From NCBI GenBank assembly GCA_025360965.1, contig JANYBC010000037.1, positions 1 to 64,000 of the forward strand: 64,000 nt of DNA, written 5' to 3'. The position numbers were made by a program, and so were the translations under genes. The first letter of the stretch is position 1; each line of letters starts with the position of its first letter. Positions 1 through 64,000 of this stretch are shown piece after piece. The notes under the pieces were generated by a model. It had not been told where the DNA came from. It saw only the letters and a list, made by a program, of their open reading frames with translations, and did no database searches. This DNA is from Anaeromyxobacter sp. GTDB lineage: Bacteria > Myxococcota > Myxococcia > Myxococcales > Anaeromyxobacteraceae.

Positions 1-4
1 TCCA

Positions 5-20
5 CTTTGGGCGCCCAAAG
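5..20. repeat. 16-bp perfect palindrome at the left edge
   Basis: CTTTGGGC is followed directly by GCCCAAAG, a perfect dyad with no spacer. It lies about 117 bases upstream of the VapB-like start and is not followed by a T-tract, so a protein-binding site is likelier than a terminator. No gene is visible before 137. Confidence 0.4.
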
Positions 21-136
21 CGACTCAGGGTCCGTGTCATCCCTGCTGCGCCTCTCCCGGTGGTCGCTCAGGGCGTGCGGGCCCCGTGAGGAATGGTCAC
101 TCGGTTCGCGAACTCGAGGGGAACGGGGTGCGTTCC

Positions 137-370
137 ATGCAAGTCTCGGCTAAAGGCCAGGTGACGATCCCCGTCGAGATCCGGGAGAGCGCCGGTCTCT
201 TGCCCCACACCGAAGTGGAGTGCGAACTGGATGCCACTGGTGTGCACCTCCGCCGCGCCATGGCACCGCGAGGCGAAGGACGCGGAGCGGCGGCGCTCAT
301 GCGACTTCGCGGCCGGGCGACGGTCCGCTTGAGCACGGACGAGATTCTGGCGTTGATGCGGCAGGGGTGA
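137..370 (+). CDS. VapB/AbrB-type antitoxin, apparently without its toxin
   Basis: This 77-residue protein begins with the swapped-hairpin AbrB/MazE DNA-binding motif (MQVSAKGQVTIPVEIRE). It ends with the short STDEILALMRQ tail seen in VapB antitoxins that neutralise PIN-domain VapC RNases. The ATG at 137 is chosen because the AbrB fold starts there; an upstream in-frame codon at 86 would only add a non-conserved leader. A GTG overlaps the stop (GTGA, 367-370), where vapC would normally begin, but the frame read from it shows no PIN motifs. A hairpin and the next operon follow instead. The protein probably autoregulates its promoter if expressed. The family call is firm; the orphan status is inferred. 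Confidence 0.8.
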   Translation: MQVSAKGQVTIPVEIRESAGLLPHTEVECELDATGVHLRRAMAPRGEGRGAAALMRLRGRATVRLSTDEILALMRQG

Positions 371-398
371 GAGCCGTCCCCGGATGCGACGACGCGAC

Positions 399-420
399 GT
401 CGGCTCGGCCGGAAGCCGAC
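399..420. promoter_or_regulatory. 7-bp inverted repeat upstream of the Tse2-like operon
   Basis: GTCGGCT (399-405) and AGCCGAC (414-420) form a perfect 7-bp stem with an 8-base loop. It sits just upstream of TAGACT (435-440), a likely -10 element 8 bases before the ATG at 449. It could be an operator for the toxin operon or a hairpin ending the vapB transcript. There is no T-run after it, which favours an operator. Confidence 0.35.
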
Positions 421-448
421 ACGCTTCGGTATGCTAGACTGAGCGGCG

Positions 449-856
449 ATGACCCAGTTGTTCTACAGGGCGATGACGCCGGACGGCGATGGGCTGCCGA
501 CCGTAGGGCGGACAGCCCGCTTGCTGGGCGTACGCTCATCGGACGTCACGGCCGGCCCGGACGGCTCGATCGCACCCGGTACAGGCGGAATGTCGGTCGC
601 GCCAGGTTCTCCCTGGAATCTGCCTCCCCACCGGCGGCCGAGGAGACTGGGGCGAGGGTCAACGGGCCACGACGAGGACCGTGTCTTCGAGGTCGCCCAG
701 GAGCAGGTCGAGGCGGTGAGCTTGGTCGTCCGTCCAGATGCGCGGCGGCCGAATTTGCATGCGTTCGCTGAACCGGCCTCGAGGATGCAATTGGGCGATT
801 ACGAAAGCGCTCTGGCGGCGACTCGTCCGGCTTGGAAGGTCATATGGCCGAGTTGA
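449..856 (+). CDS. Candidate Tse2-like ADP-ribosyltransferase-fold toxin
   Basis: This is a 135-residue soluble protein with no signal peptide. Visible landmarks are LFYRAM near the N terminus, an APGTGGMSV segment around residues 42-50, LPPHRRPRRLGRG around 58-70, an H-x-F-x-EP patch near 104-109 and a closing YESALAATRPAW. This order resembles my recollection of the Tse2-type ADP-ribosyltransferase toxins; no search was possible. TAGACT at 435-440 is suitably placed as a -10, leaving almost no leader and no Shine-Dalgarno. The 3' end overlaps the next gene by 13 bases, the spacing of a toxin-antitoxin pair. Base composition is less GC-rich than the core genes. Function is inferred from similarity and context. 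Confidence 0.55.
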   Translation: MTQLFYRAMTPDGDGLPTVGRTARLLGVRSSDVTAGPDGSIAPGTGGMSVAPGSPWNLPPHRRPRRLGRGSTGHDEDRVFEVAQEQVEAVSLVVRPDARRPNLHAFAEPASRMQLGDYESALAATRPAWKVIWPS

Positions 857-1140
857 ACCGGCTCGAGGCGTACCTCTCGCTCGAGAGGGCCATGCTGCAG
901 CTCGATGCAGCTGGCGACCTGTTCGCCGATGCGCTGCGAGATGCCATGGACCCGCTCTGGTACGAGCTCGGCGACGAGGACAGGGAGTTTCTGAGCCGTC
1001 GGCAGGTACCAGAGTCGATCAGCGAACTCGAACCCCTTCGAGGAGCGCTCCCCGTAACGAGTCCTCCGCACCGATTCGGCGCACTCAGGGACCACGCGCC
1101 GCTCGTGGTCAAGGACTGGAAGTACCAGAGGGCAGCATGA
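844..1140 (+). CDS. Small acidic protein, probable partner antitoxin
   Basis: This 98-residue protein starts at ATG 844, four bases after a GGAAGG ribosome-binding site that lies inside the preceding toxin-like gene. A TTG at 832 in the same frame is less likely. The first 60 residues look helical and acidic and end in an MDPLWYELGDEDREFLSRR segment, a pattern I associate with small partners encoded after toxin-like genes. Overlap with both neighbours (13 bases upstream, ATGA downstream) implies translational coupling. I infer that it binds and neutralises the upstream product. No catalytic motif is visible. Confidence 0.5.
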   Translation: MAELNRLEAYLSLERAMLQLDAAGDLFADALRDAMDPLWYELGDEDREFLSRRQVPESISELEPLRGALPVTSPPHRFGALRDHAPLVVKDWKYQRAA

Positions 1141-1538
1141 TCGTGGTCCTGGGCGGGAACGAGTTCGTCGATTGCGAGAATATTCTCGCGGCAAGTGGGG
1201 AGCCTCTCCTGAGCATCCACTCGGCGCCGCTTTCCATCACCTTTCGCACTCCCAAGGCGTGGTCTCAGTCTCCAGCGGTGACCATCGTCGCGAACGAAGT
1301 GACGCCCTCGCAGGACGGTGTCCACGTGGTCCGGGATGCGACGTCCGTGAGCGTGGTCTTGCGGGGCTTCCCCATGTTGGTTGCGATCGGCGAAGGGCAG
1401 GACCGAGTCCTCTTGAGACTCGATCTCCGACCGCTGGGGATGAACGTGTTTGATGACGCGGAGGGGCTCCACATCGGAGGTAACTCCTTCCGAGGGAACC
1501 GGATCTCCAACGCGGCAACGGCTATCAGCTTGGGGTGA
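1137..1538 (+). CDS. Hypothetical protein, third gene of the toxin-like operon
   Basis: This 133-residue protein begins at an ATG whose last bases form the stop of the preceding gene (ATGA). It alternates short hydrophobic strands and turns (MIVVLGGNEF, VSVVLRGFPMLVAIG, VLLRLDLRPLGMNVF) and ends with GGNSFRGNRISNAATAISLG, suggesting a small beta-rich fold. It has no signal peptide, Cys pairs or nuclease-like motif. I do not recognise the family. Tight coupling to a toxin/antitoxin-like pair makes a second immunity or accessory role possible, but that is guilt by association only. Confidence 0.6.
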   Translation: MIVVLGGNEFVDCENILAASGEPLLSIHSAPLSITFRTPKAWSQSPAVTIVANEVTPSQDGVHVVRDATSVSVVLRGFPMLVAIGEGQDRVLLRLDLRPLGMNVFDDAEGLHIGGNSFRGNRISNAATAISLG

Positions 1539-1700
1539 CGTGACCAGCGGCAGGGCGCGGTCGGCCCGAGAGGCCGCTCTTCGGGCTGTTTACCCACCCA
1601 CCCCGCGCCCAAACCGCGACCGTCCCAGCGTCCATTCAGGTCATTTCTTGTCCACTCACGTGATCTGAGCCATCTCTCCCGAAGGGATGGGTCAAGTTCT

Positions 1701-1716
1701 CTTCTGACGTCAGAAG
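1701..1716. promoter_or_regulatory. Perfect 16-bp palindrome, putative antitoxin operator
   Basis: CTTCTGAC is followed by its exact reverse complement GTCAGAAG. The half-site CTTCTG recurs at 1788-1793, overlapping the -10 element and the start of mazE. Ribbon-helix-helix antitoxins bind short palindromes in their own promoters, so this is a reasonable operator candidate. Confidence 0.45.
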
Positions 1717-1742
1717 TGACTGTTAGTCCGTGTAATTCCAGG

Positions 1743-1760
1743 CCAGCGGCCAAGCGCTGG
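1743..1760. promoter_or_regulatory. 6-bp inverted repeat abutting the mazEF -35 box
   Basis: CCAGCG and CGCTGG are separated by six bases and end immediately before the TTGCGG -35 element at 1761. A bound repressor here would block polymerase. It may be a second operator for the same antitoxin or a site for another regulator. Confidence 0.35.
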
Positions 1761-1789
1761 TTGCGGGACCGCCCACCGCGAGTTATACT
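1761..1789 (+). promoter_or_regulatory. Sigma-70-like promoter giving a leaderless mazEF transcript
   Basis: TTGCGG (1761-1766) and TATACT (1784-1789) are separated by the ideal 17 bases. The expected first transcribed base, seven after the -10, is the A of the ATG at 1796. No Shine-Dalgarno is present, so the message would be leaderless. Confidence 0.6.
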
Positions 1790-1795
1790 TCTGGT

Positions 1796-2032
1796 ATGAA
1801 AACGGCCATTTCACTTCCCGATGCCATCTTCCGGGACGCTGAGCGCTTGGCGCGCCGCCTGAAGAAGTCTCGCAGCAAGCTCTACATGGAGGCGGTCGTC
1901 GAGTACGTGGCCCGCCACGAGCCCGAGGCCATCACCGAGGCCATGAACGAGCTGGCCACAAAGCTCGACACCAGGCCGGACGACCTCGCGAAGGCGGCCG
2001 CGCGGAATGTGCTGGGGCGGTCCGAGTGGTAA
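1796..2032 (+). CDS. Ribbon-helix-helix (CopG/MazE-type) antitoxin
   Basis: This 78-residue protein opens with the RHH strand-helix-helix signature (MKTAISLPDAIFRDAERLAR, then KSRSKLYMEAVVEYVARHE). Its C terminus (ITEAMNELATKLDTRPDDL) is the flexible part that would thread into the toxin groove. The RHH dimer should bind the palindromes upstream and autorepress. The stop overlaps the GTG start of the MazF gene by 7 bases, so the two are translationally coupled. Family and pairing are well supported; the operator is inferred. Confidence 0.85.
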   Translation: MKTAISLPDAIFRDAERLARRLKKSRSKLYMEAVVEYVARHEPEAITEAMNELATKLDTRPDDLAKAAARNVLGRSEW

Positions 2033-2370
2033 TCGCCCAGGCCGACGTCTGCTGGGCTGACCTGGCCGAGCCGGCCGGCTCCGGACCCGGGTTCCGCCAG
2101 CCCGTCCTCATCGTTCAGGGCGACGCACTGAACAGGAGCCGCCTCGCGACCGTGGTCAGCGTGCCGCTGACGAGCAACCTGAAATGGGCTGAGGCTCCAG
2201 GCAACGTCCTGCTGCCAGCGCGGAGCACCGGCCTTCCGAAGGACTCCGTCGCCAACGTCTCGCAGATCGTGACGCTCGACCGCGGCCTCCTCACGGAGCG
2301 GGTTGGTCGCGTCTCGAAGAAGCAGCTCGACCTGGTCTTCGCGGGGCTCGATCTCGTGCTCGGAAGGTAG
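2026..2370 (+). CDS. mazF: MazF/PemK-family mRNA interferase toxin
   Basis: This 114-residue protein has the MazF/PemK core: an N-terminal strand region (VCWADLAEPAGSGPGFRQPV) carrying the G-x-R-P-like loop, VVSVPLTSNLKWAEAPGNV in the middle, and the GLPKDSVANVSQIVTLDR segment that precedes the C-terminal helix. Members cleave single-stranded mRNA at short sequences and are held inactive by the MazE-like partner. Translation starts at GTG 2026, overlapping the antitoxin stop. Length is normal and no key region is missing, so the module looks intact. Confidence 0.88.
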   Translation: MVIAQADVCWADLAEPAGSGPGFRQPVLIVQGDALNRSRLATVVSVPLTSNLKWAEAPGNVLLPARSTGLPKDSVANVSQIVTLDRGLLTERVGRVSKKQLDLVFAGLDLVLGR

Positions 2371-2473
2371 ACGGCGACCCCGCGATCTTCACCGACACCA
2401 TCCAGCTTCCCTGATCGGTTCTTGGAGCCTGTCGCCCGGTGGCTTGCACTGTTGCTTCCGATCGGCCGGATGG

Positions 2474-3544
2474 TCAGGGAAGCGATGGATCGAGTGGCGC
2501 GCCCGGAGGCCTGAGCCCGGGCTCGGTCCGCGGCTCCGGGGGCTCCACTGGCTCCACTGGCTCCGCGGGTTCGACCGGCTCCAGCGGTGAGCCGAGCCGC
2601 CCGACCATCGCGGTGGCGGCAGTCAGGGCCACCGACCTGAAAAAGAGGCCGGCCACCGGAATGGCCAGCACCACCCCCACGCCGGCCGCGAAGCCGGCCG
2701 TCTCCCAGCCGTGCCGCTCGGTGAAGCGGATCTCCTCGCCCCAGGGGCGTGTCAACCTGGTCAGCATGCGGCCCGCCAGGGAGAAGAACCGGAGGGGGCG
2801 CGCCAGCCTGCCCAGCCAGCCGAGGGCGCGGCTGAACCAGGGCTCGGGCGTGGCGTGGCGAGGGCCCGGCAGCACCTCGATGGGGAGCTCGAAGGCGTCG
2901 ACCACCACCCAGTAGAAGGCCCAGGCCGCGCCGACCGTGGCCGCCTCGGCGTCGCCGAAGGGGAGCAGCCGGATGAAGAGGACGACCGGCAGCAGCCCCA
3001 TCGAGACCACCAGCCCCTGCCGGACGGTCTTGAGCCCTTCTCGCCAGAGCATGCCGAGGTAGCTCTCGCCCGGAAACGGATCCTCGCCCGGCGGCAGCCC
3101 GAGCGCCCGCCGGGCCTCGCTCGCCACGCGCAGCCACTGGCGCTGCAGGATGGTCGGCGGCATCGAGGCGATGGCCACGAAGGTGATGAGGAAGGCCTGC
3201 AGGCCACGAGGGGAGGGGCCCTCTCCCGGCTCGAGCTCGGCGACGTTGCCGCCGTTCCAGGCCACCAGCATCGCGACGGCGGCGGCGCCCGCCAGGCTGA
3301 GCAGCGTCGGCAGGGCCGCGGCCCGCAGCAGGGCGCGATCGCGCACGAGGAGGCCGGCGGCGTGGCTGGAAGCCCCCAGCCCCCAGAACAGCCGGTCGAG
3401 CCGGCCTGGCCGGGCCTGCGCGGTCGGCTTGGAGGCGTAGAAGGCCAGCGCCTCGGTGGCCTGCCGCAGCGAGCCGATGGGCGGACCGGTGAGCACGGTG
3501 GCGCGAGCCTGCTCGCTGTCGGGCTGGTCTGCGGCCATGGCCAC
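2474..3544 (-). CDS. EI24/CysZ-like multi-spanning membrane protein
   Basis: This 356-residue inner-membrane protein has about five hydrophobic segments, for example around residues 70-95 (LPTLLSLAGAAAVAMLVAW), 115-130, 178-195, 205-220 and 288-305. The arrangement, with the EI24-like N-terminal FWGLG and a central amphipathic loop, resembles the EI24 family, whose bacterial members include the sulfate permease CysZ. Substrate cannot be told. The last 45 residues are an EPVEP/EPPEP-rich tail encoded by 9-bp repeats. It is convergent with mazF and divergent from the phzF-like gene, so it is probably a single-gene unit. Confidence 0.6.
   Translation of the reverse strand: MAMAADQPDSEQARATVLTGPPIGSLRQATEALAFYASKPTAQARPGRLDRLFWGLGASSHAAGLLVRDRALLRAAALPTLLSLAGAAAVAMLVAWNGGNVAELEPGEGPSPRGLQAFLITFVAIASMPPTILQRQWLRVASEARRALGLPPGEDPFPGESYLGMLWREGLKTVRQGLVVSMGLLPVVLFIRLLPFGDAEAATVGAAWAFYWVVVDAFELPIEVLPGPRHATPEPWFSRALGWLGRLARPLRFFSLAGRMLTRLTRPWGEEIRFTERHGWETAGFAAGVGVVLAIPVAGLFFRSVALTAATAMVGRLGSPLEPVEPAEPVEPVEPPEPRTEPGLRPPGAPLDPSLP
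2532..2585. repeat. Six tandem 9-bp units in the 3' end of the EI24-like gene
   Basis: Units of the form GGCTCCxxx repeat six times in phase (two are identical GGCTCCACT, one is diverged). Being a multiple of three, gain or loss of a unit changes only the number of E-P-V/E-P-A triplets in the tail of the protein read on the minus strand. Confidence 0.75.
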
Positions 3545-3597
3545 ATCATAAGGTGGCTCGCGCCGGGCCGCGCTGCGGTAACGTCACCCTCGGCGAC

Positions 3598-4452
3598 ATG
3601 GAGCTGGCCTACCGGATCCTCAACGTCTTCACGGTCGACGGGCGGCGCCTGTCGGGGAACCCGCTCTGCGTCTTCGAAGACGGCCGCGGGCTCGACGACG
3701 CCACCATGCAGGCGCTGGCCCGCCAGCTCAACCTCTCCGAGACCACCTTCATCCTGCCGCCCGGCGTGCCGGGCGCCACGGCGCGGGTGCGCATCTTCAC
3801 GCCGGCCTTCGAGATGCCCTTCGCCGGCCACCCGACGCTCGGCACCGCCCAGGTGCTCCGAGCGCTTCACGGCGGTGGCGACCGGGTGATGCTGGAGCTT
3901 GCGGCCGGGCTGGTGGAGGTGACGGCGGTCGCCGATCGCTGGACCCTGCGCGCCGCGCGCCCGCCGGCCACGCGCCCACCCGAGGCCGGCCCGGACCGCC
4001 TCGCCGCCATGCTCGGCCTGCCGCCGGCCAGCGTGCGCCGCCCGCTCTGGGTCGACACCGGGGTGGAGCAGCTGGTGCTGCCGCTGGCCACCGCTGCCCA
4101 GGTGAGGGCGGTGCGCCCCGACCCGGCGCTGCTCGACCGCCACGGGCGGCCGCCGGGCGGCGGCGAGGCGATGGTGCTGGCCTGGGCGCCGGACGGGCCG
4201 GGGCGGGTGCTGGCCCGCTTCTTCTCGCTCGAGGCGGGCGCGCTGGTCGAGGACCCGGCCACCGGCTCGGCCTGCGCCAACCTGGGCGGCTGGCACCTCG
4301 CCACCGGCGCGCCGCGGCCGCTCGCGCTCACCGTCTCGCAGGGCGAGGCGGTGGGGCGGCCTTCGCGGCTCGACCTCACCGTCGAGGCCGACGGCGGGAT
4401 CTTCGTCTCGGGCGAGGTGATCGAGCTGGGGCGCGGGGTTCTTCGGCCGTAG
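3598..4452 (+). CDS. PhzF-family isomerase/epimerase
   Basis: This 284-residue protein has the PhzF two-lobed fold signatures: YRILNVFTVDGRRLSGNPLCVFED at the N terminus, NLSETTFILPP carrying the conserved catalytic Glu, the FAGHPTLGTAQVL motif, and EDPATGSACANLGGW in the second lobe. Related enzymes include PhzF (phenazine biosynthesis) and many proteins of unknown substrate; no phenazine genes are nearby, so a phenazine role is not supported. ATG 3598 is chosen because the conserved core begins there. TAACGT at 3579-3584 could be the -10, giving a leader of only about 7 bases with no Shine-Dalgarno. Confidence 0.85.
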   Translation: MELAYRILNVFTVDGRRLSGNPLCVFEDGRGLDDATMQALARQLNLSETTFILPPGVPGATARVRIFTPAFEMPFAGHPTLGTAQVLRALHGGGDRVMLELAAGLVEVTAVADRWTLRAARPPATRPPEAGPDRLAAMLGLPPASVRRPLWVDTGVEQLVLPLATAAQVRAVRPDPALLDRHGRPPGGGEAMVLAWAPDGPGRVLARFFSLEAGALVEDPATGSACANLGGWHLATGAPRPLALTVSQGEAVGRPSRLDLTVEADGGIFVSGEVIELGRGVLRP

Positions 4453-4476
4453 GGCCCGCCTCCCCGCCTCCCCGGC

Positions 4477-5367
4477 TCAGGGCTTCGGCGGCTCGACCCG
4501 GTCGCTCACGTTCATGTTGCCGACCAGGGGCACGCCCATGGGGCCGACCGGGATGTAGACGGTGGTGTGGTTCGGGCTGTTGACCATCAGCTTCTGGGCC
4601 TCGATGGCCTCGTGCTGGATGTAGAGCGGGGTGAGCCGCTGCTGGATGATCTGGGTGGCCTTGGCGATGCCCTCGGCCTCGACGATCCGCTTCTCGGCGT
4701 CCTTGCGGGCGATGGCCACCTGGGTCGACCGGGTCTCGAGCTCCTGGGCGGCGGCCAGCTTGGCGGTCACTGCCTGGGTGACCACCGGCGGGAACTGCAT
4801 GTTGCCGACCACCACGTTGAGCACCTCGAAGGGCGTCTCCTTGGTCCGCGCCTGGGCCCAGGCGGTGACCTCGTTGTTGATCTTGCCGATGTTCTCGTTG
4901 AGCGCGAAGGCGTCGTAGCTGGCCACCGAGACGCGGATCTCGGTGCGGAGCGGCTCCTTGACGAAGTTGGCGAAGGCGAACTGCACCTGGTCCTTGGAGT
5001 CGCTCAAGGTCGTGAACTGCTCCATGAACTCCTTCACCCGATCGGGCCGGACCCGGAAGATGGTGTGGGCGCGGAAGGAGACGGTGAGCTTGTCGCGGGT
5101 GAGGACCGACCCCTCGCCGGTGAAGTCCTCGGTGTAGGTGAAGGGGGTCACCGAGACGTTGTAGACGTGCATCATCCAGCCCAGGCCATAGCTGGTCGGG
5201 CCGGTCTGCAGGCCGACGTAGCTGGTCTTGCCGACCACGGCGCCCCTGGTCAGGTAGCCGACGTAGCCGGCGGGCGTGGAGGGGTTCGAGCAGGCGGTGA
5301 GCGAGAGCGCCAGCGGGGCGAGCAGGACTGCGAGCAGCAGGCGGCGGGCGGAGCGGGGGGCGTTCAC
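4477..5367 (-). CDS. SPFH/band-7 domain lipoprotein
   Basis: This 296-residue protein starts at GTG 5367, preceded by AGAGAGGT at good spacing; longer upstream starts lack support. A lipoprotein signal peptide ends in LSLTAC (Cys 26). Residues from about 70 to 210 match an SPFH/prohibitin-like domain (VLTRDKLTVSFRAHTIFRVR). Then a charged coiled coil follows (AQELETRSTQVAIARKDAEK). Prohibitin-like proteins form membrane-tethered oligomers linked to membrane organisation and protein quality control. A lipid anchor in place of the usual N-terminal transmembrane helix is noteworthy. It is transcribed divergently from serA. Confidence 0.75.
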   Translation of the reverse strand: MNAPRSARRLLLAVLLAPLALSLTACSNPSTPAGYVGYLTRGAVVGKTSYVGLQTGPTSYGLGWMMHVYNVSVTPFTYTEDFTGEGSVLTRDKLTVSFRAHTIFRVRPDRVKEFMEQFTTLSDSKDQVQFAFANFVKEPLRTEIRVSVASYDAFALNENIGKINNEVTAWAQARTKETPFEVLNVVVGNMQFPPVVTQAVTAKLAAAQELETRSTQVAIARKDAEKRIVEAEGIAKATQIIQQRLTPLYIQHEAIEAQKLMVNSPNHTTVYIPVGPMGVPLVGNMNVSDRVEPPKP

Positions 5368-5489
5368 GGGAGACCTCTCTGGGCGCCGATGGACGCCCGG
5401 GGCAGGGAGGTTACCAAAACGGCCGGAAGTTTGATTGCCGCCTCGCCAGGAAGGGACGAGACTCCTCACCGCCTGCCCGGGAGGTCGCC

Positions 5490-6689
5490 ATGAAGGTGCT
5501 GGTCGCCGATGCATTCCCGAAGGAGCGGCTGGCCGAGATCGCCGCGCTCGGCCTCGCCGTGGAGCACCGGCCCGAGCTGACGCCGGCCGAGCTGCCCGGG
5601 GCCATGGCCGGCGTCACCGCGCTGGTGGTCCGCGGCAAGCAGGTGACCGGCGAGGTCTTCGCCCGGGCCGACGCCCTCTCGCTGGTCATCCGCGCCGGTG
5701 CCGGCGTCAACACCATCGACGTGGCGGCCGCCTCCAGGGTGGGGGTCTACGTCGCCAACTGCCCGGGCCAGAACGCCATCGCCGTGGCCGAGCTGGCCAT
5801 CGGCCTGATGGTGGCGCTCGATCGGCGCATCCCCGACAACGTGGCCGCGCTGCGCGCCGGCGGCTGGGACAAGAAGCGCTTCTCCGAGGCCGAGGGGCTC
5901 TTCGGTCGTCGCCTCGGCGTCGCCGGCGTCGGCCCCATCGGACGGGAGACCATCACCAGGGCCCGCGCCTTCGGCCTCGAGCTCCACGCCTGGTCGCGCT
6001 CGCTCGACGGCCCCCGGGCGGCGGCGCTGGGCGTGAGGCCGGCCGCCTCGCTGCTGGAGCTGGCCGCACGGGTCGACATCCTCTCGCTCCACCTGCCGCT
6101 CACCCCGGGGACGCGCGGCCTGGTGAGCCGCGAGGTGCTGGAGGCGCTCCGGCCCGGCGCCCTGCTCATCAACACCGCCCGCGCCGAGCTGGTCGACCAG
6201 GCGGCGCTGCTGGAGTTGGCCCGCGCCGGGCGGCTCCGCGTCGGGACCGACGTCTTCGCCGGCGAGCCCGAGAAGGGGCAGGCCGCCTTCGTGAGCGAGC
6301 TGGGGCAGCTCCCCGGCGTCTACGGCACCCACCACGTCGGCGCCTCGACCTGGCAGGCCCAGGAGGCCATCGCCGCCGAGACCGTCCGCATCCTGGCCGT
6401 CTTCGTGCGCGACGGCACCATCCCCAACTGCGTCAACGTGGCCCGCAAGTCGCCGGCCCGGGCCCGGCTCATGGTGCGCCACCACGACAAGGTCGGGGTG
6501 CTGGCCAACGTGCTCTCGGCCATCCGCGAGGCCGGCATCAACGTCGAGGAGGTGCAGAACACGGTCTTCGACGGGGCAGCGGCGGCCTGCTGCGCCATCC
6601 AGCTCGACGAGCGGCCCAGCCCGGCGCTGCTGGAGCGGATCCGGGCCCGCCGCGACGAGGTCATCTTCGCGGAGTGCTTCGACCTGTGA
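5490..6689 (+). CDS. serA: D-3-phosphoglycerate dehydrogenase with ACT domain
   Basis: This 399-residue NAD-dependent 2-hydroxyacid dehydrogenase would catalyse the first step of serine synthesis, 3-phosphoglycerate to 3-phosphohydroxypyruvate. The substrate domain has VIRAGAGVNTID. The nucleotide-binding loop is GVAGVGPIGRE. The catalytic Arg, Glu and His regions read NTARAELVD, DVFAGEPE and GTHHVGAST. A C-terminal ACT-like domain (KVGVLANVLSAIREAGINVE) suggests serine feedback control. The start follows GGAGGTCGCC closely. The HHVGAS sequence is a slight variant of the usual PHIGAS. It is followed with almost no gap by the YihY gene. Confidence 0.9.
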   Translation: MKVLVADAFPKERLAEIAALGLAVEHRPELTPAELPGAMAGVTALVVRGKQVTGEVFARADALSLVIRAGAGVNTIDVAAASRVGVYVANCPGQNAIAVAELAIGLMVALDRRIPDNVAALRAGGWDKKRFSEAEGLFGRRLGVAGVGPIGRETITRARAFGLELHAWSRSLDGPRAAALGVRPAASLLELAARVDILSLHLPLTPGTRGLVSREVLEALRPGALLINTARAELVDQAALLELARAGRLRVGTDVFAGEPEKGQAAFVSELGQLPGVYGTHHVGASTWQAQEAIAAETVRILAVFVRDGTIPNCVNVARKSPARARLMVRHHDKVGVLANVLSAIREAGINVEEVQNTVFDGAAAACCAIQLDERPSPALLERIRARRDEVIFAECFDL

Positions 6690-6712
6690 AGACCCCGGGT
6701 GGAGAGGAGCCG

Positions 6713-7606
6713 GTGGGCGAGGGCCTCGCGCTGCCGGTGAAGCTGGGGTGGCAGGTGCTCCGCTTCGCCGGGCGGGTGGTGGCGTCCTTCCTCCGCAACC
6801 GCGGCATCCTCATGGCCGGGGGCGTCGGCTACAACGCGCTCCTCTCCCTCGTCCCCTTCCTCACGCTCACGCTGGCGGTGCTCTCGTCCTTCGTCGACGA
6901 GTCGCTCATCCTCGAGGCCCTGCGGCGCGAGCTGGCCTTCCTCCTGCCCCAGCGGGCCGAGGCCGTCATCGACGCGGCCCAGACCTTCCTCGCCCACCAG
7001 ACCGCCAACTCCGCGGTCTCGGTGGTCGCGCTCCTGGTCTTCAGCTCCCTCGCCTTCCGGATGCTCGAGGACGCGGTCCAGGCCATCTTCCACGCCTCGG
7101 GCCGCACGGCGCGCCGCCACGCCGTCCTCTCGGCGCTGCTCCCCTACCTGTTCATGGCGGTGCTGATGATGGCGATCCTGGCGCTGACGATCCTCTCGGC
7201 GTTCGCCGACTGGCTGGGCGGCTTGGCGTTGACACTCTTCGGGCTGGTGCTGCCCACCGGGGCCTGGGCCAGGCTGGGGCTGCGGCTGGCCGGCTTCGGA
7301 GGGCTGGTGCTCCTCTTCGCCGGGGTCTACAGCGTCCTGCCGGTGGGGCGCATCCCGCCCCGGCTCGCCCTGATCGGCGGGCTGAGCGCCGCCATCCTCT
7401 GGAAGATCGTGGGCGTGCTGCTCTCCTACTACTTCGCCACGCTCTCGATGGTGAACGTGCTCTACGGCTCGCTGGCGACCGTGGTGGTGGTGCTGCTGCT
7501 CCTCGAAGGGGCCTTCATCATCGTGCTGCTCGGCGCCCAGGTGATCGCCGAGCTGACGGCCAGCGCCGAGGCCGGGCTCCCCTGGTACGAGTCGCCGCGT
7601 ACCTGA
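6713..7606 (+). CDS. YihY/BrkB-family inner-membrane protein
   Basis: About 297 residues with six hydrophobic spans and the family hallmarks: a long first helix near GGVGYNALLSLVPFLTLTLA, then VFSSLAFRMLEDAVQAIFHA, and a C-terminal GSLATVVVVLLLLEGAFIIVLLGAQ. The family was once misnamed ribonuclease BN; its function is unresolved. GTG 6713 is chosen because GGAGAGGAG lies just upstream (6701-6709); an alternative GTG at 6686 overlaps the serA stop and adds nine residues. Proximity suggests co-transcription with serA, without obvious functional linkage. Confidence 0.82.
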   Translation: MGEGLALPVKLGWQVLRFAGRVVASFLRNRGILMAGGVGYNALLSLVPFLTLTLAVLSSFVDESLILEALRRELAFLLPQRAEAVIDAAQTFLAHQTANSAVSVVALLVFSSLAFRMLEDAVQAIFHASGRTARRHAVLSALLPYLFMAVLMMAILALTILSAFADWLGGLALTLFGLVLPTGAWARLGLRLAGFGGLVLLFAGVYSVLPVGRIPPRLALIGGLSAAILWKIVGVLLSYYFATLSMVNVLYGSLATVVVVLLLLEGAFIIVLLGAQVIAELTASAEAGLPWYESPRT

Positions 7607-7681
7607 CGAGCCGCTCGCGGGAGGCAGCTCCTCAACCTCCTCCTGGGCCGGCTGAGCGCCCGCGCCGGTCCTCGCCGGTCC

Positions 7682-8404
7682 TCAGGCCAGGTTGTGGAAG
7701 ACGCGCTGGACGTCCTCGTCCTGCTCGAGCGCGTCGATCAGCTCGAGGACCTCCTTGGCCTGCTCCTCGGGGAGCTCGACCGGGGTCTGGGCCACGTACT
7801 CCAGCTCGGCCGAGATGACCGGCAGCTTGCGCTCCTCCAGCGCGGCCTGCAGGCTGCCGAAGCTCTCGAAGGCGCAGCGGATCAGCAGCTGCCGCTCCCC
7901 CTTCTCGCCGGTCCCGTCGCCCATCTCCTCGAGGCCGTGGTCGATCAGCTCGAGCTCCAGGGCGTCCTGGTCGACGCCGTCGGGAGAGAGCCGGAAGACT
8001 CCCATCTTCTTGAACTGGAAGGCGACGCTGCCGCCGGCGCCCATGTTGCCGCCGTGGTTCTTGAAGCCGACGCGGACGTTGGCCACGGTCCGGACCAGGT
8101 TGTCGGTGGCCGTCTCCACCACCACCGCCACGCCGTGCGGGGCGTACCCCTCGTAGAGCACCACCTCGTAGGCCTTCTGGTCCTGGCCGGAGGCGCGCTT
8201 GATGGCGCCGTCGACCTTGTCCTTGGGCATGTTGAGGCCGCGGGCGTTCTGGATGGCCCGGCGCAGGGCCGCGTTGGTGTGCGGGTCGGGTCCGCCGGCC
8301 TTCACGGCGATGGCGATGTCCTTGGCGACGCGAGTGAAGGCCTTGGCCATCTTGTTCCAGCGCGCGAACATGGTGGCCTTGCGGGTCTCGAAGATGCGTC
8401 CCAT
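7682..8404 (-). CDS. yebC: YebC/PmpR-family translational or transcriptional regulator
   Basis: This 240-residue protein has the standard YebC layout. The N-terminal basic domain begins [20 protein letters not shown] and contains [16 protein letters not shown]. The middle domain includes [19 protein letters not shown] and [20 protein letters not shown]. The C-terminal domain ends in an acidic helix. Family members have been described as DNA-binding regulators and more recently as factors that help ribosomes through difficult peptides. The start has GGAAAGG upstream. Length matches the family. Confidence 0.92.
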
Positions 8405-8457
8405 TGCTGCCTTTCCGGGTGGTGGATGATGCGAGGGAGGGCTCGACCAGCGACCGC

Positions 8458-8847
8458 CTAGGGCGGGCGGGGCGAGGCCTCGGCGGGCGGGGGCGGCGCG
8501 CTGCCGGTGGCCGGCGAGATGCCGAGGCTGGCCGGCAGGCTGCCGGCCGAGTTTGGCGTTCCGGCCTGAGCGGCCGACATGTCCTCGGGCCGGTTGGAGC
8601 AGAGGCCGCTGTTGAGGTTGCCCCCGACGCACTTGAACTCCACGGGCGCCTCGCAGAGACCGGTCTTCGGGTTGCAGACCCAGCCCTGGGTGCACATGGC
8701 GACGCAGCCGCCGTTGGCCACCGAGGCGCCCGCCACCACAGCGGCCAGGGCGGTGTTGATGGCGGCGGATTCCATGCCGTGGGGGGCCGAGGTCGTGCAA
8801 CCTCCCAGGGCCAGGAGCAGCAGCGCGGAGTGGCGGAGGCGAAGCAT
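8458..8847 (-). CDS. Small cysteine-containing lipoprotein, function unknown
   Basis: This 129-residue protein begins with a lipoprotein signal ending LLLALGGC (Cys 17). The mature part has several Cys in [21 protein letters not shown] and [13 protein letters not shown], consistent with periplasmic disulfides, followed by a Pro/Ala/Ser-rich tail. ATG 8847 is preferred over ATG 8853 because TACATT (8860-8855) lies so that transcription would start at 8848, making a leaderless message. A GTGACC 17 bases upstream could be the -35. I do not recognise the family. Confidence 0.65.
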
Positions 8848-8879
8848 CACCATCAATGTAGCCCGGCGGCGGGCCGCGG

Positions 8880-10499
8880 TCACCCCTGCGTCGGCGGGCG
8901 CGGCGCCGGGAGCCCGGCCCCGGCTGGGTTGACCGGGATGCCCGCCATGACGTGCTCGGCCAGCGCGGTGATGGTGAGGGAGGGGTTCACGCCAAGGTTG
9001 GCAGGGACCAGGCTCCCGTCGGCGATGTAGAGGCCGTCGTAGCCGAAGACCCGCCCCTGCGCGTCGCAGACGCCGTCGTCGATGGTCCGCCCCATGGTGG
9101 CGCCGCCGAGGATGTGGGCGGTGGTCGAGGTGTTGAGGATCACCTCGGGCAGCACGCTTCCGGGCGTGCCGCCGATCTTCTCGGCCATCTTCTCCGCCAG
9201 CAGGTTGGCCAGCGGCATGAACGTGGGCGGGCGGGGCCCGGAGCGAACCTCGCTGGAGAGTCCCCAGCCCCAGGGGCGCCGCCGCAGGGTCAGCCGCATG
9301 AAGTTGCTGACCGGCTGCATCACCAACAGGATCGAGGTGCGGCGCGCCCAATCGATGGGAGAGTGGGCGCGGAGCGCCTGGATGGGGTGGCGCACCATGG
9401 TGCCGAGCCAGCGCAGCCAGCGCGGCCAGGGCGGTCCACCCCCGACCAGCACGGTGGTGAGCAGCGACATGAAGTCCTGCCGGGCTCCGTAGCGGACCAT
9501 CTCGACGTGGGTGTCGTCGTCCGGATGGATGCCCGAGGTGATGGCGATCCCCTCACTGTAGTCGACCTCGCTCCCCCGGGCCTTGACCCCCAGCAGCGCC
9601 TCGCTGTTGGTCCGCACGTAGTTGCCGAGCTGCCGGGAGAGGCGGGGCAGGCTGCCTCGCCGCTGGCAGTCGAGCAGCAGCTTGACCGTCCCGAGCACGC
9701 TGCCGGCCACCACCACCCGCCGCGCCGTGAAGGTGCGGCGGCGCTTGAAGATCCGGTCGGTGGAGCGCACGGTCCGCACCTGGTAGCCGCCATCCTCGAG
9801 CGGACGCAGGTCCTCGACCAGCGTCTCGGCGTGGATGGTCGCGCCGCGCCGCTCCGCCAGCCAGAGGTAGTTCTTGTCGAGCGTGTTCTTGGCGCCGTGG
9901 CGGCAGCCGGTCATGCACTCGCCGCAGTGGAGACAGCCGGTCCGCTCCGGCCCCTCGCCGCCGAAGAAGGGGTCCGGCGCCGTCTGGTTGGGCTGGCCGA
10001 AGTAGACGCCGACCGTGTACGTGCCGAAGGTGTGGCCGCGGCCGGTGGTCTCCTCGACCACCTGGCGGAGCAGCTCGTCGGCCGGGAAGACCTTCTGGGC
10101 CTCGACCACGCCCAGCATGAAGCGGGCGGTCCGGTAGTGGGGCGCCAGCGCTGCCTTCCAGTCGATGCCGGCGGGCCAGCGCGGATCGTCGAAGACCCGG
10201 TCGGGCGGCGCCAGCAGGGTGTTGGCGTAGACCAGGCTGCCGCCGCCGACGCCGGCGCCGTGGAAGATCAGGACGTCGCGCAGGAGCGTGATCTGCTGGA
10301 TGCCGTAGAGCGCCAGCTTCGGCATCCAGAGGTACTTGCGGACGTTCCAGTTGGTGGCGGCGAAGTCCTCGCCGCGCCACCGCTTGCCCATCTCGAGGAC
10401 GCCGACCCGGTAGCCCTTCTCGCTCAGCCGCAGCGCCGAGACCGCCCCGCCAAAGCCGGAGCCGATGATCAAGCAGTCGTAGTCGAACGCCGAATCCAT
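8880..10499 (-). CDS. GMC-family FAD oxidoreductase (cholesterol-oxidase-like)
   Basis: This 539-residue flavoprotein has an N-terminal FAD dinucleotide fold ([20 protein letters not shown]), the GMC signature [17 protein letters not shown], and a C-terminal block [15 protein letters not shown] followed by [19 protein letters not shown]. The internal [20 protein letters not shown] cysteine cluster is characteristic of the cholesterol oxidase/sterol dehydrogenase branch of this superfamily. It probably oxidises a hydroxyl on a sterol-like or other hydrophobic alcohol; substrate is unproven. GGAGGG precedes the ATG. No twin-arginine signal is present, so it is cytoplasmic. Confidence 0.85.
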
Positions 10500-10568
10500 T
10501 GGCCCTCCGCGACCTTGCGCCACTCTCCGGACCAGTGGACGCGGTCGCCGCGCGCCGGTCAAGTCATT

Positions 10569-10587
10569 CCGACCCGCAAGGGGTCGG
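10569..10587. promoter_or_regulatory. 7-bp hairpin upstream of the tandem paralog pair
   Basis: CCGACCC and GGGTCGG enclose the loop GCAAG. It sits in the 200-base gap between the divergent GMC gene and the paralog pair and could be an operator or leader hairpin. The rest of the gap shows no clear -10/-35 and no credible gene. Confidence 0.3.
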
Positions 10588-10699
10588 GTGAGCGCCCGAT
10601 GCCCATCACCGGACTCAAAGGAGGCTTGCACCGGAACACGCCCAATGGTGGCGGACGCCGCCGAGGAGCAATGTCTGTTCCAGGAAAGGGGAGAACACC

Positions 10700-11110
10700 A
10701 TGACGACCTACAGCGGAAACCAGCAGGTGAAGAGCGGTTACTACCTCTCGACCAGGAGCTTTGCCGTGGAGGTCATCGGCGACCAGGGCGGCACGCTGCC
10801 TGGCGACACCACCACCCGGTACCTGGCCGTCCCGTTCCCGGCGCTCCTGGCCATCGCACCGGTGGTCGGGCTCGGCTTCGTCCTCTCCCTCCCGCTGGTC
10901 GGCTTCGCGCTGGTCGGCTACGCCTTGGTCCGCCGGGTCAGCGGCCACGTCTCGGAGCGGGCCGGCGCCCTGGCTGCCACCGTGGCCCCGCCGCAGGCCA
11001 CCGGCGCCGCCTACCTGGGCGGCCGCGAGGGCGAGAAGAAGAACGACGAGGTCTCGCCGGAGATCGAGAAGCTGGAGAAGGAAGTCTCCGACCAGCGCAA
11101 GGATTCGTAG
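10700..11110 (+). CDS. Unrecognised membrane protein, first of a tandem paralog pair
   Basis: This 136-residue protein has no signal peptide. Residues 1-45 are polar and strand-like (GYYLSTRSFAVEVIGDQG). Two adjacent hydrophobic stretches follow (PFPALLAIAPVVGLGFVLSL and VGFALVGYALVRRV, residues about 46-80). The C-terminal part contains APPQATGAAYLGGREGEK and a charged helix SPEIEKLEKEVSDQR. GGAAAGGGGAGA precedes the ATG. It is co-directional with and very similar to the next gene, clearly a duplication. I do not know the function; the layout suggests a small membrane-anchored protein with a cytoplasmic or periplasmic coiled tail. Confidence 0.75.
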   Translation: MTTYSGNQQVKSGYYLSTRSFAVEVIGDQGGTLPGDTTTRYLAVPFPALLAIAPVVGLGFVLSLPLVGFALVGYALVRRVSGHVSERAGALAATVAPPQATGAAYLGGREGEKKNDEVSPEIEKLEKEVSDQRKDS

Positions 11111-11172
11111 CACCACCACCCGGTCGCGGCAGGCGCCTCGACCACCAGACCACGCACCACGGGGAGCACACC

Positions 11173-11580
11173 ATGAAGACCTACCAGGGCAATTCCAAGG
11201 TGAAGAGCGGCTACTACTTCTCGACCAGCACGCTGGCGGTCGAGGTCATCAGCGAAGAGGGCGGTCGGCTGCCGGGCGCCGCGACCACCCGCTACTACAG
11301 CGTCCCCTTCCCGCTGCTCTTCCTGGTGATCCCGGTGGTCGGGCTGGCCTTCCTGATGTTCCTCCCCTTCATCGGCTTCGCCCTGCTCGGCGTGGCCTTG
11401 GCCCGCGGCGTCACCGGGCGGCTCCACGAGCGGGCGGGCGCGCTCGCCGCCACCATGGCCCCGCCGCAGGCCACCGGAGCCGCCTACCTGGGCGGGCGCG
11501 AAGGGGAGAAGGAGAACCAGGAGGTCTCCCCGGAGATCGAGAAGCTGGAGAAGGAAGTGGCCGAGAAGCGGAAGGGCTAG
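11173..11580 (+). CDS. Unrecognised membrane protein, second of a tandem paralog pair
   Basis: This 135-residue paralog of the upstream gene shares the KSGYY..ST opening, TTRY..VPFP, two hydrophobic spans (LLFLVIPVVGLAFLMFLPFI and GFALLGVALARGV), and an almost identical APPQATGAAYLGGREGEK plus EVSPEIEKLEKEV tail. Conservation is highest in the tail and lower in the membrane spans. GGGGAG precedes the ATG 62 bases after the first copy ends, so both are probably on one transcript. Retention of both copies hints at a hetero-oligomer, but this is speculation. Confidence 0.75.
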   Translation: MKTYQGNSKVKSGYYFSTSTLAVEVISEEGGRLPGAATTRYYSVPFPLLFLVIPVVGLAFLMFLPFIGFALLGVALARGVTGRLHERAGALAATMAPPQATGAAYLGGREGEKENQEVSPEIEKLEKEVAEKRKG

Positions 11581-11673
11581 TGTCGCGGCGGCCCAGCCGC
11601 CAGCCAGGCCGCGGCGTCACCGGGGACGATTCCGGTGGCGCCGCTCTCATTCCGGGCACTAGTCTACCCCTCC

Positions 11674-12216
11674 ATGGCGAACCAGCCTGCACCTCCACCC
11701 GGCCAGCCGGCGACGGCCACCCCCTACCGCGACGAGATCATCATCTCCTGGCCCGAGCTGCACCGGGACGCCCGCTACCTGTCGCGGGTGCTCCATGGGC
11801 TGGGCGACTGGAAAGGGATCATCGCCATCACCCGCGGGGGGTTGGTGCCGGCGGCGCTGGTGGCCCGCGAGCTGGAGCTGCGGCTCATCGACACCGTCTG
11901 CGTGGTGAGCTACGAGCAGGGGAGCGCCGGCGCCGCCGACAAGGCGCAGGGCGAGCTGCGCTGGCTCAAGGGTGTCGAGGGGGACGGCGACGGCTGGCTG
12001 CTCATCGACGACCTCGTCGACACCGGCCGGACCGCCCGCGCCGTGCGCGAGCGGCTCCCCAAGGCCCACTTCGCCACCCTCTACGCCAAGCCGGCCGGGC
12101 GGCCGCTGGTCGACACCTTCGTCAAGGAGTTCCGGCAGGAGAAGTGGATCTACTTCCCCTGGGACATCGACTACACCTTCGTCTCGCCCATCCGCCAGCA
12201 GCGCGACCCGCCCTGA
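11674..12216 (+). CDS. gpt: Xanthine/guanine phosphoribosyltransferase
   Basis: This 180-residue type I phosphoribosyltransferase has the PRPP-binding loop LLIDDLVDTGRTARAV. Its C-terminal stretch (KAHFATLYAKPAGRPLVDTF, then WIYFPWDIDYTF) closely follows bacterial Gpt. It would convert xanthine or guanine plus PRPP to XMP or GMP. The start at ATG 11674 leaves out a non-conserved upstream extension; TAGTCT at 11660-11665 suggests a near-leaderless transcript. The next gene is only 26 bases away and begins a nucleoside ABC transporter, so uptake and salvage appear coupled. Confidence 0.9.
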   Translation: MANQPAPPPGQPATATPYRDEIIISWPELHRDARYLSRVLHGLGDWKGIIAITRGGLVPAALVARELELRLIDTVCVVSYEQGSAGAADKAQGELRWLKGVEGDGDGWLLIDDLVDTGRTARAVRERLPKAHFATLYAKPAGRPLVDTFVKEFRQEKWIYFPWDIDYTFVSPIRQQRDPP

Positions 12217-12242
12217 AGCGACGCCCCGAGGACCGGCAGCGC

Positions 12243-13784
12243 GTGACCGCCCCCAGGCTCCAGCTCGAGCAGATCTCCAAGCGCTTCGCCGCGGTGGTCG
12301 CCAACGACCAGGTCTCGCTCTCGGTGCAGCCGGGGGAGATCCACTCGATCCTCGGTGAGAACGGCGCCGGCAAGTCGACGCTGATGAAGATCATCTACGG
12401 CGCGCTCCGCCCCGACGCCGGCCGCATCCTCTGGAACGGTGAGCCGGCGCAGATCCGCAGCCCGCAGGAGGCCCGTGCGCTCGGCATCGCCATGGTCTTC
12501 CAGCACTTCTCGCTCTTCGACACCCTCTCGGTGGCCGAGAACGTCTGGCTGGGGATGAGCAGCTCGATCTCGCTCCAGCAGGTGAAGGACGGCATCCGCT
12601 CCAAGACCGCCGAGTACGGGCTGGAGCTGGAGCCGGAGCGGGTGGTCCACACCCTCTCGGTCGGCGAACGCCAGCGCGTCGAGATCGTGCGGGCCCTGCT
12701 GGCCGAGCCGCGCCTGCTGATCCTCGACGAGCCGACCTCGGTGCTGACGCCGCAGGCGGTGGAGAAGCTCTTCGTCACCCTGCGCCAGCTCGCCGCCACC
12801 GGCTGCTCCATCCTCTACATCAGCCACAAGCTCGACGAGATCCGCGCCCTCTGCCACCAGTGCACCGTGCTGCGCGGCGGCCGCGTCACCGGCAGCTGCG
12901 ACCCGACCGTGGAGAGCAACGCCAGCCTCTCGCGGCTCATGATCGGCGCCGAGCCGCCGCGCCTGGTGCACCGGGAGGCCACGCCCGGCCAGCTGGCGCT
13001 GCGGGTCAACGCCCTCTCGCTGGAGAAGCTCGATCGCTTCGGCACCGACCTCCACGAGGTCTCGCTCGACCTGCGCGAGGGGGAGGTGGTCGGCATCGCC
13101 GGGGTCTCCGGCAACGGGCAGCAGCAGCTGCTGGCGGCCATCTCCGGCGAGGACCCGCGCGCCCCCGATGCCGCCATCGAGCTCTTCGGCCAGCCCATCG
13201 GGCGGCTGCGGGCCGGGGCCCGCCGCAAGCTCGGGCTCCACTTCATCCCCGAGGAGCGGCTCGGCCGCGGCGCGGTGCCGACCCTCTCGCTGGCCCACAA
13301 CATGCTGCTGACGCGCAATGAGTCGCTGCGCTTCCTCGGCTGGATCGACCGGCAGGCGCTCAAGCACCAGACCGCCTCGATCATCGAGCGCTTCAAGGTC
13401 AAGTCGGGTGGGCCCGGGGCGGTGGCGCGCAGCCTCTCCGGTGGCAACCTGCAGAAGTACATCGTGGGGCGGGAGATCGACGCGGTGCCGAAGGTGCTGG
13501 TGGTGGCCCAGCCGACCTGGGGCGTCGACGTGGGGGCGGCGGCCCAGATCCGCGCCGAGCTGCTGGCGCTGCGCGACGCCGGGACCGCCCTGCTGGTGGT
13601 CTCGGAAGAGCTGGAGGAGCTCTTCGAGATGACCGACCGGCTCCACGTCATGGCGCGGGGACGGCTCTCGCCCTCCATCGGCACCAGCGCCGCCACCGTC
13701 GAGTTGATCGGCGAGTGGATGAGCGGCCTGTGGCCCACCGGGCCGGAGGACGGGCCGGGCGCCTCGATCGGTGAGTTCCCGTGA
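12243..13784 (+). CDS. BMP-type nucleoside ABC transporter, double ATPase
   Basis: This 513-residue protein contains two ABC modules, as in sugar and nucleoside importers of the RbsA/NupO type. The first has Walker A GENGAGKST, signature LSVGERQRVEIVRA and LLILDEPTSVLTP. The second is degenerate, with Walker A-like GVSGNGQQQLL (no GKS/T), LSGGNLQKYIVGRE and VAQPTWGVDVG, where the Walker B Glu is replaced by Gln. Such asymmetry is usual in this family. It starts at GTG 12243. Its stop overlaps the GTG of the first permease (GTGA), so the subunits are translationally coupled. Confidence 0.9.
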   Translation: MTAPRLQLEQISKRFAAVVANDQVSLSVQPGEIHSILGENGAGKSTLMKIIYGALRPDAGRILWNGEPAQIRSPQEARALGIAMVFQHFSLFDTLSVAENVWLGMSSSISLQQVKDGIRSKTAEYGLELEPERVVHTLSVGERQRVEIVRALLAEPRLLILDEPTSVLTPQAVEKLFVTLRQLAATGCSILYISHKLDEIRALCHQCTVLRGGRVTGSCDPTVESNASLSRLMIGAEPPRLVHREATPGQLALRVNALSLEKLDRFGTDLHEVSLDLREGEVVGIAGVSGNGQQQLLAAISGEDPRAPDAAIELFGQPIGRLRAGARRKLGLHFIPEERLGRGAVPTLSLAHNMLLTRNESLRFLGWIDRQALKHQTASIIERFKVKSGGPGAVARSLSGGNLQKYIVGREIDAVPKVLVVAQPTWGVDVGAAAQIRAELLALRDAGTALLVVSEELEELFEMTDRLHVMARGRLSPSIGTSAATVELIGEWMSGLWPTGPEDGPGASIGEFP

Positions 13785-14854
13785 TCCGGCTCGAGCCGCG
13801 CGCCACGCCATCGACGGCGATGAGCCTCCTCTCGCCGGTGATCGCCGTGGTGCTCACCGCCGTGGTCGGCGCCGCGCTCTTCGCAGCGCTCGGCAAGGAT
13901 CCGCTCTCTGCGCTGCAGGTCTTCTTCCTCGAGCCTTTCCACGGCACCCGCGCCCTCACCGAGCTGGCCCTCAAGTCGACCCCGCTCATCCTCATCGCGC
14001 TCGGGCTGGCGCTCTGCTACCGCTCCAACGTCTGGAACATCGGCGCCGAGGGGCAGTTCCTCATGGGGGCCATCGGCGGCGGCGGGCTGGCGCTCTGGGT
14101 GACCACCGAGGCGATCCCCATGAGCCCGTGGGCCTTCTTCCCGCTGGTGATCGTGGCCGGCGCCCTGGCCGGCGCCGCCTGGGCCGGGGTGGTGGCGCTG
14201 CTGCGCGATCGGTTCAACGCCAACGAGATCCTGACCAGCCTGATGCTGGTCTACGTGGCCAACTACTTCCTCTCCTGGCTGGTCTTCGGTCCCTGGAAGG
14301 ATCCCGACGGCTTCAACTTCCCGCAGACGGTCTCCTTCGCCAGCCAGACCGAGCTCCCGCGGGTCATCCGCGGCATGCGGCTCCACTGGGGCTCGGCGGT
14401 GGCGCTGCTGGCGGCCGGCGGGATGTGGCTCTTCCTCTTCCGGACCTTCGCCGGCATCCAGCTGCAGGTCGGCGGCCCGGCCCCGGCGGCGGCCCGCTAT
14501 GCCGGCTTCTCCTCGCACGCCGCCATCTGGACCACGCTGCTCACCTCCGGGGCGCTGGCCGGCGTGGCCGGAGCCTTCGAGGTGGCTGGCCCCATGGGGC
14601 AGCTCACCCCGCACGTCTCGACCGGCTACGGCTTCACCGCCATCATCGTGGCCTTCGTGGGGCGGCTCCACCCGCTCGGCTGCATCCTCGGCAGCGGCGT
14701 GCTCTCCATGTTCCTGATCGGCGGCGAGCTGGCACAGTCGCGCATCGGCCTCCCCTCGGCCCTCTCCGGCGTCTTCCAGGGGGTGCTGCTGCTCTCGCTG
14801 CTGGCCTGCGACACGCTCATCCACTACCGGCCGCGCTGGAGCGGGACCCGATGA
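13781..14854 (+). CDS. Nucleoside ABC transporter permease, subunit 1
   Basis: This 357-residue inner-membrane protein is of the branched-chain/RbsC-type permease superfamily, NupP-like. It has about nine hydrophobic spans and the family core LALCYRSNVWNIGAEGQFLMG with the EAA-like motif near YGFTAIIVAFVGRLHPLG. It pairs with the next permease to form the pore. The start is GTG 13781, overlapping the ATPase stop, and its own stop overlaps the next start (ATGA). Confidence 0.9.
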   Translation: MIRLEPRATPSTAMSLLSPVIAVVLTAVVGAALFAALGKDPLSALQVFFLEPFHGTRALTELALKSTPLILIALGLALCYRSNVWNIGAEGQFLMGAIGGGGLALWVTTEAIPMSPWAFFPLVIVAGALAGAAWAGVVALLRDRFNANEILTSLMLVYVANYFLSWLVFGPWKDPDGFNFPQTVSFASQTELPRVIRGMRLHWGSAVALLAAGGMWLFLFRTFAGIQLQVGGPAPAAARYAGFSSHAAIWTTLLTSGALAGVAGAFEVAGPMGQLTPHVSTGYGFTAIIVAFVGRLHPLGCILGSGVLSMFLIGGELAQSRIGLPSALSGVFQGVLLLSLLACDTLIHYRPRWSGTR

Positions 14855-15771
14855 ACGATCTGGCCCTGCTGGTGGCCGCCACCCTGGCGGCCGGAACACC
14901 GCTGGCGCTGGCCGGCATGGGGCTGCTCGTCAACGAGCGGGCCGGCGTGCTCAACCTGGGGGCCGAGGGGCTGATGCTGGTGGCCGCGGTGGCCGGCTTC
15001 GCCACCGGCTTCACGACCGGGAGCGAGCTGCTGGCGCTCATCGCCGGGGCGGCGGCCGGGGCGATCGGTGCCGCCATCTACGGCTGGCTGGTGATCTGGC
15101 TCAACACCAACCAGTACGCCACCGGCCTGGCGGTCAGCCTCTTCGGCTCCGGCTTCTCGGCCTTCGTCGGGATCGGCTTCGTCGGCAAGAAGCTGGAGGA
15201 GAACCCGGTGACCGGCGTGCCGCTGCTGCGCGACCTCCCGGTGCTCGGGGTGGCGCTCTTCAGGCAGCACTGGACCATCTACGGCGCGGTGGCGCTGGCC
15301 GGTGGCGTGGCCTGGTTCCTCTACCGGACCCGGGGCGGCCTGATCCTGCGCTCCATCGGCGAGTCGCCCAGCGCCGCGCACGCCCTCGGCTACCCGGTCC
15401 GGCGCATCCGGCTGGTGGCGGTGGTGGTGGGCGGCGCGCTCTGCGGCCTGGCCGGCGCCTACCTCTCGGTCATCTACACGCCGCTCTGGGTGGAGGGGAT
15501 GGTGGCGGGGCGCGGCTGGATAGCCCTGGCGCTCACCACCTTCGCCACCTGGCGGCCGGCCCGGATGCTCTTCGGGGCCTACCTGTTCGGGGGTGTGACC
15601 ATGCTGCAGCTCTACCTGCAGGCGGCCGGCGTCCAGGTCCCACCCGAATTCATGAGCATGCTCCCGTACCTGGCCACCGTGCTGGTTCTGGTCATCATCT
15701 CGCGAAACCCGCTCTGGATCCGGCTCAACATGCCGGCCTCGCTCGGCAAGACCTTCTTCCCCGGAAGCTGA
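14851..15771 (+). CDS. Nucleoside ABC transporter permease, subunit 2
   Basis: This 306-residue NupQ-like permease has the corresponding conserved block VNERAGVLNLGAEGLMLVAA and a second block VEGMVAGRGWIALALTTFAT that contacts the ATPase. About eight hydrophobic spans are visible. Its ATG shares bases with the stop of subunit 1. The order ATPase, permease, permease, binding protein differs from Bacillus nupNOPQ, where the binding protein comes first. Confidence 0.9.
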   Translation: MNDLALLVAATLAAGTPLALAGMGLLVNERAGVLNLGAEGLMLVAAVAGFATGFTTGSELLALIAGAAAGAIGAAIYGWLVIWLNTNQYATGLAVSLFGSGFSAFVGIGFVGKKLEENPVTGVPLLRDLPVLGVALFRQHWTIYGAVALAGGVAWFLYRTRGGLILRSIGESPSAAHALGYPVRRIRLVAVVVGGALCGLAGAYLSVIYTPLWVEGMVAGRGWIALALTTFATWRPARMLFGAYLFGGVTMLQLYLQAAGVQVPPEFMSMLPYLATVLVLVIISRNPLWIRLNMPASLGKTFFPGS

Positions 15772-15832
15772 CGTTTTGGGGTAGACCGCAGCATCGGCTG
15801 TTTCCACGTTCACCAGAAGGAGCACCGCAGCC

Positions 15833-16972
15833 ATGACGAATCGTTCCTCCCCGAAGTTCCTCGCGCTGGCCGTGGTCTTCGCGGCCGCCGGGCTCACCGC
15901 CTGCGGCCAGAAGGCCGCCCCGCCCGCCCCCGCACCCGTGGCCGCCCCGGCCCCGGCCAAGCCGGCCCCGCTCAAGGCTGCATTCGTCTACGTCGGCCCG
16001 GTCGGCGACGCCGGCTACACCTACGCCCATGACGCCGGCCGCAAGGAGGCCGTCGCCAAGCTGGGTGACAAGGTCGCCACCACCTTCGTGGAGAACATCA
16101 AGGAAGGTCCCGACGCCGAGCGCGTCATCCGCGAGCTGGCCACCGCCGGCAACAAGGTGATCTTCGCCACCTCCTTCGGCTTCGGCGACTCGATGGCCAA
16201 GGTGGCCAAGGACTTCCCGGACGTCTACTTCGAGCACGCCACCGGCTTCAGGACCAGCGACAACATGCGCGTCTACGAGCCTCGCATCCACGAGGGGGCC
16301 TACCTGGCCGGCATCGTGGCCGGCCGCATGACCAAGACCAACGTGCTCGGCTTCGTCGGCTCCTTCCCCATCCCCGAGGTGCTGCGCAACATCAACGCCT
16401 TCACCCTTGGTGCGCAGTCGGTCAACCCCAAGATCAAGACCAAGGTGGTCTGGGTCGGCAGCTGGTTCGACCCGCCCAAGGAGACCGAGGCGGCCAAGAC
16501 GCTCATCAACGGCAAGGCCGACGTGCTTCTCCAGAACACCGACTCGACCGCCGTGCTGCAGGAGGCCGAGCGCCAGCACAAGTACGCCTTCGGCTGGGAC
16601 AGCGACATGAGCTCCTTCGCCCCCAAGGCCCACCTCGGCTCCTGCATGCTGCTCTGGGGCGTCTACTACGAGAAGGCGCTCAACGACGTGCTCGGGAAGA
16701 CCTGGAAGACCGGCGCCACCAAGTGGGGCTACCGGGAGGGCATGACCGACTTCGTCAAGATCCCCGACTTCGTCCCGGCCGACGTGAAGAAGAAGGTCGA
16801 AGACGCCAAGGCCGGGCTCAAGGCCGGCACCCTCGACATCTTCAAGGGGCCGATCACCGACAGCACCGGCAAGGTCCAGCTCGCCAAGGGCCTGGCCGCC
16901 GACGACAAGTGGCTCGGCGGCGTCACCTTCTACGTGAAGGGCGTCGAGGGCAAGGTCCCGGCCTCGAAGTAG
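15833..16972 (+). CDS. BMP-family substrate-binding lipoprotein
   Basis: This 379-residue protein has a lipoprotein signal ending AGLTAC (Cys 24), then a Pro/Ala linker and a BMP/Med-type periplasmic binding domain. Recognisable parts are FVYVGPVGDAGYTYAHDAGR, TSFGFGDSMAKVAKDFPDV and EGAYLAGIVAGRMTKTNVLG. The family binds purine nucleosides or related ligands. It lies 61 bases after the permeases with AGAAGGAG upstream and may also have its own promoter there, allowing higher expression than the membrane subunits. A terminator-like hairpin follows. Confidence 0.92.
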   Translation: MTNRSSPKFLALAVVFAAAGLTACGQKAAPPAPAPVAAPAPAKPAPLKAAFVYVGPVGDAGYTYAHDAGRKEAVAKLGDKVATTFVENIKEGPDAERVIRELATAGNKVIFATSFGFGDSMAKVAKDFPDVYFEHATGFRTSDNMRVYEPRIHEGAYLAGIVAGRMTKTNVLGFVGSFPIPEVLRNINAFTLGAQSVNPKIKTKVVWVGSWFDPPKETEAAKTLINGKADVLLQNTDSTAVLQEAERQHKYAFGWDSDMSSFAPKAHLGSCMLLWGVYYEKALNDVLGKTWKTGATKWGYREGMTDFVKIPDFVPADVKKKVEDAKAGLKAGTLDIFKGPITDSTGKVQLAKGLAADDKWLGGVTFYVKGVEGKVPASK

Positions 16973-16996
16973 ACTTCACTCAGCGTTGAAGTCCAG

Positions 16997-17028
16997 GGGG
17001 GGCCGTTCGCGAGGGCGGCCCTCCTTTC
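16997..17028 (+). terminator. Rho-independent-like terminator of the purine uptake cluster
   Basis: GGGGGGCCG (16997-17005) pairs with CGGCCCTCC (17016-17024) over nine positions with one G-U pair, a 10-base loop, and TTTCGTT after it. It lies 24 bases past the binding-protein stop and between convergent genes. The T-run is short, so efficiency is uncertain. Confidence 0.6.
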
Positions 17029-17048
17029 GTTCGGGAGGCGAGGGGCGG

Positions 17049-18239
17049 CTACGGCCGCTTCGGCAAGCGGTTGAGGAAGATGGGGAGCCCGAGCTTGTTG
17101 GCGTAGAGCGGCCGGTAGCGCTCGGTGTTGTACATGGAGGGGACGTCGACCTTGCGGGCCCCGAGGCTTGGATCGGGGAGCGGCACCAACTGGTAGGTCC
17201 CCTCCACCAGCGCCGACATCACACCGCTCTTGCCGGCCAGCACGGCGTCGAGCGCCAGGGTGCCGAAGGTCGAGGCCACCAGCTTGTCGAGGAAGTCCGG
17301 CTCGCCAGAGCGCAGGTCGTAGGTCAGGTCGGAGACGATGGTCTCCTCGCTGGTGCGCAGCCGGAACTCCTCCGCCAGCACCTCCGCCACGCTGGCCTTG
17401 CGCCGCCGGCCGTAGGTGTCGGCGGCGCCGTACTCGGCCACCTCGTAGCCGTTCCAGGTCGCCCCCTCGGAGAGGACCACGATGGCATAGTTGCTCGGGT
17501 TCTCCCGCTTCTCGGTCACCAGCAGGTCGATGAGCTTCTCCACGTCGACCTTGAACTCCGGGATGACGCAGCGGTTGGAGGTGACGTGGCCGGTGTAGAG
17601 GGCGGTGAAGCCGGCGTCGCGGCCGAAGACCCGGAAGATGCCGATGCGCTCGTGCGAGCCGACCGTGGTGCGCTGCCGCTCGATGGCGTCGGTGGCCCGG
17701 GTGATGGCCGTGGAGAAGCCGATGCAGTACTCGGTCCCCTGCACGTCATTGTCCATGGTCTTGGGGATTCCGATGACCTTGACCCCGAGCGCGTTGAGCT
17801 GGGCGGCCGAGCGGAGCGTGCCGTCGCCGCCGATGCAGATCAGGTACTCGAGGCCGAGCCGGTGGATGTTCTCGAGCACCTGCGGAGTGAGGTCCCATGA
17901 CGGGCCGTTGGGGCCGGGCGTGGAGGGGATGCCGGCGTTCATCAGGTGGGGTGGGAGCCTGCTCACCTTGGTGGGGCCGACCCGGCTGGTGTGCAGCATG
18001 GTGCCGCCCGACCGGTCGATGGTGCGGGTGGTCTCGCGGTCGAGCGGGACGATGTAGCGCGAGGTGCTGACCGGTTCGTCGAGGTCGACGTGGGTCAGCC
18101 CCTCGAACCCCCGGCGCAAGCCGATGACGTCGAGGCCGTGCTCCCAGCCGCGGTAGACGACGCTCTTGATCACCGAGTTGAGGCCGGGGACGTCGCCACC
18201 GCCGGTGAGGATGCCGATCCGCTTTCGCTTCGTGGCCAT
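17049..18239 (-). CDS. pfkA: 6-phosphofructokinase, probably ATP-dependent
   Basis: This 396-residue PFK has the N-terminal phosphate-binding GILTGGGDVPGLN, GGDGT at 137-141 and PKTMDND at 159-165, followed by GFSTAITRATDAI. PPi-dependent enzymes usually have GGDD and PKT; ATP enzymes have GGDG and PGT. Gly with Lys is the mixed combination reported for some ATP-dependent PFKs such as the trypanosomal enzyme, so ATP is likelier. TAGATT (18251-18246) six bases before the ATG and the lack of a Shine-Dalgarno suggest a leaderless message. It is divergent from the 588-residue gene. Confidence 0.9.
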   Translation of the reverse strand: MATKRKRIGILTGGGDVPGLNSVIKSVVYRGWEHGLDVIGLRRGFEGLTHVDLDEPVSTSRYIVPLDRETTRTIDRSGGTMLHTSRVGPTKVSRLPPHLMNAGIPSTPGPNGPSWDLTPQVLENIHRLGLEYLICIGGDGTLRSAAQLNALGVKVIGIPKTMDNDVQGTEYCIGFSTAITRATDAIERQRTTVGSHERIGIFRVFGRDAGFTALYTGHVTSNRCVIPEFKVDVEKLIDLLVTEKRENPSNYAIVVLSEGATWNGYEVAEYGAADTYGRRRKASVAEVLAEEFRLRTSEETIVSDLTYDLRSGEPDFLDKLVASTFGTLALDAVLAGKSGVMSALVEGTYQLVPLPDPSLGARKVDVPSMYNTERYRPLYANKLGLPIFLNRLPKRP

Positions 18240-18264
18240 GGGAACAATCTACCGCGAGTCGGGC

Positions 18265-18270
18265 TACAAT
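18265..18270 (+). promoter_or_regulatory. -10 element of the 588-residue gene
   Basis: TACAAT in the context GGGCTACAATAT is a near-consensus extended -10. The matching -35 position (GAACAA, 18242-18247, 17-base spacer) is weak. Transcription would begin near 18277, about 29 bases before the ATG. The pfkA -10 lies about 15 bases away on the opposite strand, so the two promoters overlap. Confidence 0.5.
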
Positions 18271-18305
18271 ATCCCTTCAACCCAGCCGGGCCCCGGGGCG
18301 ACCGA

Positions 18306-20061
18306 ATGAGCGAGATCGAGAAGCGCAACGTCATCGCGCAGTGGGCCTTCGACACCCGGCCAGTGCTGCTCCGCTTCCACCTCTGGCTCGAGGACGTCGA
18401 GGTCCACCGGGCCCAGGCCGATCCGGTCAGCTCGCACAGCTTCACCCCGCGTGGCATCACCCGTTGCCTGGCGGTGACCGCCGCGGCCACCGCGCTCGGA
18501 ACCAAGCTCTTCGGCGGCCACGGCGAGGGGAAGGGGAAGGACAAGCAGGCCTACAACCAGGCCAAGAAGGCGGCCGACGCCATCAGCGCCTACGTGATGA
18601 GCGAGGGGCTCTGGCACCTGACCCGCACCCTGCCGGAGAACCACGCCATCATGGTCTCCCTCGGCGAGGGGCTGATGCCCAAGGCCGGCGAGACGCCGGA
18701 GATGGGGGCCAACCCGCTGCTCGGCTTCGGCCGCGTCTACGCCCGCCCCGAGGTGGCCCGCACCGTCGACCGCCGGGTGCGCCGGCTGCTCAACGAGCCG
18801 GGCCACACCTTCCAGAACTTCCACGGCTGGCTGCAGGAACGCGGCGTCACCATCTGGGGCGCCGCCATCGACACGCTGGAGTGCACCTCGCGCTTCGCCG
18901 AGGGGAAGGCGACCGGTCCCATGACGGTCTTCCATCTCTTCGACCAGCCGCTGCGCGTCGCCAAGCCCTACGAGTCCTACATGGGCTGCCTGACCGTGCC
19001 GCGGGCGGTCTGCGCGGCGGCCGAGAAGACGGCGCTGCTGCTCGACTACCGGACCCCGCGAGCCCAACTGGCCAAGGCGATCGAGGCCACCTACCCGGGC
19101 ATCGAGCGAAAGAACATCCACGTCTGGACCCTCTCCGGCAAGAGCCGGGTCAAGCGGCTCGGGCCGCTCTGGCAGGAGTGGAAGGAGACCGGCTGCCACC
19201 TCATCGAGGACGGCTGGGTCGCGCCGACGGGCCACGCCGTCTTCACCGACTCCGGCACCTACGCCCCGACCTTCCTGGTCAAGAGCTGGAAGGACGCCGC
19301 CGGCGCCACCCACGTCTTCCTCTGCGACGGCTACGCCGCCACCGCCGAGGCGATGCAGGCCGCCAGCCTCTCCGAGGTGCTCGACGTCGACGCCAGCATG
19401 GCGATGTTCTCGCCGACCTTCGACCTGCCTTGCGACAAGGAGGCCCAGCTCATGCAGCTCGACCCGGCCGACCCGGCCTTCGCCGCCCAGGTGAAGGCGC
19501 TTCACGGTGGGGAAGAGGTCGGTCCGGAGCGGATCAAGGCCTACCTCGACGCCATCCACGAGGCCAAGGCCTCCAACATGCCGACCGGGCGCAAGGTGCT
19601 GCACGCCGACGACTTCCTGCCGCAGAAGGACTGGCACGTCCTCTCATGCATCGGCTACATGAGCGACGACCCCTACAGCGGGGCGCCGGGCATCGAGAAG
19701 GTGGGGGAGGGGGTCTACAAGGTGACCACGCTGCTGGCCACCCGCAGCGCCTCGGCTCGCATCACCTTCACCTTCCGCTTCATGGAGCCGCTCGACCAGG
19801 CCCGCCACGTCTTCAGCCCGCTGCTGGTCCGCTTCCTCTCCGGCGTCGACCACCGCACCCGGCCGGTCAAGATCTCCGACTCGGGGCGCATTCGCAACGA
19901 GCTGCAGACCATGCTCTCCCAGGCGCTGGAGCACGAGGGCGAGACCATCAAGGTGCACTGGGATCGGATCGACGAGCGGGTCATGGCGCGCGACAAGCAG
20001 CTGGCCATCCGCGAGGTGCTGGAGTGGTACAAGGCCAATCACCCGGTCTGGTTCGAGTGGC

Positions 20062-20072
<11 letters not shown>
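18306..20072 (+). CDS. Large conserved-looking soluble protein, function unknown
   Basis: This 588-residue protein has no signal peptide or membrane span. It is rich in ordered, ordinary sequence, with blocks such as GRKVLHADDFLPQKDWHVLS, IGYMSDDPYSGAPGIEKVG, TFTFRFMEPLDQARHVFSP and CTSRFAEGKATGPMTVFH. It contains scattered His/Asp/Cys but no motif I can name. Codon use is typical of the genome, so it is a core gene. It is divergent from pfkA with facing promoters, which suggests a link to central carbon metabolism. Its last 11 bases overlap the end of the convergent regulator gene. I do not assign a function. Confidence 0.7.
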
Positions 20073-21990
<1,918 letters not shown>

Positions 21991-22055
21991 CTGACCTCCG
22001 TCTGAGTGGCGCACTGACCGTGCGGAGGCGCGCGCCGACCCATGGTTGGCACAGC

Positions 22056-22073
22056 TGTCCCATTTCCGGGACA
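22056..22073. promoter_or_regulatory. Candidate upstream activator site, TGTCCC-N6-GGGACA
   Basis: A perfect 6-bp inverted repeat with a 6-base spacer, about 100 bases upstream of the -24 element. That is the usual distance for an enhancer-like site of a Fis-type sigma-54 activator. A related half-site, GAGACA, follows at 22080-22085. Confidence 0.5.
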
Positions 22074-22169
22074 TACCATGAGACACCGGCACCACTACGG
22101 AAGTCAACCTGCTGCCATGAACTCAATAGATACAGGCAGATGACTCGCCTGCACGATGTCGTGGTCACG

Positions 22170-22185
22170 TGGCCGGGTCGTTGCA
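22170..22185 (+). promoter_or_regulatory. Sigma-54 (-24/-12) promoter of the fad operon
   Basis: TGGC, seven bases, then TTGCA gives the -24 GG and -12 GC dinucleotides at the exact sigma-54 spacing (TGGCCGGGTCGTTGCA). The two bases after TGGC differ from the consensus AC. Transcription would start near 22197, leaving a leader of about 65 bases before the fadN ATG. Confidence 0.7.
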
Positions 22186-22262
22186 CAGAAACGACCGACT
22201 CGAGAGTCAGCGCCACGGCGGCGCCAGGAACGCAACGTGGTCCGACAGCGCGAGGAGGCGTG

Positions 22263-24686
22263 ATGAGCACGACGGGTGGCGGTGCGATTCCACGGATCGA
22301 CAAGGTCGCTGTGCTGGGCGCGGGCGTCATGGGGGGCACCATCGCCGCCCATCTCTGCAACGCCGGCTTGAAGGTGCTGCTGCTCGACATCGTGCCCAAG
22401 GCTCCGACGCCCGAGGAGACGGCCGCCGGCCTGACGCTCGCCGACGCGGCGGTGCGCAACCGCATCCCGGCCGCCGGCGTCGCCGCGCTCGAGAAGATGA
22501 AGCCGTCGCCCCTCTTCCTCTCCGCCGATCTCGCCCGCATCGAGATCGGCAACTTCGAGGACGATCTCGGCCGGCTGCGCGACTGCGACTGGGTCATCGA
22601 GGTGGTCATCGAGCAGATGGCCATCAAGAAGGCGCTGCTCTCCGAGAAGATCGCCCCCAACCTGAAGCCGGGCGCCATCCTCTCCACCAACACCTCGGGC
22701 CTCTCGGTCAACGAGCTGGCCGACGCGCTCCCCGAGGCGCTCCGGCCGCGCTTCCTGGTCACCCACTTCTTCAACCCGCCCCGCTACATGAAGCTGCTGG
22801 AGATCGTCTCCAGCCGTCACACCGACCCGGCCATCGCCGAGGGGCTGGCCGGCTTCATCCGCCGCCGGCTCGGCAAGGGGATCGTCTTCGGCAAGGACAC
22901 GCCCAACTTCGTGGCCAACCGGATCGGCGTCTTCGCCATCTGCAGCGCCGTGAAGCAGATGCAGGAGCTCGGCATGGACGTCGAGGAGGTCGACGCCGTG
23001 GCCGGCCCGGCCACCGCCCGCCCCAGGAGCGCCTGCTTCCGCACCGCGGATCTGGTCGGCATCGACACGCTGATGCACGTGGCCAGGAACTCCTACGACC
23101 TGCTCCCCAGGGACGAGCAGCGCGAGGTCTTCAAGCTCCCCGAGTTCATGGCCGAGATGGTGAAGAAGGGGCTGCTCGGCAACAAGAGCAAGCAGGGCTT
23201 CTTCAAGAAGACATCAAGTAGAGAGGCGAAGGGGGAGAAGCCGGAGAGCTTCTTCTACGATCATCGCACCGGTGAGTACGCTCCGGCGCGGCGGCCAAAG
23301 TTCGCCTCGGTCGAGGCCGGCAAGGGGATCGACGATCCGGCCAAGCGGCTGCGCACCGTGCTCGGCGGCAGCGACAAGGGGGCCACGCTGGCCTGGCGCA
23401 ACCTGCGCGACACGCTCATCTACGCCTTCAACCGCATCCCCGAGATCGCCGACGACGTCGTCAACGTCGACAACGCCATGCGCTGGGGCTTCAACTGGGA
23501 GCTCGGCCCCTTCGAGATGTTCGACGCCATCGGCGTGGCCGAGTTCGTCAAGCGGGCCGAGGCCGACGGCGTGGCGGTGCCGGCGAAGCTCAAGGGCATC
23601 GAGAAGTTCTACGCCTTCGAGGGCGGCCGAAGGCGCTACCTCGACGTGGTGGGCGGCGGCTGGAAGGAGGTCCCGCTCCCGGCCGGGCAGATCGACCTGC
23701 TGCTGCTGGAGAAGGCCGGCAAGGTGGTGGAGCGCAACTCCGGCGCCTCGGTGCACGACCTCGGCGACGGGGTCTTCGCCCTCGAGTTCCACACCAAGAT
23801 GAACGCCATCGGCAACGACGTGCTGGCCATGGTCCACAAGGCGGTGCGCCGCGCCGAGACCGAGGGGCAGGGGCTGGTGATCGCCAACCAGGGTGGCAAC
23901 TTCTCCGTCGGCGCCAACCTGGCGCTGCTGGTCATGGCCATCGCCGAGGGGGCCTACGACGAGGTCACGCTCACGGTGAGCGCCTTCCAGAAGGCGATGA
24001 TGGCCGTGAAGTACGCCCGCGTCCCGGTGGTGGCGGCGCCACACGGCATGGCGCTGGGCGGCGGCTGCGAGGTCTGCCTGCACGCCGACGCGGTGGTCGC
24101 CAACGCCGAGACCTACATGGGGCTGGTCGAGATCGGGGTCGGCCTGCTGCCGGCCGGCGGCGGCACCAAGGAGCTGGCGCTGCGGGCCATCCGGCTGGCC
24201 GACCAGTGGGAGACAGACGTCTCGCCCTTCCTCTTCAAGAGCTTCAGCGCCATCGCCATGGCCAAGGTCAGCTCCTCGGCGGCCGAGCTCTTCGGCACCG
24301 GCCTGCTGCGGCAGGGCGACACCATCACCATGGGCGCCGACCAGCTCATCGAGGACGCCAAGCGGCGCGTCATCGCCCTGGCCGCCAACTACCGCCCGTC
24401 GCAGCCGGCCATGGACCTCAAGGCGCCGGGGCGGAGCGTGGCCGGCAGCCTCGCCTCCCAGCTCTGGAACATGCGCATGGGCGGCTTCATCACCGAGTAC
24501 GAGGAGCAGCTCGGCACAACCATCGCTGGCGTCATCACCGGGGGTGACGTGCCAGCCGGCACGGTGGTGACCGAGCAGTGGTTCCTCGACCTGGAGCGGG
24601 AGGCCTTCCTCAAGCTCTGCACCCAGAAGAAGACCCTGGAGCGCATCCAGCACATGCTGAAGAAGGGGAAGCCGCTCCGCAACTGA
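22263..24686 (+). CDS. fadN: 3-hydroxyacyl-CoA dehydrogenase/enoyl-CoA hydratase (FadN type)
   Basis: This 807-residue bifunctional beta-oxidation enzyme has the dehydrogenase at the N terminus (NAD-binding [45 protein letters not shown]). The hydratase lies at the C terminus ([45 protein letters not shown], carrying the two catalytic Glu regions). This order and length match Bacillus FadN, the reverse of proteobacterial FadB. It hydrates enoyl-CoA and oxidises the resulting 3-hydroxyacyl-CoA. It is the first gene of a fadNAE-like operon behind a sigma-54 promoter. Confidence 0.93.
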
Positions 24687-24735
24687 GCCGCCCCGCGCCC
24701 GCCATGCCCTCGCCTTCCACGAACGGAGACTCCCG

Positions 24736-25908
24736 ATGAGCGCTGCCTACGTCCTCGCCGCGGTCCGCACCCCCGGCGGCAAGGCCAAGAAGGGGAAGCT
24801 GAAGGACGTCCGCCCCGACGACCTCGCCGCCGTCGCCATCAAGGCGCTGCTGGAGCGGACCGGGATCGACCCCATGCTGATCGAGGACGTCATCCTCGGC
24901 TGCGCCTTCCCGGAGGGGGAGCAGGGGATGAACGTGGCCCGGGTCGCCTCCTTCAAGGCCGGGTTGCCCTACCAGGTGCCGGCCCAGACCGTGAACCGCT
25001 TCTGCGCCTCCGGCCTGCAGTCGATCGCCACCGCGGCCGAGCGGATCATGGCCGGCGGCGCCGACTGCATCCTCGCCGGCGGCGTCGAGAGCATGAGCCT
25101 GGTCCCCATGGGCGGCGGGAAGTTCAGCGCCAACCCGGGGCTGGTGGGGTCCTGGCCGGAGTCCTACGCCTCGATGGGGATCACCGCCGAGCTGGTGGCC
25201 GAGAAGTACGCCATCTCCCGCGCCGATCAGGACGCCTTCGCCGCCGAAAGCCACCGGCGCGCCGCCGCGGCCCAGGACGAGGGGAGGTTCCAGGACGAGC
25301 TGGTCCCGGTCGAGGTGGAGACGGTCGGTCTCGTGAAGGGGAAGGTGGTGCGCCGGGCCGAGCGGTTCAGCGCCGACGAGGGGGTGCGCCGCGACACCAC
25401 CGCCGAGGGGCTGGGCAAGCTCAAGGCGGCCTTCAAGGTGGGCGGCAGCGTCACCGCCGGCAACGCCTCGCAGATGACCGACGGCGCCGCCGCGGTGCTG
25501 GTGGTCTCCGAGGCCTTCTTGAAGCAGACCGGGGCCCGGCCGCTGGCCCGATTCGTGGCCTACGCCGCCCGGGGCGTGCCGCCCGAGCTCATGGGCATCG
25601 GCCCGGTCGAGGCCATCCCGGCCGCGCTCAAGCGGGCCGGGCTCAAGCTCGAGGACCTCGCCACCATCGAGCTGAACGAGGCCTTCGCTGCCCAGTCGCT
25701 GGCCTGCGTGCGCGCCCTCGGCCTCGACCCGTCCCGGGTCAACGTCAACGGCGGCGCCATCGCGCTGGGCCACCCGCTCGGCTGCACCGGCGCCAAGCTG
25801 ACGGCCACGCTGCTCAACGAGCTGAAGCGGAACGGCGGCCGCTACGGCGCGGTCTCCATGTGCATCGGCGGCGGCATGGGCGCGGCCGGCATCTTCGAGC
25901 GGGTCTAG
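24736..25908 (+). CDS. fadA: Acetyl-CoA acyltransferase (thiolase)
   Basis: This 390-residue thiolase has the nucleophilic Cys in [18 protein letters not shown], the His motif [16 protein letters not shown] and the second Cys in [14 protein letters not shown], so all catalytic residues are present. It cleaves 3-ketoacyl-CoA with CoA to acetyl-CoA. The gap to fadN is 49 bases with a GGAGA ribosome-binding site. The partner dehydrogenase and acyl-CoA dehydrogenase in the same operon make degradation more likely than biosynthesis. Confidence 0.93.
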
Positions 25909-25971
25909 GCAGCACGGCCCGCCAGGCGCGGGCCCACCACGACTCCAACGGGTTCAGAGAGGGAGGCAGAC

Positions 25972-27750
25972 ATGGCAGCCAGGATCTTCAAGGGCGCGGA
26001 GTACCTCGTCACCGTGGCGACCAAGGACGAGGTCTTCGTCCCCGAGGACTTCACCGAGGAGCAGCAGGCCATCGCCGACACCGCCGACAAGTTCGTCCGC
26101 GAGGAGGTCTGGCCGGTCTACGAGCGCATCGAGCACCAGGAGCCGGGGCTGGCCATGAAGCTCATGGCCAAGGCCGGCGAGGCCGGGCTGCTCATGATCG
26201 ACGCGCCGGCCGAGTACGGTGGCCTCGAGCTCGACAAGGTCACCAGCGTCATCTCCGCCGACCGCATGGGGGCGGCCGGCTGCTTCTCTGTCTCCTACTC
26301 GGCCCACGCCGGCATCGGCACGCTGCCGCTCATCTACTACGGGACCAAGGCGCAGAAGGAGAAGTACCTGCCGAAGATCATCAGCGGCGAGTGGGGGGCG
26401 GCCTACTGCCTCACCGAGCCGGGCGCCGGCTCCGACGCCATGAGCGGCACCACCTTCGCCACCCTCTCCCCGGACGGGAAGCACTACCTGCTGGAGGGGA
26501 CCAAGCAGTTCATCACCAACGGCGGCTGGGCCACGCTCTTCACGGTCTTCGCCAAGATCGACCGCAAACACTTCACCGCCTTCCTGGTGGAGAAGAGCTA
26601 CGAGGGGGTCACCATCGGCCCCGAAGAGAAGAAGATGGGCATCAAGGGCTCCTCGACCACCACGGTGATCCTGGAGAACGCCAGGGTGCCGGTGGAGAAC
26701 GTTCTGGGCGAGATCGGCAAGGGGCACAAGATCGCCTTCAACGTGCTCAACGTCGGCCGCTTCAAGCTGGGGGCGGCGGTGACCGGCGCGGCCCGCGTCG
26801 CGCTCGGCGTCGGCATCGCCTACACCAACGTCCGCAAGCAGTTCGGCGTGACCATCTCCAGCTTCGGCGCCATGCGCGAGAAGATGGCCGACCGCAGCGC
26901 CGACCTCTTCGCGTCCGAGTCGCTGCTCTACCGGCTGGCCGGCATGATCGACGACCGGCTGGCCACGCTCGACAAGGCGGCGCCCAACTACTACGAGGCC
27001 TACCAGCAGGCCATCGAGGAGTACTCGATCGAGTGCGCCATCGCCAAGGTCTTCTGCTCGGAGATGCTGGCCGACGTGGTCGACGACGTGGTGCAGATGC
27101 ACGGCGGCTACGGCTTCACCCAGGAGTACAAGGCCGAGCGCTTCTACCGCGACGAGCGGATCAACCGGCTCTTCGAGGGGACCAACGAGATCAACCGCCT
27201 GCTCATCCCCGGCACCATCCTGCGCCGGGCCATGAAGGGGGAGCTGCCCATCACCAAGGAGGCGATGAAGGCGATGGAGGCGATGATGACGCCGTCGCTC
27301 GACGAGATCGACCCGTCGGTCCCGTTCGCCGCCGAGAAGATCACCCTGGCCAACCTGAAGCGGGCCTTCCTGGTGGTCTCGGGGGCCGCGGTGCAGCGGT
27401 ACCAGGAGAAGATCAAGGACGAGCAGGAGGTGCTGCTGGCCCTGGCCGACGTGGCCATCCAGATCTTCGCCATCGAGAGCGCCATGCTGCGGGCCGAGAA
27501 GGTCGGGCCGCGCCTCTCGGCCGAGCGCAAGGCGCTGGTCGACGCCGCCGTCAAGGTCTTCACCTTCGGCGCCGCCGAGCGGATCGCCTCGGCCGCCAAG
27601 CGGGCCGTCTTCTACGTGGCCGAGGGGGACATGGCCACCATGATGCTGGGCGGGGTGCGCCGCTTCACCAAGTACGACGCCTCCGGGCTGCTGGAGGCCA
27701 AGCGGGCCCTGGCGGCGGCCGCGGTGGCCGCCGACAAGTATCCCCTTTGA
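25972..27750 (+). CDS. fadE: Acyl-CoA dehydrogenase (FadE type, about 590 residues)
   Basis: This 592-residue FAD enzyme catalyses the first, alpha-beta dehydrogenation of beta-oxidation. It shows the acyl-CoA dehydrogenase signature AYCLTEPGAGSDAMSG, GTKQFITNGGWATLF, the flavin-binding IKGSSTTTVILENARVP, QMHGGYGFTQEYKAERFYRD, and the catalytic-Glu region RLFEGTNEINRLL. A C-terminal extension of about 170 residues beyond the core matches Bacillus FadE and VLCAD-like enzymes. GAGGGAGG precedes the ATG. It ends the operon; a strong hairpin repeat begins at its stop codon. Confidence 0.93.
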   Translation: MAARIFKGAEYLVTVATKDEVFVPEDFTEEQQAIADTADKFVREEVWPVYERIEHQEPGLAMKLMAKAGEAGLLMIDAPAEYGGLELDKVTSVISADRMGAAGCFSVSYSAHAGIGTLPLIYYGTKAQKEKYLPKIISGEWGAAYCLTEPGAGSDAMSGTTFATLSPDGKHYLLEGTKQFITNGGWATLFTVFAKIDRKHFTAFLVEKSYEGVTIGPEEKKMGIKGSSTTTVILENARVPVENVLGEIGKGHKIAFNVLNVGRFKLGAAVTGAARVALGVGIAYTNVRKQFGVTISSFGAMREKMADRSADLFASESLLYRLAGMIDDRLATLDKAAPNYYEAYQQAIEEYSIECAIAKVFCSEMLADVVDDVVQMHGGYGFTQEYKAERFYRDERINRLFEGTNEINRLLIPGTILRRAMKGELPITKEAMKAMEAMMTPSLDEIDPSVPFAAEKITLANLKRAFLVVSGAAVQRYQEKIKDEQEVLLALADVAIQIFAIESAMLRAEKVGPRLSAERKALVDAAVKVFTFGAAERIASAAKRAVFYVAEGDMATMMLGGVRRFTKYDASGLLEAKRALAAAAVAADKYPL

Positions 27751-27787
27751 TCGCGACGGCTCCAGCTTCTGGTGGAGCCGTCGCAAG
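27750..27787 (+). repeat. 38-bp hairpin repeat, copy A
   Basis: GCGACGGCTCCA (27753-27764) pairs perfectly with TGGAGCCGTCGC (27773-27784) around an 8-base loop, GCTTCTGG. It begins at the last base of the fadE stop. There is no T-run after it, so it is not a typical intrinsic terminator. A second copy at 28279-28316 is 34/38 identical and keeps the loop unchanged. Confidence 0.8.
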
Positions 27788-27818
27788 CCATCAGAACCGT
27801 CTCCTGCCTCGGCACCTG

Positions 27819-27835
27819 CCCCCCCCCCCCCCCCC
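27819..27835. repeat. Homopolymeric tract of 17 C
   Basis: An uninterrupted run of 17 cytosines lies 46 bases upstream of the TACATT -10 of the Imm8-like gene. Such tracts can change length by slippage and alter promoter spacing, and they are also prone to sequencing error. Confidence 0.85.
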
Positions 27836-27893
27836 GGACGCCACGCCCGGATGGCTCGGGCGGCCGGGGTGGCCCGCGCGCTACATTGGGTTG

Positions 27894-28259
27894 ATGCGTG
27901 CCCGCCTGAAGAGCCTCCGCTGCGACGAGATCGCCGACCTCGAGGCCTGGGTCCCGCCAGTGCCCGAGGAGTTCGCGCTCCCGCTGGTGCTGGAGGTGGG
28001 CGTGCTCGGCCAGCGCGGGCGGGAGCGGTTCGAGCTGCTGGTGGCCACGCCGCGCTGGCTGGAGCGGCGCCATGGCCGGCACGGCGCCGTCCCCGGCCGC
28101 GGCCTGCTGCTGGTCTTCGAGTGGAATCTGCCTCGCCTCAAGGCCTTCCTGGCCCGGGACGTGGAGCGGTGCACCGGCGAGACCTGGCCTGAGCTGGCGA
28201 GGCAGATCGGGCGGCTGGCCGAGTGGGAGGGCGGGGACAACGTGGTGGGCTTACGGTGA
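27894..28259 (+). CDS. Imm8-family immunity protein, orphan
   Basis: This 121-residue protein resembles the Imm8 immunity family: an N-terminal LKSLRCDEIADLEAW segment, a strand pair with VLEVGVLGQRGRERFELLVATPRWL, and a C-terminal helix ending with ETWPELARQIGRLAEWEG, close to the family's G-x-TW-x-E-x-A/WE pattern. These proteins protect against polymorphic toxins. No toxin-like gene lies next to it. TACATT (27882-27887) would start transcription exactly at the ATG, a leaderless arrangement. It sits between the two copies of a 38-bp hairpin repeat and after a C17 tract, in a pocket that looks inserted between fadE and the RIO kinase gene. Confidence 0.75.
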   Translation: MRARLKSLRCDEIADLEAWVPPVPEEFALPLVLEVGVLGQRGRERFELLVATPRWLERRHGRHGAVPGRGLLLVFEWNLPRLKAFLARDVERCTGETWPELARQIGRLAEWEGGDNVVGLR

Positions 28260-28278
28260 CTAGCCGCGGCGGCTTCCA

Positions 28279-28316
28279 ATCGCGACGGCGCCGGCTTCTG
28301 GTGGCGCCGCCGCAAG
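28279..28316 (+). repeat. 38-bp hairpin repeat, copy B
   Basis: GCGACGGCGCCG (28282-28293) pairs with TGGCGCCGCCGC (28302-28313) around the same GCTTCTGG loop. Relative to copy A one base pair has changed on both sides (T-A to G-C), one pair became G-U and one is mismatched. The same-strand orientation and conserved flanks mark it as a copy of a mobile or dispersed REP-like element. Confidence 0.8.
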
Positions 28317-28332
28317 ATCCGATAAGCAGCTC

Positions 28333-29433
28333 CTACCCGGGAGCAGATCCCCCGCCGCTTCCCCTCCGCCTCCTCCTCCGCTTCCTTCCCTGACCGGGTT
28401 CCGCCGGTGTACCGGCCTGGGGCGCGTGGGCCACCATCGGAGCCGCCTGCGCCCCCAGCACCGGCCTTCGCTCCACGACCGGGCCGCGCGGCTGCTGACC
28501 ACCGCGTCCGGGCTGGCGCTGCGGTCGCTGCTGCTGCGGGCGCTGCTGCTGAGGCCGGCCCAGCGGCGGGCGTGAAGGCTTGGCCGCCCGCTGCTGCTGC
28601 TGGCCGGTCCGCTGCTGTGGGCGCTGCTGGGGCGGTGGCCGCTCGGCCAGCGGCAGCTCGCGCCGGTCGATGGGCGGCGGCGGAGCTCCGGGGCGAGGAG
28701 GTGCCGGGACGAAATCCGGGGTCAACTCGCGCTTGGTGTAGGCGCGCCAGATCTCCCGGCCATCGCCGGCCGAGCCCTTGATGGCCGGATCGATCGCCTC
28801 GAAGTAGTGGCGCAGGTTGGCGAGGTCGCGGAAGAAGAACCCCTCGGCCTGGCTGTTGTGGGCCGCCCCGACCACCTGCGGGAAGTCGATGATGACCGGT
28901 CCCTCCCACCCGAGCAGGACGTTGTAGGCGGAGAGGTCGCCGTGGACCAGGTCGCAGCAGAGCATCTGGACCACCTGCGAGCGGAGCACGGCGTAGAGCT
29001 CCGCTGCCTGATCGCGTGAGACCTCGGCGTCGATGAGTCGCGGTGCCGGATGGCCGGAGGCGTCGAGCACCACCTCCATCAGCAGCACCCCCTCGTAGAA
29101 GAGCACCGGGCGGGGGACGCGCACGCCGGCGGCGTGGAGGGCGTGGAGGGCGTCGGCCTCCTTGGTCTTCCAGGCCTCCTCGGCGGCCGCTTGGCCGAAC
29201 TTGCTCCCCCGGTCCATGGCGCGCTGGGTCCGGCTGTTGCGGGTGCGCCGCCCCTCCAGGTAGGCCGAGTTGTTCTTGAAGGAGCGGGTCTCGCGCGCCT
29301 TGTAGACCTTGGCGGCCAGCACCGCCTGGCCCTGGCGCACCAGCCAGAGGTCGGCCTCCTTGCCGCTCTTGAGCCGCGCCACGACCTCGTCGATGACGCC
29401 GTCTACGAGCAGGGGTTCGAGGGGGTCGACCAT
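28333..29433 (-). CDS. RIO-type serine/threonine kinase
   Basis: This 366-residue protein has a RIO1-like kinase core: SGKEAD loop (23-28), AAKVYKARETRSFKNN with the conserved Lys, catalytic HGDLSAYN (164-171) and metal-binding IIDFPQ (181-186). Bacterial RIO proteins have no settled role; archaeal and eukaryotic ones act in ribosome maturation. From about residue 245 the sequence is a Pro/Gln/Arg-rich, low-complexity tail that ends in a poly-Arg cluster (GRKRRRRRRGS), suggesting nucleic-acid or ribosome binding. No clear Shine-Dalgarno precedes the ATG. Confidence 0.88.
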   Translation of the reverse strand: MVDPLEPLLVDGVIDEVVARLKSGKEADLWLVRQGQAVLAAKVYKARETRSFKNNSAYLEGRRTRNSRTQRAMDRGSKFGQAAAEEAWKTKEADALHALHAAGVRVPRPVLFYEGVLLMEVVLDASGHPAPRLIDAEVSRDQAAELYAVLRSQVVQMLCCDLVHGDLSAYNVLLGWEGPVIIDFPQVVGAAHNSQAEGFFFRDLANLRHYFEAIDPAIKGSAGDGREIWRAYTKRELTPDFVPAPPRPGAPPPPIDRRELPLAERPPPQQRPQQRTGQQQQRAAKPSRPPLGRPQQQRPQQQRPQRQPGRGGQQPRGPVVERRPVLGAQAAPMVAHAPQAGTPAEPGQGRKRRRRRRGSGGGSAPG

Positions 29434-29523
29434 GCGGGGCCCCCACGTCGTATTGGACCACGGGCGAGCGGTCAAGTTGCCACGCCGCCGAATCCTCGAC
29501 CGTGGACCAGGCTCCCATCCTCC

Positions 29524-31185
29524 ATGACGACGAGATTGCTCATCATCGGGGGCGTGGCGGGTGGAGCGACCGCCGCGGCCCGGGCCCGCCGGCTCAGCGG
29601 GACCGCCGAGATCACCGTGCTGGAGCGGGGCCCCTACGTCTCCTACGCCAACTGCGGCCTCCCGTATTTCATCTCCCGGGACATCGAGAAGCGCTCGGCG
29701 TTGCTGCTCCAGACCCCGGAGGGCTTCGACGCCCGCTACCGGGTCAAGGTCGAGGTTCGGACCGAGGCGCTCGAGATCGACCGGAAGGGCAAGCGGGTTC
29801 GGGCGCTCGGCCCTGCCGGCGAGCGCTGGATCCCATATGACAAGCTGATCCTGGCCCAGGGGGGCAACCCCATCATGCCGCCGCTGCCCGGGGCCGATGA
29901 GCCGCAGGTCTTCAAGCTCTGGACCGTGCCCGACATGGACCGGCTCGACCGCTTCATCGAGGCCGAGAAGCCGAAGCACGCCGTGGTGGTGGGCGGCGGC
30001 TTCATCGGGCTGGAGATGGCCGAGGCCTTCCGCTCGCGCGGGCTCGAGACCACGGTGGTCGAGCTGCTGCCCACGGTGATGGGCGTGATGGACCGCGAGT
30101 TCGGCGTGCAGGTGGCGAACGAGCTCTCCGCCCACGGCGTCCAGGTCGTGACCGGCGTCGGCGTCAAGGCGGTCGGCGCCGACAGGACCGTGGAACTCAC
30201 CGATGGCCGCACGCTCCCAGCCGACCTGGTGCTCTTCTCGGTCGGCGTCCGCCCCGAGCTGACGTTGGTGAAGTCGGCCGGACTCCTCCTCGGCCCGGCC
30301 GGCGGCCTGCTGGTCGACGAGCGGCTGCAGACCTCCGACCCGGACATTTTCGCCGCCGGCGACATGGTCGAGGTGCTCCACCGCGTCTCAGGGAAGAAGA
30401 TCCGCATCCCGCTGGCGGGGCCGGCCAACCGGCAGGGTCGCATCGCCGCGACCAACGCGCTGGGCGGATCGATGACGTACGGCGGCGCCAGCGGCACCAG
30501 CGTCGTCAAGGTCTTCGAGGCCACCGCGGCCGCCACCGGCCTCACCGAGCGGTCGGCCCGCCAGGCCGGGTTCGAGGTGGGGGTGGCGGTGATCCACAAG
30601 GACCACCACGCCGGCTACTACCCGGGCGCCCGAGAGCTCACGCTCAAGCTGGTCTACGAGCGAAGGACCGGCCGGCTGCTCGGGGCCCAGGCCTTCGGCC
30701 ACGCCGGGGTCGAGAAGCGCATCGACGTGCTGGCCACCGCGCTGCACGGGCGGATGACGGTGCACGACGTGGCCGAGCTCGACCTTGCCTACGCGCCGCC
30801 CTACTCCTCGGCCAACGATCCGGCCAACCTGGCCGCCTTCATCGCCGAGAACGACCTCTCCGGCTTCGCCCCCCTGGTCACCGCCGCGCAGCTCAAGGCG
30901 GAGCTGGCCACGCCGACACCGCCGCTGGTGCTCGACGTGCGCACCCTGGGCGAGTGGAGCACGGGCCACCTCAAGGGCGCGCTGCACCTCCCGGTGGACG
31001 ACGTCCACTTCGAGCTGGCGCAGGTCCCGCGCGGCCGGCGCATCGTCTCCTACTGCAGGTCCGGTTTCCGCGCCCACCTGGCGCTGCGGACGCTCAAGGA
31101 GAATGGGTATACCGACCTGGCCAACGTCACCGGTGGTTGGGTCAGCATCGGGCTCGAGGGCGGCTTCGACATGGAGGACGCGTGA
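29524..31185 (+). CDS. cdr: CoA-disulfide reductase with C-terminal rhodanese domain
   Basis: This 553-residue flavoprotein has FAD-binding LLIIGGVAGGATAAARARRL, the active Cys 44 in ANCGLPYF, an NAD(P)-binding VVVGGGFIGLEMAEAFRSRG, and IFAAGDMVEV. The C-terminal rhodanese domain begins around residue 460 and has Cys 511 in SYCRSGFRA. This is the CoADR-RHD architecture, whose members reduce CoA disulfide or CoA persulfide/polysulfide with NAD(P)H. The stop overlaps the GTG of a second, stand-alone rhodanese gene, so a shared sulfur-transfer role is likely. Confidence 0.88.
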   Translation: MTTRLLIIGGVAGGATAAARARRLSGTAEITVLERGPYVSYANCGLPYFISRDIEKRSALLLQTPEGFDARYRVKVEVRTEALEIDRKGKRVRALGPAGERWIPYDKLILAQGGNPIMPPLPGADEPQVFKLWTVPDMDRLDRFIEAEKPKHAVVVGGGFIGLEMAEAFRSRGLETTVVELLPTVMGVMDREFGVQVANELSAHGVQVVTGVGVKAVGADRTVELTDGRTLPADLVLFSVGVRPELTLVKSAGLLLGPAGGLLVDERLQTSDPDIFAAGDMVEVLHRVSGKKIRIPLAGPANRQGRIAATNALGGSMTYGGASGTSVVKVFEATAAATGLTERSARQAGFEVGVAVIHKDHHAGYYPGARELTLKLVYERRTGRLLGAQAFGHAGVEKRIDVLATALHGRMTVHDVAELDLAYAPPYSSANDPANLAAFIAENDLSGFAPLVTAAQLKAELATPTPPLVLDVRTLGEWSTGHLKGALHLPVDDVHFELAQVPRGRRIVSYCRSGFRAHLALRTLKENGYTDLANVTGGWVSIGLEGGFDMEDA

Positions 31186-31535
31186 ACATCGATCCAGTGA
31201 CCGCGGCGGTGGTTGCCGTCGCGGGGTTTCTCATACTCAGGAAGATCCTCAAGGGAGGCAAGGTGTCCCAGAACGTGGTGATGGAGAAGATCAAGGGCGG
31301 GGCGCAGGTCGTCGACGTGCGCTCACCGGAGGAGTTCCGTGATGGGTTCTACCCGGGCGCGGTGAACATCCCGGTCCAGGACCTGACCCGGCGGCTGGGT
31401 GAGATCAAGAAGGACCGGGCGGTGGTCCTCTACTGCGCCTCGGGCAGCCGCAGCGGCATGGCGGCCCGGGTGCTGAAGCAGGCCGGCTTCACCGACGTGA
31501 TCAACGCCGGCGGCCTCGGCGACATGCCGCGGTAG
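31182..31535 (+). CDS. Membrane-anchored single-domain rhodanese
   Basis: This 117-residue protein begins at a GTG overlapping the upstream stop. An N-terminal hydrophobic segment (TAAVVAVAGFLILRKIL) should anchor it in the inner membrane. A rhodanese domain follows with VVDVRSPEEFRDGFYPGAVN and active-site Cys 85 in LYCASGSRSG. It probably binds persulfide sulfur and exchanges it with the adjacent CoADR-RHD enzyme. Topology cannot be settled from the sequence alone. Confidence 0.85.
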   Translation: MNIDPVTAAVVAVAGFLILRKILKGGKVSQNVVMEKIKGGAQVVDVRSPEEFRDGFYPGAVNIPVQDLTRRLGEIKKDRAVVLYCASGSRSGMAARVLKQAGFTDVINAGGLGDMPR

Positions 31536-31644
31536 CTCACCGGGCGGCGCCAGCGTGAGGCCGGGGCGCCGGGGCGGGGAGGGTGGTCGAGCCGCCCGGC
31601 AGAAGCGGCTCGATCTTCGGGGCGCGCGGTACTAGCGTCGGCGC

Positions 31645-32538
31645 ATGCCAACCGTGACCGCCGCCCTGCTCGTCCTCGCGCTCACCGCCACCTCCCAGGA
31701 GGTGCTCGACGGCGCGCCCCCGTCGGCCTGGCGCCCGCTCGACGACGAGCGGACCCTCTACCTCGAGCTCCCCGCCGGCCGGGTGGTGATCGAGCTGGCC
31801 CCCCAGTTCGCGCCGCGCCACGTCGCCAACGTCAAGGCGCTGGCGCGGGGGCGCTACTGGGACGGGCTTGTGATCCTGCGGGCCCAGGACAACTACGTGG
31901 TCCAGTGGGGCGACCCGGACGACGAGACGCCGGGGAAGGCCCGCCCGCTCGGCACAGCCGAGGCGAAGCTGCCCGCCGAGTTCACCCGCGCCGCGGCCGG
32001 CCTGCCCTTCACCCGGCTCCCCGACACCGACGGCTGGGCACCGGAGGTCGGCTTCAGCGACGGGTTCGCGGTGGGGCGCGAGGGGGCCGCCGGCGCCGCC
32101 TGGCTGGCCCACTGCTACGGCCTGGTCGGGGCCGGACGCGACAACCCGCCGGACTCCTCCAACGGCGCCTCGCTCTACGTGGTCATCGGCCAGTCGCCGC
32201 GCCACCTCGACCGGAACATCACCACCGTCGGCCGGGTGGTTCAGGGGATGGAGCTGCTCTCGGTGATGGCGCGCGGCCCGGCGCCCATGGGCTTCTACGA
32301 GCAGCCTGGCCTCGGCACAGCCATCAAGGCCGTCCGGGTGGCGGCCGACGTCCCGGCGGCGGAGCGGACCCGGCTGGAGCTCTTCAGGACCGACGGGGCC
32401 GCCTGGGATGCGCTGGTGGAGACGCGGCGCAACCGCCGGGAGGGCTGGTACCAGCGCCCGGCCGGCCACGCCGACCTCTGCGGCCTGGCTGTGCCGGTGC
32501 GCCCGACACCGGCCGTGGCACCGGCGCCGGCGAGGTGA
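31645..32538 (+). CDS. Cyclophilin-type peptidyl-prolyl isomerase, secreted
   Basis: This 297-residue protein has a short hydrophobic N terminus that could be a signal peptide (TAALLVLALTATS). A cyclophilin-like domain follows (VVIELAPQFAPRHVANVKAL, RGRYWDGLVILRAQDNYVVQ, SLYVVIGQSPRHLDRNITTV, GRVVQGMELL). The domain is interrupted by a long insert around residues 95-165 and followed by a 70-residue tail with WYQRPAGHADLCGL. It may act as a periplasmic foldase, though divergence at the usual FHR motif (here LRAQ) leaves activity uncertain. TAGCGT (31633-31638) predicts a leaderless transcript. Confidence 0.8.
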   Translation: MPTVTAALLVLALTATSQEVLDGAPPSAWRPLDDERTLYLELPAGRVVIELAPQFAPRHVANVKALARGRYWDGLVILRAQDNYVVQWGDPDDETPGKARPLGTAEAKLPAEFTRAAAGLPFTRLPDTDGWAPEVGFSDGFAVGREGAAGAAWLAHCYGLVGAGRDNPPDSSNGASLYVVIGQSPRHLDRNITTVGRVVQGMELLSVMARGPAPMGFYEQPGLGTAIKAVRVAADVPAAERTRLELFRTDGAAWDALVETRRNRREGWYQRPAGHADLCGLAVPVRPTPAVAPAPAR

Positions 32539-32551
32539 TCCCCGCGCCGCG

Positions 32552-33595
32552 CTACAGCGTCGCCAGGTCGAGGACGAACCGGTACTTCACGTCGTTCTTG
32601 ATCATCCGCTCGTAGGCCTGGTTCACCTGCTGCACCGGGATCACCTCGACGTCGGAGGTGATGTCGTGAGCGGCGCAGTGGTCGAGCAGCTCCTGGGTCT
32701 CGGCGATCCCGCCGATGAGCGAGCCGGCCAGGCTGCGCCGCCCGCCGATGAGGGCGAAGGCGGCCACCGGAGTCGGCTGGGGCGGGACCCCGAGCAGCAC
32801 CATGGTCCCGTTGACCTTCAGCAGCCCGAGGTAGGCGTTGTAATCGTGCGGCGCCGAGATGGTGTCGAGGATCAGGTCGAAGCTGCCGGCCAGCCGCTTG
32901 AACGTCGCCTTCTCCGAGGTGAGGGCGAACTGGGCTGCGCCGAGCCGGCGGGCGTCGGCCTCCTTGGCCGGCGAGGTGGAGAGCATCGTCACCTCGCAGC
33001 CGAGCGAAGCGGCCAGCTTCACCGCCATGTGGCCGAGGCCGCCCAGGCCCACCACGCCGACGCGCTGGCCACGTCCCGCCTTCCAGTGGCGCAGCGGCGA
33101 CCAGGTGGTGATGCCGGCGCAGAGCAGCGGCGCGGAGCCCGCCAGGTCGAGCTTCGGCGAGACCTTGAGCACGAAGGCCTCGGTGGCCACCACCTGCTTC
33201 GAGTAGCCGCCGTAGGTCGGCGTCGTCCGGTCCATCTCGGTGCCGTTGTAGGAGTAGGCCGCCCCGTTCTGGCAGAACTGCTCCAGGTCCTGCTGGCAGC
33301 TCGGGCAGGTGCGGCAGGAGTCGACCATGCAGCCGACGCCGGCCCGGTCGCCCACCTTGAACTTCTTCACGGCGGCGCCGACCCGCACCACCGTGCCGAC
33401 CATCTCGTGACCCGGGACCATGGGGAAGCGCGCGCCGCCCCACTCGTCACGGGCCTGGTGGATGTCCGAGAGGCAGACGCCGCAGAAGGCCAGGTCGACG
33501 ACCACGTCGCTGGGGCCGGGCTCGCGCCGGTCGACCTCGAACGGGACCAGCGGGGTGGTCGGCGAGAGGGCGGCGTAGGCCTTGGTCATCGTCAC
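32552..33595 (-). CDS. Zinc-dependent NAD(P) alcohol dehydrogenase
   Basis: This 347-residue medium-chain dehydrogenase has catalytic zinc ligands in FCGVCLSDIHQ and GHEMVGTVVRVG, four structural-zinc Cys in CMVDSCRTCPSCQQDLEQFC, and a Rossmann loop VVGLGGLGHMAVKLAASLG. It belongs to the cinnamyl-alcohol/YahK branch, typically broad aldehyde reductases preferring NADPH. GTG 33595 is chosen because AAAGG lies seven bases before it. It ends 13 bases from the convergent cyclophilin stop. Confidence 0.92.
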   Translation of the reverse strand: MTMTKAYAALSPTTPLVPFEVDRREPGPSDVVVDLAFCGVCLSDIHQARDEWGGARFPMVPGHEMVGTVVRVGAAVKKFKVGDRAGVGCMVDSCRTCPSCQQDLEQFCQNGAAYSYNGTEMDRTTPTYGGYSKQVVATEAFVLKVSPKLDLAGSAPLLCAGITTWSPLRHWKAGRGQRVGVVGLGGLGHMAVKLAASLGCEVTMLSTSPAKEADARRLGAAQFALTSEKATFKRLAGSFDLILDTISAPHDYNAYLGLLKVNGTMVLLGVPPQPTPVAAFALIGGRRSLAGSLIGGIAETQELLDHCAAHDITSDVEVIPVQQVNQAYERMIKNDVKYRFVLDLATL

Positions 33596-33617
33596 GGCGG
33601 AGCCTTTCGGCGCGGGT

Positions 33618-34058
33618 TCACTTGAGCAGCTCGTCCACGAGGTGCGCGCCCAGGGTGCGGAGCCCGTCGTCGAGCAGCTTCTGTCCCTTATCGGTCTGGA
33701 GCGTGGCGCGCACGGCTTCCGGCGCCAGGCCGAGCGCCACGTTGATGTGGACCAGCACCGCCGAGACCGAGGGGCCGGCCACCGCCGCCGTCACCTTGCC
33801 GCGGCGGGCGTGGATCCCCTTGGAGAGCCGGTCGACCAGCTGGTCGGGCGTGGTGCGGGGCCCTTGCCTTTCCGGGAGCGCCTCGGAGATCCCCCAGAGC
33901 AGGTCGTCGATGAGCTCGGGACGGGTGAAGGCCCGCTCCAGCCTTTCGTGGGCCTCCTCGTCCTCGACCGAGAGGGCCTCGGCGTAGGTCGGGGTGACGA
34001 GCCACGCCAGGTCGGCGCGGGTGACGACGGCGGGCAGGCGCGGGGAGAAGAGTGGCAC
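33618..34058 (-). CDS. Hypothetical protein, function unknown
   Basis: This 146-residue soluble protein is mostly helical (EALSVEDEEAHERLERAFT, PELIDDLLWGISEALPERQG, TPDQLVDRLSKGIHARR) and ends with LQTDKGQKLLDDGLRTLGAHLVDELLK. No motif is recognisable. The GTG at 34058 is preferred over one at 34118, because TATGTT (34070-34065) lies six bases before it and would give a leaderless message, and the extra 20 residues look non-coding. It lies 22 bases downstream of nothing obvious and just upstream of the alcohol dehydrogenase on the same strand, so co-transcription is possible. Confidence 0.6.
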   Translation of the reverse strand: MPLFSPRLPAVVTRADLAWLVTPTYAEALSVEDEEAHERLERAFTRPELIDDLLWGISEALPERQGPRTTPDQLVDRLSKGIHARRGKVTAAVAGPSVSAVLVHINVALGLAPEAVRATLQTDKGQKLLDDGLRTLGAHLVDELLK

Positions 34059-34147
34059 GCCGGGAACATACCGCGCTTCCGGCGCGGCCCGCCGGGCCGT
34101 ATCATCGGTGCCGGCCACGACACCCCGCCCGGCCAGGGAGCGCCAGC

Positions 34148-34645
34148 GTGAACCCGACCATCCGCATCCTCGTCACCGGTGGCACCTTCGACAAGGAGTA
34201 CGACGAGCTGGGCGGCCGGCTCTTCTTCAAGGACACTCACCTTCCGGAGATGCTGCGGCTGGCGCGCTGCCGCATCCCGGTCGAGCTGGAGACCCTGATG
34301 ATGATCGACAGCCTCGACATGACCGAAGCCGACCGCGCCCGGGTGGTGGAGCGCTGCCGGGCCAGCCCCGAGGACCGCCTGGTGGTGACCCACGGCACCG
34401 ACACCATGGCCGAGACGGCCCGCGCGCTGCTGGCGGCCGGGCTCGGCAAGACCGTGGTCCTGACCGGCGCCATGGTCCCGTACGCCTTCGGCAGCTCCGA
34501 CGGCCTCTTCAACCTCGGCAGCGCGCTCTCCTTTGCCCAGGTGCTGCCACCCGGGATCTACGTGGCCATGAACGGCCGGATCTTCGCGGGGGAGAAGGTC
34601 CGCAAGGACCGGCAGCGCGGGGTCTTCGAGGAGAGGGAGGGGTAG
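34148..34645 (+). CDS. Single-domain asparaginase-like protein
   Basis: This 165-residue protein matches only the N-terminal domain of L-asparaginase: the first nucleophile-Thr motif ILVTGGTFDKEYDE, the second THGTDTMAETARAL, and VVLTGAMVPYAFGSSDG. Classical enzymes are about 330 residues and need a C-terminal domain for the tetramer. Since it ends cleanly and similar short proteins exist in other bacteria, it may be a natural short form rather than a truncation. GGGAG precedes the GTG start. Confidence 0.82.
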   Translation: MNPTIRILVTGGTFDKEYDELGGRLFFKDTHLPEMLRLARCRIPVELETLMMIDSLDMTEADRARVVERCRASPEDRLVVTHGTDTMAETARALLAAGLGKTVVLTGAMVPYAFGSSDGLFNLGSALSFAQVLPPGIYVAMNGRIFAGEKVRKDRQRGVFEEREG

Positions 34646-34736
34646 GGGCGGCTCCTACCCGGTCCGCGAAAGCGTCGCGAGGACGGCCGGTCCTGGACAG
34701 GTTTGGGCTAACATGGTCCATCCCCCGGGGGTTCGG

Positions 34737-37262
34737 ATGCAGAGCCGTTCAGCATGGAGCGCGGTGGCGGTCATGGGCACGGCGCTGGCCCTCGCAGGCT
34801 GCGTCCCGGCGGTCAAGGTCGGCGAGGAGGTCAGGGTGCCGATCCCGCCCGCCGGCCTCTTCGCCATCACCATCAGCGGCGGCGCGGTCGCGCCCATCAC
34901 CGCAGGCAACGTCACCACCGACCGGGTGGTGGTCAGCTACCACGTCACCGCCGACGGCTCGCCCGCCTCGCAGAACCAGCTCACCGCCGCCGGCGTGGTC
35001 CCGACCTTCACGGTGGCGGCCCTCGGCACCAATCCCGTCAGCGGCCTGGCCGGCTGGAAGAGCCTGCTCCGCACCGGCTCGGCCTCGCTCACCAACAACC
35101 CCATCGAGGGGCCGGGCACGCCGCTGGCCAACCTCGACACCGGCAAGCAGCCCGGCTCGGAGCGGACCGGCACCTTCGAGGACCTCGGCGGGGGCGACTT
35201 CCGTTACACCTTCCTCAACGCGCTCCCCACGGTGCCCCCCTTCAACTACGTGCCGACCGAGACCATGCGGGTCGGCGTCTGGCTCAACGGGGCCCCGGTC
35301 GCGGACCAGTCGACCGCGACCTTCGACTTCGTGCCGGCGGGAGGCACGCCGAAGGTGCGCGACACCGTCCTCGACGCCAACTGCAACGCCTGCCATGGCC
35401 GGCTCGTGGTCCATGGCGTGCGCCACGACGTCCGGCTCTGCCTCACCTGCCACACCGTCCAGAACGCCGATCCCGACGGCATCGACCCGGCCGCCATGGC
35501 CCTGCCTCCGTTCGCGGGCGTCAATGCCATGACCAACCCCAACCCGCTCGACCTCGGCCGGCTGGTCCACCGCATCCACCGCGGCAAGAAACTGCCCACC
35601 CTCTACGTGGCCAGCAGCAACACCATGCCGGCGCCGCCGCTCAACGCCAACAGCCTCATGCCGCTTCCCTTCTTCCCGGGGCGCAACGTCCCGCTGCTCG
35701 GCCAGCGCTTCTCGATCATCGGCTTCCGCAGCACCGAGCTGCTGGTCGGCAAGGTTATCAACCGCACCGACAACGACCAGCCGGCCAGGCTGCTGGCCGA
35801 AGGGATCGGCTATCCGCGCGACCTGCGCGACTGCGCAGCCTGCCACGGCGGCGCGCCCCAGGCCGACGAGCAGTGGAATGCCATCTCGCGACGGACCTGC
35901 GGGAGCTGCCACGCCGACGTCTGGTACGGGGCGGGGAGCACCGACCCGGTCCACTTCGCCCACCTCGGCGGCCCGCAGGCCGACGACACCCGCTGCGCCA
36001 GCTGCCACCTCGCCACCGGCAGCCCGGTCCCGCCCGAGAAGCTCTACGCCGACACCCGAGATGTCCACGTCCCGCCCTACCTGCACCCCAGCTATGACCG
36101 GCCGCAGATCGACGTGGTGCAGGTGCAGAACCTCTCGCCCGGCAGTGCCCCCACCGTGGTCTTCAAGGCCCATGACCAGGGGAACGACATCTCGCCCCTC
36201 AACACCAACAGCTTCGCCGGGACCAGCCCGGTGCCGCGCGCCCTGTCGCGCGTCGCCATCACCATCTCTGGACCGACCAGCGACTACGCCACAGGCAACT
36301 TCGCCTCCACCAACACGCTTCCGGCCACCGAGGCGGTCCCGCTCACCAGCGTCGCCGACGCCTCCGGCCAGTTCAGCTACACCTTCGGCAACGTGCTGGC
36401 GGCCAGCGCCTCGGGGACCTGGGCGGTCGGCATGGAGGCGCGCCGCTCGCTGGCCACCGTTCACTACAACGCGCTCAGCGACACCTTCCCCTGGCCCTAC
36501 ACCGGCGAGACCGTGACCGAGTCGGCCAGCAACCGCGTGCAGTACGTCGACACCGCCACCGGCTCGATGTGGACCGGCAGCGCCGAGCCGCGCCGCAAGG
36601 TGGTGGAGACATCCTCCTGCAACGGCTGCCACGGGAGGCTGAGCCTCCATGGCGGGCTGCGCAACGAGGTGGAGTACTGCCTGATGTGCCACGCCGCGGA
36701 CCGGTCCGACTGGACCCGGCGTCCCAAGTCGGCCAGCGGCAACGTCAACCTGGCCGCGGTGGCCGGCGTCAACGCCTTCGGCACCTACGACAACCGGGAG
36801 GAGCGGTCGGTCCACTTCAAGGTGCTGGTCCACCGCATCCACACCGGCGAGTCGGCCGGCGCGGCCGGGCTCAGCGCCGCGGCCCCCTTCGCCGTCTACG
36901 GCAACCCGGGCGGCTCCAAGGCGGTGTTCTTCTTCGACGACGTCCGCTTCCCCAACGAGCTCGCCAACTGCCGGCTCTGCCACGTCCAGGAGAGCTACTT
37001 CATCGAGGCGGTGCCACCGACCGCGCTGCCCACGGTGGTCAACGAGACCGCCTCGATCCAGCACGCGGCCAAGCTGACCCACGGGGCCAGCGAGCCGAAG
37101 TTCGGACCGATCCAGTCGGCCTGCATGAGCTGCCACGACACCGGGGTGGGGCGGTCCCACGCCAGCGCCCACACCATCGGTGGCGTCGAGGCCTGCGTCA
37201 CCTGCCACGGCGGGACCAAGGGATTGCTCTCGGTCCCCGGCGTCCACGGCCTGGCGCCCTGA
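34737..37262 (+). CDS. OmcA/MtrC-family decaheme c-type cytochrome lipoprotein
   Basis: This 841-residue protein has a lipoprotein signal ending ALALAGC (Cys 22) and exactly ten CXXCH heme motifs, the first at residue 216 and the last at 820. They cluster as five (CNACH, CLTCH, CAACH, CGSCH, CASCH) then five (CNGCH, CLMCH, CRLCH, CMSCH, CVTCH), separated by a heme-free beta-rich domain. This is the domain I / II / III / IV pattern of outer-surface OmcA/MtrC cytochromes that pass electrons to metals or other extracellular acceptors. No MtrA or MtrB-like porin gene is in the window. ATG 34713 is an alternative start. Confidence 0.93.
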   Translation: MQSRSAWSAVAVMGTALALAGCVPAVKVGEEVRVPIPPAGLFAITISGGAVAPITAGNVTTDRVVVSYHVTADGSPASQNQLTAAGVVPTFTVAALGTNPVSGLAGWKSLLRTGSASLTNNPIEGPGTPLANLDTGKQPGSERTGTFEDLGGGDFRYTFLNALPTVPPFNYVPTETMRVGVWLNGAPVADQSTATFDFVPAGGTPKVRDTVLDANCNACHGRLVVHGVRHDVRLCLTCHTVQNADPDGIDPAAMALPPFAGVNAMTNPNPLDLGRLVHRIHRGKKLPTLYVASSNTMPAPPLNANSLMPLPFFPGRNVPLLGQRFSIIGFRSTELLVGKVINRTDNDQPARLLAEGIGYPRDLRDCAACHGGAPQADEQWNAISRRTCGSCHADVWYGAGSTDPVHFAHLGGPQADDTRCASCHLATGSPVPPEKLYADTRDVHVPPYLHPSYDRPQIDVVQVQNLSPGSAPTVVFKAHDQGNDISPLNTNSFAGTSPVPRALSRVAITISGPTSDYATGNFASTNTLPATEAVPLTSVADASGQFSYTFGNVLAASASGTWAVGMEARRSLATVHYNALSDTFPWPYTGETVTESASNRVQYVDTATGSMWTGSAEPRRKVVETSSCNGCHGRLSLHGGLRNEVEYCLMCHAADRSDWTRRPKSASGNVNLAAVAGVNAFGTYDNREERSVHFKVLVHRIHTGESAGAAGLSAAAPFAVYGNPGGSKAVFFFDDVRFPNELANCRLCHVQESYFIEAVPPTALPTVVNETASIQHAAKLTHGASEPKFGPIQSACMSCHDTGVGRSHASAHTIGGVEACVTCHGGTKGLLSVPGVHGLAP

Positions 37263-37352
37263 CGCACCCAGCCCGGATGTGCTAGAGGTCCGCCGCCCGC
37301 GGCCGCCCTGGCGGCCCTGGGGTCCGCCGCACCAGAGGAGCCTTCCAGCACC

Positions 37353-38984
37353 ATGAGCGCCCAGCACGAGGTCCGCCGACGCCGGACCTTCGCGATCATC
37401 TCGCACCCAGACGCCGGCAAGACCACGCTGACCGAGAAGCTGCTGCTCTACGGCGGCGTGATCCAGCTGGCCGGCGCCGTCAAGGCCAAGCGCGGCCGCG
37501 CCAGCACCGTCTCCGACTGGATGGAGATGGAGCGGGAGCGCGGCATCTCCATCACCACCTCGGTGCTGGCCTTCCCCTACCGCGGCCTGCAGCTCAACCT
37601 GCTCGACACCCCGGGCCACGCCGACTTCTCCGAGGACACCTACCGCACCCTCCACGCCGTGGACGGCGCGGTCATGCTGCTCGACTGCGCCAAGGGCGTC
37701 GAAGCCCAGACCCGCAAGCTCTTCCGCGTCTGCCGCCAGCGCGCCATCCCCATCTTCACCTTCGTCAACAAGCTCGACCGGCCCGGGCGCGACGCCTTCG
37801 AGCTGGTCGGCGAGGTGGAGAGCGTGCTCGGCATCGGCGTCTACCCCATCACCTGGCCCATCTTCCGCGCCGGCACCTTCCGCGGCGTCTACCACCGGCT
37901 CCGAAAGCGCGTCTACCTGTTCGACCGGGAGTTCGCCAACTCCTCGACCACCACCGGCGCCGAGCGGCCGCCGGTGGAGGTGACCGGCCTCGACGATCCG
38001 GCGCTGCGGGAGGCGCTCGACGAGCGCGGCTACGACCAGCTCCGCCACGACGCCGAGCTGCTCGACGCCGCCGGCGACGGCTTCCACGAGGAGAAGTTCC
38101 TGGCCGGCGAGCTCTCGCCCATGTTCTTCGGCTCGGCCGTCAACAACTTCGGCCTGGAGGCCTTCCTCGAGACCTTCTGCGAGCTGATGCCGCCGCCCGG
38201 CCCGCGGCGGTCGGACCAGGGGATGGTCGAGCCCACCGGCGCCGAGTTCTCCGGGTTCGTCTTCAAGATCCAGGCGAACATGGACAAGGCCCACCGCGAT
38301 CGGGTGGCCTTCGTGCGGGTCTGCTCAGGCAAGCTGGTGAAGGGGATGAAGGTCCACCACGTCCGCTCCGGCAAGGACCTGCGGCTCGCCAACCCGACCC
38401 AGTTCCTGGCCCGCGACCGGGCCACCGTGGAGGAGTCCTACGCTGGCGACGTGGTCGGCCTCCACGACACCGGCACCTTCGAGATCGGCGACACCCTGAC
38501 CGGCGGCTCCGGGTTCGCCTTCGAGGGGATCCCCAGCTTCGCGCCCGAGCACTTCCGGCGGCTGGCGCTGGTCGACCCCATGCGCCGCAAGCAGTTCAGC
38601 ACCGGCATCGAGCAGCTGGCCCAGGAGGGGACGGTGCAGCTCTACCGCCCGCCGGCCGGACGCTATGGCGACCTGGTGCTGGGCGCCCTCGGGCAGCTCC
38701 AGTTCGAGGTCGTCAAGTACCGGCTCGAGGCCGAGTACGGCGTGGAGGTCCGCGTCGAGGCGCAGCCCTGGCAACTGGCCCGCTGGGCCCGCCGCGCCGA
38801 CGGCCTGCCGCTCACGGCGGAGGCGCTGCAGGACGCCATCTCCGAGGGGCAGGTGGTGCTCGACGTCCGTGACCGCCTGGTGGTGCTCTTCGACCGCGAG
38901 TGGGCGCTGCGCAGCGCCGAGAAGTTCCACCCGGAGCTGGCCTTCGACGAGACCGCCAGCGGCGTGGTGGTGCGCGGCGCCTGA
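37353..38984 (+). CDS. prfC: Peptide chain release factor 3
   Basis: This 543-residue translational GTPase has G1 SHPDAGKTTLTEKLLLYGG, G2 region RGISITTSVLAFPY, G3 DTPGHADFSEDTYRTL and G4 NKLDRPGRD, followed by RF3-specific domains (GSAVNNFGLEAFLETFCEL, then FVFKIQANMDKAHRDRVAF). RF3 recycles RF1/RF2 after termination and helps in post-peptidyl-transfer quality control. GAGGAG precedes the ATG. Length matches the family. The upstream 90-base gap has a GGCCGC/GCGGCC hairpin (37301-37316) but no T-run. Confidence 0.95.
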   Translation: MSAQHEVRRRRTFAIISHPDAGKTTLTEKLLLYGGVIQLAGAVKAKRGRASTVSDWMEMERERGISITTSVLAFPYRGLQLNLLDTPGHADFSEDTYRTLHAVDGAVMLLDCAKGVEAQTRKLFRVCRQRAIPIFTFVNKLDRPGRDAFELVGEVESVLGIGVYPITWPIFRAGTFRGVYHRLRKRVYLFDREFANSSTTTGAERPPVEVTGLDDPALREALDERGYDQLRHDAELLDAAGDGFHEEKFLAGELSPMFFGSAVNNFGLEAFLETFCELMPPPGPRRSDQGMVEPTGAEFSGFVFKIQANMDKAHRDRVAFVRVCSGKLVKGMKVHHVRSGKDLRLANPTQFLARDRATVEESYAGDVVGLHDTGTFEIGDTLTGGSGFAFEGIPSFAPEHFRRLALVDPMRRKQFSTGIEQLAQEGTVQLYRPPAGRYGDLVLGALGQLQFEVVKYRLEAEYGVEVRVEAQPWQLARWARRADGLPLTAEALQDAISEGQVVLDVRDRLVVLFDREWALRSAEKFHPELAFDETASGVVVRGA

Positions 38985-39004
38985 GCCGAGGGACCTACGA
39001 ATCC

Positions 39005-40078
39005 TCAGCCGAACCGCCTGCGCCCCGGCAGCACGCCCTTGAGCGCCGCGTGGGCCTCCCGCAGCATCTCGACCGTGGTCTCCCAGCCGACGCAGCCGTC
39101 GGTCACCGAGCAGCCGTAGCGGAGCAGCGAGAGGTCGGCCTGCAGCGGCTGGTTCCCGGCCTCGATGAAGCTCTCCACCATGACGCCGGTCACGGAGCGG
39201 TTGCCGTCGCGGATCTGGTTGAGCACGTCGCGCAGCACCAGCGGCTGGAGCTCCGGCTTCTTGAGCGAGTTGGCGTGGGAGCAGTCGACCACCAGGTTTC
39301 GCGGCAGCTTCGCCTTGCTGAGCGCCTGCTCCGCCAGCAAGATGGAGAGCGAGTCGTAGTTGGAGCGCCCGCCGCCGCCGCGCAGCACCACGTGGCCGTA
39401 GCGGTTGCCGCGGGTGCGGATGATGGCGGTCCGCCCCTGGCCGTTGACGCCCAGGAAGGCGTGGGCGCCGCTGGCCGAGAGGATGGCGTTGACGGCCGCG
39501 TCGACGTCGCCGTCGGTGCCGTTCTTGAAGCCGACCGGGGTGGAGAGGCCGGAGGACATCTCGCGGTGGGTCTGCGACTCGGAGGTGCGGGCGCCGATGG
39601 CGGTCCAGGTGACCAGGTCCATGTAGTACTGGGGGGCGATGGGGTCGAGCGCCTCGGTGCCGGCCGGCAGCCCGAGCTCGTTGACGTCGAGCAGGAACCG
39701 GCGGGCCTTCTCCATCCCCTCATCGACGCGGAACGAGTCGTCGAGGTTCGGGTCGTTGATGAACCCCTTCCAGCCGACCGAGGTGCGTGGCTTCTCGAAG
39801 TAGACCCGCATCACCAGCACCAGGGACTCGGAGACCTCGTCGGCCAGCGCCCGGAGCCGGCGCGCGTAGTCGAGCCCGGCGACCGGGTCGTGGATGGAGC
39901 AGGGGCCGATCACGGCAAAGAGCCGGTGATCTCGGCCGTCGAGGATCGCCTCGATGGCCCGGCGGCCGCCGAGGACCGTGGCGGCGGCCTTCTCGGTCAA
40001 CGGAACCCGGGCGTGGACCTCGTCCGGAGAGGGCATGAGGTCGAACGCCGCTACGTTGAGGTTCTCGGTCTGCTGCAT
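39005..40078 (-). CDS. 3-deoxy-7-phosphoheptulonate synthase (class I, AroFGH type)
   Basis: This 357-residue enzyme condenses PEP and erythrose 4-phosphate, the first step of aromatic amino-acid synthesis. Visible landmarks are FAVIGPCSIHDPVAGLDYAR, RVYFEKPRTSVGWKGFINDP, the metal-binding VVDCSHANSLK, and SFIEAGNQPL. The N-terminal extension of about 50 residues is the part that binds the feedback amino acid in E. coli AroF/G/H; which amino acid applies here cannot be told. It is divergent from the ResB/CcsA operon. Confidence 0.93.
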   Translation of the reverse strand: MQQTENLNVAAFDLMPSPDEVHARVPLTEKAAATVLGGRRAIEAILDGRDHRLFAVIGPCSIHDPVAGLDYARRLRALADEVSESLVLVMRVYFEKPRTSVGWKGFINDPNLDDSFRVDEGMEKARRFLLDVNELGLPAGTEALDPIAPQYYMDLVTWTAIGARTSESQTHREMSSGLSTPVGFKNGTDGDVDAAVNAILSASGAHAFLGVNGQGRTAIIRTRGNRYGHVVLRGGGGRSNYDSLSILLAEQALSKAKLPRNLVVDCSHANSLKKPELQPLVLRDVLNQIRDGNRSVTGVMVESFIEAGNQPLQADLSLLRYGCSVTDGCVGWETTVEMLREAHAALKGVLPGRRRFG

Positions 40079-40264
40079 TGCGCAAGGCTCCGGCTCAGGC
40101 GAGGGGGTCTGGCATAGCCGATCCCGAGTCGTCGTGCACCCTTGGACGCCGGGATTCAATCGCCGGCTGGCTGGTTGATCGAGATCAGGCCCCGGCGTAA
40201 TGTCCCGCCGCCCGGGCCGTTCCGGGGCGGGGATGCAGGCCCGAGTTCTCGAACAGGAGCAGAG
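40079..40264. promoter_or_regulatory. Divergent region between DAHP synthase and the ResB/CcsA operon
   Basis: No gene is present. It carries an FNR-like box at 40175-40188, a possible -10 TAATGT at 40198-40203, a GC-rich inverted stretch around 40206-40232, and the Shine-Dalgarno CAGGAGCAGAG before ATG 40265. Confidence 0.4.
40175..40188. promoter_or_regulatory. FNR/CRP-family box, TTGAT-N4-ATCAG
   Basis: TTGAT, CGAG, ATCAG matches nine of ten bases of the FNR consensus TTGAT-N4-ATCAA. It is about 77 bases before the first gene of a cytochrome c maturation operon, a logical target for oxygen control. Its centre is only about 19 bases from the nearest -10-like sequence, closer than usual for a class II activator. 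Confidence 0.45.
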
Positions 40265-40942
40265 ATGGACGTGGTCCAGCAGCAGCACCAGTCCCCCGAC
40301 CGGCCCGGCCGGCGGCTCATCCAGGTGGCCGCCTTCGCGCTCCTGCTCCTCGCCGCGGGATGCCGGCGCGAGGAGGTGAGCAGCTACCGGGTGGCCAAGG
40401 GCGTGCCGCCCGGCGCCGAGGCCACTCCAGGTGAGGCGCTCGGCACCTCTCACCGCCCCGCCGCCCCGCCCCCGGGGATGGCGCCCGGCATGGCCGGCGA
40501 GGTTCCGACCCCGCCGACGCCGACCGGCGCAGAGGCGCTCAAGTGGACGCTCCCGGCCGGCTGGGGACAGAGCTTCCCCGGCGGGATGCGCTTCGCCTCC
40601 TTCCAGGTGCCGGGCCAGGGGAAGATCGACGGCTCGGTGGTGACCCTGCCCGGCGACGCCGGCGGCGAGCTCTCCAACGTGAACCGCTGGCGCGGGCAGA
40701 TCGGCCTCCCCCCCACCGACGCCGGGGCCCTGGCGTCGGCGCGCGCCGCCGTGAAGACCAGGGCCGGCGTGGCCAGCGTCTACGACTTCACCAGCGACGG
40801 GAACAAGAAGAGCCGGCTCATCGCCGCCATCCTCATGGTCGACGGCAGCGCCTGGTTCATCAAGCTGACCGGCGACGCCGAGCCGGTCTCGGCCGCCCGC
40901 CCTGCCTTCCTCGAGCTGCTGGGGAGCCTGCACCGTGACTGA
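40265..40942 (+). CDS. Lipoprotein of unknown function, first gene of the ResB/CcsA operon
   Basis: This 225-residue protein has a lipoprotein signal ending LLLLAAGC (Cys 33). A Pro/Gly/Met-rich linker (about 60-85) is followed by a folded domain, LKWTLPAGWGQSFPGGMRFA through VYDFTSDGNKKSRLIAAILM to AWFIKLTGDAEPV. This pattern resembles small periplasmic lipoproteins that monitor or chaperone a substrate, but no function is known. Its stop overlaps the GTG start of resB by eight bases, so it is part of the cytochrome maturation unit. Confidence 0.7.
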   Translation: MDVVQQQHQSPDRPGRRLIQVAAFALLLLAAGCRREEVSSYRVAKGVPPGAEATPGEALGTSHRPAAPPPGMAPGMAGEVPTPPTPTGAEALKWTLPAGWGQSFPGGMRFASFQVPGQGKIDGSVVTLPGDAGGELSNVNRWRGQIGLPPTDAGALASARAAVKTRAGVASVYDFTSDGNKKSRLIAAILMVDGSAWFIKLTGDAEPVSAARPAFLELLGSLHRD

Positions 40943-42110
40943 GACCAACACAGTACGCTTCGCCGCCCACAAGCTCTGGGACCTGCTCACCTCCCTCAAG
41001 CTCACCATCGTCTGCCTGTCCCTGCTGATGCTGCTGGTGGTCGCCTGCACGCTGGCGCAGGTGCAGCTCGGCACCGTCGCGGCCGTCAACCTCTACATGC
41101 GAAGCTTCCTGGTCTGGTGGCAGGTGCCGGGGACCAGCTGGTCGCTGGCCATCTTCCCCGGCGGCGCCTCGGTGGGGCTGGTGCTGATGGTCAACCTGGC
41201 CGCGGCCCAGGGGCAGCGGCTGGAGCGCTCCTGGAAGAAGGCCGGCATCTGGATCGTCCACGCCGGCCTGATCCTGCTCTTCGTCGGCGAGTTCGTGACC
41301 GGCGTCTTCCAGGTGGAGACCCAGCTTGCCATCGAGGAGGGCCAGACCGTCAACTACGTCGAGAACACCAGGCAGCAGGAGCTGGCCGTCATCGACGTCA
41401 CCGACCCGGCCTGGGACGAGGTCCACGCGGTCCCCGAGGGGTTGCTGGCCGATGGCGGCGTCATCCCGCTGCCGGGGACGCCGGTGGCGCTGCGGGTGCG
41501 CCGGTACTGGGAGAACGCCCAGCTCTCCATGCCGGGCCCCGGCTTCCAGCCGGTCGCCAACATGGGCGTGGGGGCCGGCGTCCAGGTCCAGCCGCTGCGG
41601 ACGGTGAGCGCCGACGACCGCTCCAACGTGCCGGCCGCGGTGGTCGAGCCGGTGGCGGGAGGGCGCAGCTACGGCTTCTGGCTGGTGTCCGGGCTGCTCG
41701 GCGCCCCCCAGCAGTTCATCCATGAGGGGCGCGCCTATTCGCTGGCGATGCGCCCCCGCCGCCAGTACCTCCCTTATTCGATGACGCTGAAGAAGTTCAG
41801 CCACGACGTCTACGAGGGGACCAGCATCCCCAAGAACTTCTCCAGCCTGGTCCACCTCACCAACCCCGGGAAGGGCGAGGCGCGCGACGTGCTCATCTTC
41901 ATGAACCAGCCGCTGCGCTACGGGGGCAAGGCCTTCTACCAGGCCAGCTTCGGCAAGAACGACACGCTCTCGATCTTGCAGGTGGTGGAGAACCCCGGCT
42001 GGCTGCTCCCCTACATCTCCTGCCTGCTGGTCGGGCTCGGGCTGTTGGTCCACTTCGGCATCTCCTTGCGCAGGGCGCTCAGGCGGCGGTCAGCCGCCCT
42101 GGAGGCATGA
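40935..42110 (+). CDS. resB: ResB-like cytochrome c maturation protein
   Basis: This 391-residue protein matches the ResB/CcsB component of System II, which delivers heme and reduced apocytochrome at the membrane. It has hydrophobic spans near residues 15-35 (TIVCLSLLMLLVVACTLAQV), 60-80 and a C-terminal one (WLLPYISCLLVGLGLLVHFG), with a large periplasmic loop between. It starts at GTG 40935 inside the end of the lipoprotein gene and is followed one base later by the ccsA ATG. Confidence 0.88.
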   Translation: MTETNTVRFAAHKLWDLLTSLKLTIVCLSLLMLLVVACTLAQVQLGTVAAVNLYMRSFLVWWQVPGTSWSLAIFPGGASVGLVLMVNLAAAQGQRLERSWKKAGIWIVHAGLILLFVGEFVTGVFQVETQLAIEEGQTVNYVENTRQQELAVIDVTDPAWDEVHAVPEGLLADGGVIPLPGTPVALRVRRYWENAQLSMPGPGFQPVANMGVGAGVQVQPLRTVSADDRSNVPAAVVEPVAGGRSYGFWLVSGLLGAPQQFIHEGRAYSLAMRPRRQYLPYSMTLKKFSHDVYEGTSIPKNFSSLVHLTNPGKGEARDVLIFMNQPLRYGGKAFYQASFGKNDTLSILQVVENPGWLLPYISCLLVGLGLLVHFGISLRRALRRRSAALEA

Positions 42111-42111
42111 C

Positions 42112-43929
42112 ATGAAGCTCGGCACGATCGGTCCGTGGGTGGTGGGCCTGGCGGCGGTGGCCTGGGTGGCCTCCTCGCTGCTGCCGGCCAAGCCGGTGCG
42201 GGGGATGGACGTCGACGCCTTCGGGCGCCTGCCGGTGCTCGAGGGAGGGCGCATCAAGCCGGTCGACTCGGTGGCGCGCAACTCGCTGCTGATGATCCGC
42301 AGCCAGATGAGCTTCCGCTTCGAGCAGGAGGAGGGCGGCCAGAAGAGGTCGCACACGGTCGGGGCCGACGAGTGGATCCTCGACATCCTCTTCCGGCCCG
42401 CGGTGGCCGACGCCCAGCCGGTCTTCGTCATCAACGATCCCGACGTGCTCTCGCTGATCGGGCAGAAGCTCTCGCAGACCAACCGCTACTTCGCCTTCCG
42501 CGACATCCGCCCCTTCCTCGCCGAGGTGCAGGCACAGGCGGCGGTGGCCGAGCCCATCGACCCCAAGCAGCGCACCCGCTTCCAGGGCGCGGTCGTCAAC
42601 CTCTACCAGCGGGTCGACCTCTACCTGCGGCTCCAGAACACCGTGCAGGTGCCGGGCGGCAAGCCGCTGCTGGAGGAGCTTGCCGGCGCCACCGAGCCGT
42701 CGGCGCGGGAGCGCCACTCGCTGCTGGCCGGCGCCGCCTTCTTCCGGCCCCTGCCTCCCCAGGGCACCCAGCAGGCCAACTGGCACAGCGTCGGCGAAGG
42801 GCTCCGCGATCTGGCCGGCGGCGGCGCCAAGGACGCCGGCCTGACCGCGCTGGCCCGGGTGGGCGCCGCCTGGACCAGCGCCGACGTGCCGGCCTTCAAC
42901 CGCGCCGTGGCCGAGCTGCGGGCCTTCGGGGTGGCCGCCAAGCCAGAGGCGGTGGCCCAGGGAGACCACGAGATCGTCTTCAACCGCGTCGATCCGTTCT
43001 ACTCGGGCATGGTCATCTACGTGGCCGCGCTGCTGCTGGTCTTCGCCTCCTGGCTCTGGCTGCCGGAGCTGCTGCAAGCCTCGGCCTTCGCGCTGCTGCT
43101 GGCCGGCACCGTGATCCACACCGGAGGCCTCATCTCCCGGGTCATCCTGCAGGGGCGCCCGCCGGTCACCAACCTCTACTCCTCGGCCGTCTTCGTCGGC
43201 TGGGGCGCGGTGGTGCTCGGGCTGATCCTGGAGCGGATGTACCGCAAGGGGTTCGGCACCGCGGTGGCCGCCTCGGCCGGGTTCGCCTCGCTCATCGTGG
43301 CCCACCACCTGACCGGCGACGGCGACACCATGGAGATGATGCGGGCGGTGCTCGACTCCAACTTCTGGCTGGCGACCCACGTCACCACCATCACCATCGG
43401 CTACTCGGGCACCTTCCTGGCCGGCGCCATCGCCATCGCCTGGGCGCTGCGCAAGCACCTGGCCCCGAAGCTGCTGCCGGCCACCGACAAGACGCTGGTG
43501 TCGATGGCCTACGGGGTCATCTGCTTCGCGCTCTTCTTCAGCTTCATCGGCACCGTGCTGGGCGGCATCTGGGCCGACCAGTCATGGGGCAGGTTCTGGG
43601 GCTGGGACCCGAAGGAGAACGGCGCGCTGCTGATCGTCCTCTGGAACGCCATCATCCTGCACGCCCGCTGGGGTGGTTACGTGCGGGATCGCGGCATCAT
43701 GACCATGGCCATCTTCGGCAACGTCATCACCTCGCTCTCCTGGTTCGGCGTCAACATGCTCGGGGTCGGCCTGCACTCCTACGGCTTCATGGACAAGGCC
43801 TTCTACTCGCTCTCGGCCTTCGTCGGCTCGCAGCTGCTGCTGATGGCGGTGGCCCTGGCGCCGCGCCGGTTCTGGCTTGGCGCGGGCCGCGGTGACGCCG
43901 GCGTCGGGAAGGCGACGGGCGCCGCCTAG
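42112..43929 (+). CDS. ccsA: CcsA-type heme handling protein of cytochrome c System II
   Basis: This 605-residue protein has the CcsA/CcmF hallmark WWD-type motif in the form WGRFWGWDPKENGALLIVLW (residues about 490-510) and conserved His in a series of C-terminal membrane spans. The N-terminal 290 residues are an unusual long periplasmic domain with a single anchor (FGRLPVLEGGRIKPVDSVAR), as in the longer CcsA forms. Together with ResB it attaches heme to CXXCH motifs such as those of the decaheme cytochrome encoded upstream. Confidence 0.92.
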   Translation: MKLGTIGPWVVGLAAVAWVASSLLPAKPVRGMDVDAFGRLPVLEGGRIKPVDSVARNSLLMIRSQMSFRFEQEEGGQKRSHTVGADEWILDILFRPAVADAQPVFVINDPDVLSLIGQKLSQTNRYFAFRDIRPFLAEVQAQAAVAEPIDPKQRTRFQGAVVNLYQRVDLYLRLQNTVQVPGGKPLLEELAGATEPSARERHSLLAGAAFFRPLPPQGTQQANWHSVGEGLRDLAGGGAKDAGLTALARVGAAWTSADVPAFNRAVAELRAFGVAAKPEAVAQGDHEIVFNRVDPFYSGMVIYVAALLLVFASWLWLPELLQASAFALLLAGTVIHTGGLISRVILQGRPPVTNLYSSAVFVGWGAVVLGLILERMYRKGFGTAVAASAGFASLIVAHHLTGDGDTMEMMRAVLDSNFWLATHVTTITIGYSGTFLAGAIAIAWALRKHLAPKLLPATDKTLVSMAYGVICFALFFSFIGTVLGGIWADQSWGRFWGWDPKENGALLIVLWNAIILHARWGGYVRDRGIMTMAIFGNVITSLSWFGVNMLGVGLHSYGFMDKAFYSLSAFVGSQLLLMAVALAPRRFWLGAGRGDAGVGKATGAA

Positions 43930-43930
43930 T

Positions 43931-44395
43931 TCACAGGTAGGGGCTCGGCGGCGGCGCCAGCACCCGGACAGGCTGGATCACCCAGACCGCGACCGGGTGG
44001 CCCTCCGGGTCGAGGCCGGGGTTCCAGGGGCAGGAGGTGAAGGCCACCTCGATGGCCACCCGCTGCTCGTCGGTCACCGGCTCGAGGTAGGAGAAGCGGG
44101 CCAGGCTGCCATCGCGCAGCACCGCGAACCGGACCTTGTTCTCCACGCCGGCCGCGCCGGGGGCCCGGCGCAGCGCCTCGCCGAGGCAGGCCTCGTCGGT
44201 CGGGCGCGGGCGCTTGAAGTCCTGGTGATCGGGGCCGAGGCGCAGGATCTCGCCGCCAGAGGCGACCGGCGGTGGCGGCGCGCCCGAGTCCTGGTCGCGG
44301 ACCGGGCTGGCGATCGGGGCCGGGGCCGAGGCGCAGGCGGTGGCCAGGACCAGGGCCGTGGCCAGGAGCGGGGCGGTAAGGGTGGAGCTGTTCAT
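43931..44395 (-). CDS. Small lipoprotein with TonB-C-like domain
   Basis: This 154-residue protein has a lipoprotein signal ending ALVLATAC (Cys 21) and then a Pro-rich segment. The C-terminal 85 residues (NKVRFAVLRDGSLARFSYLE, AFTSCPWNPGLDPEGHPVAVW) resemble the TonB C-terminal/AgmX-like fold often found in myxobacterial secreted proteins. A role cannot be assigned. GGAGG precedes the ATG. It ends two bases from the ccsA stop on the opposite strand. Confidence 0.6.
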   Translation of the reverse strand: MNSSTLTAPLLATALVLATACASAPAPIASPVRDQDSGAPPPPVASGGEILRLGPDHQDFKRPRPTDEACLGEALRRAPGAAGVENKVRFAVLRDGSLARFSYLEPVTDEQRVAIEVAFTSCPWNPGLDPEGHPVAVWVIQPVRVLAPPPSPYL

Positions 44396-44450
44396 GGCGG
44401 GCCTCCGGTCCTTCCTACCACGCCGGTCGAGGCGCCTCCCCGCCGCCGGA

Positions 44451-44759
44451 TCAGCGCTGGGCGAGGGTGGAGGACGAGGCCGAGACCGGCCGGGAGGCCT
44501 CGGCGCTGGCCCCGGCGGTGGCGGCCGGGGCCTTGCGGCACTCGGCCAACGCGTCCAGCGCGTGGGTGGTGCAGTTCGACACGCAGCCCCAGCGGGCCTC
44601 GGCGTCGGCGTGGAGCGCGGCGCAGGCCTGCGCGCAGCGGCGGGCCCTGGGCTGGATCTGGGCCCGGCACTGGTAGGAAACGGCCGCCTCGGCCGGCTGG
44701 GGAGCGAGGTCCTCGGCTCCGGTGAGCAGCGCGAGCAGCAGCTGGACGGCGGCGAGCAT
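44451..44759 (-). CDS. Small secreted cysteine-rich protein, function unknown
   Basis: This 102-residue protein starts at ATG 44759 behind a clean GGAGGT. A signal peptide (MLAAVQLLLALLTGAEDLAP) precedes six Cys in a helical spacing (SYQCRAQIQPRARRCAQACA, RWGCVSNCTTHALDALAECR), suggesting a disulfide-stapled helical hairpin. The tail is Ala/Ser rich. I do not recognise the family. It lies just downstream of glnS on the same strand. Confidence 0.55.
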   Translation of the reverse strand: MLAAVQLLLALLTGAEDLAPQPAEAAVSYQCRAQIQPRARRCAQACAALHADAEARWGCVSNCTTHALDALAECRKAPAATAGASAEASRPVSASSSTLAQR

Positions 44760-44862
44760 GGCGACCTCCGGCGCCCCGGCGGAGGGGCGGGCGATAGCCT
44801 CCGATACCACCCGTCCCGGGGCTCAGCCAGAAAACGGCCGGTGCTGGCGGCGACCGGGCCGC

Positions 44863-47169
44863 TCAGCCGAGCTTCGCCAGCAGCGCCGCACGCACCGCGG
44901 CGGCGTCGGCCGACCCCCTGGCCTCGCGCATGGCGGCGCCGAGCAGCACCCCGAGCAGCTTCTTCTCGCCGGCCCGGTAGCGGGCCACCTCGGCCGGCTG
45001 CGCCGCCAGGGCGCGCTCCACCGCGGCGGTGACCGCCCCGGCGTCCTCGACCTTCTCCAGGCCGAGCGACCGCATCAACTCCAAGGGCACGCCGCCGGAG
45101 GCGACCAGCCTTGCCAGTAGGGTCTTGCCGCCGGCCGGGGTGAGCGTGCCGGCGTCGACCAGCATCACGAAGGCGCCGAAGCCGGCGCCCGGGAGCTTGA
45201 GCGAGGCGAGCGGCGCCTCGCCGGCCAGTCCGAGCAGGTCGTTGAGCAGCCAGCGGGCGGCGGTGGCCGGTGCTCCACCCGCGGCCACGGCGCCGTCGAA
45301 GTACTCGGCCAGCGCCAGGTCGCCGGTCAGCACGTCGGCCTGCTCCTCGGGGAGCTTCAGCGCCTGCTGGTAACGGGCGTACCGCTCGGCCAGCGCCGGG
45401 TTGGCGGCGCGCCGCTCGGCCCGGGCCTCGCTGCGTCCCTTCAGCGGCGGGGCGTCGGGGAGCGGCGTGGCGCGGGGCTTGGGCGCCCGGCGCGGCTCGG
45501 GCTGGACCGCGGCGCGGGTCCAGGTGTCGCGCAGCGTGATGGACCGGTTGAAGACCGGCGCACCGGGCCGCGAGTCGACCGGATCGGCGAAGAAGTAGCC
45601 GAGCCGGAGGAACTGGAAGCGGTCGCCGGGGGCCGCCGCGGCCAGCGCCGGCTCGAGCCGGGCCTCTCCGGCCACCACCAGCGAGGCCGGGTTGAGCGCG
45701 GCGAGGAAGTCGGGCGCCGCGTCGGGCTGCTCGGCGGCGAAGAGCCGGTCGTAGAGCCGCACCGGAGAGGCGACCGACCGGGCGGCGTCGACCCAGTGGA
45801 TGGTGCCGAGGCCGCGCCGGGCCCCGGCGCCGTCGTCGAGGGAGGCCGGGTCGTGGCTGCAGCGCAGGCCGGTCACGCCGCCGCCGGCGTCGCGGAGCAC
45901 CTGGTCGCACCGGATCACCCAGCCGCCGGCCAGGCGCACCGAGCCACCGGGGCAGAGCCGCTTCCAGTCGGCAGGCGGAGCGAGGCTGAAGTCGTCGCGC
46001 TCGATGAGCAGCTCCGCGGAGCAGGGGACCGGGCGGGTCCCGCGGGACGGCTCGGCGGGCCACCAGGGGATGGCCATGGTCTCGACCTTCCCGGCTGGCC
46101 AGGTGGTGAGGGTGACGGGCAGCGGGTCGAGCACCGCCAGCGCCCGCGGGCTCCGCGCCTCCAGGTCGCCACGGATGGCGAACTCGAACTTGCCGATGTC
46201 GACGGTGGAGTTGTTCTTGGCCACGCCGATCAGGTCGGCGAAGTCGCGCAGCGCCGCTGGCGTGATGCCACGGCGGCGCATGCCGGCCAGCGTCGGCATG
46301 CGCGGGTCGTCCCAGCCCGAGACCCGGCGCTCGTTGACCAGCTGCAGCAGCTTGCGCTTGGAGAGCACGGTGTAGCCGAGCGAGAGCCGGGCGAACTCGT
46401 GCTGGCGCGGGCGCGGGTCCCAGGGCCCGAGCCGGTCGAGCACCCAGTCGTAGAGCTCCCGGTTCGACTCGAACTCGAGCGTGCAGATCGAGTGGGTCAC
46501 GCCCTCGAAGGCGTCCTCGAGGGGGTGGGCGAAGTCGTACATCGGGTAGATGCACCAGGCGTCACCGGTCCGGTGATGGGTGGCCTTGCGGATCCGGTAG
46601 AGGAGCGGATCACGCATGATGATGTTGGGGTGCGCCATGTCGATGCGGGCCCGCAGCACGCAGGCCCCGTCGGCGAAGTCGCCGGCCCGCATGCGCCGGA
46701 AGAGGTCGAGGCTCTCGGCGGCGGGGCGGTCGCGGAACGGGCTGGCAGTCCCGGGGCGCCCGAAGTCGCCGCGCTGCTCGCGGATCGCCTCCTGGTGCTG
46801 GGTGTCGACGTAGGCGTGTCCATCGCGGATGAGCCGCTCGGCGCAGCCGTACATCTGCTCGAAGAAGTCGGAGGCGTAGTGAAGCGCCGACCAGTCGCCG
46901 GCCAGCCAGCGGGTGTCGGCCTCGATCCCCTCGACGTACTCCACCTCCTCGGTGGTCGGGTTGGTGTCGTCGAAGCGCAGGTGGACGCGCCCGCCGTAGC
47001 GGGCCGCCAGCGAGAAGTTGAGCAGGATCGACTTGGCGTGGCCGAGGTGGAGGTGGCCGTTCGGCTCGGGCGGGAAGCGGGTCACCACGCGCCCGCCGTT
47101 CCGCCCCGCCGCCAGGTCGGCGTCGATGATGTCGGTGAGGAAGTTGGAGGGCCGGGCCGCTTCGGACAT
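44863..47169 (-). CDS. glnS: Glutaminyl-tRNA synthetase with fused YqeY domain
   Basis: This 768-residue class I synthetase has the HIGH-type motif PPEPNGHLHLGHAKSILLNF and the KMSKS-type VLSKRKLLQLV. It has the GlnRS features GVTHSICTLEFE and MYDFAHPLEDAFEG. Residues from about 600 to the end (NPALAERYARYQQALKLPEE onward) form a YqeY/GatB-tail domain, which aids tRNA binding as known for Deinococcus GlnRS. It charges tRNA-Gln directly, so the GatCAB route may serve only Asn or be absent. An upstream in-frame start at 47205 was rejected for lack of a ribosome-binding site. Confidence 0.94.
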   Translation of the reverse strand: MSEAARPSNFLTDIIDADLAAGRNGGRVVTRFPPEPNGHLHLGHAKSILLNFSLAARYGGRVHLRFDDTNPTTEEVEYVEGIEADTRWLAGDWSALHYASDFFEQMYGCAERLIRDGHAYVDTQHQEAIREQRGDFGRPGTASPFRDRPAAESLDLFRRMRAGDFADGACVLRARIDMAHPNIIMRDPLLYRIRKATHHRTGDAWCIYPMYDFAHPLEDAFEGVTHSICTLEFESNRELYDWVLDRLGPWDPRPRQHEFARLSLGYTVLSKRKLLQLVNERRVSGWDDPRMPTLAGMRRRGITPAALRDFADLIGVAKNNSTVDIGKFEFAIRGDLEARSPRALAVLDPLPVTLTTWPAGKVETMAIPWWPAEPSRGTRPVPCSAELLIERDDFSLAPPADWKRLCPGGSVRLAGGWVIRCDQVLRDAGGGVTGLRCSHDPASLDDGAGARRGLGTIHWVDAARSVASPVRLYDRLFAAEQPDAAPDFLAALNPASLVVAGEARLEPALAAAAPGDRFQFLRLGYFFADPVDSRPGAPVFNRSITLRDTWTRAAVQPEPRRAPKPRATPLPDAPPLKGRSEARAERRAANPALAERYARYQQALKLPEEQADVLTGDLALAEYFDGAVAAGGAPATAARWLLNDLLGLAGEAPLASLKLPGAGFGAFVMLVDAGTLTPAGGKTLLARLVASGGVPLELMRSLGLEKVEDAGAVTAAVERALAAQPAEVARYRAGEKKLLGVLLGAAMREARGSADAAAVRAALLAKLG

Positions 47170-47277
47170 GGCTGCGGTGGTACCCCGGCGCCCGCCGCCA
47201 GGCAACCTCCCGGCCTTGCCGCGGAGGGGCGGGAAGCCCGGTGGCGCGACCGGCCCGGGTTCGGCTTAGAATGGGGG

Positions 47278-47721
47278 ATGCCCTACACGGTGCGCTACGC
47301 GTCCAACGAGGCCGACCGGGAGGCCGCCTACACGCTGCGGCGGCAGGTCTTCGAGGTGGAGCAGAACGTCCCGCGACCGCTCGACCGCGACTCGCTCGAC
47401 CACCAGGCCAACCACGTGGTGGCCTTCGACGACGCGGGGCGCTGCGTCGGGACCGGCCGCTTCGTCCGGCGCGACAACCGGGTGGTCCAGGTCGGCCGCA
47501 TGGCGGTCGACGCCGACCACAGGCGGCACGGCGTCGGCGCCCTGATGATCGACGCCCTGGAGCGGATGGCGGTGCTGCGCGGCATCGTCGAGGTGGTGCT
47601 CCACGCCCAGCTCCCCTCCGTGAAGTTCTTCGAGCGGCGGGGGTACATGCAGGAGGGGGGAACCTTCATGGAGGAGGGTGTCCAGCACGTCCGCATGCGC
47701 AAGGTGCTGCTGCCCTGTTAG
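47278..47721 (+). CDS. GNAT-family N-acetyltransferase
   Basis: This 147-residue protein has the GNAT acetyl-CoA loop VGRMAVDADHRRHGVGALMI and the C-terminal SVKFFERRGYMQEGGTFMEE. It resembles the ElaA-like subgroup; substrate unknown. TAGAAT (47267-47272) is five bases from the ATG and there is no Shine-Dalgarno apart from a G-run, suggesting a leaderless message. It is followed 10 bases later by glutathione peroxidase, possibly on the same transcript. Confidence 0.88.
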   Translation: MPYTVRYASNEADREAAYTLRRQVFEVEQNVPRPLDRDSLDHQANHVVAFDDAGRCVGTGRFVRRDNRVVQVGRMAVDADHRRHGVGALMIDALERMAVLRGIVEVVLHAQLPSVKFFERRGYMQEGGTFMEEGVQHVRMRKVLLPC

Positions 47722-47731
47722 ATACACGGCC

Positions 47732-48217
47732 ATGACCACTTCTCTCCACGACCTGAGCGCCACCCGGAACGACGGCACCGAGCAGCCGCTCTCGGCCTAC
47801 AAGGGGAAGGTGCTGCTGGTCGTCAACACCGCCAGCCAGTGCGGCTTCACCCCGCAGTACCAGGGGTTGCAGGCCCTCTACCAGCGCCACCGCGCCGAGG
47901 GGCTGGAGATCCTCGGCTTCCCCTGCGATCAGTTCGGGCACCAGGAGCCTGGCAGCGACGCCGAGATCGCCACCTTCTGCGAGCGGAACTTCGGGGTCAC
48001 CTTCCCGCTCTTCAAGAAGGTGGAGGTCAACGGGGCCGGCGCCCACCCGGTCTACCTTTACCTGAAGAAGTCGGCGTCGGGGCTCTTCGGCGACGCCATC
48101 AAGTGGAACTTCACCAAGTTCCTCGTCGACCGCGACGGCAAGGTGGTCGACCGCTTCGCCCCGGCCACGGCGCCCGAGAAGCTCGAGGCCGACCTGGTCA
48201 AGCTGCTGAAGGGCTAG
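47732..48217 (+). CDS. Glutathione peroxidase family protein (Cys type)
   Basis: This 161-residue protein has the peroxidatic Cys in NTASQCGFTPQYQGLQ, the second motif LGFPCDQFGHQEPG and WNFTKFLVD, the classical tetrad region with Cys in place of selenocysteine. The usual FPCNQFG reads FPCDQFG. Bacterial enzymes of this type generally use thioredoxin and remove lipid or hydrogen peroxides. No Shine-Dalgarno is visible. Confidence 0.93.
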   Translation: MTTSLHDLSATRNDGTEQPLSAYKGKVLLVVNTASQCGFTPQYQGLQALYQRHRAEGLEILGFPCDQFGHQEPGSDAEIATFCERNFGVTFPLFKKVEVNGAGAHPVYLYLKKSASGLFGDAIKWNFTKFLVDRDGKVVDRFAPATAPEKLEADLVKLLKG

Positions 48218-48225
48218 CGGGGTTG

Positions 48226-49572
48226 GTGAGCGCCACCCTCAGCCTGGCGCTGGCGCTGGCCTTGGCCGGCCCGGTGGCGCCGCCTCCCCGAAAGCCCCCG
48301 ACCTCGCTGGCCGAGGCGCTGCTGCTGACGCTCGACGAGGCCGGCCTCGACGACCTGGTCGACTCCGGCCCCGAGGAGGGACGCTGCCCGGGCGGGCGGG
48401 GCTGTCCCATCCCGCTGCGGCGCGCCGCCTTCCCGCCCTGGCTCGACCTGGCCGTGATCCGGCTCGACGAGAAGGGTCGGGCCATCGAGGCGGCCAATGT
48501 CCAGGTCGACTGGAGCTCGCCGCGCGGCCGGGTGGTGCTGCTCGACGCCAACCTGGCTGCGGCCGACGTCCGCTTCCGGCGCTGGAACCTGGAGCGGGCC
48601 GACCAGGGGCCGAGGGCCCCGCCCTTCACTGACGCCGACGACATCTCGCCGGAGCGGGGCGGCGCCGGCCGCGACTTCATGGCGCCATACCCGGCCAGCC
48701 TCTTCAAGCTGCTGATCGCCTTCCACGTCGAGCGGCGCGCCGCCCAGGGGTCGCTGGCACTCTCGGCCGAGGTGCCCGACGGGCCGGGGCCGGAGGCAGA
48801 GCTGCGCACGGTCGACGAGTGGCTGGAGCTGATGGTGACCGAGTCGGACACCCGGGCCACCAAGGCGCTGCTTCGCTTCCTCCACGCCCGCGGCGAGATG
48901 GAGGCGCTCAACGCCGAGCTGGCCGGGCTCGGGCTCTCGACGCTCCGCATCGAAGGCACCATCCCGGCCGACGGGACGCGCTGGGCCCCTGGCGAGATCC
49001 AGGCCACCGCCATGGACATGGCCCGCCTGCTCTGGCTCATCACCGGCGGGCCGGGGGTGCTCTGGCGGACGCCGGAGGGGAGGGCGGTGGTGCGCGAGAC
49101 CCTCCCCGAGCCGGCCCGGGCCAGGCTGAAGCGGGTGCTGGCCCACCAGGCGCGCCACGAGGTCCTCTCGACCGGGTCGACCTGCGGGGTGGGACTGGCC
49201 GGGATCCCGGCGGCGGTGCCGTCCCACTTCCTCGACGTGGAGACCGGCGTCGAGGTGGTGGGTGTGACCGAGTATGGCCGTGACGTTCGCCCGTGCAACG
49301 CCAGCGCCCAGGTCCGCTTCCTCCACAAGACCGGGCTCACCTGGAACTACGCCGCCGACGCCGGGCTGGTGGAGCCCTTGCAGGGCAAGCCCTTCCGTCG
49401 CTACGTGGTTGCCTTGGTCTCGAGCGCAGGGACCCGCTGGATCGACCCCGAGCGGGCGGCGGCCCCCCGCCACCCCTGCGAGGAGCTGTCGGTCTGCGCC
49501 AGCCAGCGGCTGGCCAGGCTCGGGGCGGCCATCGACGCCTGGGCAGTCACCGCCGCGGCTGCAGGACACTGA
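48226..49572 (+). CDS. Serine hydrolase of the class A beta-lactamase fold, exported
   Basis: This 448-residue protein has a short Ala/Leu-rich signal peptide. A penicillin-binding-like catalytic set is visible: SxxK at S158-x-x-K161 (PASLFKLLIAF), SDT at 207-209 where class A enzymes have SDN, and KTG at 368-370. Extra N-terminal and internal segments make it longer than the usual 290 residues. It may be a penicillin-interacting enzyme or esterase rather than a true resistance enzyme. It starts at GTG 48226, eight bases after the peroxidase stop. A weak hairpin follows its stop. Confidence 0.75.
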   Translation: MSATLSLALALALAGPVAPPPRKPPTSLAEALLLTLDEAGLDDLVDSGPEEGRCPGGRGCPIPLRRAAFPPWLDLAVIRLDEKGRAIEAANVQVDWSSPRGRVVLLDANLAAADVRFRRWNLERADQGPRAPPFTDADDISPERGGAGRDFMAPYPASLFKLLIAFHVERRAAQGSLALSAEVPDGPGPEAELRTVDEWLELMVTESDTRATKALLRFLHARGEMEALNAELAGLGLSTLRIEGTIPADGTRWAPGEIQATAMDMARLLWLITGGPGVLWRTPEGRAVVRETLPEPARARLKRVLAHQARHEVLSTGSTCGVGLAGIPAAVPSHFLDVETGVEVVGVTEYGRDVRPCNASAQVRFLHKTGLTWNYAADAGLVEPLQGKPFRRYVVALVSSAGTRWIDPERAAAPRHPCEELSVCASQRLARLGAAIDAWAVTAAAAGH

Positions 49573-49597
49573 GGCCATTCGCCCGGGCCTCCCCCTT
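49571..49597 (+). terminator. Weak terminator-like hairpin after the serine hydrolase
   Basis: GAGGCC (49571-49576) and GGCCTC (49586-49591) enclose a 9-base loop and are followed by CCCCTTTCT. The stem begins inside the TGA stop. Stem length and T content are modest. Confidence 0.35.
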
Positions 49598-49694
49598 TCT
49601 AGGAATCGCAATGGTCGCGAGATGTTGTATGGTGCGCCCCCTTGAAAACCACGGCGTCCGCCTCCCCAGGGCGGCGCTCCGGAGAACCTCCGAT

Positions 49695-51071
49695 ATGTCA
49701 CTGCCGGCCCTTCGCTCCTCGCGTCTCAGCGGCGCCATCCTGGCCGGGCTGGCGGCCTTCGCCGCCCTCGCCGCCGAGCCGACGCCTGCGCCCGCCGCCG
49801 CACCGGCCGCTGAAGTCGCCGCACCGGCCGCCGCTGCCGCACCGCCAGCGCCGGTCGTCGCGCCCCCGGAGGCGACCATCGCCGTCACCCCGGTCGCTCC
49901 GGTCACCCCAGTCGCTCCAGTCGCCGCCGCTCCGGTGGGCCAGGCGGCGCCGTCCAGCGCCTCCACCTTCGACGAGCAGGCCCGCTTCCTGGCCGGCCTG
50001 CCGGTCCCGGCCGGCTCGGCCCTGGCCGCCTGGCAGAACACGGCCGACTACCGCGATCACGTCAACCTCATGAACTCGGAGTGGAAGAAGTTGAGCGACC
50101 GGCTCGACAAGGCCACCGCCTGGCAGCAGGCCGAGCTGGCCCCGCGCATCCAGGGCAACCGGAACCTGATCTACTTCTTCGGCGGGCCCGATGCCGCCCA
50201 CGCGGTCCGCCTCTTCCCCGACGCGCCGGTCTACCTGCTGGCCGGGCTGGAGCCGGTCGGAGTGGTCGAAGCCCCGGAGAAGATGAAGTTCAACGAGGTC
50301 CACGTCGCCATCGACGGGCTCTCCAACAGCCTGCGCACCTTCGTGGCCAAGAGCTTCTTCCGCACCACCGAGATGGGCAAGGACCTGCAGGGTCGCGGCA
50401 TCAAGGGCGTCCTGCCGGTGCTGGAGCTGATGCTCTCCCGCTCCGGCGCCACCGTCGACGCCGTCGGCTTCTTCGAGGTCGACCAGCGGGGCGTCGCCAG
50501 CGAGAAGCAGGCCGGCCAGAAGTGGGGGCCGGGCGTGCCGGGCGTGAAGGTGAAGTTCCACCTCGCAGGGAAGGCGCCGCAGGAGATGCTCTACGTCCGC
50601 GTCAACCTCTACAACGACGAGCTCGACAAGCAGCCCGGCTTCCTCGCCTGGGCCCGTGCCTTCGGCCCGGCCAACAGCCTCCTCAAGGCCGCCTCCTTCA
50701 TCCTCCACGACGACCACTTCTCCAGGACCAGGACGCTCCTGATGGAGGCCAGCGACGCCGTCGTCGAGGACGACTCGGGCATCCCCTACCGCTCCTTCCA
50801 GAAGGGCGAGTGGTCCACCACCTGCTTCGGCAAGTACATGGCCCCGCGGGATCCGTTCGAGAAGCATTACCAGCGCGACCTCGACAAGGCCTGCGTCGAG
50901 CAGCCGCCCAAGCCGCTGCCCTTCATGATCGGCTACCGCAAGCTCAACGACACCTTCCTGCTGCTGGCGGTGAAGAAGCCGGCCGGGCCGGTGGCGGTCC
51001 CTCCCGTGGCTCCTCCCCCCTTCGATCCGGCCGCAGCGCCCGCCCTGGCGCCGGTCGCGCCCGCCAAGTAG
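49695..51071 (+). CDS. Secreted protein with Pro/Ala/Val-rich linker, function unknown
   Basis: This 458-residue protein has a signal peptide (LSGAILAGLAAFAALAAE). A Pro/Ala/Val-rich linker spans residues 28-90, containing 18-bp DNA repeats that encode TPVAPV. A well-ordered domain of about 340 residues follows (RNLIYFFGGPDAAHAVRLFP, LMLSRSGATVDAVGFFEVD, PYRSFQKGEWSTTCFGKYM). No motif matches a family I know. The linker suggests tethering across the periplasm or to the surface. A Pro-rich segment closes the protein. The upstream 122 bases hold the weak hairpin and no clear promoter. Confidence 0.7.
   Translation: MSLPALRSSRLSGAILAGLAAFAALAAEPTPAPAAAPAAEVAAPAAAAAPPAPVVAPPEATIAVTPVAPVTPVAPVAAAPVGQAAPSSASTFDEQARFLAGLPVPAGSALAAWQNTADYRDHVNLMNSEWKKLSDRLDKATAWQQAELAPRIQGNRNLIYFFGGPDAAHAVRLFPDAPVYLLAGLEPVGVVEAPEKMKFNEVHVAIDGLSNSLRTFVAKSFFRTTEMGKDLQGRGIKGVLPVLELMLSRSGATVDAVGFFEVDQRGVASEKQAGQKWGPGVPGVKVKFHLAGKAPQEMLYVRVNLYNDELDKQPGFLAWARAFGPANSLLKAASFILHDDHFSRTRTLLMEASDAVVEDDSGIPYRSFQKGEWSTTCFGKYMAPRDPFEKHYQRDLDKACVEQPPKPLPFMIGYRKLNDTFLLLAVKKPAGPVAVPPVAPPPFDPAAAPALAPVAPAK
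49884..49919. repeat. Two 18-bp tandem units encoding TPVAPV
   Basis: Units beginning GTCACCCC lie at 49884-49901 and 49902-49919 and differ at two positions. A partial third unit follows. Copy number changes keep the reading frame. Confidence 0.7.
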
Positions 51072-51111
51072 CCGCTGTCCACACGCACTCCCGCATCGCC
51101 GGAGGCCGCAC

Positions 51112-52560
51112 GTGACTGATCTCCTCGCCAACCTCGAGCCCAAGCCCCTCTGGCGCTACTTCCTGGAGCTCTCGAAGATCCCCCGGGCCTCGAAGCAGGA
51201 GGCGGCCGCCGCCGCCTGGGTGGTCGCCCAGGCCAAGGCGCTCGGCTGCCAGGTGGAGCAGGACAAGGTCGGCAACATCCTCATCCGCAAGGCCGCCTCG
51301 CCGGGCCGCGAGGGGCGCCCGGCGGTGGTGATGCAGGCGCACGTCGACATGGTCTGCGAGAAGAACGAGGGGACCTCGCACGACTTCGCCAGGGATCCCA
51401 TCGCGATCCGCCGTGACGGCGACGTGCTGCGCGCCACCGGGACCACGCTGGGGGCCGACAACGGCATCGGCGTCGCCTCGGCCCTGGCGGTGCTGGCCGA
51501 TCCCGACCTGAAGCACGGCCCGCTCGAGGTGCTCATCACCATCGACGAGGAGACCGGCATGACCGGCGCCAAGGGGCTGGCCGGCGGCTGGTTCAAGGCC
51601 GGGATGATGCTCAACCTCGACAGCGAGGAGGAGGGTGAGCTGACCATCGGCTGCGCCGGCGGCATCGACACCGCCTGCACCCGCCGGCTCTCTCCCGCCG
51701 CGCCGCGCGCCGGCACCTCGGTCTTCCGGCTCAAGGTCTCGGGCTGCAAGGGGGGCCACTCCGGCATCGACATCGGCGCCGGGCGGGCCAACTCGCTGCG
51801 CCTGCTGGCCCAGGCGCTCGACCGGCTCATGGCCCGCTACCCGCTCGGCCTGGCCTCAGTGACAGGTGGCAACAAGCGCAACGCCATCGCCCGCGAGGCC
51901 TCGGCGGTCTTCTTCGCGGATCCGCGCGACCAGGCCGGCATCAAGGCCGACGTGGCCCGGCTCGACGCCGACTGGAAGGCGGCCTTCGGGGCCCTCGACC
52001 CCGGCGTGTCCATCGCCGTCGAGGCCGGCAGCGCCGAGTGGGCCATGTCGGCCGCCGACGCCCGCGCCGTGGTCGGGCTGCTGCTGGCCGGGCCGCACGG
52101 CGTCGAGGCCATGAGCCCCGACATCAAGGGGCTGGTCCAGACCTCCACCAACATGGGGCTGGTCGAGACCCGCGCCGGCGAGGTGGAGGTCAACTTCCTC
52201 ACCCGCAGCTCGATCGACGCCTCCAAGTACGCGCTGGCGGCCCGCATCGGGGCCATCGCCGCGCTCTGCGGCTTCGAGGCCAAGGACTCGAACGGCTACC
52301 CGGGCTGGAAGCCCGAGCCGGGCTCTGGCGTGGTCAAGCTGGTCCAGCAGGTCCACACCGACCTGTTCGGCAAGGCCATGGAGGTCAAGGCGATCCACGC
52401 CGGGCTCGAGTGCGGCCTGATCCGCGAGAACTACGGCACGGTCGAGATGGCCTCGATCGGGCCGAACATGTGGGACGTCCACACCCCGGATGAGCACGTC
52501 TCCATCCCGTCGGTGGCCAACTACTGGAAGCTGCTCAGGGCGATCCTCGAGAAGGCCTAG
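51112..52560 (+). CDS. pepD: Aminoacyl-histidine dipeptidase (M20 family)
   Basis: This 482-residue dinuclear zinc peptidase has ligand motifs QAHVDMVCEKNEGTSHDF, TLGADNGIGVA, DEETGMTGAKGL and LDSEEEGELTIGCAGG, plus C-terminal HAGLECGLI. It hydrolyses Xaa-His and other dipeptides in the cytoplasm. The start is GTG 51112. Length and all ligands match PepD. Confidence 0.95.
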   Translation: MTDLLANLEPKPLWRYFLELSKIPRASKQEAAAAAWVVAQAKALGCQVEQDKVGNILIRKAASPGREGRPAVVMQAHVDMVCEKNEGTSHDFARDPIAIRRDGDVLRATGTTLGADNGIGVASALAVLADPDLKHGPLEVLITIDEETGMTGAKGLAGGWFKAGMMLNLDSEEEGELTIGCAGGIDTACTRRLSPAAPRAGTSVFRLKVSGCKGGHSGIDIGAGRANSLRLLAQALDRLMARYPLGLASVTGGNKRNAIAREASAVFFADPRDQAGIKADVARLDADWKAAFGALDPGVSIAVEAGSAEWAMSAADARAVVGLLLAGPHGVEAMSPDIKGLVQTSTNMGLVETRAGEVEVNFLTRSSIDASKYALAARIGAIAALCGFEAKDSNGYPGWKPEPGSGVVKLVQQVHTDLFGKAMEVKAIHAGLECGLIRENYGTVEMASIGPNMWDVHTPDEHVSIPSVANYWKLLRAILEKA

Positions 52561-52577
52561 ATTCGGAGAGCCACCGC

Positions 52578-53468
52578 TTGTCCGGACAGATCGCCCCCGT
52601 GCTGGTCACTGGCGCCACCGGCAACGTGGGCCGCCACGTCGCCGAAGGGCTTCGAGGCATCGGCGTGCCCTTCGTGGCAGGAGGAACCGACGCGGGACGG
52701 CTCCGGCGTCTGCTCGGAGAGGGCGTCGACACCCGGCACCTCGACCTGGCCGATCCGCGAACCTATGGGGACGCCGTTCAGGGTATTCGTGGTCTGTTCC
52801 TGCTCAGGCCACCGCCCATCGCCAACGTGAGAGAGACCTTGAACCTGCTCATCGACCAGGCCATCGCGGCGGGCGTCGAGCACGTGACCTTCCTCTCGGT
52901 CGACGGCGCCGACCGTCAACGCTGGGTGCCGCACCACGCCGTCGAGGGGCACCTGCGAGACCGGGGCGTCTCCGCGACGATCCTCAGGCCCGGATTCTTC
53001 GCCCAGAACCTCGGCGACGCCTACGCCGCCGACATCCGGGACCACGACGAGATCTACGTCCCTGCCGGCAGCGGTCGCGTTTCCTTCGTGGACGTGCGGG
53101 ACGTCGGGGAGCTGGCGGCGCGCACCTTCGTCGACGCTTCCCTTCGACGCCAGGCGTGGACGCTCACCGGCCCGGCGGCGGTCAGCTTCGACGAGGTTGC
53201 AGCGGTCCTCTCCACGGCCCTGGGTCGCTCCATCCGCTACCGGCCGGCCAGCATCCCTGGCTACGCACTCCACCTTCGTCGGCGCCGCCTGCCGTGGATG
53301 CAGGTGCTGGTTCAGTCGGTCCTGCACGTCGGGCTTCGCCACGGGAACGCAGCCCACGTCGATCCGGCGCTGGGCCAGTTGCTGGGCCGTCCGCCGCGGA
53401 CCGTCCGCCAGTACGTCGCCGACCACCTGGCGCTCTGGAAGGCCCGCAGCCAGTGTAGTGGACGCTGA
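52578..53468 (+). CDS. NmrA-like NAD(P)-binding protein
   Basis: This 296-residue atypical short-chain dehydrogenase has the N-terminal VLVTGATGNVGRHVAEGL motif, a mid-region ILRPGFFAQNLGDAYAADI and SFVDVRDVGELAARTF. The Tyr-x-x-x-Lys catalytic pair is not evident, as in NmrA/HSCARG redox-sensing or quinone-interacting members. Translation is read from TTG 52578. Codon use is less biased than in its neighbours, so recent acquisition is possible. It lies 18 bases upstream of the methyltransferase. Confidence 0.8.
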   Translation: MSGQIAPVLVTGATGNVGRHVAEGLRGIGVPFVAGGTDAGRLRRLLGEGVDTRHLDLADPRTYGDAVQGIRGLFLLRPPPIANVRETLNLLIDQAIAAGVEHVTFLSVDGADRQRWVPHHAVEGHLRDRGVSATILRPGFFAQNLGDAYAADIRDHDEIYVPAGSGRVSFVDVRDVGELAARTFVDASLRRQAWTLTGPAAVSFDEVAAVLSTALGRSIRYRPASIPGYALHLRRRRLPWMQVLVQSVLHVGLRHGNAAHVDPALGQLLGRPPRTVRQYVADHLALWKARSQCSGR

Positions 53469-53486
53469 CCCCTCCGGGAGGTGACC

Positions 53487-54305
<819 letters not shown>

Positions 54306-54417
54306 GCGCCTTGATTTTCCTCGAAGGGATGCGTGGACGTGCGGCGCGCCGGCGTGCTTTCATCACCGTCCCGCAGCCGCATCCGGATCTCATCGACCCC
54401 AAGAGGAGACGCCCGCC

Positions 54418-56040
54418 ATGGCGACCCCCACGTTCCAGTACCACGACCCGTTCCCGCTCTCCCACGACGAGACCACCTACCGGCTCATCGGCAAGGAGGG
54501 CGTGCAGGTCGCCTCCTTCGAGGGGCAGCCGGTCCTCAAGGTGGCGCCGGCCGCGCTCACCACGCTGGCGCGCGAGGCCATGCGCGAGTGCCAGTTCTTC
54601 CTGCGCAAGGCGCACAACGAGCAGGTCGCCAAGATCCTCTCCGACCCGGAGGCCTCGCAGAATGACAAGGGGGTGGCGCTGGCCTTCCTGCGCAACGCCC
54701 AGATCGCGGCGCGCGGCGAGCTGCCCATCTGCCAGGACACCGGCACCGCCACCGTCATGGGCAAGAAGGGGCAAGGAGTCTGGACCGGCGTCAAGGACGA
54801 GCAGTTCATCAGCCAGGGGATCTGGGAGACCTACCAGCAGCAGAACCTGCGCTACTCCCAGACCAGCGCGCTGACGCTCTACGAGGAGAAGAACACCGGC
54901 GACAACCTGCCGGCCCAGGTCGACCTGTACGCCACGCCCGGCGCCGAGTACAAGTTCCTCTTCGTCGCCAAGGGCGGCGGGTCGGCCAACAAGACCATGC
55001 TCTGGCAGGAGACCAAGGCGCTGCTCAACCCGGTGACCCTGGAGAAGTTCCTCGTCGACAAGATGAAGCACCTCGGCACCGCGGCCTGCCCGCCGTACCA
55101 CATCGCCATCGCCATCGGCGGCACCTCGGCCGAGGCCTGCCTCAAGACCGTCAAGCTGGCCTCGACCAAGTACTACGACGGCCTCCCCACCCAGGGCGGC
55201 GCCACCGGCCAGGCCTTCCGCGACCTCGAGCTGGAGCAGAAGCTCCAGGAGGCGGCCAACAAGCTCGGCATCGGGGCCCAGTTCGGCGGGAAGTACTTCT
55301 CCCACGACGTCCGCGTGGTGCGGCTGCCGCGCCACGGCGCCTCCTGCCCGGTCGGCAAGGGCGTCTCCTGCTCGGCCGACCGGAACATCAAGGCCAGGAT
55401 CGACAAGGACGGCCTCTGGCTCGAGGAGCTCGACCACGATCCGGGCCGGCTCATCCCGGCCGAGTTCAAGACCGGCAAGCACGAGCACGGCGTCAAGATC
55501 GACCTGAACCGGCCCATGAAGGAGATCCAGGCCGAGCTCTCCAGGCACCCGGTCTCCACGCCGCTGCTCCTCAACGGCACCCTGGTGGTGGCGCGCGACA
55601 TCGCCCACGCCAGGTTCAAGGAGCTGATCGACGCCGGCAAGGGCGTGCCGCAGTACCTGAAGGACCACCCGGTCTACTACGCCGGCCCGGCCAAGACCCC
55701 GCCCGGCAAGCCATCCGGCTCCTTCGGCCCGACCACGGCCGGGCGCATGGACTCCTACGTCGACCTGCTCCAGTCGCACGGCGCCTCGATGGTGATGATC
55801 GCCAAGGGGAACCGCTCGCAGCAGGTGACCGACGCGTGCAAGAAGCACGGCGGCTTCTACCTCGGCTCCATCGGCGGCCCGGCCGCGGTGCTGGCCGAGG
55901 AGAACATCAAGAAGGTCGAGGTCCTCGACTTCGCCGAGCTCGGGATGGAGGCGGTCTGGAAGATCCAGGTCGAGAACTTCCCGGCCTTCATCCTGGTCGA
56001 CGACAAGGGGACCGACTTCTTCAAGAAGCTCGGGGTCTAG
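54418..56040 (+). CDS. Fumarate hydratase, class I (iron-sulfur)
   Basis: This 540-residue enzyme interconverts fumarate and malate in the TCA cycle using an oxygen-labile 4Fe-4S cluster. Cluster ligands are in [17 protein letters not shown] and the conserved [20 protein letters not shown]; the middle has [20 protein letters not shown] and the C-terminal beta domain [20 protein letters not shown] with [18 protein letters not shown]. It is the single-chain FumA/B-like form. AGAGGAG precedes the ATG. The 112-base gap before it shows no obvious promoter. Confidence 0.94.
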
Positions 56041-56060
56041 GCACACCCCCGCGCCCCGGC

Positions 56061-56100
56061 AGGCCCCGGAAGCCCTAACGGCAGCCAGGGCCTCGCTTTT
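56061..56100 (+). terminator. Terminator-like structure after fumarase
   Basis: AGGCCC (56061-56066) pairs with GGGCCT (56088-56093), with a GCC/GGC inner stem, and is followed by CGCTTTT (56094-56100). It separates the fumarase from the efflux operon. Confidence 0.5.
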
Positions 56101-56177
56101 CCCGGGCCTCGGAGAACACTTCTTCCCCCGGCCGGTGTTATTACCGCGTCGCACCTTCTCCCGTTCGGAGCCCGACC

Positions 56178-57446
56178 ATGTCGAAGCGCCTGCGCTACGC
56201 CCTCATCGCCGCCGCCGCGGTGCTCGTCGCCGCCGTCGGGATCTGGCGCTGGAGCGCCGGGAGCAAGCCCAAGTCGCAGATGGAGACCGCCAAGGTGGAG
56301 CGGGGGAAGATCGTCGCCAAGGTGACGGCCACCGGCACCCTCTCGGCGCTGGTCACCGTGCAGGTCGGCAGCCAGGTCTCGGGCCGGATCGCCGAGCTGC
56401 GCGCCGACTTCAACTCCACCGTCAAGAAGGGGCAGCTCATCGCCAAGATCGACGCGCAGCTCTTCCAGGCCACCGTGGAGCAGGCGCGGGCCAACCTGGT
56501 GGCGGCGCAGGGCAACCTGTCCAAGGCCAGGGCGCAGGCGGTCGACGCGGTCCGGCAGGCCGAGCGGGCCAAGGCGCTGGCGGCCAAGCAGCTCATCGCC
56601 CAGGCCGACGCCGACACCGCCGTCTCCAACGCCGACGCCCTGGCGGCCGGCGTGCAGGCCGCCGAGGGGCAGGTGGCCCAGGCCAAGGCCGCGCTCAACT
56701 CCGCCGACGTCAACCTCGCCTACACCGACATCCTCTCGCCGACCAACGGCGTGGTCATCTCGCGGAACGTCGACGTGGGCCAGACGGTGGCGGCCTCGCT
56801 CTCGGCGCCCACGCTCTTCGTCATCGCCGAGGATCTCGCCAAGATGCAGGTCGACACCAGCGTGGCCGAGGCCGACGTGGGGCGGCTGGGGGCCGGCATG
56901 GAGGCCAGCTTCACGGTCGACGCCTATCCGTCGGAGATCTTCCGCGGGCAGGTCCGCCAGATCCGGAACGCTCCGCAGACGGTGCAGAACGTGGTCACCT
57001 ACGACGCCGTCATCGACGTGGCCAACCCCGACCTCAAGCTCAAGCCCGGCATGACCGCCAACGTCACCTTCATCTACGCCGAGAAGGCAGACGTGCTGAA
57101 GGTGCCCAACGCGTCGCTCCGCTTCAAACCGCCGCCGGGCATGATGGGCGACGCTGGCGCGACCGGCCGCACCGGGCCGCGCCCCGAAGGGCAGGGGAGC
57201 CGAGCCGAGGGCGCCGGGGCCGGACCAGGGGGCAAGCCGGCCGGTCGCGGGACCGAGACCCTGGATCGCCGCACCGTCTGGGTGCTGAACGGCGGGGTAC
57301 CCTCGCCGGTGAAGGTCCGCACCGGCATCTCCGACGGCAGCTTCACCGAGGTGCTGGAGGGTGAGGTGGAGGCCGGGGCCGAGGTGATCGTGGACGCCGC
57401 CGGACCGCCGTCCGGCTTCGCCGCCGCCATGCGTCGGCCCTTCTAG
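56178..57446 (+). CDS. MacA-like periplasmic adaptor (HlyD/RND family)
   Basis: This 422-residue protein has an N-terminal membrane anchor (YALIAAAAVLVAAVGIW). A lipoyl-like half-motif (ATGTLSALVTVQVGSQVSGR) follows, then a coiled-coil hairpin (about 95-180, with EQARANLVAAQGNLSKARAQ), then beta-barrel and membrane-proximal domains (DILSPTNGVVISRNVDVGQT). A Gly/Arg-rich insert lies around residues 315-360. It would link the inner-membrane ABC pump to the TolC-like channel two genes on. The following ATPase starts 10 bases after its stop. Confidence 0.9.
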   Translation: MSKRLRYALIAAAAVLVAAVGIWRWSAGSKPKSQMETAKVERGKIVAKVTATGTLSALVTVQVGSQVSGRIAELRADFNSTVKKGQLIAKIDAQLFQATVEQARANLVAAQGNLSKARAQAVDAVRQAERAKALAAKQLIAQADADTAVSNADALAAGVQAAEGQVAQAKAALNSADVNLAYTDILSPTNGVVISRNVDVGQTVAASLSAPTLFVIAEDLAKMQVDTSVAEADVGRLGAGMEASFTVDAYPSEIFRGQVRQIRNAPQTVQNVVTYDAVIDVANPDLKLKPGMTANVTFIYAEKADVLKVPNASLRFKPPPGMMGDAGATGRTGPRPEGQGSRAEGAGAGPGGKPAGRGTETLDRRTVWVLNGGVPSPVKVRTGISDGSFTEVLEGEVEAGAEVIVDAAGPPSGFAAAMRRPF

Positions 57447-57455
57447 GAGCGGACC

Positions 57456-58187
57456 ATGGCCGAGCCGCTGGTCCGCCTCGAGGCGGTCACCAAGATCTAC
57501 CGGATGGGCGACGTCGAGCTGCGGGCGCTGGCGGGCGTGTCGCTCGATCTCCAGCCCGGCGACTTCACCGCCATCATGGGGGCCTCGGGCTCCGGCAAGT
57601 CGACCATGATGAACCTGCTCGGCTGCCTCGATCGGCCCACCGCCGGGCGGTACCTGCTCGGCGGGCAGGACATCTCCAGCCTCTCCAACGACGAGCTGGC
57701 GCGGCTGCGGAACCAGACCCTGGGCTTCGTCTTCCAGAACTTCAACCTGCTCTCCCGCACCAGCGCGCTGGAGAACGTCGAGCTGCCGCTGCTCTACTCC
57801 AACGTGCCGGCCGCCGAGCGTCGGGCCCGGGCCAGGGAGTCGCTGGAGCGGGTGGGCCTGGGCGACCGGCTCGACCACCACCCCAACCAGATGTCGGGTG
57901 GCCAGCAGCAGCGGGTCGCCATCGCCCGGGCGCTGGTCAACCGGCCACGCATCCTGCTGGCCGACGAGCCGACCGGCAACCTCGACTCGCGCACCAGCGA
58001 GGACGTCATGGCGCTCTTCCAGGCGCTGGGGCAGACCGGCATCACCGTCATCATCGTCACCCACGAGCCGGACATCGCCGCTTACGCGGCGCGGGTCATC
58101 ACCATGCGCGACGGGCTGGTCCGCTCCGACGTGCGCCAGGCGCCGCGGGCGGCCACCGCCCAGGCCGGCCAGGAGGGGCACCCGTGA
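57456..58187 (+). CDS. MacB/LolD-type ABC transporter ATPase
   Basis: This 243-residue ATPase has Walker A GASGSGKSTMMNLLGCLD, signature MSGGQQQRVAIARAL, Walker B ILLADEPTGNLDSRT and the switch His in VIIVTHEPDIAAYA. It powers the permease encoded next; the GTGA overlap (58184-58187) couples them. In E. coli MacB the ATPase and permease are one polypeptide; here they are separate. Confidence 0.92.
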   Translation: MAEPLVRLEAVTKIYRMGDVELRALAGVSLDLQPGDFTAIMGASGSGKSTMMNLLGCLDRPTAGRYLLGGQDISSLSNDELARLRNQTLGFVFQNFNLLSRTSALENVELPLLYSNVPAAERRARARESLERVGLGDRLDHHPNQMSGGQQQRVAIARALVNRPRILLADEPTGNLDSRTSEDVMALFQALGQTGITVIIVTHEPDIAAYAARVITMRDGLVRSDVRQAPRAATAQAGQEGHP

Positions 58188-59413
58188 GCTGGCTCATGAC
58201 GCTGCGGGTGGCCCTGCGGGCCCTGGGGCGCAACAAGCTGCGCTCCTTCCTGACCGGCCTCGGCGTGGTCATCGGCGTGGCCGCCGTCATCGCCATGGTG
58301 GCCATCGGCGACGGGGCCAAGGCCCGGGTCGAGCAGACCTTCGCCTCCATCGGCTCCAACATGCTCATCGTCCTCAACGGCTCGTCGCAGGGTGGCGGGG
58401 CCATGGGCGGCGCCGGCTCGCTCCCCTCGCTCACCTGGGACGACCTCAGGGCCATCCAGACCGAGCTCTCTGCGGTCCGGGAGGCGGCGCCGGTGCTGCG
58501 GGCCGGCTCGCAGGTGATGTCCGAGGACTCCAACTGGAACACCTCGATCCAGGGGACCACGCCCGACTTCCTGCGAGTGCGCAGCTGGCCGGTGGCGCTG
58601 GGCGCCGAGTTCACCCAGACCGACGTCGACGGCGGCATGAAGGTGGCGATGGTCGGGCAGACGGTCGTCGACAAGCTCTACGGCCCGAACGCCAACCCGG
58701 TCGGGCAGGTGGTCAGGGTCAAGAACATCCCCTTCGTCATCGTCGGCGTCCTGGCCAAGAAGGGCCAGTCCCCCTTCGGTCAGGACTTCGACGACGTGGT
58801 GCTGGTCCCGGTCAGCACCTTCCAGCAGAAGATCTCGGGGGGCTTGAAGAACTTCATCGCCGGGCAGATCGTGGTCAGCAGCCGGGGCGAGGACGGCAAC
58901 GCCCGCGCCCAGCAGCAGGTCCGCGGCCTGCTGCGGGATCGCCACCGGCTCTCGCTGGACGCCGACGACGACTTCCAGATCCGCAACCCCTCCGAGATCG
59001 CCAGCGCCCAGCAGGAGGGGACCAGGACCCTGACCACGCTGCTGATGGTCATCGCCGCGGTCTCGCTGCTGGTGGGCGGCATCGGCATCATGAACATCAT
59101 GCTGGTCTCGGTGACCGAGCGGACCCGGGAGATCGGGGTCCGCATGGCGGTGGGGGCCCGGGCCCGGGACATCCAGCTCCAGTTCCTGGTCGAGGCCCTG
59201 GCGCTCTCGGTGAGCGGCGGCCTGATCGGCGTGGCCACCGGGCTCGGCATCGCCGGCTGGCTGGCCAGCGCCTTCGGCTGGTCGATGCTGATCCGGCCCG
59301 ACGTGATCCTGATCGCGGTCGGCTTCTCCGGCCTGGTCGGCGTCGGCTTCGGCTTCTACCCGGCGCTCAAGGCCTCCCGCCTCGATCCCATCACCGCCCT
59401 GAGGTTCGAATGA
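58184..59413 (+). CDS. MacB-type ABC transporter permease
   Basis: This 409-residue FtsX/MacB-type permease has an N-terminal span (LRSFLTGLGVVIGVAAVIAM), a long periplasmic domain (about 45-270) and three C-terminal spans. It includes the conserved VGGIGIMNIMLVSVTERTRE segment that contacts the ATPase. Such pumps act as mechanotransmitters, moving substrates from the periplasm through the TolC channel. Its stop overlaps the ATG of the outer-membrane gene (ATGA). Confidence 0.92.
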   Translation: MSWLMTLRVALRALGRNKLRSFLTGLGVVIGVAAVIAMVAIGDGAKARVEQTFASIGSNMLIVLNGSSQGGGAMGGAGSLPSLTWDDLRAIQTELSAVREAAPVLRAGSQVMSEDSNWNTSIQGTTPDFLRVRSWPVALGAEFTQTDVDGGMKVAMVGQTVVDKLYGPNANPVGQVVRVKNIPFVIVGVLAKKGQSPFGQDFDDVVLVPVSTFQQKISGGLKNFIAGQIVVSSRGEDGNARAQQQVRGLLRDRHRLSLDADDDFQIRNPSEIASAQQEGTRTLTTLLMVIAAVSLLVGGIGIMNIMLVSVTERTREIGVRMAVGARARDIQLQFLVEALALSVSGGLIGVATGLGIAGWLASAFGWSMLIRPDVILIAVGFSGLVGVGFGFYPALKASRLDPITALRFE

Positions 59414-60678
59414 CCGCCCTGCTCGCCGCAGCCCTCCTGCTCGCCGCCGGCGCCAGCCCGGTCCTGACGCTCGACGAGGCGGTCAAGGTGGCTCGCCAGG
59501 GGCAGCCGACCCTGCGCCAGTCGCGCGCCGCCACCGCAGCCTCCGAGGCCCGCTCCGACGAGGCCCGCGCCGGCCTGCTGCCGAGGGTCGACGCCACCCT
59601 CGGCTACAGGCGGCTCAGCTCCAACGGCGCCGCCTTCACGGTGCCGGACAGCTGGAGCACGAGCGGGCGATGGGACGCCGGCCTGACCGCCTCGATGCTG
59701 GTCTGGGACTTCGGCGGGACCACCGGCCGCTACCGGTCGGCGCGCGAGGCGGCCAGCGCCCAGCGGGCCACCGAGCGGGCCACCACCGCCCAGGTGCTGC
59801 TCAACGTGCGGACCGCCTTCTTCGCGGCCCGCGCCCGCAAGGACCTGGTGGTGGTGGCCGAGGAGACTCTGGCCAACCAGGAGGCCCACCTGAAGCAGAT
59901 CCAGGGGTTCGTCGAGGTCGGCACCCGCCCCGAGATCGATCTCGCCCAGGCCCGCACCGAGCGGGCCAACGCCGAGGTCACCCGCATCGGCGCCAACGCC
60001 AACTACCAGACCGCCAAGGCCCAGCTCAACCAGGCCATGGGGATCGAGGCCAGCACCGAGTTCGACGTGGCCAACGACCAGCTGCCGGCGGTGGAGGGTG
60101 AGGACGGCTCGATCGAGGCGCTGCTCGAGGAGGGGCTCAGGGCCCGGCCCGAGGTGGCTGCGCTCGAGGCCCAGCAACGTGCCCAGGAGGCCCTGGTGAC
60201 CGCGGCCCGCGGCGGCTGGTTCCCGTCACTGGGCGTCTCGGCCGGCGTCAACGACACCGGCCCGGACATCACCTGGGGGCGGTCGCTCACCTGGAACTGG
60301 AACGCCGGGGCCACGCTCAGCTGGAACCTCTTCCAGGGCGGGATGACCCGGTCGCTGGTCCGCGAGGCCGAGGCCGGGCTGGAGACGGTGCGGGCGCAGC
60401 TGGCCAACCTCCGGCTGCAAGTCCGTCTCGAGCTGGAGCAGGCCCGCTTCGCGGTCAGCTCGGCCCGGGCCAAGCTGGTGGCGACCGGCGAGGCGCTGGC
60501 CGCGTCCCGGGACCGGCTGCGGCTGGCCGAGGGGCGCTACCAGGCCGGCTCGGGGAGCGCGCTCGAGCTGGGCGACGCCCAGCTCCAGGTGACGCTGGCG
60601 GGGGCCCAGCGGGTCGGGGCCGAGTACGATCTCTCGTCGGCGCGGGCCCAGCTGATGGCCTCGCTTGGCCGCCCGTAG
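59410..60678 (+). CDS. TolC-family outer-membrane efflux channel
   Basis: This 422-residue protein has a signal peptide (TALLAAALLLAAGASP). It has the two OEP repeats typical of TolC: LTLDEAVKVARQGQPTLRQS onward and the second half around residues 230-420 (GVNDTGPDITWGRSLTWNWN, SWNLFQGGMTRSLVREAEAG). Long helices rich in Ala/Glu/Gln/Arg form the periplasmic tunnel. It completes an adaptor-ATPase-permease-channel operon with no local regulator, so the substrate cannot be told. Confidence 0.9.
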   Translation: MTALLAAALLLAAGASPVLTLDEAVKVARQGQPTLRQSRAATAASEARSDEARAGLLPRVDATLGYRRLSSNGAAFTVPDSWSTSGRWDAGLTASMLVWDFGGTTGRYRSAREAASAQRATERATTAQVLLNVRTAFFAARARKDLVVVAEETLANQEAHLKQIQGFVEVGTRPEIDLAQARTERANAEVTRIGANANYQTAKAQLNQAMGIEASTEFDVANDQLPAVEGEDGSIEALLEEGLRARPEVAALEAQQRAQEALVTAARGGWFPSLGVSAGVNDTGPDITWGRSLTWNWNAGATLSWNLFQGGMTRSLVREAEAGLETVRAQLANLRLQVRLELEQARFAVSSARAKLVATGEALAASRDRLRLAEGRYQAGSGSALELGDAQLQVTLAGAQRVGAEYDLSSARAQLMASLGRP

Positions 60679-60785
60679 GAAGTTGTCCCCAAAACGGGCG
60701 TTCTGGTCGCCGTCGCGGTACACCTTGGTGACGGGCATTGCCTCCAAGGAGTGCTTCGACCTATTCCCCAAACCAGGAGCCCACC

Positions 60786-60995
60786 GTGAACGATACCTAC
60801 AAGCAGGTGAAGGATCGGCTCCGCACCCTCGACACCGTCCTGACACGTGGCGGCAACAGCAACCGTGACCTGGCGCAGGCGGTCTCCATGGTTCACCGGC
60901 TCGTGAAGAAGGGGGACCGCTCGCGTGAACCGAGCCCCGAGATCCTCCGCTCGCTCGACAAGGCCGAGGCCCTGGGGCGCTCCCTCAGCGCATAG
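60786..60995 (+). CDS. Small helical protein, function unknown
   Basis: This 69-residue protein starts at GTG 60786 behind AGGAG at six bases. It is strongly helical and charged (YKQVKDRLRTLDTVLTRGGN, AVSMVHRLVKKGDRSREPSP, LRSLDKAEALGRSLSA) with no Cys or membrane span. It is co-directional with and 63 bases before the ABC-F gene. No family is recognised. The 107-base gap before it shows no T-rich terminator after the channel gene. Confidence 0.55.
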   Translation: MNDTYKQVKDRLRTLDTVLTRGGNSNRDLAQAVSMVHRLVKKGDRSREPSPEILRSLDKAEALGRSLSA

Positions 60996-61058
60996 CCCCG
61001 CGGCAGGACCGCCGTGCGGTTCGAGACGCCCGGCCCGCCCGTGATATGGAGGGCCCCC

Positions 61059-63062
<2,004 letters not shown>

Positions 63063-63192
63063 GCCAGGTACCGACTCGGGCTCCCGGCTTCGCCAGGAAG
63101 CGTGTCGGTCGGTGTCGCCAGCGCCGCCCAGGACCCGTTGGGGTATTGCGCCACAATTCACAGGACGCAACCCTCCGCGATCTTTCGCCGCA

Positions 63193-63208
63193 CACAGTAT
63201 CCCACAGT
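63193..63208. promoter_or_regulatory. Direct CACAGT repeat, candidate operator
   Basis: CACAGT occurs twice, ten bases apart (one helical turn), within an ACAC-N11-GTGT frame at 63192-63210. It lies just upstream of the putative promoter, where an activator or repressor could sit. Confidence 0.35.
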
Positions 63209-63227
63209 GTAATCAAGCCCTTAGGTC

Positions 63228-63255
63228 TTGCCGTAGCGCTCCGCGGCATTAGGCT
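63228..63255 (+). promoter_or_regulatory. Possible sigma-70 promoter of the multiheme cytochrome gene
   Basis: TTGCCG (63228-63233) and TAGGCT (63250-63255) are 16 bases apart. Both match the consensus only partly, and TTGC..GGCTAT alternatives exist in the same stretch. Confidence 0.35.
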
Positions 63256-63257
63256 AT

Positions 63258-63278
63258 CCCCTGTTCAAGGGACAGGGG
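63258..63278 (+). promoter_or_regulatory. Leader hairpin before the multiheme cytochrome gene
   Basis: CCCCTGT and ACAGGGG pair perfectly around a 7-base loop (TCAAGGG), right at the predicted transcription start. An alternative pairing using the loop CAAGGG is possible. It might affect mRNA stability or act as an operator. Confidence 0.35.
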
Positions 63279-63339
63279 TGTCTGCGCACTTGCCCGCGCG
63301 CTCGATCTCCCCCGTCCGTCGACTTGAAGGGGTGACCAG

Positions 63340-64000
63340 GTGAGCATGAACGCCGACATTCGATTCCAGTCCCGAGCGGTCGTGGCCATGGCTTCGCTCC
63401 TGGCGCTGTTGGCCTGCGGAAAGAAGGATGACAGCAACCCGAACGCCTACACCAGCCCGACGCCGGACACCCACCGAGGCTTCCCCATCGCCAGCGGGGT
63501 CCATGCGGTCGACTGCGCAGGCTGCCACGGCACCGTCGCCCCCTTCAATCAGTTCGACTGCCTGGGCTGCCACACGGCGGTGCCGACGGCCGCGGTCCAC
63601 ACCACCACCGTCGGTTACGTCTTCGTCAGCTTCTCCTGCCTGACATGCCACGCCGATCCGACCACGCACCCGTTCGACCACAAGGGCATCACCACGTGCG
63701 CGAGCTGCCATGACGTCGGGAAGTTCTATGCCGCGCTGCCGCTGGCGGGGCGGATCCACCTCCCGCTCGCCGGCAAGGACTGCAACGCCTGCCACTCCCC
63801 GGCAACCTGGATCAGCATCAACGCGCCGGCCGGGGTGGTCGCCGATCCGCTCGCGGCCGTCACCGTGAACGCCCTGGTGGCGCGCTTCGCCGGCACCTCC
63901 ATCGTCCAGCTCACCCCCCGGTCGGAGGTCCTGCCCATGGGGATGAACCACGCCACCGCAGCGGTCGACATGGCCGGCCTGGCCTGCAGCGTCTGCCACC
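63340..64000 (+). CDS. Multiheme c-type cytochrome lipoprotein, truncated by the window edge
   Basis: The reading frame stays open to the last base. The N terminus is a lipoprotein signal ending LLALLAC (Cys 26 from GTG 63340, Cys 24 from ATG 63346). Six CXXCH motifs are visible in 220 residues (CAGCH, CLGCH, CLTCH, CASCH, CNACH, CSVCH), with scattered extra His that could be distal ligands. The dense spacing resembles periplasmic or surface multiheme cytochromes rather than the OmcA/MtrC layout upstream. GTG 63340 is preferred because AAGGGG lies seven bases before it. The remaining hemes are outside the window. Confidence 0.88.
   Translation, partial: MSMNADIRFQSRAVVAMASLLALLACGKKDDSNPNAYTSPTPDTHRGFPIASGVHAVDCAGCHGTVAPFNQFDCLGCHTAVPTAAVHTTTVGYVFVSFSCLTCHADPTTHPFDHKGITTCASCHDVGKFYAALPLAGRIHLPLAGKDCNACHSPATWISINAPAGVVADPLAAVTVNALVARFAGTSIVQLTPRSEVLPMGMNHATAAVDMAGLACSVCH

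Follow-up and report, generated by a model that had tools for sequence, protein, structure and literature searches.

A probable untagged REP-like hairpin family at the 3′ ends of genes in two congeneric myxobacteria

Results

The fadE-Imm8-RIO locus and its two hairpins

The stretch of DNA analysed here (the window) comprises 64,000 nucleotides of contig JANYBC010000037.1 from the Anaeromyxobacter sp. assembly GCA_025360965.1. A first-pass annotation had described two 38-bp elements in the same orientation which bracket a small gene, and direct reading of the window bore this out: the 38-mers ATCGCGACGGCTCCAGCTTCTGGTGGAGCCGTCGCAAG (27750-27787) and ATCGCGACGGCGCCGGCTTCTGGTGGCGCCGCCGCAAG (28279-28316) lie on one strand, are identical at 34/38 positions and have the 8-nt loop GCTTCTGG in common. 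The assignment of the small gene to Imm8 likewise held, as given in the feature list below, where the window's own genome (G000, 259 contigs) is compared with that of a congeneric sister (G003, a MAG).

25972..27750, + strand: fadE-type acyl-CoA dehydrogenase gene (Pfam Acyl-CoA_dh domains; sister protein 88% identical, at the same place)
27748-27750, + strand: TGA stop codon of fadE, abutting hairpin 1
27748..27806, + strand: hairpin element copy 1 (hairpin 1), beginning 2 nt past the fadE stop and consisting of TGATC, stem 27753-27764, loop 27765-27772, stem 27773-27784, AAG and a conserved tail; sister orthologue at L082:2109
27894..28259, + strand: Imm8-family immunity gene, 121 aa (Pfam PF15586, E 2e-31; same place in the sister, 93% identity)
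28260..28277, − strand: stranded remnant of the former RIO C-terminus (GSRRG and a TAG stop), severed by copy 2
28277..28335, + strand: hairpin element copy 2 (hairpin 2), consisting of CAATC, stem 28282-28293, loop 28294-28301, stem 28302-28313, AAG and the conserved tail; not in the sister
28278..28356, no strand: DNA inserted with copy 2, estimated extent 79 bp, with edges taken from the GCTTCC repeat on either side
28333..29520, − strand: RIO-domain kinase gene, start codon provisional; present stop (28333-28335) within the inserted tail of copy 2

Downstream of hairpin 1 and ahead of the Imm8 start codon, the window has a run of about 16 C residues (27821-27836), where the sister has a short, broken C-rich stretch; the run is possibly a length-variable tract, or else an assembly problem.

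Two of the four positions at which the copies differ constitute the T-A to G-C double change that the first-pass annotation had pointed out, while the other two convert an A-T pair of copy 1 to a G.T wobble and another to an A.C mismatch in copy 2. The fold of copy 1 was superior to that of 200/200 shuffled sequences (z -4.8), whereas copy 2 exceeded its shuffles only slightly (z -1.8), probably owing to its very high GC content, which is above that of copy 1. Because of the wobble, the mismatch and the slight advantage of the copy 2 fold, the pair by itself is weak evidence of selection on structure.

A dispersed and structured repeat family

The genome-wide covariance search proposed in the first-pass annotation was productive. 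A 32-mer pattern, with up to 3 mismatches allowed, matched 16 places in G000 as compared to 0 for the reversed-pattern control; a first covariance model, built on 14 copies, retrieved about 27 clear copies from the same genome, and a second, built on 44 copies, identified 27 copies in G000 and 21 in G003 at scores of at least 34 bits. The second model found no strong copy in 23 other genomes, the best match there scoring 30 bits, and R1/R2 matches below about 30 bits in other genera were treated as background. A looser pattern was present in 0/143 other genomes of the order, two incomplete congeners included, and an exact search with the 22-mer core across 84,980 species, in a scan that may omit the window's own genome, recovered only the sister's MAG, Myxococcales bacterium SKS1.bin67. 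Nothing in Rfam exceeded the gathering score, the best result being a sub-threshold 16-bit match to CcsR1. As searched, the hairpins form a small dispersed repeat family confined to a pair of congeneric myxobacterial genomes. A viral origin was also considered: the one exact occurrence of the 22-mer in IMG/VR falls within an open reading frame of a phage (GAGFWWRRF), where no stem continues past the 22-mer, and was taken as chance.

The consensus of the family is NAATC-GCGNCGGCGCCG-GCTTCTGG-TGGCGCCGNCGC-AAGATNCGAGNAGCNNCTC, and the complete unit of approximately 60-80 bp comprises (T/C)AATC, a 12-bp stem, an 8-nt GNNNCTRG loop, AAG and a tail resembling AYNCGAGNAGCGTCTCCT. The foot is mostly AATC, GATC or AGTC, and AAG stands on the 3′ side. 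Over the 44 copies, 96% of stem cells are paired, and double changes occur at 8/12 pairs. None of 500 shuffles reached any of five measures; such shuffle tests are inflated by kinship among the copies, but slid controls, which retain this relatedness, scored far lower. The first-pass description of the elements as REP-like is thereby substantiated, in that they belong to a dispersed palindromic family with family-wide covariation; with 27 and 21 copies located mostly at gene ends or between genes, the family falls within the REP superfamily in its loose sense, at a copy number that is low for a REP family. Most copies are single; inverted pairs, the mobile unit of REPINs and BIMEs, number three (C14 of G000; C16 and C2 of G003), and in these each copy ends its own convergent gene.

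The T-A to G-C change had been taken as a compensatory change indicative of selection for the structure. Pairing is indeed kept family-wide, but the T-A pair of hairpin 1 is already present in the sister's hairpin 1, and the difference therefore lies between old subfamilies and does not represent a change within one lineage. The stem of hairpin 2 is the commonest of the family, occurring in exactly this form at 8 other loci across the two genomes, and unrelated loci in each of them share identical stems.

Position relative to gene ends and stop codons

With gene ends called by a simple codon score, 38/44 copies lie within 60 nt of the end of a coding gene on the same strand. An opposite-strand gene end was found within this distance at 7 copies, each of which also has a sense gene end, so that sense-only copies number 31 and antisense-only copies 0 (sign test 9e-10). 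The hairpin starts exactly 2 nt past the stop codon in 15 copies, where stop and foot together read TAATC, TGATC, TAGTC, TAGCC or TGACC; in 4 copies the stop overlaps the first hairpin base, and in 2 it is the TAG of the loop. This register is no by-product of the model, as patterns free of the foot returned 27 copies, 23 with a gene end, of which 8/23 were at +2 (P ~2e-9 for a uniform offset). At L024, L030, L035 and L125 the reading frame runs on into the hairpin, which encodes the C-terminus of the protein, for example DRDGAGLWWRRRQT followed by the stop.

Turnover of copies between the two genomes

Flank searches traced 24 gene ends occupied in one genome to the other, where most are without a full copy and some retain a degenerate or half copy. 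Several sister sites without the element keep the stop at the same codon. Inspection of the sites by eye gave no consistent target-site duplication, and at most sites divergence of the sister's intergenic DNA prevented the insertion edges from being fixed. In the window, 52388-52560 is an unoccupied family site: this gene end has a hairpin in the sister (L124) and none here.

At orthologous sites occupied in both genomes the stem differs in 4/7 cases, by one to four double changes; the upstream flanks of these four are 89-92% identical where measured, and the tail also differs at 3/4. Independent point mutations would rarely give such differences, and replacement by another copy, re-insertion, or the copying of one arm from the other is likelier. 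As both genomes carry elements with different stems at some orthologous sites, presence there might be under selection and not neutral. Tandem copies of half an arm, for example CCAAGTCGCGGCGGCGCC, accompany full copies and would point to replication slips at the hairpin. At L017, L022, L028, L112 and L121, the full hairpin is separated from the stop codon (or gene end) by partial 5′-arm copies in tandem.

The repeats and the Imm8 gene

The proposal in the first-pass annotation that Imm8 had been brought in as a cassette, by the two repeats or between them, is contradicted by the fadE-RIO interval of the sister, in which the order fadE, hairpin 1, Imm8 and RIO is as in the window, without hairpin 2. 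A cassette of this kind would arrive together with the second repeat and leave a relative without the gene with one repeat, whereas G003 possesses the gene together with one repeat; with hairpin 1 as its only companion there, the gene did not come in along with the repeats or between them. Imm8 thus predates hairpin 2 in this interval, and hairpin 1, being common to both genomes, is older and predates the split of the two species. Hairpin 2 is a later insertion of approximately 79 bp into the last codons of RIO, within the convergent gap between Imm8 and RIO. Excision of the insert and one GCTTCC restores a RIO C-terminus ending in GQGRKRRRRRRGSRRG and a stop, matching that of the sister, whereas RIO now ends in GSGGGSAPG with its stop within the inserted tail, and beyond hairpin 2 lie the cut-off codons for GSRRG with the former TAG stop. 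The 6-bp GCTTCC repeat at the insert edges may be due to chance, as GCTTCC recurs nearby. The hairpins do bracket Imm8 in the window's genome, and in three other genera of the family the orthologous genes occupy different places, from which it follows that the gene reached or left this interval at some point, though not together with hairpin 2. Given that hairpin 2 breaks the RIO reading frame and marks no boundary of an Imm8 cassette, we regard insertion of the gene by the repeats as extremely improbable. Repeats on either side of a gene are consequently no proof that the gene has moved.

Discussion

The family described here is a variant of REP-like repeats which is real, structured, dispersed and dynamic. 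From the dispersal, the conservation of sequence and structure, the occupied and unoccupied sites, the polarity and the stop-codon register observed in the two genomes, we consider that the hairpins probably represent an untagged, non-autonomous REP-like family of approximately 60-80 bp, with 20-30 copies in each genome, of which one copy settled after fadE and another later entered RIO. New copies would arise in sense orientation at the 3′ ends of genes, typically right past the stop and often at 2 nt from it. It is a natural inference from REP biology that copies would move as a folded single strand, helped in trans by a host or mobile enzyme, and the gene-end bias would combine an insertion preference with survival where an insertion is least harmful. 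A likely side effect would be that a stable 3′-UTR hairpin beside the terminating ribosome protects the mRNA or tunes translation of the upstream gene. Such a family would be an untagged REP-like addition from the Myxococcota, for which filled as well as empty sites are available from a pair of related genomes.

Several known repeat systems invite comparison. GTAG REPs and REPINs with their RAYT (TnpA-REP) are alike in being short dispersed palindromes with a strand-defined foot motif and a location at gene 3′ ends, whereas the present family has neither a GTAG/GTGG tag nor a flanked RAYT and is distinguished by its 12-bp stem, conserved 8-nt loop, conserved 3′ tail of about 20 nt and strict sense orientation. 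CGTC REPs are palindromic and were found without a dedicated transposase, a feature in common with the hairpins described here, and have stems of 8-9 bp opening with A/T pairs, loops of 4-5 nt, a CGTC tag and a CCA tail (PMC3733652); the present hairpins differ in their 12-bp stem, 8-nt loop and absence of CGTC at the foot, and they share neither the opening A/T pairs nor the CCA tail. Untagged REP-like repeats are also known, for example from M. tuberculosis, D. radiodurans and Brucella (cited in PMC3733652), and these are likened to the present family by description, not by sequence, as hairpins without a terminal tag. The termini of GTAG REPs often supply stop codons (PMC3733652), and the tendency towards gene ends therefore has precedent; the fixed stop-codon spacing and the one-way polarity are the sharper part as compared to what is described for known REPs. 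A link to stop codon and strand that is sharper than described for these makes the question of whether copies were inserted there or kept there testable. That insertion itself, and not survival alone, is guided to the stop codon with sense polarity seems to us decidedly unlikely; it could proceed, for instance, through single-stranded DNA or RNA exposed during translation termination, or through a target site overlapping TRA-T, in which case one stem would replace another on the spot and foot, loop and site would remain unchanged.

The sense-only placement at gene 3′ ends and the stable GC-rich hairpin are also what would be expected of transcription terminators or other host 3′-end signals that act in place and resemble one another by function and not by mobile origin. 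Intrinsic terminators possess a U-tract, whereas no more than 3 T residues occur in the 10 nt after the hairpin in the 44 copies, and the hairpins are therefore not intrinsic terminators; furthermore, no terminator was called in the window, and at least 3 copies are followed further downstream by an ordinary stem-loop, GGCCCGCA...TGCGGGCC, and then by TTTT or a T-rich stretch. As loop, foot and tail are common to unrelated genes and missing at the corresponding gene ends of the sister, an origin as in-place 3′-end signals is very unlikely. It is highly improbable that the hairpins are instead parts of multicopy DUF222/HNH (13E12-repeat-like) genes acting as their vehicle. A family copy, sometimes degenerate, does lie 0.24-0.56 kb upstream of such genes on the same strand in 5/15 cases in G000 and 1/18 in G003, as compared to about 0.1-0.2 expected by our own estimate from copies per gene end, but for most HNH genes the shared sequence starts no further upstream than about -160 nt, short of the hairpins at about -300 to -560, and at the C213, L032 and L036 sites the hairpin is missing from the sister although the HNH gene, or what is left of it, is present. 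The DUF222/HNH genes are thus located downstream of six copies, above chance, yet are separable from the hairpin. The genes themselves (L187-L216; 15 matches in G000 and 18 in G003) encode products that are DUF222-like at the N-terminus and HNH-like at the C-terminus and that presumably resemble 13E12-repeat proteins.

A classic RAYT system, in which the genome itself encodes the REP-associated tyrosine (Y1/HUH) transposase that mobilises the repeats, would account for a strand-specific hairpin that has a short conserved 5′-foot motif and, at stem pair 4, often an A.C or G.T mismatch, as favoured by single-stranded DNA transposases. Y1_Tnp genes with the HUH motif are present, two in G000 and one in G003 (on C13), but GTAG/GTGG is absent at the foot, and the check for a RAYT proposed in the first-pass annotation came out negative: no Y1 locus of either genome is flanked by family copies, there being 0 copies on the contigs of the G000 Y1 genes and none near that of G003, with a small gap left by the fragmented assembly. 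The flanks of the G000 genes hold other repeats, and G001, with six Y1_Tnp hits, has no hairpins. Movement of the family by such a transposase is accordingly unlikely. The two IS200-like Y1 genes of G000 (L083 and L084, on C134 and C162) have a common upstream repeat, GACCGAGNGTTCCGCGG...GGTCCGCGG, which may be the true REP of these transposases.
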